Shown: positions 1 through 31,353 of the stretch, piece by piece
Layout of the letters: each line of letters opens with the position of its first letter
How positions within the stretch are numbered: position 1 is the stretch's first letter
Source: a virus
Direction: 5' to 3' (one strand)
DNA length: 31,353 nt
Virus record (IMG/VR): IMGVR_UViG_3300032299_000857
Span: 1-31,353 of that record
Translations under genes and position numbers: made by a program
The notes under the pieces: generated by a model
Seen by the model: the letters and a program-made list of their open reading frames with translations, nothing else
Database searches by the model: none
Told to the model about the DNA's origin: nothing

Positions 1-729
1 AGGAAGATTATTTACAGTTACTCTAGGAAGATCACTGTCTGTTGTTTGCCAAGAACCTAAATATTGATGTGCAATTGTAGGGCCAGGACAAGCAGCAACA
101 GCACCAAATGCACCTATTGTAGTTGAAGTTCTAGTCCAGTTACAAGATGCTGTACCTGCAAAATACGCTTCACCTGCAATTTTTGAAGCGTCTACATCTG
201 CAGCTAAATCAGTTATTCCGACAAAAGATTCATCTATGTAAATTGTTCCTGTAACACTTGTTCCATTAGTGTTAACTGAAATTCCGTTAGAAGTAGCACC
301 TAAAATGCTAGGTACTTTATACAATGCCCACCTATTATTTCCTACCACATCAACACAATTTGTAGTTACTGTTGAACCTGCACTTCTAGAGCAAACTTTA
401 GCAGGAAATTCAGACTTAACATAAACGCTTACTAGTCCTTGAACACCATCGGCAAGAGCAGTTACAAAACTAGTCGAATCTTGTGTAAATGCTAGTGCCT
501 GAGCAGATAAAACTATTTTACCTGATGCCTTGCCTTGAATAAAATTAGTGTAATCAGCAGTGAATGTTCCTGCACTGTTAACCCATTTCCCTACCCCAGA
601 CTCAAACCCCGGATTAAGAAGAATATTGTTATCTTGTAGGTATTGACCTGTAACACTAGAAACTTGTGCTCTAGATAACGTTGTAAATAAACCAAGTGCA
701 GCAAAAAATAAAAATAAATTTTTAATCAT
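1..729 (-). CDS. Secreted CBM-like phage protein (partial, C-terminus off the left edge)
   Basis: The frame is open from an ATG at 729 to the window edge (243 codons seen). The N-terminus has a Sec-type signal peptide: a short basic start (MIKN), a hydrophobic Leu/Phe core, and a probable signal peptidase I site after SRA (residues 19-21). The mature part begins near residue 34 with the phrase ILLNPGFESGVGKW, typical of CBM4/9-like or discoidin-like beta-sandwich domains, and the rest is Ser/Thr/Val-rich. It lies 3 nt downstream of the preceding fibre-type gene and in the same direction. I infer a carbohydrate-binding virion or exported protein. A signal peptide on a gene in a virion cluster is uncommon. 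It might instead be a cargo protein secreted by the infected cell. Confidence 0.7.
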   Translation of the reverse strand, partial: MIKNLFLFFAALGLFTTLSRAQVSSVTGQYLQDNNILLNPGFESGVGKWVNSAGTFTADYTNFIQGKASGKIVLSAQALAFTQDSTSFVTALADGVQGLVSVYVKSEFPAKVCSRSAGSTVTTNCVDVVGNNRWALYKVPSILGATSNGISVNTNGTSVTGTIYIDESFVGITDLAADVDASKIAGEAYFAGTASCNWTRTSTTIGAFGAVAACPGPTIAHQYLGSWQTTDSDLPRVTVNNLP

Positions 730-732
730 CTT

Positions 733-1698
733 TTATCCAAATGTTAATTCTAAACTATCTAATAATAATCTTGCATCCTGTACAGACCCACTTGCAAGGC
801 GATATAACTTAACTCTTATCTTATCTCCTGCCTGGACTGCTACGGCATTAATTTGACCAGAAGCATTCGTTAGGTCGATGTTACCAATATTTGTAATTAA
901 GTTTGTAGTTGCTGACAATGTTACAGCACTATTTGTACTTGTATAAGTATTAGTATAAGTGCCTAGCACTGTAGAAGCATTTATGAGAGTAGAAATAGCC
1001 TGAAAGCGTACAGTAGCAGGAGAAACGTCTGCACAGAAAAATTTACCTTGTTTTAAAAATATTTGAGTACCTGCTACATAGGTAGGAGGAACGTTAAATA
1101 CGACAAATATTTCTTGAACTGATACGTTATCGAATGACTCAAAAAGAAAGCCATCTATAAACTCAGAGATTGGTCCTAAAGTGTCTTTAACCCAATTTAA
1201 AGAAGGTGTCGCAATATTAATTGCTTTAATATCAATTTCTGTACTTGTTGACGAAAGAGATATATTAGCACCGTCTGTCAGACTTTTAAATTCTAAATTT
1301 TGTGCATTTTTTTGAGCAAATATGCCGGTACCTGCTCCTAGGTTTAAACCATCATTAACATCACCAAAAACTAAATTAGAAATGTTACTTACCCATGACG
1401 AAGTCGCAGCATTATATCTTTTGATTGCAAATTGTGCGTTTATATCACACGCAAGATCACCGTCTGCAGGAGAGGTAATAGTGGCTAAATTTACAGGATC
1501 AAAGTTTATCTCAGGGCCTATTTTTATGTCTGCATTACTTCCAGAAGGGTTTGATACTTTAAAAACTGTACCCTGAAAATCCATTGTGTCAGCACTAACT
1601 ACCAGTGTCCCATTATCTTCAACGGCAATACCAAAAACTTGATCGTTTATTAGGTCAAAATTGCCTGTGAGAGGATTAAATACTTGTTTAGTAGGCAT
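733..1698 (-). CDS. Probable tail fibre or receptor-binding structural protein
   Basis: A 321-residue protein rich in Ser, Thr, Asn, Val and Gly, with alternating beta-type sequence and no membrane segment or catalytic motif. The N-terminus (MPTKQVFNPLTGNFDLI) resembles short capsid- or baseplate-anchoring starts of fibre proteins. The C-terminal part (about residues 165-321) looks like a compact beta-sandwich head. Its ATG overlaps the stop of the upstream gene by one base (TAATG), so translation is probably coupled. An AGGA lies just upstream. The position after the ejection proteins and before the secreted CBM-like gene supports a distal virion role. I do not recognise a named family. Confidence 0.55.
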   Translation of the reverse strand: MPTKQVFNPLTGNFDLINDQVFGIAVEDNGTLVVSADTMDFQGTVFKVSNPSGSNADIKIGPEINFDPVNLATITSPADGDLACDINAQFAIKRYNAATSSWVSNISNLVFGDVNDGLNLGAGTGIFAQKNAQNLEFKSLTDGANISLSSTSTEIDIKAINIATPSLNWVKDTLGPISEFIDGFLFESFDNVSVQEIFVVFNVPPTYVAGTQIFLKQGKFFCADVSPATVRFQAISTLINASTVLGTYTNTYTSTNSAVTLSATTNLITNIGNIDLTNASGQINAVAVQAGDKIRVKLYRLASGSVQDARLLLDSLELTFG

Positions 1699-2756
1699 TA
1701 TGTCCTCACTACACCAATTAATCGGTTAGAACCATCATAAGACAATGTCACTGTCGCAACTGTTACAGTAGCAAGTTTATAAACCACTGTTGAAATGTCT
1801 GTTGTCGCACCAACGTATGAAATAACGAGCTCATCATATTTCACAGGAACTAAAGCACCGCCTAATCTTTGATTAAGAGCCGCAATGTCAGAATTGGAAA
1901 CTGTTACTGCTGCTTGGTTTGTTGCAATAACTACTCTTTGAGTAGAAGCATCGGTATTACCTGCACCGTAAGTTACAGGTAAAGTTAAAACATCAACGTC
2001 ACCAATATTTGCTGTACCTGCAACTAATTGTGTTTCAGTAGTTAGCTGGCCTGCTGAAGTGACTTTAACGTCTACAAAACCTCCTCCCGGAGTAGTAGAT
2101 TGACCTACAAGTGCAGACCTATTTAGTTCGGCAAACATATTGCCGGTAACAGTTTGATTTAAAGTATATAAAGAAGATTGAACTTTAGTTGTTTTAAAAA
2201 TAGTTTGAAGTCTAAAAAATGATTGAGCTACAGCACCGTTGGTGTAAACGACTCGCGCAAACCTAAACTCAGCATTAAATATATAACCAACACCTGTTGC
2301 ACCTGAATATGTAGTAGAGTTCGAGTGATCCCAGTTAGTGCCATTTGTAGAAAATTCTACTTTAACACCATTAGTTGCACTAGCAACGTTAGACATTACG
2401 TTCACATTGATTGCAGCATAAGAAGTAATGTCAAACGCAGTCCCTGTAAAAACTCCGCCTATCCCCAAAGGTGTAATGCTTGAGTTACCTGTATCAAGAG
2501 TTCCGGTTAAAAGTGTTGTAGATCCGGATCCGATGATTTCAACAGGTAATGGAACCGTGTTGGCAGGAGTTACGTTATCTTTAGTAACTGGGACTTGATC
2601 ACCGTCAACATAAATGAATTGAAGAGAGGGAAACGCTCTATTGTTAGCATCATTAGTCGTATCTTGTTCAACTACTTGCTGAGAACCATTATATTGAAAA
2701 AATGAATCTTGTGCAGCAACTGTTAAAACACTAGGAGGATATTGATATATTTTCAT
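1698..2756 (-). CDS. Phage structural protein, fibre-like, beta-rich
   Basis: A 352-residue protein made largely of Thr, Val, Ser, Gly and Asn with short beta-strand repeats; around residues 265-285 there is a GAGNTDASTQRVVIATNQ stretch. Stretches of this type recur in virion proteins of uncultured tailed phages (recalled, not searched). No enzyme motif is visible. It is joined to both neighbours by TAATG stop-start overlaps. The start ATG at 2756 has a GGGGG run 4 nt upstream as ribosome site. The likely role is an appendage, head fibre or tail fibre component. Confidence is good that it is structural and low for which part. Confidence 0.5.
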   Translation of the reverse strand: MKIYQYPPSVLTVAAQDSFFQYNGSQQVVEQDTTNDANNRAFPSLQFIYVDGDQVPVTKDNVTPANTVPLPVEIIGSGSTTLLTGTLDTGNSSITPLGIGGVFTGTAFDITSYAAINVNVMSNVASATNGVKVEFSTNGTNWDHSNSTTYSGATGVGYIFNAEFRFARVVYTNGAVAQSFFRLQTIFKTTKVQSSLYTLNQTVTGNMFAELNRSALVGQSTTPGGGFVDVKVTSAGQLTTETQLVAGTANIGDVDVLTLPVTYGAGNTDASTQRVVIATNQAAVTVSNSDIAALNQRLGGALVPVKYDELVISYVGATTDISTVVYKLATVTVATVTLSYDGSNRLIGVVRT

Positions 2757-3115
2757 TATGCCCCCAAATTATTCCCAGTGATCCAGGCATTAATTAAACC
2801 TGTTCCACTATTTGAAACTGCATTTAGTCTCATTTTAAAAGCTGAGTGCTTTTCAATTTGTATTGTGTATTCTGTATCAACTGCACCGTTTAAAAGTATT
2901 GGTGTGTTAAAGTCTAGTTGATACCAGACAGGAGTTTGCGAGTTTTTATCACCTGTAAATTCTACTTTTATTACACAATTTACAGAAGATTCAATTTTAA
3001 TAATGTAGTTAATCACGTCTAGTTGATCAACTGTACTCTCTTGAGAAGCTGTGATAGATGTAGAATTTAGAAAACTCCAAACCTGGTATTTGTTGAGTAC
3101 ATTCCGTCGTGACAT
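2756..3115 (-). CDS. Small beta-rich virion-associated protein
   Basis: A 119-residue protein with beta-type composition, no cysteine pair motif except one Cys, and no membrane segment. The ATG at 3115 has a GAGGGG ribosome site 7 nt upstream. It is the first gene after a 53-bp gap following the 956-residue ejection candidate and leads the three-gene TAATG-coupled block of fibre-type genes. A role as adaptor or small fibre component is inferred from position only. I do not recognise the family. Confidence 0.5.
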   Translation of the reverse strand: MSRRNVLNKYQVWSFLNSTSITASQESTVDQLDVINYIIKIESSVNCVIKVEFTGDKNSQTPVWYQLDFNTPILLNGAVDTEYTIQIEKHSAFKMRLNAVSNSGTGLINAWITGNNLGA

Positions 3116-3168
3116 TTTTAATCCCCTCGTGGGTTAATTGCCTGTTTGAGCAAAAAGACAATTAAAGT

Positions 3169-6039
3169 TTAAGTTCGATAAAGAACTTTATCAAGCCCAG
3201 ACTGTTCCCTGGTTGATGATTTTATATTTTTTGCCCCTACGGAAGAGACTCTTCTTTGAGGCTGCATATTTTGTATTTCTTTTTTGATTTGCATTCCACT
3301 AAATTGCTGTAGCATATTAAACCCTGTTGGAGTAAATGCTTTTCTTGTATCTAATCCAAGTATAACGGATAAATTTGCTTTTTGTTTTTCGGTTAGCTTT
3401 TTATTAAATTCAGGCAATCTTTCGGCAAACTCTTTTTGTATTTCACCTGCCATTCTAGGATATACCGCCCTAAATGCTTCCATGTATTCAGGAGCAATAT
3501 ACCCAGACGCAATACTGCTCATTACCTTGTAAGGTTTTTCAACAGCATCAACGTAATTTTTAAACTTCATTAATTCAGATCTTGAAATTGTTTCATCGTT
3601 AAAAGGAGTGATCTGCTTTTTAGGAACTTTAGTAGAAAGAAATGCTGCTGCATCCATTATTTTTCCACCTAAAGCACCTGCAGTCTTAGGAGCTGATTCA
3701 TATAATGCTTTATTGTTTTTATTATAAACTTGGATAATTTCTTGAGGATCTTGCTGATAGTATTCAACCTTTTTTTCAATTTCTTTAACATCATCGTCGG
3801 ACAAATCTTGTCCTGTTATTGTTCTATTAATTGCCTTAGTTGATAATGCAGCAGACTTTTTAAAGAAGTTTTCTACTGAGTCAGAGATATTGATTTTGCC
3901 TTGATTGACAGCTTTTTCAAGTGCGGCATTGGTAGGAATGTATTTAGTCATCTGTCCAAGCATACCCTTAGGGCCAGACCTGTAGACCATGTAACGAAAC
4001 ATTTCTTTGCTCTGATAAGCAAGCTCAAACATATTCTGAAAACTAATGTTAACAGAAGTATTAGACGGATTCATGTTAGGAGGCAAATTATCAACAATCT
4101 TTGAATAATCAGCTATGAGTTTTTTTGGATCTGTTAAATGTGGAGCTAAAAGTTTTAATTGGGACTCTTCTAGTTTATTTAGCTCTGTTTTAAAAACCTT
4201 AGAGCTAAAAACACCTGTGCGTGATGATCTCTTCTTAATATCGTTCAATATTCTTGCCCTTGCTAGGTCTGCTACTTCAGGGAAATACAATTGAAACTTT
4301 TCAATATCTTCTACTTTTTTAAGATTTAAAAGTTTATCAGCAAGAGGCAACACATCAACGTCTTCAAGTCTATTTAGAAGGTTAGACATATTCTTTGTTT
4401 TAATACCAAGGTAATCACCTAAGAATTGATATTTTTCATGAGTAGAACGCCAAATACTATCGGCCATTTCTTGCGCTTCTAATAAGTTAGTAATCTGTTT
4501 ATCTTTAGAAATAAACGGTGCTGCTTTTAAATTATATTTGATTGCATTAGTTCTTAGTGTTGTTAAGTTGTCATAGAGCTGCCCAAAGAACTCAACTGCG
4601 TTTCCGTCACCTGCTCTTTGAGATTTTGATAATTCATTTCCTATGAATGTTCTATATTTTGAAACTTTAGAGTAAGTATCTAGGTTATCAACAAGATTTA
4701 TAAATCTCTGTCCCTGCTCAAATACATCAACAAAAGGAAGTTTTTTCAATTCTGTTTTAAATCTTTTTCTTAATGATTCTGTTATAGGCAAGTCTGCTGC
4801 TCTATCCTCGATCTCTTTATAAAGCAATGATCCAGGCTCTAGCTCTTCTGATATTTTTGCTTTTACACCACTCTTTGCCTGTAATCCTATTGTAGACTTA
4901 TCAACTTCCGCTGCATCTTTAACAATTAAGTTTTGGATATTATCTAACGCATCATAAGTTTTTTTAATTTCTTTTCTTGTAAGTATCCCACCGATGCTTG
5001 GTTCTGGTGCGAGAGATCCTTCTAATTCTGCAAATACTCCACCTTCTTTCATACCAGGTGTGAGAGGTACCGCAAGTGCTTCTGCAGCTTTTTCTAGCTC
5101 TATCTTGTCGGCAACTTCATCAGCATCTGCACCAAGTTTTTTCATTATTTCTTCAGCAGATTCTTCGTTAGATAATCTAGTTAAAACATCCTTTTGAATC
5201 TGTTTATCTTCAATACCAGAAAAAACCTTTTTCATAGTTTCTGTATATTGTCTTTTAATTGCCTTGGCACCTTCGCCAACCATTCCAAAAGTTCCACCTG
5301 CTGCAGCTCCAAAAATTCCACCGATCAACGCACCTTGACCCATACCTGCCAGAGCAGTTTCAGCATTAAACTCAGCATCTCCCAATGCGTCCTCAGATAT
5401 AACATCACCCACACCAAAGAAAGCACCTTCAACCGCAGAGCCTGTACCAATCTTTACCGCCTTGTCGACTACCTCTTTAGTTATGTTTGATGCAGTTTTA
5501 GATAATATTTTTCCTGCAATACTAGGAGCAAACTTAGTAGCAGCGGCAACACCGGCACGTTCTGCTAGTGCTGCAGGAGAAGCAGCAAGTAATCTTGCAC
5601 CTACACTTGTTCCACCTGTAAAAAAAGCTGGAGCAATTGCACCAGTAATTTCAGAAGCACCGGACACAATCGGATTTGCCTCTTCCAATGCTTTTAATTT
5701 TTCCGGACTTGTAATGCCTGTGCTTGTAAGAATTTGATCCGATAATCCTAAGGACACACTTCTTAATAATCCTGCCCCTGCTGCTTTAAAAGGCTCATTA
5801 GCAGCGATATCAAGTTGCTCTTCTTTTTGTACTTGTTTTTGTGAAACGTGTTTAAATCCTGCATCAATCGCATCAAAAACTTGTTCAGATGGTACTATTC
5901 TTCGTTGACCATCGTTGTCTTCGAACTCTAATTCTTGCCCTTTTAGGATAGAATATTCGCCCGAGTTTAATAAATCTGGTAATCCACCATCTTCGATGTT
6001 TTCTAATTTACCTGTTCGATTATTTCTAACCTGGATCAT
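3169..6039 (-). CDS. Large internal virion / DNA-ejection protein candidate
   Basis: A 956-residue protein. The N-terminal quarter (about 85-260) is Ala/Gly-rich with several hydrophobic, potentially membrane-inserting helices, including a GALIGGIFGAAAGGTFG run near residues 235-251. The rest is Lys/Glu-rich and largely helical with coiled-coil character. Size, the hydrophobic Gly-Ala segments and the place between nozzle and fibre genes fit the internal proteins of short-tailed phages (P22 gp16 / T7 gp15-16 type), which leave the capsid first and help DNA cross the host envelope. I see no transglycosylase motif. The start overlaps the stop of the upstream gene by 4 nt (ATGA). The C-terminus is basic (many Lys/Arg in the last 50 residues). 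Confidence 0.65.
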   Translation of the reverse strand: MIQVRNNRTGKLENIEDGGLPDLLNSGEYSILKGQELEFEDNDGQRRIVPSEQVFDAIDAGFKHVSQKQVQKEEQLDIAANEPFKAAGAGLLRSVSLGLSDQILTSTGITSPEKLKALEEANPIVSGASEITGAIAPAFFTGGTSVGARLLAASPAALAERAGVAAATKFAPSIAGKILSKTASNITKEVVDKAVKIGTGSAVEGAFFGVGDVISEDALGDAEFNAETALAGMGQGALIGGIFGAAAGGTFGMVGEGAKAIKRQYTETMKKVFSGIEDKQIQKDVLTRLSNEESAEEIMKKLGADADEVADKIELEKAAEALAVPLTPGMKEGGVFAELEGSLAPEPSIGGILTRKEIKKTYDALDNIQNLIVKDAAEVDKSTIGLQAKSGVKAKISEELEPGSLLYKEIEDRAADLPITESLRKRFKTELKKLPFVDVFEQGQRFINLVDNLDTYSKVSKYRTFIGNELSKSQRAGDGNAVEFFGQLYDNLTTLRTNAIKYNLKAAPFISKDKQITNLLEAQEMADSIWRSTHEKYQFLGDYLGIKTKNMSNLLNRLEDVDVLPLADKLLNLKKVEDIEKFQLYFPEVADLARARILNDIKKRSSRTGVFSSKVFKTELNKLEESQLKLLAPHLTDPKKLIADYSKIVDNLPPNMNPSNTSVNISFQNMFELAYQSKEMFRYMVYRSGPKGMLGQMTKYIPTNAALEKAVNQGKINISDSVENFFKKSAALSTKAINRTITGQDLSDDDVKEIEKKVEYYQQDPQEIIQVYNKNNKALYESAPKTAGALGGKIMDAAAFLSTKVPKKQITPFNDETISRSELMKFKNYVDAVEKPYKVMSSIASGYIAPEYMEAFRAVYPRMAGEIQKEFAERLPEFNKKLTEKQKANLSVILGLDTRKAFTPTGFNMLQQFSGMQIKKEIQNMQPQRRVSSVGAKNIKSSTREQSGLDKVLYRT

Positions 6040-7451
6040 TTAACCCTGCCGATATTTGAACCTGTTGGAACTAGACCGTAAGTTGTTTCTTGGGCTTTAA
6101 GTGCTTTATTGGCAAGGTCTCTCATACCTTTAATCTGTTCAAGCATTATAGCGTCTGATTTAAAAAGAGAAGGTTTACTTATATAATCTTCTAGTCTTTT
6201 AGCATCATCACCTGACAATACACCTAGTTTTTTAATTTCTTTCATCTGTAATTGAGCATCTTGCACAAGTTGTTTTGCTCTAACATTTTTAGCAGTGAAA
6301 GGGATGGCCTCCCCAGTGCCTTTAACTAATGTCTCCAAATCTGCCAATGTGGCATCAAGTGTCTTTTTACCTGCTAATGTTTGAGAAAACTTTTCTTTAG
6401 CAGTCTTGTCTGTGATTGTATTCTCATAACCAGGAATAACATTAGATTTTTTTGCAGTAGCAAGGTTTACCATAGTAGCTTGGTTTTTTGCTATTTCAGA
6501 ATTAACAAGATCTATTCCTTGTAAACTTTTAGCAGCAACTATTTTAGACTGTGACATTTCAGATAATACTTTTAATCTATTACTTACGGCATTAAGTTGC
6601 ATATTAGTGAGCTGTAATGATGCCATGTCTTCATCACCAAATCTTTTAACAAGATCACCATAAAGAGACTGATAATCTTTTTTTTGCTCTTTAAGTAAAT
6701 TATATCTTTCTTTTTGCTGAGCAAGATCACGTGCCATAGTGTTAGAAACAGTATCCTGGAATGTTTTTGCCCCTTGTGGAGATAATGAAGATAAAAACCC
6801 AGTGATTGCAATCATTACTTTTTGACCAGTGGATGATTTTTCCCACAATGATCTATTGTCCCACGTAAAATCTTTTTGTTTTTGGTCAATCTCACTTATC
6901 TTTTTATTCAATTCATTTTCTGCATCAAATCTCGATTGCTGAAGACGTTCTTGATTCATCTCATATTGCTTCATGATTTGATCGGTAGCATCTAGGGATC
7001 TTTGAGAAGCTGCATCCTGGGCATTTACTCCTGACATAATTAATTGCTTATATGAGTTAGTAGGTGCAACAGGCTGTGTAGCTAACTCTTTGCCTTGCAT
7101 TTCGCCAGGGATTGCAACACCGCCACGAGATACCACGTCTGAATCACTGACTTGTGTTTGAGGCATACTGACAGGCATAGGCTGAGCAACAGGAGGTTTT
7201 AAACCAAGTGCTGCCAATTCTGCTTGTGTTTTATTTTTTGCTTCAATCTCAGCAAGTTTTTGTGCTTCTTTTTGAGCATCAATAGCAGCAATATTTTGTT
7301 GTTGCCCGATAGCTTGATTAGAGAATTTTAATAGTTCTTCATCTGACAATGGTTGTCTTAATATTCCTGAAGGTGTTTGAGAAGCAGCTATCATTTCAGC
7401 TTGTCTTCTTAATTGATCGGGACTCATGTTTATTGGTGTAATAGGTTCCAT
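6036..7451 (-). CDS. Coiled-coil internal virion protein candidate
   Basis: A 471-residue, Gln/Lys/Glu/Ala-rich protein. Residues about 45-75 and 155-270 are heptad-like and probably coiled coil, and a short hydrophobic stretch (VMIAITGFLSSLSP) lies near residue 215. It is 4-nt coupled to the large ejection candidate downstream and starts 2 nt after the S74-like gene upstream. In short-tailed phages this position holds the smaller internal or ejection proteins (P22 gp7/gp20 zone), so I infer an internal virion role. No catalytic motif is visible, and the family is not recognised by sequence. Confidence 0.55.
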   Translation of the reverse strand: MEPITPINMSPDQLRRQAEMIAASQTPSGILRQPLSDEELLKFSNQAIGQQQNIAAIDAQKEAQKLAEIEAKNKTQAELAALGLKPPVAQPMPVSMPQTQVSDSDVVSRGGVAIPGEMQGKELATQPVAPTNSYKQLIMSGVNAQDAASQRSLDATDQIMKQYEMNQERLQQSRFDAENELNKKISEIDQKQKDFTWDNRSLWEKSSTGQKVMIAITGFLSSLSPQGAKTFQDTVSNTMARDLAQQKERYNLLKEQKKDYQSLYGDLVKRFGDEDMASLQLTNMQLNAVSNRLKVLSEMSQSKIVAAKSLQGIDLVNSEIAKNQATMVNLATAKKSNVIPGYENTITDKTAKEKFSQTLAGKKTLDATLADLETLVKGTGEAIPFTAKNVRAKQLVQDAQLQMKEIKKLGVLSGDDAKRLEDYISKPSLFKSDAIMLEQIKGMRDLANKALKAQETTYGLVPTGSNIGRVK

Positions 7452-7452
7452 G

Positions 7453-8310
7453 TTAACCTTTCTTTTCTAGCTTTTTAGTTCTTTGATTTAATTCAGCTAT
7501 AGCAGCAAATAAAGGTGCCATGCCTTGTCCGTAATCAACCATCTTTCCCTCAGGGCCATCAACTACCATTTGCTTTCCAAGTTTAGATTTCTCTAGGTCC
7601 TGTGCCATAACAGAAGTGACTTTCCCCTCTGGGTTTTTTTGTCCGTTATTTTCTTTATCTTTATAATTGTAAGTGTAACTTTTAAGAGCGTCCAAAAACT
7701 CTCCTACCATTTCAGAACCAGATTTTTCCGTTTGATTCATATTTTCTTTTAGAGAAACGTCAGAATTTGCTCCACCACCACCGCCACCACCACCGGAACT
7801 TGCAGATGCTGCACTACCTGCTAGGCTACCAATAAATTCAGATCTTATTCTTGAACCTTCCAAGCCTGCTTGTAAATTTGATTGAGCAGCTCCAAGTGCT
7901 ACTCCTCTTTGTGCAGCAGCCTGTCTCATTAATTGTTCACTAGCAGCTCTTATTTCCTGCTCTTTTGCTATTGCAGACTGTGCACCGAGATCAATCCCCG
8001 CCTCTTTGCCTGCCTGCATCGCTTCTCTTTGTGCAAGTCCAACATTTGACATACCCCTAGATGATGCAGCCGCAGCCAGTTGTTGTTTGGAAAGATCTTG
8101 TATTGCTTTTTGAAATTGCATTTCCGAAACAGAAGGAGATTTACCTGAGGCAATATCACGAAACCTTTGCAATGATTCTCTTTCACCTGCTAGAGCTTCT
8201 TTGGATAATTTAAATTGCCCCATACCTTGTAGATTAGTCTCTGGGTTAATACCTAAAAAACTACCTCCGGCTTGGAAACCTTTTTCTATTGTTTTTCCTA
8301 CGCTTCCCAT
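7453..8310 (-). CDS. Virion protein with C-terminal S74-like intramolecular chaperone domain
   Basis: A 285-residue protein. Residues 35-170 are Ala/Gln/Ser-rich and helical. A run of eight glycines (173-180) then acts as a linker, and the C-terminal 100 residues begin with SDVSLKEN (183-190). That matches the SDxxLKENI-type start of Peptidase_S74 / endosialidase chaperone domains, in which a Ser/Lys pair self-cleaves and the domain trimerises. The tail of the domain (MAQDLEKSKLG, then LAELNQR-type helix) also fits that family. S74 domains usually sit on tail spikes and fibres, but here the carrier is a short helical protein between the nozzle and ejection genes. It overlaps the GNAT gene by 13 nt. 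Confidence 0.75.
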   Translation of the reverse strand: MGSVGKTIEKGFQAGGSFLGINPETNLQGMGQFKLSKEALAGERESLQRFRDIASGKSPSVSEMQFQKAIQDLSKQQLAAAASSRGMSNVGLAQREAMQAGKEAGIDLGAQSAIAKEQEIRAASEQLMRQAAAQRGVALGAAQSNLQAGLEGSRIRSEFIGSLAGSAASASSGGGGGGGGANSDVSLKENMNQTEKSGSEMVGEFLDALKSYTYNYKDKENNGQKNPEGKVTSVMAQDLEKSKLGKQMVVDGPEGKMVDYGQGMAPLFAAIAELNQRTKKLEKKG

Positions 8311-8651
8311 ACAATTTCCTTGGCTAATTTTATTTCTTTTTCGTTAGCTCCAATTATTTTAAACCCTTTAACCATTTGAGCAAGTAATGCTTCATGTAAT
8401 CCGTTTGAGTTTATTTGAACTGAGCTTAATATATATTTAATTTTTTTTGCCCACGCTATAATCTCAACTTCTTTTAGTAAATTAGAACCTACTCCCTTAC
8501 GTCTATGATCTTTCTCAATGTACATATCATGTATATAAACGTGATCGGGTAAAAGAGAATATGTAACAAACCCATAGTCATGCTCAATAAGTTCAATGTT
8601 TGCTTTTTCTTTAATGTAATTACGATATTTAGTAAGACTTGTTTGGTGCAA
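8298..8651 (-). CDS. GNAT-family N-acetyltransferase
   Basis: A 117-residue protein with the acetyl-CoA pyrophosphate loop KDHRRKGVGSNLL at about residues 47-59, preceded by the beta4 strand (HVYIHDMYIE). It is shorter than stand-alone GNATs (about 150 residues), so it keeps mainly the core. The start is TTG at 8651, supported by AGGGGGG 7 nt upstream; both lie inside the end of the nozzle gene, giving a 23-nt overlap. It overlaps the S74-like gene by 13 nt, so it is locked in the virion operon. The substrate is unknown; modification of a virion protein or a host target are both possible. The fold call is firm, the role is not. Confidence 0.75.
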   Translation of the reverse strand: MHQTSLTKYRNYIKEKANIELIEHDYGFVTYSLLPDHVYIHDMYIEKDHRRKGVGSNLLKEVEIIAWAKKIKYILSSVQINSNGLHEALLAQMVKGFKIIGANEKEIKLAKEIVWEA

Positions 8652-11600
8652 GTTTATACCCCCCTGCTTTAATGCCTAGCTCAATTTGAATATTAGATAA
8701 GTCGTATGATTCGCCAGTTCCGGCATGGTCTGCATCAAATATTTCAAACTTCATACTTTCAACTTTTTGACGAGGTAATGAAATAGTAAATTGATATTGT
8801 GGTGAACTAGATGAGTCGTACACTAATGAATACTCCTCAAATACAGTATCATCGTAGTCAAAATAAACTTTACACTTAAGTGTATGTGCAGATTTATAAT
8901 CACCAATAATCCATAATTGATACGCTCTGACATATCCTTGGACAAGATTAACTTTTAACCAAGGACTTATGAACTTCATTACATAGAAACTAGTGCCGTC
9001 TTTAAATACTGCCTCTGACTCTGAAAAAATCTTATTAGTTTTAATAAGAGAGACAGTATTCCTGTAAGTTTCCGCATCAACAGATGTTTGCCCTGTGCTA
9101 ACAGACCACACCTGGAATAAATAATTGTATGTAAGGCAATTCATGCCAGAGGTGTAAAATCTTACCTCATTGAATTTAGGAGCTAACATTGATGCAATAA
9201 TTGCTTCAGAGTTATAATCCTCTATTGCTGCCCCTATATAGCTGACTTGCATTGATCTTGATAACAAGTAAATGCCTTTCTTAGATTTAAACATTAAACC
9301 ATCAGGCATACTAATAACTGATTTTGAATCAGAGCAACCAACATCAGACTGAATTATTTCAGGTTCACTAAAGGCATTTATTGGTAATCCAGTTTCAGTA
9401 GGGCCATCACCTTGTATAAAGTAAATAGATTCTTCTCTAAAAACTATCAACTTACCATCCATGTAACCTAAAGCAGATATTCTAGTTTTATCTGAGTTAG
9501 TTCCAGACGCTATTCTAATTCTAAAAAAATCAGAGAAAAAAATAGACTCAGAAAATAACTGCTTTTTAGAGTAAGCAACTTCGTCTTTTTCTTCTAATCC
9601 GCCCAAAAATATTCTATTACCACCCGACACCATAAATTTAGATGAAGGTGCTTGATCGTTCTGTAATATTCCACCTTGGGTGTATAATAACTGGTTGTCC
9701 ACAATGTCGGCATCCGCTGCAATATCAGTTAACGATATTAGTGACCCATCGTTTTGTATGAAATAACCAGTTGATTGTAATTTATAAAATGTAGAACCAT
9801 TATTTGTTGTTCTAAACAGAGTAATCATTATCCCAGAATAATTATCTGAATTAATTTTTAGAGAGCCAAAGGGACAATTTATAAATATACGGATTGATTC
9901 TGTGCTTGCAGATGTTGGGCCTATTGTGATGATAGGAGAAGCAGCAGAAAAACTTAATTGTCCGTTGGCATCAAAATATTCATAAGTTGCTACGTAGGAA
10001 AATGTTTTATTTGCAACTGCGGGTGTAGGAAATGCAGAGGTAACAGTTTCAGCTATTACTGCAGGAGGTGACTGCCAAAATCCATTTTCATAGAAACCTC
10101 TTCCGTCAAACTCTAAAAGAGATCCAGAATTATAATAAATAGACGCACCTAGTTTTGCCTTCATTCCAGAGTCAGCCGCTTGGTTTACAAATGTTCTTTT
10201 AGTACCCACAAAATTTAACGGGGCTTCAGTCACTTCTCTTACTGCAACAGTATAAACAGAAGGGTAAAATATTGATGAGATTGACGCACTCACTTGTGGG
10301 CTATTTGATACTTGGAAGTTAGGTAACGTGAAAAGATCCTGTGCAAAAGTTGCGTTTATTGAAAACTTTTGTTTCACATTGCCTGTTAAAAACTCAACAA
10401 CATATCCATTAAATTGATTTTCTTCCTGTAAATGGATGATTGCATACGGAATAGAATTAATAAATATAGGCTTAGATAAAATTTTAGGTCTATAAATGAT
10501 CTTAGTGTTATCCGGAACTGCAGAAGTTGTATAGCTAACTCTGTTCATTTCAACTGTAACGGCAAGTTTCGTAACAAACCCAGGGTAAGGCTCCTCTAAT
10601 GCTTCTGATATAACATAAGCATAAGTTGCATCACATATAAGTGAAACTTTTCTTTGTTTTACTATATCGGAAACTGTTTTGCGTGCCATTACAAGAGTGA
10701 ACGAAGTATCAAATGATACTAGTGATGTTTGCCCTGCTACCGCACCATTGCCGTCTATATAAGCCAAAACAACGTGGTTAGCAGTGGCATAGAGATCTAT
10801 TCCGCAAGGTGATCCAGAGACAAGATAATTCCCTCCAACTAAAGTGTATGTCCCAGTTAGAGTAGGAGTAGTTCCTCCTGCCAATGTAAATTTATAAAGT
10901 GCAACACTTGCCGAGGAAATAGTTGCTGCGTAAATAGTAGAACCGTTTCTATGAGCACAAAAACCTGCGTTATCAAAATTAAGAGCTCCTATGACTGCAC
11001 TGGATGTTAGTGTCAAATCTTTGTCATATATATTGACCTGGAAGCCATTACCGCCTGTTGCTGACTGTGGAACGAAAACAAAAAAAGAAGGATTTGTAGA
11101 AGTTCCAACGACAAATACTCTTGCGTTATTTCTCTTTGCAATGACACTCGATAAGAATATTGCTAGTGATTTTTCCTTTCTAGTATTTGAAACATAGTCT
11201 TCATAAATCAATGATGCTTGGTATGGTTCTGCAGTAGGATCTCCTACTTTATAACAAATAGAAGCAAAGATATTGTTTTGAAAGTCAGCGTCTGGGCCTA
11301 TTTCTTGAAATGAACTTTTAGAAAAAAACTCAGAATCAACACTTAAGGCATTTTTAAATTCTGATATTTTTTTCCAGGCATTTTCTTGATTAAATAATGT
11401 GTAAACACCGTTAGAAGTAATTGCTGCAATCTTATCCTCATCTGAGGCAATAGCACTGACCGTATATGATGAAAGGTTTCCGCCATTAATTGAATCTGAT
11501 AATTGAACAAACCCAAAACGCTTAGATAGTTTACCAGTCTTCTGAAAACGTACATTTTGAAGCAATAATGCTCTGCCTGCCATGACTTGCTTACTATCTG

Positions 11601-11658
11601 TCTTTGTGTCCATTCCTTCAGATATTGGAATAGAAACGGTCTGTCTTTGGAGTGCCAT
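8629..11658 (-). CDS. Tail nozzle / packaged-DNA stabilisation protein (P22 gp10-like)
   Basis: A 1009-residue, beta-rich protein. The N-terminal phrase GMDTKTDSKQV (about residues 15-25) and the GKLSKRFGF turn (about 57-65) are typical of gp10-type nozzle proteins. Near residue 770 a GCSDSKSVISMPDGLMFKSK stretch followed by GIYLLSRS resembles the propeller blades of these and of T7 gp12. The protein would sit below the head-tail adaptor and plug or gate the DNA channel. The order capsid, adaptor, nozzle fits short-tailed phages. It starts directly after the upstream stop (TAAATG). It is longer than P22 gp10 (about 470 residues), perhaps from extra beta domains. Confidence 0.7.
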   Translation of the reverse strand: MALQRQTVSIPISEGMDTKTDSKQVMAGRALLLQNVRFQKTGKLSKRFGFVQLSDSINGGNLSSYTVSAIASDEDKIAAITSNGVYTLFNQENAWKKISEFKNALSVDSEFFSKSSFQEIGPDADFQNNIFASICYKVGDPTAEPYQASLIYEDYVSNTRKEKSLAIFLSSVIAKRNNARVFVVGTSTNPSFFVFVPQSATGGNGFQVNIYDKDLTLTSSAVIGALNFDNAGFCAHRNGSTIYAATISSASVALYKFTLAGGTTPTLTGTYTLVGGNYLVSGSPCGIDLYATANHVVLAYIDGNGAVAGQTSLVSFDTSFTLVMARKTVSDIVKQRKVSLICDATYAYVISEALEEPYPGFVTKLAVTVEMNRVSYTTSAVPDNTKIIYRPKILSKPIFINSIPYAIIHLQEENQFNGYVVEFLTGNVKQKFSINATFAQDLFTLPNFQVSNSPQVSASISSIFYPSVYTVAVREVTEAPLNFVGTKRTFVNQAADSGMKAKLGASIYYNSGSLLEFDGRGFYENGFWQSPPAVIAETVTSAFPTPAVANKTFSYVATYEYFDANGQLSFSAASPIITIGPTSASTESIRIFINCPFGSLKINSDNYSGIMITLFRTTNNGSTFYKLQSTGYFIQNDGSLISLTDIAADADIVDNQLLYTQGGILQNDQAPSSKFMVSGGNRIFLGGLEEKDEVAYSKKQLFSESIFFSDFFRIRIASGTNSDKTRISALGYMDGKLIVFREESIYFIQGDGPTETGLPINAFSEPEIIQSDVGCSDSKSVISMPDGLMFKSKKGIYLLSRSMQVSYIGAAIEDYNSEAIIASMLAPKFNEVRFYTSGMNCLTYNYLFQVWSVSTGQTSVDAETYRNTVSLIKTNKIFSESEAVFKDGTSFYVMKFISPWLKVNLVQGYVRAYQLWIIGDYKSAHTLKCKVYFDYDDTVFEEYSLVYDSSSSPQYQFTISLPRQKVESMKFEIFDADHAGTGESYDLSNIQIELGIKAGGYKLAPNKSY

Positions 11659-11958
11659 TTAAAATATCCAAACTTTAATAGTTACTGTAGCAGACGAGTC
11701 AAACGTAATAGTCTTCTCATCCGATGATGTTTTCCAAATATTTGCATCAGCACCCTGGTCTAAAACTATCCAACCAAGTGGAACGCTACCTAGTCCGTGA
11801 TTAATTGTAGCAGTAGCAGGAGTAATTGTGGCAGAAAAAATATTACCCACAAGAAATGGGTTGTTGATAAATTGCTTATTAAATTCCTCAGTAAATTGTA
11901 CCGTTTTTGAGAGATTATATTCTAGACCGGTCAGTTTTTTGTATGGTTTTAGTTCCAT
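11659..11958 (-). CDS. Small beta-rich protein between adaptor and nozzle genes
   Basis: A 99-residue protein: a charged N-terminal half (residues 1-35, Lys/Glu-rich) and a beta-rich C-terminal half containing ATINHGLGSVPLGWIVLDQG (about 51-70), a phrase I associate with small phage virion proteins of unknown role. The start overlaps the adaptor stop by 10 nt, and the stop abuts the nozzle start. A tail or neck accessory component is inferred from position. No catalytic motif. Confidence 0.55.
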   Translation of the reverse strand: MELKPYKKLTGLEYNLSKTVQFTEEFNKQFINNPFLVGNIFSATITPATATINHGLGSVPLGWIVLDQGADANIWKTSSDEKTITFDSSATVTIKVWIF

Positions 11959-12626
11959 AGGTTTCTGAACCCAGCATAATTGGAATCAGTATCAACTACT
12001 CTGGCAGGTTCGCCTGAATCTCTTCCTGCAGAAGCAGAAAGTATTCTTTGACGCATACTCTCTTTAGCTAACAATAGCTCTTCAACCGGTGACTCTTCTT
12101 TAACTCTCATTTTAATTGCTGCATCTATAACGACATACTCTTCATATCCGTTAATGCCATTAAATGAATCAGTATCCAATGTTAGCTCTTGAGGTAATGG
12201 AATGTACCATAGCCTAATCAACTGAGATCCGTTAGGTGTCGGGATAAAAACAAGATCATCTCCCCGCACTTGATACATTAAATTGTAGTTTCTAACGTTA
12301 TAAAACGGCTCTCTGAATCTATTTCTTTCCTGCCATCTAAATGCCTTTAAAGTTATTGCTTGGGTTGATGATGTTACAAAATCAACACCCATAAGTTTAT
12401 AAAAGTCTGCAGGTAGTGCGTATGTGTCCTGATTAATACTTGTCGTGAAGTTATAGCTTAGAACGAAATAATTTTCACCACGAGAGGCAATTAAGAGATC
12501 ATAAAGCTCTGCGTTTGATGCGTTTATGTAGGTATTTAATTCGGCATCAGTAACAAACTTAGAGTTAACCATATCAGCACGTTGCCGTGATCTATTTCTC
12601 AACTCTAAAAGTGTTACAGATGCCAT
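11949..12626 (-). CDS. Head-tail adaptor protein (P22 gp4 / T7 gp11 type)
   Basis: A 225-residue protein whose N-terminus (LELRNRSRQRADMVNSKFVT followed by DAELNTYINASNAELYDLLI) is the characteristic helical opening of adaptor proteins that bind the portal ring. The middle is a beta domain (DTYALPADFYKLMGVDF) and the C-terminal part is helical with many charged residues. The gene lies after portal, scaffold and capsid and before the nozzle, the usual place. The start ATG at 12626 follows the upstream gene by 11 nt. Family assignment rests on pattern and context, not on an alignment. Confidence 0.65.
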   Translation of the reverse strand: MASVTLLELRNRSRQRADMVNSKFVTDAELNTYINASNAELYDLLIASRGENYFVLSYNFTTSINQDTYALPADFYKLMGVDFVTSSTQAITLKAFRWQERNRFREPFYNVRNYNLMYQVRGDDLVFIPTPNGSQLIRLWYIPLPQELTLDTDSFNGINGYEEYVVIDAAIKMRVKEESPVEELLLAKESMRQRILSASAGRDSGEPARVVDTDSNYAGFRNLWN

Positions 12627-12637
12627 AATTATTAACC

Positions 12638-12898
12638 TTACAAGGAAATTTCTATTTCAGTGCCTTCTTCTTCTTCCTCTGGTTCAAGAGCGTCCACTTC
12701 ATGATCAAGAGCAATAAAAGCAGATATGACCTTATTAGGATCTTTGCTTTCAATAGCTTTTAAAAATTCCATAGCACACATTTTAACAGAGTCAGGATAC
12801 ATTGCTGGCATAGTTGAGTAGGCTTTTTTACCACCGATAATGCCTTCAATAAGACCGTCTGAAATTTTCTTTTTATCAACCCCTAACATGATTGGCAT
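12638..12898 (-). CDS. Small acidic protein of the head module
   Basis: An 86-residue protein: helical body (residues 1-70) and a very acidic tail, EPEEEEEGTEIEISL, at the C-terminus. It lies between the capsid-proximal beta protein and the adaptor, with 9- and 11-nt spacers, so it belongs to the head operon. An assembly or packaging accessory role is conceivable. I do not recognise a family. Confidence 0.5.
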   Translation of the reverse strand: MPIMLGVDKKKISDGLIEGIIGGKKAYSTMPAMYPDSVKMCAMEFLKAIESKDPNKVISAFIALDHEVDALEPEEEEEGTEIEISL

Positions 12899-12907
12899 AG
12901 AAACCTC

Positions 12908-13315
12908 TTAATTATCAAACGGCTTGATAGATGTTTTTCTAAACACTACAATGATAGAAATAACAGTACCAGACGAAGGATTGGCGGCAGCTCCTGCAAA
13001 ATCTAATGTTTCAAATTTATATTTTCTATCAGCTTGAACATCTTCCTGTAGAGTAGACGGATTTTCTTTTATATAAATTGAAGCAATGTTTGGAGCAGAA
13101 GCAGAAACGATACCGGCATTTGAATGTAGTAGTCTAGACCATGAGTCTTCGAATTCTATTTCATACAATCCTGTTCCTGATTTAACAACACCTGCAATAC
13201 CGCCGCCTTTAACTGTTTGCACAGCTCCAGCGGCTCCAATAACAACAGACCCAAAGAGAGTGACGGTGTCCTTCTCAAGGGTATATTGAAATTGTGACAT
13301 ATACCTATTACCCAT
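12908..13315 (-). CDS. Capsid-proximal beta-rich protein, decoration-type candidate
   Basis: I place the start at the ATG at 13315: an AGGGA lies 7 nt upstream, whereas the in-frame TTG at 13321 would have the same AGGGA almost touching it. The product is 135 residues, Val/Gly/Ala/Ser-rich, with beta-strand pattern and a GTVISIIVVFRKT strand at the end. It follows the major capsid gene after a hairpin. Small proteins here are often head decoration or head-completion proteins; that role is inference. Confidence 0.5.
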   Translation of the reverse strand: MGNRYMSQFQYTLEKDTVTLFGSVVIGAAGAVQTVKGGGIAGVVKSGTGLYEIEFEDSWSRLLHSNAGIVSASAPNIASIYIKENPSTLQEDVQADRKYKFETLDFAGAAANPSSGTVISIIVVFRKTSIKPFDN

Positions 13316-13334
13316 ATTCAATTCCCTTTATTAA

Positions 13335-13354
13335 GGGAGGTTGTTACACCTCCC
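13335..13354 (-). terminator. Hairpin after the capsid gene, partial terminator or mRNA stabiliser
   Basis: A perfect 6-bp inverted repeat GGGAGG/CCTCCC with an 8-nt loop, starting 12 nt after the capsid stop codon in the leftward direction. No T-run follows (TTAATAAAGG), so full rho-independent termination is doubtful. It could raise capsid mRNA level by blocking 3' decay or partly terminate transcription so that capsid is made in excess over downstream genes. Confidence 0.5.
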
Positions 13355-13365
13355 TACTGTTGTTA

Positions 13366-14577
13366 TTAGATAGTGAATGATCCAGAAGAACCAGGCCAGT
13401 ATGAAACAATCTGAGCGTAGTAACCTACTCTGATTTCTGCTGAGTCATCGTTAGATACTCGGAGCATTTTAAGCCCATCCATATCTAGAATCATTGGCAT
13501 ACCTTCAAGAGAGTGGATTTTCCACATATCAAGTTGAAGCATCTGCATTTTGTTATCAGGACAATTTCTGTCTGGGATAACAGTAGCAATTGATTTACCA
13601 AGGTTAACTTTAACACCTTGGAAACCAATGTTTGCATCTTTTGCAATTACGTCAACGAATTGAACTTTAGATCCAAGTGCTTTAGTAAGATCTGCGTACT
13701 TTTGGAATGACATGAATACATGATCAACTTTACCGCCATCTCGTCCAATCTTCATTCCGCCCTGGATAAGAGCTTCCTCGATTGGAAGAGCAGATAAGTT
13801 TCCACGGAAACCTGCAAGACGAGTAACGTCAACAGAACGGTCGACACCGAACCAGTTGTCACCGGCAGTAGGTGCAACAGCAGGAAGCCACCCAGAAAGA
13901 CCTTTCATTTTCTTATCGTAGTCACCTTCGATAGAGATGAAGTCGTTAATAGTAGCAGCTGCAATCGATGTAGAAATGTTAGCATCAACTGTAACTTGTC
14001 CAAGTTCACGGTCAACTGCAACAACAGTCATAACACCTGAACGAACTGAACCACCGCCATTGGTAGCAGAAAGTTTTAGCTTGTAATCAACTTCGAAGAA
14101 AACAACGTCTTCAGGATTACGAAGTTTAATTAGTGTAGAAGCTAGTACAGTAGTTGTATCCAATTGGCCAATAACACCTGAGCCGTTCCCATAAAGGGCC
14201 TGAGCTGCAGAGTTAGTAACGTTCAACTGAGCTGAATCAATTTCTTGCTTAAGAGCAGAAACAAATGCACCAGAGTTATTTTTAGAAGCTAGGATCAATT
14301 CGTTTGTGATTCTAGCAACAGCATAGTCAGACGCTCTTGTGTAACGGAAAGCAACGTTTTTAACGTTAGTTGAGTTAGACTGAGCGGTAGCAAATGTAGA
14401 AGATCGTCCTGCGTTTGGAGCATACTTTAAAGGTGCCTTAGCATCTTCGCCATAAAAGTCAGTAGCCTTAGGCATAAGAGCAAGAAGAGGATTGTCTTTA
14501 TAGGTAGCGTCTTTTGGTAGACCTGAAGGGTAAAGCGTCTTTAAAATCGCCGCCATATTAATGGTTGTAGCTGTCAT
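13366..14577 (-). CDS. Major capsid protein
   Basis: A 403-residue protein with the composition and order expected of an HK97-fold shell protein. It has an N-arm with KTLYPSGLPKDATYKDNPLL (about 13-32), an E-loop zone with APLKYAP (48-54), a long helix with NELILASKNNSGAFVSALKQ, and an insertion rich in beta strands. A C-terminal axial domain ends in YYAQIVSYWPGSSGSFTI. It follows directly on a scaffold-like gene and has a strong AAAGGA site 8 nt upstream. The local sequence is more GC-balanced and codon choice looks more regular than in neighbouring genes, as expected for a highly expressed protein. Downstream hairpin at 13335-13354. Confidence 0.85.
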   Translation of the reverse strand: MTATTINMAAILKTLYPSGLPKDATYKDNPLLALMPKATDFYGEDAKAPLKYAPNAGRSSTFATAQSNSTNVKNVAFRYTRASDYAVARITNELILASKNNSGAFVSALKQEIDSAQLNVTNSAAQALYGNGSGVIGQLDTTTVLASTLIKLRNPEDVVFFEVDYKLKLSATNGGGSVRSGVMTVVAVDRELGQVTVDANISTSIAAATINDFISIEGDYDKKMKGLSGWLPAVAPTAGDNWFGVDRSVDVTRLAGFRGNLSALPIEEALIQGGMKIGRDGGKVDHVFMSFQKYADLTKALGSKVQFVDVIAKDANIGFQGVKVNLGKSIATVIPDRNCPDNKMQMLQLDMWKIHSLEGMPMILDMDGLKMLRVSNDDSAEIRVGYYAQIVSYWPGSSGSFTI

Positions 14578-14589
14578 GAGTGATTTCCT

Positions 14590-15471
14590 TTAGAAAGATT
14601 TAAGTTGTTGTTCAAATAATTTTGCCGCTGCTCTCAATCTTTCTTCTTCAGTTTTCAGCTCAGGACTATTTGCTGACGATTGTGAGAACGAGTCATCGAG
14701 TGTGTATTGGCCCATAACTTTCGAGCCGAAAAAATCTTCATCGGCATTTACACCGAGAAGTTTTTTTACCTTGTTAGATTTTGCCATGCCCTGCACCGTC
14801 TCTTCAAGTTTTTTCTCATAGAGCTGACACGCTTCATCAAAAGTCATTAGTTTTGGTGCACCTGACTCAGCAGTCTTTAAGTAGACCTGTTTAATCACAC
14901 TAAAGACCTCGTCAGCAGCTTCAAACGTAGTAATCAATTCAAAATCATCTGACTTAGATTGTATAAACTTCTTTAGCTCTGCATTATAGTATTTACTCTG
15001 CTCTTCAATCTCTTGATTTTTTTTAAGTGAGTCCTGTTCGGCAAATTTTTCCTCTAGTAACTTTTTGTATTCATCATCCTTTGCAGATAACTGAGTTTTT
15101 AACTCTTTCAATTGTTTCTGGATTGGATCAAGCTCTTCATCTGTTAAGGAGGCGAGCATCTTATCCTGTAGCTCTTCAAACTTAAGACCTTTCTTTTTAA
15201 AAAACTCTGAAGGATTTTCAGTTGCAAGACGATCGAGTTGTTCCCACTCTGAAAACTTCTTTTCTTTCTCTTCTATGTCTTTAAGTTTTTGTTGCCAGGA
15301 TTTCTGTTTTTCTAACAATCCACGCTCTTTCTTTGCTAGTAGTGCAAGTTTTTGTGACCAATCATCAACTTGTGGTGCAGATTCTACTTCGATTGACTCA
15401 GAGGCATTGTTAATAACTTCGGGATTTACTGCCTGTGATACAATTGACTCTGTAATTAAACTTGTTTCCAT
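14590..15471 (-). CDS. Scaffolding protein
   Basis: A 293-residue, Lys/Glu/Gln-rich, mostly helical protein. Predicted coiled coils cover about 45-80 and 115-165. The acidic N-terminus (30 residues without Lys) and the basic C-terminal helix (EERLRAAAKLFEQQLKSF) are typical of scaffolds, which nucleate procapsid assembly and bind the shell by a C-terminal helix. The gene lies between portal and capsid genes. An AAGGAG site 5 nt upstream of ATG at 15471 makes the start certain. Assigned by composition and position. Confidence 0.8.
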   Translation of the reverse strand: METSLITESIVSQAVNPEVINNASESIEVESAPQVDDWSQKLALLAKKERGLLEKQKSWQQKLKDIEEKEKKFSEWEQLDRLATENPSEFFKKKGLKFEELQDKMLASLTDEELDPIQKQLKELKTQLSAKDDEYKKLLEEKFAEQDSLKKNQEIEEQSKYYNAELKKFIQSKSDDFELITTFEAADEVFSVIKQVYLKTAESGAPKLMTFDEACQLYEKKLEETVQGMAKSNKVKKLLGVNADEDFFGSKVMGQYTLDDSFSQSSANSPELKTEEERLRAAAKLFEQQLKSF

Positions 15472-15480
15472 ATAGACTCC

Positions 15481-17295
15481 TTATTGAATACCAGTTTCGG
15501 GTTGAGCTTGCATTAATGCTTGTTCTTCTAGTGGCATTTCAGGCATAACAGGTGCAGGAGGCATCATCTGCTCTTTAAGTGATAGCGCATCATTGATCCA
15601 CTTCTGCAAAAGATCCAACCTATCAACTGGCAATCCTCTAGACTTCATCCTTAAATAAGTTGAGTTCATATATTGAATACCGTAATCAAGATTCTGATAA
15701 GGCTCAGGTGGATTATAAATCCCATCCTCGATGATAGTGTAGACCGTCCATTTAATATCATCTGTGCCAGCGTTTTTGTTTTCTGTTATCTCTGAAATGT
15801 CTGGGAACTCTAGAAGACTTAAACCTTCTTGTGGTTCTAATAATCCAGCGGCAAGCATTTCCTGGACGTATGCAAGTCTACCTGCAGGAGTTTTAGGCAA
15901 CATTGATGTTGGATATGCCTGCATAACATACTCTGAGTTTTTAAGTTTGATCTTTTTAAAATCAATCTTTTGAGCACCATACTTATCAGGTGATAACACA
16001 ACTACATTTCCACCTTCGTCTGCAATCTGTTTAGAGTGATCAATAATTGCGTCTGCTAGGTCTAAATGGAATTGCTCCCAGGCCTGAGATAATTCAGCAA
16101 ATCTTTCAGTTTCAATATCATTGTATTCTCTGAGTGCCTTACCAGAATCAAGTCCACTAGGTTTTTTAGACTGTGCAGTAAGCTGTGATAGTCCAATCTC
16201 CTCAAATGCTTTTTGGTAAACAGTCAGGAACCAATCAATCACTGCAGGATTAATTCCCATAGGAAAGTTATATGAAGGCGGTGCACCCTTATATTTAACA
16301 ATTGTTCCAACTTCGTTGTTAAAATGTGTATCAATAATCTCTGACATATAATCAACTAGGATGTTTGGCGAAGACATGATGTTCATAGATCTTGATATAC
16401 GTCTTAGCATTCTGTTGATTTCAATTTGGTGACCTGTAATGATCTCAGAAATGCCTTTAGAAAAGTATCCAACAGCATTTGGTACATACTGAATACGAAC
16501 ATAAGGTATTTTCTCTTTCTCAAAGTCTTCATAGAGAAATGTAGCGGTGGAAATACCAATAAAGTGTTTACCTTTGTGTAGGATTTTATTACCATCCTTA
16601 TCGTAAGTCACATGAGCACATCGGTATGCTTCAACAACAACGGCAAGTTGGTGGTTAGATTCAAACGAGTCAATAAAGAATGGAATGTCAGTGATGCTTG
16701 CCTCTGCAATCTCAACAGCAAAATCAGGATATTTTTCTTTTAAAGTTCCCTTATCAACTACTCTCACTTCGTAAATAGTTTTGGGCTCCATTCCATACAT
16801 AACCTCTGCCTGGTTAACTACAAGGCATGGTTTAAATACTTTCTTTAGATGGATATTTCCCTGGGCATCATGCCAGTGCTTAATAAAACCATCACCGAAT
16901 ATAAGAGCATCTCTTAATGCTTTTTTAGATTCTTCGTAAACCTTGGATTTATAAAATTGTCCGTAAACATATTTGGATAGCTTCTTTGCTTGTTGTTGCA
17001 TTCCCCAGTCACCGTCATCTGTTAAAAATGATGGCCTAACTTTATTCTTTGCAATCTTAGATACAAGCGTATTAGTAGCAGCTTGGACGATGTTCATAGT
17101 GAATTTAGCATCCAGAGTGTCAAACGTAAGATTGAAAGTAAAAGCAGAATACAAAGGTAACCCAGAATATAGTCGAAAATGCCTTTCATCTAAATCCTCC
17201 TGTGCAGTTTGATTTCTTCTTATGTTTCCTGCAGTTTCAAATACTCTTTTATGTGGATCCTTTTCTATGTCCCACCAATTTTTTTGTAGTTCCAT
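15481..17295 (-). CDS. Portal protein
   Basis: A 604-residue protein. Residues about 20-120 give the helical N-terminal wing. LIFGDGFIKHWHD (about 130-142) is the usual portal phrase with a Gly-Asp-Gly-type turn. The region 280-330 (SKGISEIITGHQIEINRMLR) matches the long portal stem helix entry. C-terminal residues are Pro/Gln/Met-rich, possibly barrel or disordered. The protein forms the dodecameric ring through which terminase pumps DNA and to which the adaptor binds. The ATG overlaps the upstream stop by one base (TAATG). Order terminase, portal, scaffold, capsid supports the call. Confidence 0.85.
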   Translation of the reverse strand: MELQKNWWDIEKDPHKRVFETAGNIRRNQTAQEDLDERHFRLYSGLPLYSAFTFNLTFDTLDAKFTMNIVQAATNTLVSKIAKNKVRPSFLTDDGDWGMQQQAKKLSKYVYGQFYKSKVYEESKKALRDALIFGDGFIKHWHDAQGNIHLKKVFKPCLVVNQAEVMYGMEPKTIYEVRVVDKGTLKEKYPDFAVEIAEASITDIPFFIDSFESNHQLAVVVEAYRCAHVTYDKDGNKILHKGKHFIGISTATFLYEDFEKEKIPYVRIQYVPNAVGYFSKGISEIITGHQIEINRMLRRISRSMNIMSSPNILVDYMSEIIDTHFNNEVGTIVKYKGAPPSYNFPMGINPAVIDWFLTVYQKAFEEIGLSQLTAQSKKPSGLDSGKALREYNDIETERFAELSQAWEQFHLDLADAIIDHSKQIADEGGNVVVLSPDKYGAQKIDFKKIKLKNSEYVMQAYPTSMLPKTPAGRLAYVQEMLAAGLLEPQEGLSLLEFPDISEITENKNAGTDDIKWTVYTIIEDGIYNPPEPYQNLDYGIQYMNSTYLRMKSRGLPVDRLDLLQKWINDALSLKEQMMPPAPVMPEMPLEEQALMQAQPETGIQ

Positions 17296-17507
17296 TAATT
17301 AGCTCTCAGTTTAAGGTTAGAAGCAGAATAATATAAATCATCTTCTGTAATCTTTTCAGAAGATCCAATTCTAGGCAATACGTTTGCTTCAGCTATGTAT
17401 TTTACCGGACTTATTTTGATTTCAATATCACCACTTTTGAATGATTCTACTGAGTGAGCTCTTAAGACGTGTAAAAGTCTATCCATTTCTTCAATATTGA
17501 TACTCAT
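17295..17507 (-). CDS. Small protein between terminase and portal
   Basis: A 70-residue protein that overlaps the end of the large terminase gene by 17 nt and the portal start by 1 nt. N-terminal helix (SINIEEMDRLLHVLRAHSVE), then a short beta stretch. The tight overlaps argue for a real, coupled gene. The first 20 residues read like a helical partner-binding segment, so a terminase or portal accessory role is conceivable. Family not recognised. Confidence 0.5.
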   Translation of the reverse strand: MSINIEEMDRLLHVLRAHSVESFKSGDIEIKISPVKYIAEANVLPRIGSSEKITEDDLYYSASNLKLRAN

Positions 17508-18870
17508 TTTGTTTTCTCCTTAAATCTGAAAGTTGTTTTGCATATTTATCCATATATTCGTTTGTATCTATGCTAGGCATTTTAGTTTCTTCTTTCCATA
17601 AATAGTTGCGTGCTTCTCTCCATGCGTAAAGAAAAGAATCATTTTGATCGTTAGGAATCCTAGGGTCCTCAACTTGCCTTGTATCATCTTTCCATTGTAG
17701 TTGCTCCTGCTCTTCTATTAATGAATCACATTTACCTTTAAAGTATTGGACTCTGCCTCTAGTAATATCATCGGCAAGAATTTTTAGGAATGATGCCTTA
17801 TCGGTCTTCTCGGCAGCGTGCAATGGGATAAAATGCCTGTTCTTTATCTCCTCAACACCTTGCTTGTTTGCACCGTCAATAATGACTTTCCCTATTGGGT
17901 AGTTTCTTAAATAAGTTTTAACTCTATTTGCCGTGTCAGTAATATCTAATTCTTTCTCTTTGACTGCCTCAACTACAAATAAGTTTGGTGACTTGTGATG
18001 AAATGCAACTAAAGTAAACGCAGTAGCATCATTGTATCCAATATCAACACCTAAGACATAAGTAGGGTTAATTAAATCAATCGGATCAATGATAGTATTT
18101 TCATTAATCTTTATAATTAATAACTTATCATCTGCACACCATTCATTTAGGTAATGCGTTTTATATTCAGAAGTAAGCATAAAAGTAGGATTGTAATTCT
18201 TTATCCAGTCTACGTGCTCTTGCCATTTATCCTTAACGTATGGGTTATCGAATGCAGACCACTTATGAATAGACCACCCTGGCTCTTTTCCACTTGTGAC
18301 CTGCTCAAAAAATGTTTTAGGAATGTTTTCTGCAGTGCCTAGTAATGTTAACCTACCTGAAACATCGGCAAGTGCCGGCATAATCATTTGGTAGCAAATC
18401 TTTTTTAAGTCCTGAGATATAGATCCAGCTTCATCGATCTTAACTGTTTTATATTTTCCACCTAAAATCTTACGCATCTCTTTGTACGACGAGTCTAAGC
18501 CAAACAATCTAATCTCTGACTTGTTATTAAGTCGGATGATGCCCTGCTGCTCGTTTGACCTAAACTGAATCTTCTTTTCTTCTAACTCATGAACCATTAT
18601 GCCCCAAATAATATTCTTTGCAGACCCTAAAGTAAGAGCACCATATAAGTGTTTTGTCTCTGCTTCATCAAATGCAGTCTGTAGCGTTTCTTTGGCTTCA
18701 CCTGTTGATTTACCAGAACGACGACTACACTGAATGCCTTTAAGGATTGACTTGTCCTGGGATGCTTGAAATTGTTTTGGGAATGATTGATCTAAAAAGT
18801 TAACTTGTTGCCCGATGCCTCTTCGCTTCAGCTCTTCAATAATTAATTTAAGTCGGGCGGCATCATTCAT
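17491..18870 (-). CDS. terL: Terminase large subunit (ATPase and nuclease)
   Basis: A 459-residue packaging motor. ATPase domain: Walker A CSRRSGKS at 48-55 (the form with Arg-Arg and no leading Gly is normal in terminases), Walker B ending in DEAG at 146-149, and coupling motif LLGTAE at about 177-182. RNase-H-like nuclease domain: GVDIGYNDATAF with Asp276, VIIDGANKQG with Asp332, and NDQNDSFLYAW with Asp411, the three expected metal-binding acids. The length matches P22-like headful-type enzymes. The start overlaps the preceding stop (ATGA). It is separated from the small-subunit candidate (20582-21019) by a methyltransferase, a GNAT, a tRNA and two small genes, a wider split than usual. 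Confidence 0.9.
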   Translation of the reverse strand: MNDAARLKLIIEELKRRGIGQQVNFLDQSFPKQFQASQDKSILKGIQCSRRSGKSTGEAKETLQTAFDEAETKHLYGALTLGSAKNIIWGIMVHELEEKKIQFRSNEQQGIIRLNNKSEIRLFGLDSSYKEMRKILGGKYKTVKIDEAGSISQDLKKICYQMIMPALADVSGRLTLLGTAENIPKTFFEQVTSGKEPGWSIHKWSAFDNPYVKDKWQEHVDWIKNYNPTFMLTSEYKTHYLNEWCADDKLLIIKINENTIIDPIDLINPTYVLGVDIGYNDATAFTLVAFHHKSPNLFVVEAVKEKELDITDTANRVKTYLRNYPIGKVIIDGANKQGVEEIKNRHFIPLHAAEKTDKASFLKILADDITRGRVQYFKGKCDSLIEEQEQLQWKDDTRQVEDPRIPNDQNDSFLYAWREARNYLWKEETKMPSIDTNEYMDKYAKQLSDLRRKQNEYQY

Positions 18871-19106
18871 TTATTTTTAATGTTTTCTAAAGCATCACGC
18901 AGCTTTTTGTTTTCAGCTCTTTCTGCTTCAAGTTTTTCAAAAAGTGATAATGCGTCTAAGGGATTAGATTTATTTCTCATATATTCGCAAGCGGCTATCC
19001 ATGCTTCATAAATAGCACCACGATTGAGCTTTATTACTCTATTAAGGTGAGAGTCATTTAAACTTAAAAACCACTCCTCAAACGCTTCTTTATCTTGATT
19101 GTTCAT
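18867..19106 (-). CDS. Small helical protein upstream of terL
   Basis: I start this at the ATG at 19106 (79 residues). A longer in-frame start at 19154 would lie inside the tRNA gene and is rejected. The N-terminus (EAFEEWFLSLNDSH) and AIYEAWIAACEYM (about 31-43) match a common pattern in small phage accessory proteins of unknown role. The last 30 residues are Glu/Lys/Leu-rich and probably coiled coil. The stop overlaps the terL start (ATGA). The ATG stands 7 nt after the tRNA CCA and has no good ribosome site, so expression may depend on tRNA processing. Confidence 0.6.
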   Translation of the reverse strand: MNNQDKEAFEEWFLSLNDSHLNRVIKLNRGAIYEAWIAACEYMRNKSNPLDALSLFEKLEAERAENKKLRDALENIKNK

Positions 19107-19113
19107 AATATAA

Positions 19114-19203
19114 TGGCGGAGAGTTAGGGATTCGAACCCCAGGAAGACTTTCATCTTCGAAAGTTTTCAAAACTTTTGCCTTAAACCACTCGACCAACTC
19201 TCC
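19114..19203 (-). tRNA. tRNA-Ser(UGA), CCA end encoded
   Basis: Read on the minus strand this is a full class II tRNA of 90 nt. The 7-bp acceptor stem GGAGAGT/ACTCTCC is perfect, followed by discriminator G and encoded CCA. The D-arm has GAGTGGTTTAAGGC. The anticodon stem is AAAGT/ACTTT around the 7-nt loop TTTGAAA, giving anticodon TGA. A long variable arm GAAGA/TCTTC marks tRNA-Ser, and the T-loop is TTCGAAT. It reads UCA codons, common in AT-rich genes. It lies 2 nt after the methyltransferase stop and 7 nt before the next start, so it is probably cut out of a polycistronic mRNA. No integrase or att repeat is seen nearby. Confidence 0.95.
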
Positions 19204-19205
19204 AA

Positions 19206-19952
19206 TTAATTTATTTGTTCAAATATTCTTTTTTTAGCTATTTCAAAATACTTCTCATCTTTTTCAATGCCAATAAATTTTCTGTTAAGGTTTTTACAAG
19301 CAACACCTGTTGAACCGCTTCCCATTGTAAAGTCTAGGACAGTTTCAATCTCTAGTGTGTATGTTTTAATTAGGTATTCAAGAAGAGGTACAGGCTTTTG
19401 TGTTGGGTGAAATTTTTCCTTTGATTGACCATTAACAGTGTTAAATTTTAAAACGTCTTTCGGGTATCTGATATCTGTATTTTTTCTTGTATTTTCTACC
19501 TTTTTATAATCTCCATAATTATCACTTTTTGAATTACCTCCATGATAAACTGTGTTCATGGGTTTTGCTAAAATAAATTGTGGATTATATAGGGGAACTC
19601 CATTACAAAAAAGATGGATCATTTCATAATATTTCATGTGATATTTTTTTGCGTTTAAGAAACCCGATGGCTTGTCTTTTTCCCACACTAGATCATGCTT
19701 AAACATTTTTAAATTACTTATTCTTAAATGTGAACTGAAAGGCTCACTTCCAAACAATAAAATTGCGCCCTTTGGTTTGGTTGCCCTTCTGATTTGCTCC
19801 CACATCGGTTCAAACGGAATAACTACATCCCACTTGCAAGCCGTAGTTCCATAAGGAGGATCAGTCAAAACCATATCAACTGATTTATCTGGAATATTTT
19901 TCATTAGTTCTAAGCAATCGCCATGAAACAAATTTATTAATTTTTGATCCAA
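19206..19952 (-). CDS. DNA methyltransferase, beta-class amino-MTase (N6-adenine or N4-cytosine)
   Basis: A 248-residue enzyme. Catalytic motif IV DPPY is at 31-34 and the SAM-binding motif I, DFTMGSGSTG, is near the C-terminus (about 207-216), preceded by HPTQKPVPLLEYLI. This IV-to-I order is the beta class. DPPY favours N6-adenine, though N4-cytosine enzymes of this class exist. There is no Pro-Cys-Gln motif, so it is not a 5-methylcytosine enzyme. No restriction endonuclease is adjacent, so it is an orphan, likely for protection against host restriction or for DNA marking. It sits 4 nt after a small gene and 2 nt before the tRNA. Confidence 0.88.
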   Translation of the reverse strand: MDQKLINLFHGDCLELMKNIPDKSVDMVLTDPPYGTTACKWDVVIPFEPMWEQIRRATKPKGAILLFGSEPFSSHLRISNLKMFKHDLVWEKDKPSGFLNAKKYHMKYYEMIHLFCNGVPLYNPQFILAKPMNTVYHGGNSKSDNYGDYKKVENTRKNTDIRYPKDVLKFNTVNGQSKEKFHPTQKPVPLLEYLIKTYTLEIETVLDFTMGSGSTGVACKNLNRKFIGIEKDEKYFEIAKKRIFEQIN

Positions 19953-19956
19953 TTAA

Positions 19957-20163
19957 TTATTTCTTTGATTCAGATTTAACCAAGTAAGCAATATTAGTAG
20001 AAAATACTAATACTTCTTTTTGAATTTCATTCATCTTGATTACAACAGCACTCAATTTTGAGTCCCAGTCAATCGACGTATAAGCGTCTACGGCAACGAA
20101 TGTTTCATTCTTGTGATTCGGTAAACGCACTGCCTGAGCAAAACAAACTGATATAACTTCCAT
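19957..20163 (-). CDS. Small hypothetical protein
   Basis: A 68-residue protein with alternating beta strands and one short helix (AVVIKMNEIQKEV), no cysteine motif or membrane segment. It lies between the GNAT gene (8 nt upstream) and the methyltransferase (4 nt downstream) in the same direction. A TAGGAGTC ribosome site precedes the ATG at 20163. Family not recognised. Confidence 0.5.
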   Translation of the reverse strand: MEVISVCFAQAVRLPNHKNETFVAVDAYTSIDWDSKLSAVVIKMNEIQKEVLVFSTNIAYLVKSESKK

Positions 20164-20171
20164 AATGACTC

Positions 20172-20585
20172 CTATTTGTAAAATTTAAACCTATCATATT
20201 CAAGGTTATATTTATTAAGTAAAAACCTGAGATCTTTTGTATAAAAACTAACTGTGATGTTCTTTTTAGTTTTAAAGATTTTATCCAAGATCATGTTAGC
20301 AATACCCATTCTTCTAAATGCCATCTTTACTAGCACATAATGAAGCGTGTAATTCAAATCATAAATAGCATACCCAACAATGAATGTAGGGTCATCATCG
20401 GTACAGGCAACTAGGATATTAATCTCACCTGACTGAAATTTATTAATTAGGCAGTCTGATAAACCGTCATGATAAATAGAGAAGCGTTCTTTCTTCCCTG
20501 TTGTGTCCTCATAAGAGGATTTAATCATTGTAGTTAAAATGAAGTTTTTATCGTCTGGGAGAAACTCTCTTAGTATTATGTTCAT
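20172..20585 (-). CDS. GNAT-family acetyltransferase-like protein
   Basis: A 137-residue protein. The N-terminal ILREFLPDDKNFI fits the GNAT beta1-alpha1 start, FIVGYAIYDL the beta2-3 region, and LHYVLVKMAFRRMGIANMIL (about 82-101) the acetyl-CoA loop, with Arg-Arg-Met-Gly-Ile-Ala in place of the usual Q/RxxGxG/A. The fold call is good; the substrate is unknown. The start overlaps the small-terminase stop by 4 nt (ATGA). Similar small GNATs are frequent next to terminase genes in podoviruses (recalled), but their role is not known to me. Confidence 0.7.
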   Translation of the reverse strand: MNIILREFLPDDKNFILTTMIKSSYEDTTGKKERFSIYHDGLSDCLINKFQSGEINILVACTDDDPTFIVGYAIYDLNYTLHYVLVKMAFRRMGIANMILDKIFKTKKNITVSFYTKDLRFLLNKYNLEYDRFKFYK

Positions 20586-21019
20586 CTAATTTTTTCTACT
20601 AACTCAATAGCTTCATTAATAAGAAGTTTTGTGTCTTCTTTAGTTATTCTTAATTCAGATATATTTCTAGAATCATGTTTGTCTGCATAAGTTTCATGAA
20701 ACCTTGTCTTAAGAGCAAACATTAGAGCTTGTGTATCAATTTTTTTCTGATCAATGTTTGGAATATTTTGCCCAGAAACTTTTGCTACTAATCTTTTTTC
20801 AAAAAAATCCTGAGCAAGCTGCAAACCAATGTCATGTGCTTCTGCGAATTCTGGAATCTCGTCTATCCATTTATAAACAGTGCTTCTAGTAACACCTATC
20901 GTACCGCCAAAAGTTTGCATGGATAACCCAGTTCTTAAATGATCAATGAGCTTCTGACAATATTCAGGTCTATACTTGCATTGCTTGGCTAGGTGCGTAG
21001 TGTCCGAGTTTTGTGTCAT
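20582..21019 (-). CDS. terS: Terminase small subunit candidate
   Basis: I start at the ATG at 21019 (145 residues) because AGGAAG lies 8 nt upstream; an in-frame ATG at 21040 also exists. The segment GLSMQTFGGTIGVTRSTVYK (about 31-50) is a clear helix-turn-helix, followed by WIDEIPEFAEAHDIGLQLAQ, a phrase typical of small terminase DNA-binding domains. The rest is helical, as needed for oligomerisation, ending in an acidic/basic helix. It would bind the packaging site and hand DNA to the large subunit. The alternative is a transcription factor, but the HTH-helix pattern and location near terL favour terminase. Confidence 0.75.
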   Translation of the reverse strand: MTQNSDTTHLAKQCKYRPEYCQKLIDHLRTGLSMQTFGGTIGVTRSTVYKWIDEIPEFAEAHDIGLQLAQDFFEKRLVAKVSGQNIPNIDQKKIDTQALMFALKTRFHETYADKHDSRNISELRITKEDTKLLINEAIELVEKIR

Positions 21020-21020
21020 T

Positions 21021-21218
21021 TTATTCACTTCCTGTAGCATTTAAACCAAGAGTTTTTTTCTTCACTGACATTTCTTTATTGGCCAATTTAATTTGGTAAT
21101 TCAAATTGTAACTTCTGAAGCATTCTTTGCATTTACTGAAATGGCCATCTTTGAGCATTCTATTTTCATAAAAATCATTTAAACTTTTTGTTAAATTACA
21201 ATTTTTACATTTTTTCAT
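21021..21218 (-). CDS. Small zinc-ribbon protein, HNH-associated type
   Basis: Starting at the ATG at 21218, the 65-residue product begins MKKCKNCNLTKSLNDFYENR and continues into a second CxxC, KCKEC. This CxxC-x(n)-CxxC treble-clef ribbon is the N-terminal part of many phage HNH endonucleases, but no HNH catalytic block follows, so this is either a stand-alone zinc protein or a truncated HNH. A start at 21242 (overlapping the FkbM stop by 20 nt) is the alternative. The stop lies one base before the small-terminase ATG. Confidence 0.55.
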   Translation of the reverse strand: MKKCKNCNLTKSLNDFYENRMLKDGHFSKCKECFRSYNLNYQIKLANKEMSVKKKTLGLNATGSE

Positions 21219-21222
21219 AAGT

Positions 21223-21915
21223 TTAATTAAGGCAATAAACATTGGTGCAAGCAGGGAACCAGCTTGATTGCCACAAGTTGTTCTTCCTATCTTTTATAGA
21301 GCAAGATGATTCTTTTTTTACTTTAATTTTTTTATAGTTCTTTTTTTGCAAATCATAAACTCTCCACAGTCTTTCGAGGCTTGGATCAATATCGAAAGAC
21401 CATTCGTAAACAAATTTATTAAAAGTTTTAATTTTTGGATTTTCTAAAATAGGCATTTCAGCACCTTCTATGTCCATTTTACAGCATTCAAATTTTTCAC
21501 TTTGCTCATAAAAATTTAAACAATTTACAACTGTACTTGAAGAGCCTTTCCAGTTTTTGAACAAAGAGTTCCTCCAACTTTGATTTCCAAAAAACATTTT
21601 AGCTTTTTTCGCATCATTATGAACAAGGGCGGCATTAATAATGTTTGCGTTTAAATTGTTTTCTTTTAAATTTAGCTCGATCATTTTGCATAAGTTAGGA
21701 TCTGGTTCATAGCAAGTAACTTTTGCACCTAAATAACTTGCCATAACTGTGAACGCTCCAACGTTTCCGCCACAATCCATCCAATTATCATTTTTTTCGA
21801 TTTTTATACCATGTTTTTGATATACATTTTTTCCAATAACTTCTTCATAAGTTTTTATATCTGATTCGTTTTCTCTGTAATGCAATCTGTAGGGACCAAT
21901 TTCTATTAACTTCAT
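21223..21915 (-). CDS. FkbM-family SAM-dependent methyltransferase
   Basis: A 230-residue protein. SAM-binding motif I is WMDCGGNVGAFTVMAS (about 45-60), motif II CYEPDPN (about 68-74), and CKMDIEGAEMPIL (about 144-156) is the characteristic FkbM block. FkbM enzymes known to me O-methylate sugars or small molecules; the phage substrate is unknown. The start overlaps the dioxygenase stop by one base (TAATG), which ties it to that gene. Given the neighbour, methylation of an oxidised or glycosylated DNA base is an attractive but unproved idea; surface-glycan methylation is the alternative. Cys-rich (at least 7 Cys). Confidence 0.8.
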   Translation of the reverse strand: MKLIEIGPYRLHYRENESDIKTYEEVIGKNVYQKHGIKIEKNDNWMDCGGNVGAFTVMASYLGAKVTCYEPDPNLCKMIELNLKENNLNANIINAALVHNDAKKAKMFFGNQSWRNSLFKNWKGSSSTVVNCLNFYEQSEKFECCKMDIEGAEMPILENPKIKTFNKFVYEWSFDIDPSLERLWRVYDLQKKNYKKIKVKKESSCSIKDRKNNLWQSSWFPACTNVYCLN

Positions 21916-22685
21916 TATCTGTCCTTCGAAAAAGCATCTAAAGGGTAAAAAACCAAACTATTTCTATATCCCTTATTCTTTGTTGGAACTATTTTTGTCA
22001 CTCCATGTAAACTTTTCCATGCAGGATAAACTAAAATAGAACTGTCTTTGGAATTGAAACAAGCATCATAATCAGGAACATATAGGTTTCCACCAGTAGA
22101 ATCTTTTCTTTTAGATATGATTACATTTACGCAATTTTTGATGTTGAGTTTATCAATATGGAAATCTGCTGAAATGTTGAAGTTAGAAATACTAGAAGTA
22201 AACAACTTACTAAACCGATATTTTTCTAAAACTCTCTCTTCTATCAACCTTTTTTGTAATTCATACTGGCCAGGCATAATCTCTTTGATTAACTCTTCTG
22301 CCATATTAACAAGAACTTTCATACCCTTTATGAAATCAACCGCTGTTTTAACATTATGAACGGAACTTATACTAGGGTAAGAACGTCTCATGTGTGGTTT
22401 AGGAGGTATAGAGCCAATTATTGTTGAAAACTGCTCAACCGGGTTCCCATTGTGCAAACCACTAGACCTCGTCATTATTTGTTTAGGAACTCTTTCTGAT
22501 AAAAGCTCATTGTTACAAAATTCTGCACATTGTTTTATTTTTCCAGTCAAACTGTTAATAAAAAAACCAATAAGCTCACCGTTTTCGTATAACAAACAAT
22601 CTTCTGTTATATTCGGATCAATTGAAGGACAAGATTGCCCAACCTTGTATGAATGATTTATTTTGTTTAGATCAATCGATCTCAT
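21915..22685 (-). CDS. 2-oxoglutarate/Fe(II) dioxygenase, TET/JBP-like candidate
   Basis: A 256-residue protein. The C-terminal half reads as a double-stranded beta-helix. FTSSISNFN (162-170) is followed by ADFHID with the HxD pair at His176 and Asp178, TGGNLYVPDYDACFN (197-211), then SLHGV with His227 as third iron ligand, and GYRNSLVFYPL with Arg241 for 2-oxoglutarate. These blocks, and an upstream IPPKPHMRRSYPS segment, match my recollection of phage TET/JBP enzymes that oxidise 5-methylcytosine or thymine in DNA. The N-terminal 80 residues are not recognised. It overlaps the ParB-like gene by 14 nt and the FkbM gene by 1 nt. The alternative is another 2OG oxygenase acting on protein or glycans. 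Confidence 0.7.
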   Translation of the reverse strand: MRSIDLNKINHSYKVGQSCPSIDPNITEDCLLYENGELIGFFINSLTGKIKQCAEFCNNELLSERVPKQIMTRSSGLHNGNPVEQFSTIIGSIPPKPHMRRSYPSISSVHNVKTAVDFIKGMKVLVNMAEELIKEIMPGQYELQKRLIEERVLEKYRFSKLFTSSISNFNISADFHIDKLNIKNCVNVIISKRKDSTGGNLYVPDYDACFNSKDSSILVYPAWKSLHGVTKIVPTKNKGYRNSLVFYPLDAFSKDR

Positions 22686-23307
22686 TCAATCTTTCTTTCA
22701 AATGAGTAAGAATTATTAGTCCAACGTAAGCACCTTTTTTTCTCCAGGTAGAAATAATTTCAGATGCCTCGTCGTAATGCTCTAATTCAAAATCAATCTG
22801 GATAGCTTTTCTCACACCGTCAGTAAAATCAGCAACGTCTTCTCCAGTTTTATCAAATTCTTCATCTAAATCAAACTTTTCAACAGGCTCAATAGTGAAA
22901 TCTTTTATCCCTAGTAGATCAATATTAAAGTCCGGGCCGAACTCTAGCATCTCAGAATTAACCATACTTAGATCTAGAGAACTCCACTCTGCAATAGCAT
23001 TATCAGAAGTCATAAAAGCATATTCTTGCGCTTCATTCTCAAAGTCTTGGAAATCAACAGCGATCTTGTCCCAACCATGATCTTTAGCAAGAATCTTGAT
23101 GGCTTCCCACCTACCATGCCCCGCTACAATAAATCCAGACCTCTTTGAAATGATGATCGGTAATCTTTGACCCTGATAAAGTATAAGCTCAGCAAGACGC
23201 TTTATTTGCTCTTCGCTGTGCTGGTTCATGTTTTTTGGATGTGGTATTATTTCAGGGGAATAAATATTAAGAAGTTTCTGGTAGGCAGTTTTAATCAATG
23301 AAATCAT
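22672..23307 (-). CDS. ParB-like (ParB/sulfiredoxin fold) protein
   Basis: A 211-residue protein. Residues 19-95 carry the ParB N-terminal pattern: IIPHPKNMNQHSEEQIKRLA (positions 20-39), then LPIIIS, and FIVAGHGRWEAIKIL with the GHxR box at 63-66. No ParB HTH is evident. The C-terminal part is very acidic (residues 130-165). In phages such stand-alone ParB domains act as nucleases or NTP-binding switches and often accompany DNA-modification genes (recalled). It starts a three-gene overlap chain with the dioxygenase and FkbM genes, preceded by a 71-bp gap with a long inverted repeat. Confidence 0.8.
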   Translation of the reverse strand: MISLIKTAYQKLLNIYSPEIIPHPKNMNQHSEEQIKRLAELILYQGQRLPIIISKRSGFIVAGHGRWEAIKILAKDHGWDKIAVDFQDFENEAQEYAFMTSDNAIAEWSSLDLSMVNSEMLEFGPDFNIDLLGIKDFTIEPVEKFDLDEEFDKTGEDVADFTDGVRKAIQIDFELEHYDEASEIISTWRKKGAYVGLIILTHLKERLNEID

Positions 23308-23311
23308 TTCT

Positions 23312-23369
23312 AACTCTCTGTGAAATGTTTATATGATTGTTTCAAAACATATAAGCATTGCAAAGAGTT
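23312..23369. repeat. Long interrupted inverted repeat ahead of the ParB-dioxygenase cluster
   Basis: The 71-bp gap between the 23379-23906 gene and the ParB-like start holds nested inverted repeats. The inner arms ATGTTTATATG (23325-23335) and CATATAAGCAT (23348-23358) pair at 10 of 11 positions. The outer arms AACTCT (23312-23317) and AGAGTT (23364-23369) pair perfectly. The mismatch would be a T-G wobble in plus-strand RNA and C-A in the leftward mRNA, so a protein-binding operator is at least as likely as an RNA hairpin. No T-run follows. Confidence 0.6.
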
Positions 23370-23378
23370 ATTTAATAA

Positions 23379-23906
23379 TTATTCCGCTAAATGTATCTTT
23401 TCATTAAATTTATACTGAATTTGTTCAGTATGGTTAGGGCAAAGAGCATCGTCAGTAAACTTTATTCTGTATTGTGGATAAACCATCCAACCCCGATTAG
23501 TAGAAATGCAATGAAATTGTTTCCACTGCACAGGATGTCTAGACAACCCATCACCCACAAAATCTATAGTGAATAGATATTGACCATTAATTATGTTTCC
23601 AAAATCTGTTTTAACAGTACATGGCATGTATCTTAGAAGGTCAAACGTAATGACCTGAATCTTGTTCCCAATATTGTCATACATCTGAGCTTCACCTAAT
23701 AACAAATCACACTCATTTTCTGGAGAGCAAAGCATGTGTATTGGAATACCAGTGTACAAAGCACCAGATTCGAGCAAAACAGAAAATTGCAAAGCCTGAT
23801 TCATGAGAGATCGCACTGAAACAAGCGTACCATTCTCATAATCTTTTTCTATACCTAAATAACTACCTAAAACTTTTACCTGTAGTGGTTCAGTATTACA
23901 GTTCAT
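23379..23906 (-). CDS. Conserved-looking phage protein of unknown function
   Basis: A 175-residue, beta-rich protein. The blocks ALYTGIPIHMLCS (about 50-62), IQVITFDLLRYMPC (about 83-96), GQYLFTIDFVGDG (about 107-119) and a terminal basic beta segment resemble a protein I remember from many uncultured tailed phages in the early or middle region, with no assigned function. Cys at several positions but no zinc pattern. It is separated by 8 nt from the upstream gene and followed by the inverted-repeat gap. Confidence 0.6.
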   Translation of the reverse strand: MNCNTEPLQVKVLGSYLGIEKDYENGTLVSVRSLMNQALQFSVLLESGALYTGIPIHMLCSPENECDLLLGEAQMYDNIGNKIQVITFDLLRYMPCTVKTDFGNIINGQYLFTIDFVGDGLSRHPVQWKQFHCISTNRGWMVYPQYRIKFTDDALCPNHTEQIQYKFNEKIHLAE

Positions 23907-23914
23907 TTTCCACC

Positions 23915-24148
23915 CTAATCTAGGACACCATCAAAATGCTCATACAACAGCTCCCAAACATGCTTAAGGAGCTCTTTTTCTGAGTCAGACAATACTTTTC
24001 CTTTAACAGGTTGATCATACTTAAAAATAGGTCGAAACACTTCATTATAAATGGTGTCTATCTTCATCTTGTAAACTGACCCATACAAGGCATTAATGTG
24101 ATCATCACGTTCTTCAGGCAAATTAAACTCTAATGTTACTTTACTCAT
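23915..24148 (-). CDS. Small acidic helical phage protein
   Basis: A 77-residue protein beginning MSKVTLEFNLPEERDDHINA, a start I recall from small proteins common in tailed phages: a beta strand (TLEFNLPEE), then three helices. No catalytic motif. It overlaps the upstream zinc-binding gene by 8 nt and precedes the next gene by 8 nt, so it is in the same leftward operon. Confidence 0.6.
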   Translation of the reverse strand: MSKVTLEFNLPEERDDHINALYGSVYKMKIDTIYNEVFRPIFKYDQPVKGKVLSDSEKELLKHVWELLYEHFDGVLD

Positions 24149-24410
24149 TGTTATCCCATGCCTCTAAATACCTTTTAAACCTCTCGATTTCTTGAATAAG
24201 AATAGCATTCTCAGACTCCAATTCTCTAATCCTCTTCGCCATTTCTTTCTCGTAAGTCTGAGTAGGCACTTTAGGCAAGTATGATACGATTTCTTTAAGC
24301 CTCTTTACTTGGCAATAACAGTAAATCTTAGGTTCTTGTCCAGGTATGACTACGTGTGGATCCGACTCTGTTAAAAATTGATTCTGGCATAATTCACAAG
24401 TAAGTATCAT
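24141..24410 (-). CDS. Small zinc-binding protein with coiled coil, first gene of the leftward operon
   Basis: An 89-residue protein: Cys5, Cys8, Cys31 and Cys33 form CxxC-x22-CxC, a probable zinc ribbon. Residues 55-85 (KEMAKRIRELESENAILIQE and onward) are a clear coiled coil, so it may dimerise. It is the first gene after the control region, with AAGGAC 5 nt upstream of the ATG at 24410. The same cysteine layout occurs in the gene on the other side of the control region (24979-25203). A regulatory role is possible but unproved. Confidence 0.6.
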   Translation of the reverse strand: MILTCELCQNQFLTESDPHVVIPGQEPKIYCYCQVKRLKEIVSYLPKVPTQTYEKEMAKRIRELESENAILIQEIERFKRYLEAWDNNE

Positions 24411-24542
24411 TTTTAGTCCTTATTAAAGTAAACAAAATCATGATTTCCAGAGAGAGGGAGATAAGAAACCCAAGGGAGAGGATTCCTTCACAGTCTTTAA
24501 ACTAAGAACAATCTTCTCTTGCCTCGTCTTCTAACACTTACT

Positions 24543-24712
24543 GGTTATATCGCAAGCTATCGGGTGGATGCCCTTCCTCTCTTCACGAGAATTAATGCTC
24601 GGTCTATGATTTCCGTCGGTCAGTCGATAAGCTCATTTACAAGGTTTCATGGCAGTATATAACCGCCTCTTCCTGTCCAATCAATGCTGAAATGAGAATC
24701 ACATAGGGCGGT
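24543..24712 (-). ncRNA. Candidate structured leader RNA with alternative pairings
   Basis: Seen: GGTTATAT (24543-24550) pairs with ATATAACC (24657-24664). GCTATCG (24556-24562) pairs with CGATAAGC (24625-24632) with one bulged A. CGAG (24586-24589) pairs with CTCG (24598-24601). On the minus strand GGCGGT-TATAT-ACTGCC (24667-24651) is a tight hairpin with one G-U pair, and GGCGGT can instead pair with ACCGCC at 24712-24707. These alternatives share bases 24657-24667, so they exclude each other, as in riboswitches or attenuators. The leftward transcript from the predicted promoter would contain it as a 5' leader of over 300 nt. The strand is inferred from the G-U pair; a plus-strand RNA is not excluded. 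Confidence 0.45.
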
Positions 24713-24732
24713 AACTTGTTTATTATTTAATT

Positions 24733-24761
24733 TTTATAGAAAGTAAATTAAATATTTACAA
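24733..24761 (-). promoter_or_regulatory. Sigma70-like promoter for the leftward operon
   Basis: On the minus strand: -35 TTGTAA (24761-24756, 4 of 6 consensus), 17-nt spacer, -10 TATAAA (24738-24733, 5 of 6). Transcription would begin near 24726 and run through the structured stretch to the gene at 24410. The surrounding sequence is AT-rich, so chance matches are a concern; the correct spacing and location are the support. Confidence 0.5.
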
Positions 24762-24783
24762 TTTATTTAAGCTGAGGTATAAG
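24755..24783 (+). promoter_or_regulatory. Sigma70-like early promoter for the rightward operon
   Basis: -35 TTTACA (24755-24760, 5 of 6 consensus), exactly 17-nt spacer, -10 TATAAG (24778-24783, 5 of 6). The predicted start near 24790 gives a short leader of about 23 nt before the ribosome site AAGGA (24803-24807) and the ATG at 24813. Its -35 box overlaps that of the leftward promoter almost completely, so only one polymerase could bind at a time. Confidence 0.65.
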
Positions 24784-24812
24784 TGTGGTCTATAAAAATG
24801 ATAAGGATTTAA

Positions 24813-24986
24813 ATGGATACTCGTTTCGCCATAGGCAACACCGTTCAATATATCTTAGACCCCCAAATAATCTTTACAATTACTGAAATTCTTATAGATG
24901 ACACCGGCATCTATTACACTGGCATTGACCAGAGCAAGGCGCAGCTTGGATACTATCGTCAAAACTTTTTAGAATTATATGAATAG
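24813..24986 (+). CDS. Small early protein, first gene of the rightward operon
   Basis: A 57-residue protein starting MDTRFAIGNTVQYILDPQII and ending NFLELYE. Start certain: AAGGA 5 nt upstream, directly behind the promoter. The pattern GNTVQYI, ILIDDTGIYYTG and FLELYE resembles small SH3-like beta-barrel proteins that are frequent as first early genes of phages (recalled). It overlaps the next gene by 8 nt. A host-takeover or regulatory role is inference. Confidence 0.75.
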   Translation: MDTRFAIGNTVQYILDPQIIFTITEILIDDTGIYYTGIDQSKAQLGYYRQNFLELYE

Positions 24987-25203
24987 CGAATTGATCACCT
25001 GTCCCAATTGTGGGCATGAATCTGAGTACCATTTCCAGGATGACCAACTAAAGCATTGGGGACTATGCCTCTGTGCAAAACAATATAAGCAAACCAAGTT
25101 AGATGCGTTTGATTTACAAATAAGGAGAATATTACATGAAGTCTATCGCAGCAGCTCTCGTAAAGTTTCAATCACAGCTAAAGCCAGTGGAAAAGGGGTC
25201 TGA
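24979..25203 (+). CDS. Small zinc-ribbon protein overlapping the ERF gene
   Basis: A 74-residue protein with Cys8, Cys11, Cys30 and Cys32 (CxxC-x18-CxC), a probable zinc ribbon; the last third is basic and Ser-rich. It overlaps the 57-residue gene by 8 nt and runs 68 nt into the ERF gene. The basic end (about residues 52-74) is coded in the overlap and may be only weakly constrained. The cysteine layout mirrors that of the product of 24141-24410. Confidence 0.6.
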   Translation: MNSELITCPNCGHESEYHFQDDQLKHWGLCLCAKQYKQTKLDAFDLQIRRILHEVYRSSSRKVSITAKASGKGV

Positions 25204-25744
25204 GAATCCTTTCTTTCGGTCTTCTTATGCGAGCCTCAGTGACATATTACAGGCCGTAATGCCTTTATTAAACTCTTATGGGCTATCCATAACTCAACCC
25301 ATGAGAGTTACCGATAATGGCACTATACTAATCACAAGTCTTCTACATGAGTCAGGAGAAGTGATTGAATCTGAGATGATTCTGCCACATAATCCAGACC
25401 CACAACGATACGGATCATTAATATCTTACTACAAGCGTTATCAGCTAACCGCTCTTTTGGGGATTGCAACTATAGACGAAGATGATGATGCCAACCGAGC
25501 GTCTGGAAAGGATGTTGGTTATAAACCATCACCTGTCAAAAGTCCGACACCTAAGCCAACATTTATAGTTGAGCCAACTACTGAGCCAAAACCTGTTCAA
25601 ATTAAAAATCCTATGGATAAGGCATCCGATGCTCAGAAAGGAGCTCTTACTAAAATGGGTATTTATTTCTCTAAAGATATTACTAAATCAGAAGCAAGCG
25701 CATTAATCGAAAAAGCCAATATGGAAAGGAAGTCTAGCAGATGA
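25136..25744 (+). CDS. erf: ERF-family single-strand annealing recombinase
   Basis: A 202-residue protein. The N-terminal domain (1-125) has the ERF pattern: IAAALVKFQSQLKPVEKGSE followed by NPFFRSSYASLSDI, then VMPLLNSYGLSITQP, LLHESGEVIESE and SLISYYKRYQLTALLGIATI, ending in DEDDDANRA. The middle is Pro/Thr-rich, and the C-terminal about 45 residues form a small helical domain. It anneals complementary single strands at DNA ends, as in P22 Erf genome circularisation. Start certain: AAGGAG 8 nt upstream. The stop overlaps the SSB start (ATGA). No partner exonuclease is seen, but a VRR-NUC nuclease ends the same operon. Confidence 0.9.
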   Translation: MKSIAAALVKFQSQLKPVEKGSENPFFRSSYASLSDILQAVMPLLNSYGLSITQPMRVTDNGTILITSLLHESGEVIESEMILPHNPDPQRYGSLISYYKRYQLTALLGIATIDEDDDANRASGKDVGYKPSPVKSPTPKPTFIVEPTTEPKPVQIKNPMDKASDAQKGALTKMGIYFSKDITKSEASALIEKANMERKSSR

Positions 25745-26037
25745 GCTTTAATAAAGTATTTTTAATGGGATCAATTAAGAACAAACAACCAGTCCAGGCC
25801 AAATCGGGAAACCTTATTTTAAAGTTTACTGTGAAGACTTGGGACAAAGAAGGCAAAGAATATGTCGATTGCGTAGGTTATGGAAAACTAGCTGACATTA
25901 TTCAAAATGATTTTTCAGAAGGCGACACCATTTTTATCGAGGGCAAAGCACACACCTGGTTAGATGGTGAAATTAAGAAAACAACAGTTATATGTGAACG
26001 TTTTAGGTCTTATTCTTTGAAAAATACTGAGTTTTAA
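25741..26037 (+). CDS. ssb: Single-stranded DNA-binding protein (OB fold)
   Basis: A 98-residue protein: FNKVFLMGSIKNKQPVQAKS, LILKFTVKTWD, YVDCVGYGKLADIIQNDFSE, GDTIFIEGKAHTWLDGEIKK and TTVICERFR follow the five strands of bacterial SSB. It lacks the long acidic C-terminal tail of host SSB, ending NTEF, so host partner recruitment by the usual DDIPF-type tip is not obvious. Coupled to ERF by ATGA with AAGGAAG 8 nt upstream. Works with ERF in recombination or replication of phage DNA. Confidence 0.88.
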   Translation: MSFNKVFLMGSIKNKQPVQAKSGNLILKFTVKTWDKEGKEYVDCVGYGKLADIIQNDFSEGDTIFIEGKAHTWLDGEIKKTTVICERFRSYSLKNTEF

Positions 26038-26038
26038 A

Positions 26039-26233
26039 ATGAGACTAAATTCAGATCCATGTCCAAAAACTTTAGCTGATATAGATAAACCTGGGACTGT
26101 TTTTGTTCTTTCTTCAGACAAGTCTGACTGGGTTTACCATGATAGAATCGGCGACATTGCAGTTTGTCGCCCATTTCAAGACGTAACATTAGTTAATCTT
26201 CCTTTAGATGCAGGGGTTGAAAATGTCTTTTAA
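26039..26233 (+). CDS. Small early protein of unknown function
   Basis: A 64-residue protein starting 1 nt after the SSB stop. The pattern PCPKTLADIDKPGTVFVLSS and WVYHDRIGDIAVCRPFQD suggests a small beta barrel (SH3-like). Weak ribosome site, so it probably relies on coupling to SSB. It overlaps the next gene by 11 nt. Confidence 0.6.
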   Translation: MRLNSDPCPKTLADIDKPGTVFVLSSDKSDWVYHDRIGDIAVCRPFQDVTLVNLPLDAGVENVF

Positions 26234-26390
26234 ATTAATCTATGATTTACTTTTTACTGCTCTTTTACTTTTTGTGGGATTCTATTTTGGAAGGTTTACA
26301 GGATTTAAAGAAGCTGCTGCCATAGAAAAACATTATGCGTATAGCATGAAGCAGAGTTTAAAGAATTGCATAGACGTAATTAGTAAATGA
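26223..26390 (+). CDS. Small single-pass membrane protein
   Basis: I start at the ATG at 26223, which has AGGGG 6 nt upstream; an in-frame ATG at 26208 adds five residues but lacks such a site. The 55-residue product has one membrane helix (about residues 4-22, LIYDLLFTALLLFVGFYFG) and a polar helical tail. N-in or N-out is not clear. It overlaps both neighbours (11 nt and 4 nt). Possible lysis, exclusion or anchoring role; not recognised. Confidence 0.6.
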   Translation: MSFKLIYDLLFTALLLFVGFYFGRFTGFKEAAAIEKHYAYSMKQSLKNCIDVISK

Positions 26391-26743
26391 GAGTACAGTG
26401 CGTCCTTTACCCAGACCTTGAAATTGATGAGAATGCCAGAGTATTCGTCAAACAAACAGGGAAAGAGATCATTCCTCAACTAGAGCATTCACTGTCAATC
26501 AATGGGCCTGTAGTTTATTATCGCAAGGATGGCAAAACTAGAAACCTGTCTTTGAGATCTCTTTATTTCGCTGCTCATATAAAAGGCTGCAAGATAACTA
26601 GAGGTGACACCACTGAACCAGTGAATGGTGACTATTTTGATCTAAGACCAAATAATTTTTACACTAAAAAGCCTGAGAAAATTATAAAAACAGAAGAATC
26701 TTATTCCTGTTGGATGAATGGATCAGGAGAATTGTTTTGCTAG
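26387..26743 (+). CDS. Early protein of unknown function, weakly HNH/NUMOD-like
   Basis: A 118-residue protein. The segment YYRKDGKTRNLSLRSLYFAA followed by a short loop and GDYFDLRPNNF recalls the fold of HNH homing endonucleases or their DNA-binding domains, but the HNH catalytic residues (a paired His and Asn-His) are missing. It may be a degenerate or DNA-binding-only version. ATGA-coupled to the membrane protein upstream. Ends with two Cys in the last 15 residues. Confidence 0.55.
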   Translation: MRVQCVLYPDLEIDENARVFVKQTGKEIIPQLEHSLSINGPVVYYRKDGKTRNLSLRSLYFAAHIKGCKITRGDTTEPVNGDYFDLRPNNFYTKKPEKIIKTEESYSCWMNGSGELFC

Positions 26744-27027
26744 TAGGTCATACAATTACTAAAAAAGATAATGGGCCTATAAAGTTAACTGTCGGTAATG
26801 AAGTTGCTGAGATTGAAGTATCTTGGCATAAAACCTCTGCTTCAAAAGTTTGTCTAACTGTTAAAGCATCTAAAGAAGTTGATGTGCTATTTCCAAAAAC
26901 AATGAATAAGTTTTTAGAACGGATTAGATTTTTAGAAAATGAATTAAAACTTGCAGAAGAATTTGTTCAAAAACAAAAAGAAATATTTTTAGAAGAATTT
27001 AAAAAGTTAAAAGGTGAAAATGAGTGA
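26737..27027 (+). CDS. Small beta plus coiled-coil early protein
   Basis: I start at the TTG at 26737 (96 residues): AGGAG lies 7 nt upstream and the start overlaps the previous stop. A TTG at 26710 is also in frame but has no site. Residues 1-55 are beta-rich, and residues 60-95 (FLERIRFLENELKLAEEFVQ and onward) form a coiled coil. It overlaps the next tiny gene by 8 nt. Function not recognised. Confidence 0.6.
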   Translation: MLVGHTITKKDNGPIKLTVGNEVAEIEVSWHKTSASKVCLTVKASKEVDVLFPKTMNKFLERIRFLENELKLAEEFVQKQKEIFLEEFKKLKGENE

Positions 27028-27106
27028 TAAAATTATGGCAGTTTATCTTCTAATGGTAGTAATATTATCTGCAGTGATTGCATACAATACTCCGATAGGA
27101 TATTAA
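27020..27106 (+). CDS. 28-residue single-pass membrane peptide
   Basis: MSDKIMAVYLLMVVILSAVI followed by AYNTPIGY: one hydrophobic helix (residues 5-21) with a short polar end. AAGG lies upstream of the ATG, it overlaps the preceding gene by 8 nt, and the next ATG stands 1 nt after its stop, so it fills the gap in the operon exactly. That tight packing is the main reason to believe it is translated. Role unknown. Confidence 0.5.
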   Translation: MSDKIMAVYLLMVVILSAVIAYNTPIGY

Positions 27107-27107
27107 C

Positions 27108-27539
27108 ATGAGATTCAGAAACTGCATTATTGGTAAAGAATTAACTCATCCAATCCAAATAGCTGAGTCACTTTTAACTCCTTATTCAATCATGTATAAA
27201 GACCTGCAAAAGAATGCAAACATATTTAAGTATAATACTCCTGAAAATTTTTTAGATTTGTTACTTGAGAAAAAGGAACCTATAAGTGTGTTTACTTACC
27301 GTGCCAAAAATCCATGGTCTAAAGCTATTGGTTATTACTCAAGCGGGAAAATACACCTTAATCTTAGAAAGTTGCCAAGTATGGATAAGTTAGACCTAGT
27401 AGGTTTCTTGCTTCATGAGTATGCCCACTACTCAGGTCTTAATCACGGGACTGGTTATACTAGGAACTATATTACAGAAGACAAATTAAGGTATTCAGTG
27501 CCATACTATTTATCTGAAAATGTTAAAAACTGGATTTAA
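27108..27539 (+). CDS. Metzincin-motif zinc metalloprotease-like protein
   Basis: A 143-residue protein with LLHEYAHYSGLNHG: His103, Glu104, His107, Gly110, His113 form a full HExxHxxGxxH zinc motif. Upstream, GKIHLNLRKLP is an edge strand as in minimal metallopeptidases. After the motif comes GTGYTRN. There is no signal peptide, so it would act in the host cytoplasm. AGGA stands 7 nt before the ATG. The alternative is an SprT/WLM-like DNA-protein crosslink protease; the Gly and third His favour a metzincin-type site. It is in the early operon between two membrane peptides, so a host-directed function is plausible but inferred. Confidence 0.7.
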   Translation: MRFRNCIIGKELTHPIQIAESLLTPYSIMYKDLQKNANIFKYNTPENFLDLLLEKKEPISVFTYRAKNPWSKAIGYYSSGKIHLNLRKLPSMDKLDLVGFLLHEYAHYSGLNHGTGYTRNYITEDKLRYSVPYYLSENVKNWI

Positions 27540-27540
27540 T

Positions 27541-27663
27541 ATGGAATTTATTATCATTGGATCTGTATTCATTATTTTAGGTGCAGTCATCATTTATTTA
27601 CAAGTCAAAATAATGACAGAGCAAAAAGAGCAAAAAAAGAAATTAAACAGGATGAAGATTTGA
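27541..27663 (+). CDS. 40-residue membrane protein, zero-frame product with slippery site
   Basis: N-terminal membrane helix (residues 2-21, EFIIIGSVFIILGAVIIYLQ) and a very polar tail of Gln, Lys and Glu, ending RMKI. It starts 1 nt after the metalloprotease stop; an in-frame ATG at 27520 inside that gene is an alternative start. Codons 31-33 (CAA AAA AAG) contain the heptamer A_AAA_AAG. The layout (short helix, charged tail) recalls small inner-membrane spanin- or holin-like proteins but is too short to classify. Confidence 0.55.
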   Translation: MEFIIIGSVFIILGAVIIYLQVKIMTEQKEQKKKLNRMKI

Positions 27664-27740
27664 GGCGGCAACGTGGTCACATCCATGTTTACACGCTACC
27701 GCCTGAGGATTTATGGGCAGACGACCGCCTGCAATTATAG
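27541..27740 (+). CDS. Possible -1 frameshift fusion, 66 residues
   Basis: If ribosomes slip -1 on A_AAA_AAG at 27633-27639, reading resumes with GAA at 27639 and continues to TAG at 27738-27740. The new tail is EIKQDEDLRRQRGHIHVYTL followed by PPEDLWADDRLQL, a balanced, protein-like sequence. The -1 frame has no ATG or GTG between the stop at 27537-27539 and the slippery site; the only local alternative is a TTG at 27660 with AGGA 7 nt upstream. The same pattern would result from a one-base deletion or insertion error in the run of seven A. Confidence 0.4.
27633..27639 (+). promoter_or_regulatory. Slippery heptamer A_AAA_AAG in the zero frame
   Basis: The seven bases are in the exact X_XXY_YYZ phase of the 40-residue ORF (CAA AAA AAG). 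This is the heptamer used by E. coli dnaX and is the most efficient bacterial -1 site known to me. A hairpin follows at 27663-27704, 23 nt downstream, further than the usual 5-12 nt. A clear stimulatory Shine-Dalgarno upstream is not visible (only AAAGAG). Confidence 0.5.
27663..27704 (+). repeat. Hairpin spanning the stop of the 40-residue ORF
   Basis: AGGCGG (27663-27668) pairs with CCGCCT (27699-27704). Inside it CGTG (27672-27675) pairs with CACG (27692-27695). The alternative inner pairing is CGTGG with CCATG (27683-27687). The stretch is more GC-rich than its flanks. There is no T-run, so it is not a standard terminator. It may stimulate frameshifting or mask the start of the next gene, whose GAGGA lies just after the hairpin. 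Confidence 0.5.
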
Positions 27741-28168
27741 TTTCATCCCTTTTAAAAGTTGAGTCAATGCTATCTAATCCAACCGAAAAACAAATTGAGA
27801 ATCAGATTTTATCTTATCTAAGGAATAAAGGAATATTCGTTTGGAAGAATCAATCCACTGGTGTGTTTGATCCGACTAAAAAAGTTTTTAGAAAATCAAG
27901 TAATCCACATCACATTTCAGGAGTATCCGACATTTTAGGTATCTTGAAAGACGGTAGGTTTTTAGCCATAGAAGTTAAAAAACCTTATATTTCTAAAAAG
28001 ACTCTTAAGGTTAAATACCGAACCCAGGAAGAACTCCAAAAACTGGCCAGTGTTGAACAGGTTAACTTTATACAAAAAATTAGACTGAGCAACGGTGTCT
28101 CTTTTTATGCCGATAGTTTAGAAGTAGTTGAGGATCAACTTATTTTTGCCAAAATTGAGCAAGGGTAA
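27713..28168 (+). CDS. VRR-NUC domain nuclease
   Basis: A 151-residue protein. EKQIENQILSYLRNKGIFVW (about 25-44), then HISGVSDILGILKDGRFLAI followed by EVKKP give the VRR-NUC core with Asp73 and the Glu87-x-Lys89 pair, after Glu29 or Gln31 of helix 1. The last strand VSFYADSLEVVED completes the fold. These nucleases cut branched DNA or act as resolvase- or exonuclease-like partners, fitting an operon with ERF and SSB. The start is either the ATG at 27713 or the ATG at 27767 (residue 19), just before the domain. The 3' end overlaps the convergent amidase gene by 29 nt. Confidence 0.85.
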   Translation: MGRRPPAIIVSSLLKVESMLSNPTEKQIENQILSYLRNKGIFVWKNQSTGVFDPTKKVFRKSSNPHHISGVSDILGILKDGRFLAIEVKKPYISKKTLKVKYRTQEELQKLASVEQVNFIQKIRLSNGVSFYADSLEVVEDQLIFAKIEQG

Positions 28169-28565
28169 AGTTTGGGCAAGTTTTGCCTGCATCTAATTCC
28201 CTGTGGAGTTTAACGTCTTTTCTGGTCAGGTTATATTTTTTTAAAAGATCATCAACTAGCTTTCTTGCCGTGATAAACTGTGGACCATGGAAATCTTTGA
28301 ATGTTCTACCAGAAAGACATATTCCAAGGCTAAAACGGTTATGGTTCTTCACATGGGCACCGACATACTCTTCCTTTCGCCCTGGATGAATGGAACCATT
28401 ACGACTAATGAAGTAGTGATAGCCAACATCGTCACTATTCCCTTTTATGCCATCCGGCCCGGTGAAACCTCTGAGGGTATGCCAGTGTCTAATTGTATGA
28501 ATATTGTCATGTGATGCTTCATCTGAATCAGAACAATGGAGCACTATAAAATTAATTTTTCTCAT
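28140..28565 (-). CDS. N-acetylmuramoyl-L-alanine amidase endolysin (T7 lysozyme-like)
   Basis: A 141-residue Amidase_2-type enzyme. Zinc ligands by position: His10 (FIVLHCS), His121 (LHRELD) and Cys130 (GKTCPNF); catalytic Tyr50 (VGYHY) and Lys128. The His/Cys/Lys spacing at the C-terminus is the same as in T7 lysozyme. It cleaves the amide bond between muramic acid and the peptide stem. No signal peptide or cell-wall-binding domain, so it needs a holin for release. ATGA-coupled to the small gene upstream, and it overlaps the convergent VRR-NUC gene by 29 nt with no terminator between. It probably does not inhibit a T7-type RNA polymerase, as none is seen here. Confidence 0.92.
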   Translation of the reverse strand: MRKINFIVLHCSDSDEASHDNIHTIRHWHTLRGFTGPDGIKGNSDDVGYHYFISRNGSIHPGRKEEYVGAHVKNHNRFSLGICLSGRTFKDFHGPQFITARKLVDDLLKKYNLTRKDVKLHRELDAGKTCPNFTLAQFWQK

Positions 28566-28744
28566 TTTTTCGCCTCTAAAAGTGTGATGACCTTTTGAAT
28601 TAAATAAGCTGTCTTAGTGTCATTGTTTTGTAATGCTTGAAACTTTTGAGCAACTAACCTAGTTAATGTGTCAGATTTATGGCAGCTCTCTTTTTTTGAA
28701 GATAAATCCTGCTTCTTTAAATCTTCTGATTTTTTCTTTTTCAT
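28562..28744 (-). CDS. Small Lys-rich protein coupled to the endolysin
   Basis: A 60-residue protein: highly basic N-terminus (MKKKKSEDLKKQDLSSKK), then a helix pair (LTRLVAQKFQALQNND and AYLIQKVITLLEAKK). The stop overlaps the amidase start (ATGA). It overlaps the lipoprotein gene by 68 nt in another frame. No membrane segment. Coupling to the endolysin argues that it is real; its role is unknown. Confidence 0.5.
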   Translation of the reverse strand: MKKKKSEDLKKQDLSSKKESCHKSDTLTRLVAQKFQALQNNDTKTAYLIQKVITLLEAKK

Positions 28745-28982
28745 GAAACTTAATCACATCCTTGTTGATTATTATTTCATATTCTTTACACCATACCAGT
28801 ATTTTTCTCTTACAGTCCCCAATGCTTGCCCATTGGTATTCCAAACCGTCTAAAGTTTCACTTATCCTGTAAGTTCTGAGTTCGAATGAAGGAGGTGTAA
28901 TCGTGGAGGTAGTTGCGCAGCTCAAATTGGATGTGATCAAGAACAGCATCAGAACGAACAGACGGATTTTTGTTATATTCAT
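28677..28982 (-). CDS. Lipoprotein, outer-membrane spanin candidate
   Basis: A 101-residue protein with a type II signal peptide: basic start (MNITKIR), hydrophobic core (LFVLMLFLITS), and a Cys at residue 22 in NLSCATT. Asn at -3 makes the lipobox imperfect. The mature part has two further Cys and a basic C-terminus. Place next to the endolysin suggests an o-spanin (Rz1-like) that completes lysis at the outer membrane. It overlaps the upstream gene by 125 nt in a different frame, as Rz/Rz1 pairs often do. Confidence 0.6.
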   Translation of the reverse strand: MNITKIRLFVLMLFLITSNLSCATTSTITPPSFELRTYRISETLDGLEYQWASIGDCKRKILVWCKEYEIIINKDVIKFHEKEKIRRFKEAGFIFKKRELP

Positions 28983-29115
28983 TGTAAAAGTCTTTTTTTA
29001 ATGTGCTTAATTTCTCAATCATTTGCAGAGATTTTTTAACAGTAAAGTTTTCTTCTTTTTTAAGAAGCAGCGAAAGACTTGCCTCCGCTGCCTCGATAAT
29101 TGCCTGGATAAGCAC
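28858..29115 (-). CDS. Small helical lysis-region protein
   Basis: An 85-residue protein starting with GTG at 29115, directly after the holin-candidate stop (TAAGTG). N-terminal amphipathic helix (LIQAIIEAAEASLSLLLKK), then charged helices with coiled-coil character. No strong membrane helix is visible, so an i-spanin role is uncertain although the overlapping lipoprotein gene suggests a spanin-like pair. It shares 125 nt with that gene. Confidence 0.55.
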   Translation of the reverse strand: MLIQAIIEAAEASLSLLLKKEENFTVKKSLQMIEKLSTLKKDFYNEYNKNPSVRSDAVLDHIQFELRNYLHDYTSFIRTQNLQDK

Positions 29116-29256
29116 TTATTTCTTCAACTTCTTGAGTTGAAAATAAACTAATTGAAACAATCCGTTAGCCTTTACACTTGGAATAAGTGCAAGAGCTTCA
29201 GAGATTGCAAAAGCTAAGAGAATTAAAGTTTCTTTATGCTCAATAATCATTTCCAT
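29116..29256 (-). CDS. 46-residue holin candidate
   Basis: MEMIIEHKETLILLAFAISE, then ALALIPSVKANGLFQLIYFQ and LKKLKK. AAGGAG lies 5 nt upstream of the ATG at 29256, so the start is firm. The helix TLILLAFAISEALALIP followed by SVKANG and FQLI is a pattern I recall from short proteins beside endolysins in many phages. The basic C-terminus (KKLKK) is typical of holins. One, possibly two weak membrane segments. Holin function is inferred from size, hydrophobic profile and position before the spanin and endolysin genes. Confidence 0.6.
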   Translation of the reverse strand: MEMIIEHKETLILLAFAISEALALIPSVKANGLFQLVYFQLKKLKK

Positions 29257-29265
29257 ATGATCTCC

Positions 29266-30612
29266 TTATAGAGAAATTGTAGCACCATTAACACCGTTAG
29301 TTTCAGAGTTAATTGAAATTGAGGCTTTTAAAGGATTAAGGTTATTAATTGTACAAGTGTGCATTAATAAGCCATTCTTAAATGCTTTATATAAACTGCC
29401 AACTCTTTCAATTTTAACAACGTCACCAACAGTTAAAGAATTGTTTGCAATTCCTGAACCGTTAAATGCGTTAGGAGCATATATTTCCCAACCATAGCCT
29501 GCATTGTACCCACCGTAAATGATGTTAGTGTATGACCCACTTGGGTGAATTGTTTCAGCAATTCCAAAAACTACATTAATGTGACTCCAAATAAACTCAA
29601 CGTAACCATCACTTGTAATTGTTTCATTAGATAGTACGTTTACGTTATACCCAGTTCCGCCAGCAGATTTAGTGATTAAACCGTTAGCACCTGCAGTCAC
29701 AGTTCCAACACCAGTTTTTCCAGCAACGTTCCATGTAAGTTCCTGAACACCCGGTAAATAAGTTGTGTATGACTGACTACAAGCTGCTAACCCTTTTGTT
29801 CTTACAGTCGGGTATGCGGTGAAAAGAGAAACGTTAGAACTATAAATAGAAACACCATTTAAGTAATGCGTTATTGTAGTTCCAACTCTAACAAGTTTAT
29901 AAAAATTGTCACCGTCTGGTATTGTAATGTCACTTAATACACCGGGAGTTCCATTGACCCAAAGACGAGCTTTTTCAGGATTAGGGCCTCCACTTGTTAA
30001 ACCCTCTAAACACGTGAGTGATTCATACCAAAGCCCAGATCCAGCTGTAGAAGTAACACCCAATATAACGTTACCAGGATTTATTAAAGACCAATTAAAT
30101 TTCCATTCAAAAGCAAAATCATTTGCATCACCAGAAGACATTTTTGCATAAACATCGTCACCACTACTTCCAAGTGATACACCACCTGTAGCATTTAAAG
30201 TTGCTCCAACATTGTTTATGTCGTAAGACAAATAAGATATTACAGGACTTGAATTTCCAGAAGCACTAAAATCAATATCAAACTGGGCAACCGTTAATTC
30301 AGCTCTAGGAATTAAAAGTATTGCACCATCCTTATCAATAATAGTGATTTTTTCTACTTCAAAAATATCTTCTGCAGTTTCACTTACAAAAAATTGACCT
30401 TCAGGAGAAGCGAGTGTTGCATCAAATTCAATTGATTCAAATTGACCCAAAGTTTCAGATTTATATTTTACAATTATTTTGTCCCAAACGTTAGGAGATG
30501 AAAAATGTGAGCTTGCAACTACTATTGGGTGTAATGCAAGTGCAGTTTTATCTAGAGAAAAAACACCTGTAGCGTCTTTTTCTAGAGGTGACGGTTTTGT
30601 TATTATTGGCAT
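29266..30612 (-). CDS. Tail-associated protein with two lectin/SPRY-like domains
   Basis: A 448-residue protein. Residues 1-105 are a beta domain beginning MPIITKPSPLEKDATGVFSL. Two concanavalin/SPRY-like modules follow. The first (about 125-290) has FYKLVRVGTTITHYLNGVSI; the second (about 300-448) has VVKIERVGSLYKAFKNGLLM. The KxxRVG...xxNG blocks line up, so the modules look like a duplication. Likely binds host surface sugars as an appendage. AAGGAG 8 nt upstream of the ATG at 30612, directly behind a strong terminator of the upstream gene. It precedes the lysis genes by 9 nt. Confidence 0.6.
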   Translation of the reverse strand: MPIITKPSPLEKDATGVFSLDKTALALHPIVVASSHFSSPNVWDKIIVKYKSETLGQFESIEFDATLASPEGQFFVSETAEDIFEVEKITIIDKDGAILLIPRAELTVAQFDIDFSASGNSSPVISYLSYDINNVGATLNATGGVSLGSSGDDVYAKMSSGDANDFAFEWKFNWSLINPGNVILGVTSTAGSGLWYESLTCLEGLTSGGPNPEKARLWVNGTPGVLSDITIPDGDNFYKLVRVGTTITHYLNGVSIYSSNVSLFTAYPTVRTKGLAACSQSYTTYLPGVQELTWNVAGKTGVGTVTAGANGLITKSAGGTGYNVNVLSNETITSDGYVEFIWSHINVVFGIAETIHPSGSYTNIIYGGYNAGYGWEIYAPNAFNGSGIANNSLTVGDVVKIERVGSLYKAFKNGLLMHTCTINNLNPLKASISINSETNGVNGATISL

Positions 30613-30626
30613 TTTAAAAACTCCTT

Positions 30627-30655
30627 AAAATAAAAAAGGGAGGGTCTCCCCTCCC
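30627..30655 (-). terminator. Rho-independent terminator downstream of the tail fibre gene
   Basis: On the minus strand: GGGAGGG-GAGA-CCCTCCC, a perfect 7-bp GC stem with a GNRA-type tetraloop, followed by TTTTTTATTTT. Textbook strength. It ends the fibre transcript 10 nt after its stop codon. The next gene then needs readthrough or its own promoter; I see no convincing promoter in the remaining 14 nt. Confidence 0.9.
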
Positions 30656-30665
30656 CGTAAGTGAA

Positions 30666-31353
30666 TTAAGCGTTGTAAAGGAAAGATATGAAAATCTTGT
30701 CACCATTAGCAATTGGAGAATAACCGCCAGAGGCAAGTTCACCAATCCAAGTTAACTTAGTTTTAGGAGTAGGAATTCCGTTAGTCATAACCATTTCAGT
30801 TCCAACAGTGTAATCAACACCTTTGAATACGTTTAAACGGCCTACGCAAACTTTATAAATTCCAGTCGCCATTTTAGGAAGTGTGATTGAGTTAACACCA
30901 ACAGAGTTAACACCAACCTCAAACATAAGATCTTCTTCAAGAGTTTTTCCTTCAAGGAAAGTTACTCTCATTCCTAAAGCACCTTCAGCAGCTTCAGCTC
31001 TGTTCTTTTCAATAAGAACTTCTGCATCTGTGTGAGACTCAGCAGAAGAAAGAGTAGCAGCGTCACCGGCAATACGTGCAGATGCTTCAGTAGCTACGAT
31101 ACCGTCAGAGTAAGATTTAGCAGAAACTAGAGTAGCAGCGTCACCGTCAATACGAGCGAAACCTTCGTTAGCGACTTGAGTATCAACATACAACTTAGTA
31201 GTAGGGTCAGCTTCAAGAATATCAAGACGACCATCAAGAGCTTGGTCAGCAGAAATTAGTGAAGACTCTTTAGACAATAAGTCAGAAGCAACTAGGGCAA
31301 CTGCAGCGTTATTTGTAAGAACATAAGAAGCAAACGCTTGATCGTTAGTTGTA
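30666..31353 (-). CDS. Tail fibre-like protein (partial, N-terminus off the right edge)
   Basis: The frame is open from TAA at 30666-30668 to the window edge (about 228 codons), so a TTG at 31277 is not needed as start. Residues coded at about 31026-31157 form coiled-coil-like repeats with AxIxGDAATL cores. The C-terminal 100 residues are a beta-type tip: VNSVGVNSITLPKMATGIYK and LTWIGELASGGYS. A trimeric fibre with stalk and compact tip is inferred. It is followed by a strong terminator. Confidence 0.65.
   Translation of the reverse strand, partial: TTNDQAFASYVLTNNAAVALVASDLLSKESSLISADQALDGRLDILEADPTTKLYVDTQVANEGFARIDGDAATLVSAKSYSDGIVATEASARIAGDAATLSSAESHTDAEVLIEKNRAEAAEGALGMRVTFLEGKTLEEDLMFEVGVNSVGVNSITLPKMATGIYKVCVGRLNVFKGVDYTVGTEMVMTNGIPTPKTKLTWIGELASGGYSPIANGDKIFISFLYNA
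31026..31157 (-). repeat. 26-residue (78-nt) tandem repeat in the fibre stalk
   Basis: Two units, ARIDGDAATLVSAKSYSD (31157-31104) and ARIAGDAATLSSAESHTD (31079-31026), are 78 nt apart and identical at 13 of 18 residues. A third, degenerate unit (ALVASDLLSKESSLISADQ) appears further upstream, towards the right edge. Typical of coiled-coil stalks that grow by repeat duplication. Confidence 0.65.

Follow-up and report, generated by a model that had tools for sequence, protein, structure and literature searches.

A conserved trio of ParB-like, TET/JBP dioxygenase and FkbM methyltransferase genes with a proposed role in phage DNA modification

Genome context and organization of the gene trio

The window described here is the whole of the 31,353-base virus record IMGVR_UViG_3300032299_000857, which carries SU10-like portal, adaptor and capsid genes together with genes coding for an Erf recombinase, an SSB and an amidase. 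Three leftwards-transcribed genes follow one another upstream of the terminase genes, and the features of this region are as follows.

22672..23307, minus strand: ParB-like ORF, 211 aa, with a GHGR motif and a ParB/Srx-like domain
21915..22685, minus strand: TET/JBP-like 2OG-Fe(II) dioxygenase ORF, 256 aa (PF12851)
21223..21915, minus strand: FkbM-family class I SAM methyltransferase ORF, 230 aa (PF05050, TIGR01444)
21021..21242, minus strand: CxxC zinc-ribbon / HNH-like ORF, 73 aa (phrog_2340 endonuclease, 1.5e-10)
20582..21040, minus strand: terminase small subunit (phrog_309, 1.4e-19)

An earlier note on this DNA had described the first three genes as coupled by overlaps of 14 nt and 1 nt, and both are read directly in the sequence: the ParB-like and TET genes share 14 nt, and the TET and FkbM genes meet at a TAATG stop-start with AAGGA ahead of it. 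The chain of overlaps runs on beyond the three genes of that note, since the FkbM ORF overlaps the 73-aa zinc-ribbon ORF, which in turn overlaps the small terminase gene; this next downstream gene ties the operon to packaging. The note's reading of the trio as a GHxR ParB domain, an oxygenase with H176, D178, H227 and R241, and an FkbM methyltransferase agrees in all three parts with the profile matches and residue conservation given below.

The TET/JBP dioxygenase

The 256-aa protein matches Tet_JBP (PF12851) at E=6.6e-11 (42.1 bits, with a cut-off of 34.9). The predicted iron-binding triad (HxD...H) and the distal arginine for 2OG are near-invariant over 212 TET relatives, with H176 present in 211, D178 and H227 in all 212, and R241 in 211. 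For the AlphaFold2 model (mean pLDDT 88), which draws on the window protein plus 11 viral relatives, each of the best 16 PDB matches is TET2, NgTET1, CMD1 or CcTet (Z 15.4–18.3), with top scores of 18.3 for human TET2, 17.0 for Naegleria NgTET1, 16.4 for CMD1 and 16.1 for CcTet; 2OG folds outside the TET family score lower (FTO Z 13.9, AlkB-type about 13). A comparison of this kind had been suggested as a check on the assignment, and it places TET-family DNA dioxygenases at the top, with no protein or glycan hydroxylase ranking first, so that we reject a protein or glycan hydroxylase as the identity of the oxygenase. The substrate of the enzyme is very likely DNA, and from its sequence and modelled fold we propose that its target there is a pyrimidine, whose 5-methyl group it would oxidise.

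Public annotations of these proteins vary. We reject the name queuine tRNA-ribosyltransferase, attached to phrog_6059 and to RefSeq relatives, as a mis-annotation of what are Tet_JBP proteins; the name occurs in NC_020847.1, NC_020857.1 and many mycobacteriophage records as well as in PHROGs. Similarly, HTVC112P gp18 is labelled 'DnaJ/SNF2' and is a Tet_JBP protein at 1.1e-29.

The FkbM methyltransferase

The 230-aa protein matches both FkbM (PF05050; E=1.7e-9, 38.4 bits with a cut-off of 22.7) and TIGR01444 fkbM_fam (1.8e-16, 60.9 bits with a cut-off of 37.7), and its profile also matches the PDB entry 2py6, 'Methyltransferase FkbM', at 6.6e-7. The AlphaFold2 model (pLDDT 85) has only generic class I methyltransferases among its Foldseek PDB matches, and the fold is therefore silent on the substrate. 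The FkbM proteins of trio loci form two well-supported viral clades in a phylogenetic tree, apart from 51 cellular FkbM sequences. The nearest relatives in a collection of bacterial and archaeal genomes (80 loci) are 20–32% identical.

The ParB-like protein

The ParB-like ORF matches phrog_620 (ParB-like, 2.8e-21) and phrog_498 (2e-25), whereas its match to Pfam ParB_N is weak and below cut-off (0.016; 15.7 versus 26.3 bits), and no HTH was recognised in the protein. A chromosome or plasmid partition ParB is rejected, with TIGR00180 scoring 18.9 bits against a cut-off of 58.45; the gene's neighbours are TET and terminase genes and not parA. Of 118 TET loci in which the readable sequence on the ParB side exceeds 1.5 kb, 117 have ParB adjoining TET, and we propose that the ParB-like protein is a targeting or accessory subunit.

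Recurrence of the trio in other phages

Relatives of the TET and FkbM proteins (47% and 44% identity, respectively) are present in Prochlorococcus phages MED4-184, P-HS2 and MED4-117, where a 'DNA methylase' annotated upstream of FkbM is ParB-like and a 'queuine tRNA-ribosyltransferase' is the TET. The three gene families of the window thus occur together in these cyanophages and in Pelagibacter phage HTVC112P, in the order ParB-FkbM-TET in the cyanophages (ParB-FkbM-TET-small ORF-TerL in MED4-184 and MED4-117) and ParB-TET-FkbM in HTVC112P. The window has the cyanophage type of TET and FkbM, yet its order, ParB-TET-FkbM, is otherwise found only with the pelagiphage type; the trio is retained while the gene order is reshuffled.

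Viral contigs were scanned more widely with both proteins as bait. A first scan with the single window TET protein gave no matches, and the scans reported here were run with narrower alignments (A4, A5 and A2), the broad TET alignment being too divergent. With FkbM as bait, 58 IMG/VR contigs were recovered, of which 52 have a TET gene, adjacent to FkbM in 51, and 46 have ParB. The exceptions to adjacency are a set of near-copies (L062–L064), two contigs with distant FkbMs (L066 and L067), one that starts at FkbM (L059), and one with TET about 5 kb away (L065). With TET as bait, and blind to FkbM, we collected 80 loci each of the cyanophage and pelagiphage types (160 in total).

When the proteins neighbouring the trio in the window were searched together with it against all of these loci, ParB was found in 165, TET in 125 and FkbM in 116; 11 loci have the large terminase and four the N6/N4 methylase. 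The GNAT, zinc-ribbon, small terminase, portal and upstream ORFs of the window have no homologue in any TET locus, and we accordingly reject the GNAT, the zinc ribbon and the 68-, 77-, 89- and 175-aa ORFs as additional pathway members. The conserved unit is exactly three genes, with the 73-aa ORF outside it. Since only the trio recurs broadly among the window's neighbours, the module moves between otherwise unrelated phages.

An exchangeable decorator slot beside TET

FkbM is present in 62 of the 160 TET-bait loci. Other loci have different genes in the same slot, including the TET-associated glycosyltransferase TAGT (42 loci), an ADDT set comprising an amino acid:DNA transferase, a kinase and an amidotransferase (25), a GT-B-like protein (5), and a kinase only (5). 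The slot lies between ParB and TET in the cyanophage type and after TET in the pelagiphage type, although in a few cyanophage-type ADDT loci the set is placed after TET instead. The slot occupants match the curated Pfam families TAGT (PF20691) at 2.4e-9 to 5.5e-23 and ADDT (PF18724) at 2.8e-20, the latter also matching aGPT-Pplase3; GATase_6 is matched too, and P-loop kinases weakly.

FkbM and these decorators are nearly exclusive of each other. FkbM occurs together with another decorator in one of 56 readable loci, and another decorator is present in 64 of 84 loci that lack FkbM; Fisher's test gives 1e-20, but the loci are relatives and not independent, so that the counts outweigh the p-value. 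Mapped on the TET tree, the 78 labelled rows require at least 19 changes of decorator type (shuffled mean 32), so that a slot occupant is passed on for some time before it is exchanged. All of the swap partners act, by family, on a hydroxymethylpyrimidine in DNA, and the most economical view is that FkbM shares this type of substrate; by this analogy FkbM most likely belongs among the decorators of the TET product, and it probably acts on the product of the TET encoded beside it. The earlier note's interpretation is supported: its suggestion that FkbM may act on the oxidised base gains strong backing by context from this exchangeability with known DNA-base decorators, from the near-exclusivity and from the occurrence of the trio in unrelated phages and in two gene orders, with the product itself predicted.

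In about 20 of the 160 TET loci (L087, L104, L106, L121 and others) ParB and TET are present but no decorator was recognised; the 5-hydroxymethyl bases may stay bare there, or a partner may be encoded elsewhere. The slot ORFs at L191:6930-8322 and L192:1585-2977 (322 aa + 151 aa) and at L090:5045-6001 (319 aa), in loci without FkbM, TAGT or ADDT, are candidate further decorators. The GT-B-like protein (324 aa) has no Pfam match and is found in five pelagiphage-type loci (L210:3671-4642 and four others).

A proposed modification pathway and its alternatives

We propose that the TET/JBP enzyme acts after replication on a pyrimidine base of the phage DNA, most likely thymine, whose 5-methyl group it converts to 5-hydroxymethyl, and that FkbM would then use SAM to O-methylate the resulting hydroxyl, giving 5-(methoxymethyl)uracil. 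The methyl ether would be a small, uncharged and irreversible cap. The ParB-like protein, the partner common to all of these TETs, probably recruits or targets them on DNA, and the likely gain is evasion of host restriction or of other nucleases before packaging. On balance, we favour the trio as a self-contained and transferable DNA-modification module in which TET oxidation is followed by FkbM O-methylation. We regard the chances as about even that TET and FkbM together produce 5-(methoxymethyl)uracil, or the equivalent cytosine base, and that this base is widespread in aquatic phages as one exchangeable decoration.

The trio loci were searched for enzymes that could supply a different acceptor. 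TAGT is absent from all 24 trio records, with L206 as the positive control, and ADDT is absent from the trio records tested; PF18724 has no match in the window (positive controls L124 and L097), which therefore lacks the signature of aGPT-Pplase/ADDT thymidine hypermodification. The bare hydroxymethyl is therefore the only recognised substrate at hand for FkbM in these records, and we lean towards direct O-methylation of that group. FkbM might instead methylate a sugar or other moiety on the base, added by a host enzyme or by an unrecognised phage transferase. The family is known mainly from sugar and polyketide hydroxyls, its homologues classically methylating those of sugars, and a third viral FkbM type does occur with the TAGT glycosyltransferase: at L206 (1964-3357) the order is ParB-TET-FkbM-TAGT, and at L065 it is ParB-TAGT-TET with the FkbM about 5 kb off. 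These FkbMs may O-methylate the TAGT-added sugar, but they fall outside both supported clades of trio FkbMs, and together with the missing transferases this makes a moiety other than the hydroxymethyl an unlikely target for the trio enzyme.

As to the base, neither a C5-cytosine methylase (PF00145) nor a member of the thymidylate synthase family (PF00303) turned up in the window and the further 23 trio records, most of which may be fragments, host 5mC being possible, and there is no ThyX in the window. Thymine is the likelier substrate because it needs no prior methylation and because sister TET loci carry thymidine-type ADDT and aGPT-Pplase genes; given also the lack of a C5-cytosine methylase or thymidylate synthase in the 24 records, we hold with good confidence, from these gene contents, that thymine and not cytosine would be the base oxidised. 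An alternative is that TET acts on 5mC made by a host or unrecognised methylase, and that FkbM O-methylates the resulting 5hmC. The solved TET relatives found (TET2, NgTET1, CMD1 and CcTet) are all 5mC enzymes, and some phage TETs work alongside phage cytosine C5-methylases. PF00145 is nevertheless missing from the 24 trio records and the sister loci hold thymidine-type ADDT, aGPT-Pplase-like and kinase genes, which leaves the 5mC route at a low probability, close to that of the added moiety.

TET enzymes can oxidise stepwise up to the carboxyl, and FkbM could in principle form a methyl ester on a carboxylate produced in this way. Carboxyl methyltransfer is not known for FkbM, however, and the other enzymes of the slot (glycosyltransferases, and kinase plus transferase) all require the hydroxymethyl state; we consider an ester improbable. 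It is harder still to see FkbM as an upstream C5-methylase that makes the 5-methylpyrimidine for TET, even though FkbM lies ahead of TET in one of the gene orders and the uracil-C5 methylases RumA and TrmA are among the many class I Foldseek matches: its motif IV region is of the FkbM type, K-x-D-I-E-G-x-E, with D148 and E150 invariant and no cysteine, which argues against such a role, and the TAGT and ADDT sister systems need no C5-methylase because thymine is already methylated. Finally, bacterial FkbM genes are often glycan-related, but modification of host surface glycans or phage proteins by FkbM, and perhaps by the oxygenase too, with incidental clustering, is very unlikely in view of a TET fold and residues that match DNA dioxygenases, an FkbM-TET adjacency that, unlike the genes around it, is found again and again in unrelated phages, and the lack of a TET gene beside any cellular FkbM relative at the 80 loci. 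O-methylation of the hydroxymethyl base remains our proposal for the trio FkbM, by analogy with the other occupants of its slot.

Relationship to known systems

Gordonia phage CaiB carries a ParB-TET-pyrophosphorylase-kinase operon before the terminase, associated with thymidine hypermodification (PMC9302106), and Rhodococcus phage Tonitrus has the same type of operon in the same position (PMC11955845); both descriptions build on previous studies from Iyer, Lee and co-workers (PMC9302106, PMC11955845). The actinophage TET operons (Tonitrus, CaiB and the cluster B mycobacteriophages) resemble the window in having a ParB-like gene, TET/JBP and then a decorator beside the terminase, but their decorators are aGPT-Pplase/ADDT-type transferases and kinases, whereas the window has a single FkbM. 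The proposal of TET-initiated thymidine hypermodification in actinophages reportedly goes back to Iyer et al. (2013).

TAGT (PF20691) systems share the ParB-TET context and the slot, and both TAGT and FkbM would act on the TET-made hydroxyl; in the TAGT systems it is a sugar and not a methyl group that is added, and they are nearly exclusive of FkbM. In kinetoplastids, the base J pathway uses JBP1 and JBP2 to oxidise thymine in DNA, and a glucosyltransferase then decorates the hydroxymethyl. Base J and the trio thus have in common TET/JBP oxidation followed, as proposed here for the trio, by hydroxymethyl decoration, but the base J pathway is eukaryotic, adds a sugar and has other partners. 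The 5hmC carbamoyltransferase found by MetaGPA caps the 5hmC hydroxyl in phage DNA with a carbamoyl group (PMC8670742). As in our proposal, a small group is placed on the hydroxyl of a phage 5-hydroxymethylpyrimidine, but the group is carbamoyl and not methyl, and the 5hmC comes from a thymidylate-synthase-like enzyme and not from TET.

Within the literature searched, which excludes the gene neighbourhoods of Iyer et al. (2013), we found neither an FkbM acting on DNA nor a description of an FkbM-TET/JBP link in phages, and the earlier note's statement that no characterised pathway has exactly this set of genes agrees with this, Iyer et al. (2013) aside. The trio is most likely a variation on known TET-initiated hypermodification, and a methyl-capping DNA modification for which we found no published description. 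If so, these phages would have a methyl-ether-capped base in their DNA, and the FkbM family would gain a nucleic-acid substrate. Phages would then be seen to swap the final group (methyl, sugar or amino acid) on a constant ParB-TET core, which is what an arms race against restriction by the host would lead one to expect. Since the trio is present in isolated phages, the idea is open to direct test, and a methyltransferase that specifically recognises DNA 5hmU or 5hmC would serve as a reagent for mapping these bases.

Other genes of the window

A leftwards-transcribed N6/N4 DNA methyltransferase gene (19206-19952, minus strand) lies just downstream of the trio and matches PF01555 at 1.3e-33, while its CcrM-like matches fall short of the cut-off. 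Adenine may be a further target of methylation by this phage. Two small genes, both leftwards-transcribed, are GNAT acetyltransferase-like (20172-20585 and 8298-8651), the first of them located between the small and large terminase genes. Upstream of the ParB-like gene, a 175-aa ORF (23379-23906, minus strand) matches phrog_3704 'ferredoxin' at 1.6e-20, and this name is doubtful as the Pfam and NCBIfam ferredoxin models do not match the ORF. The leftwards-transcribed gene at 7453-8310 encodes a structural protein whose C-terminal half contains a Peptidase_S74 (endosialidase chaperone) domain.
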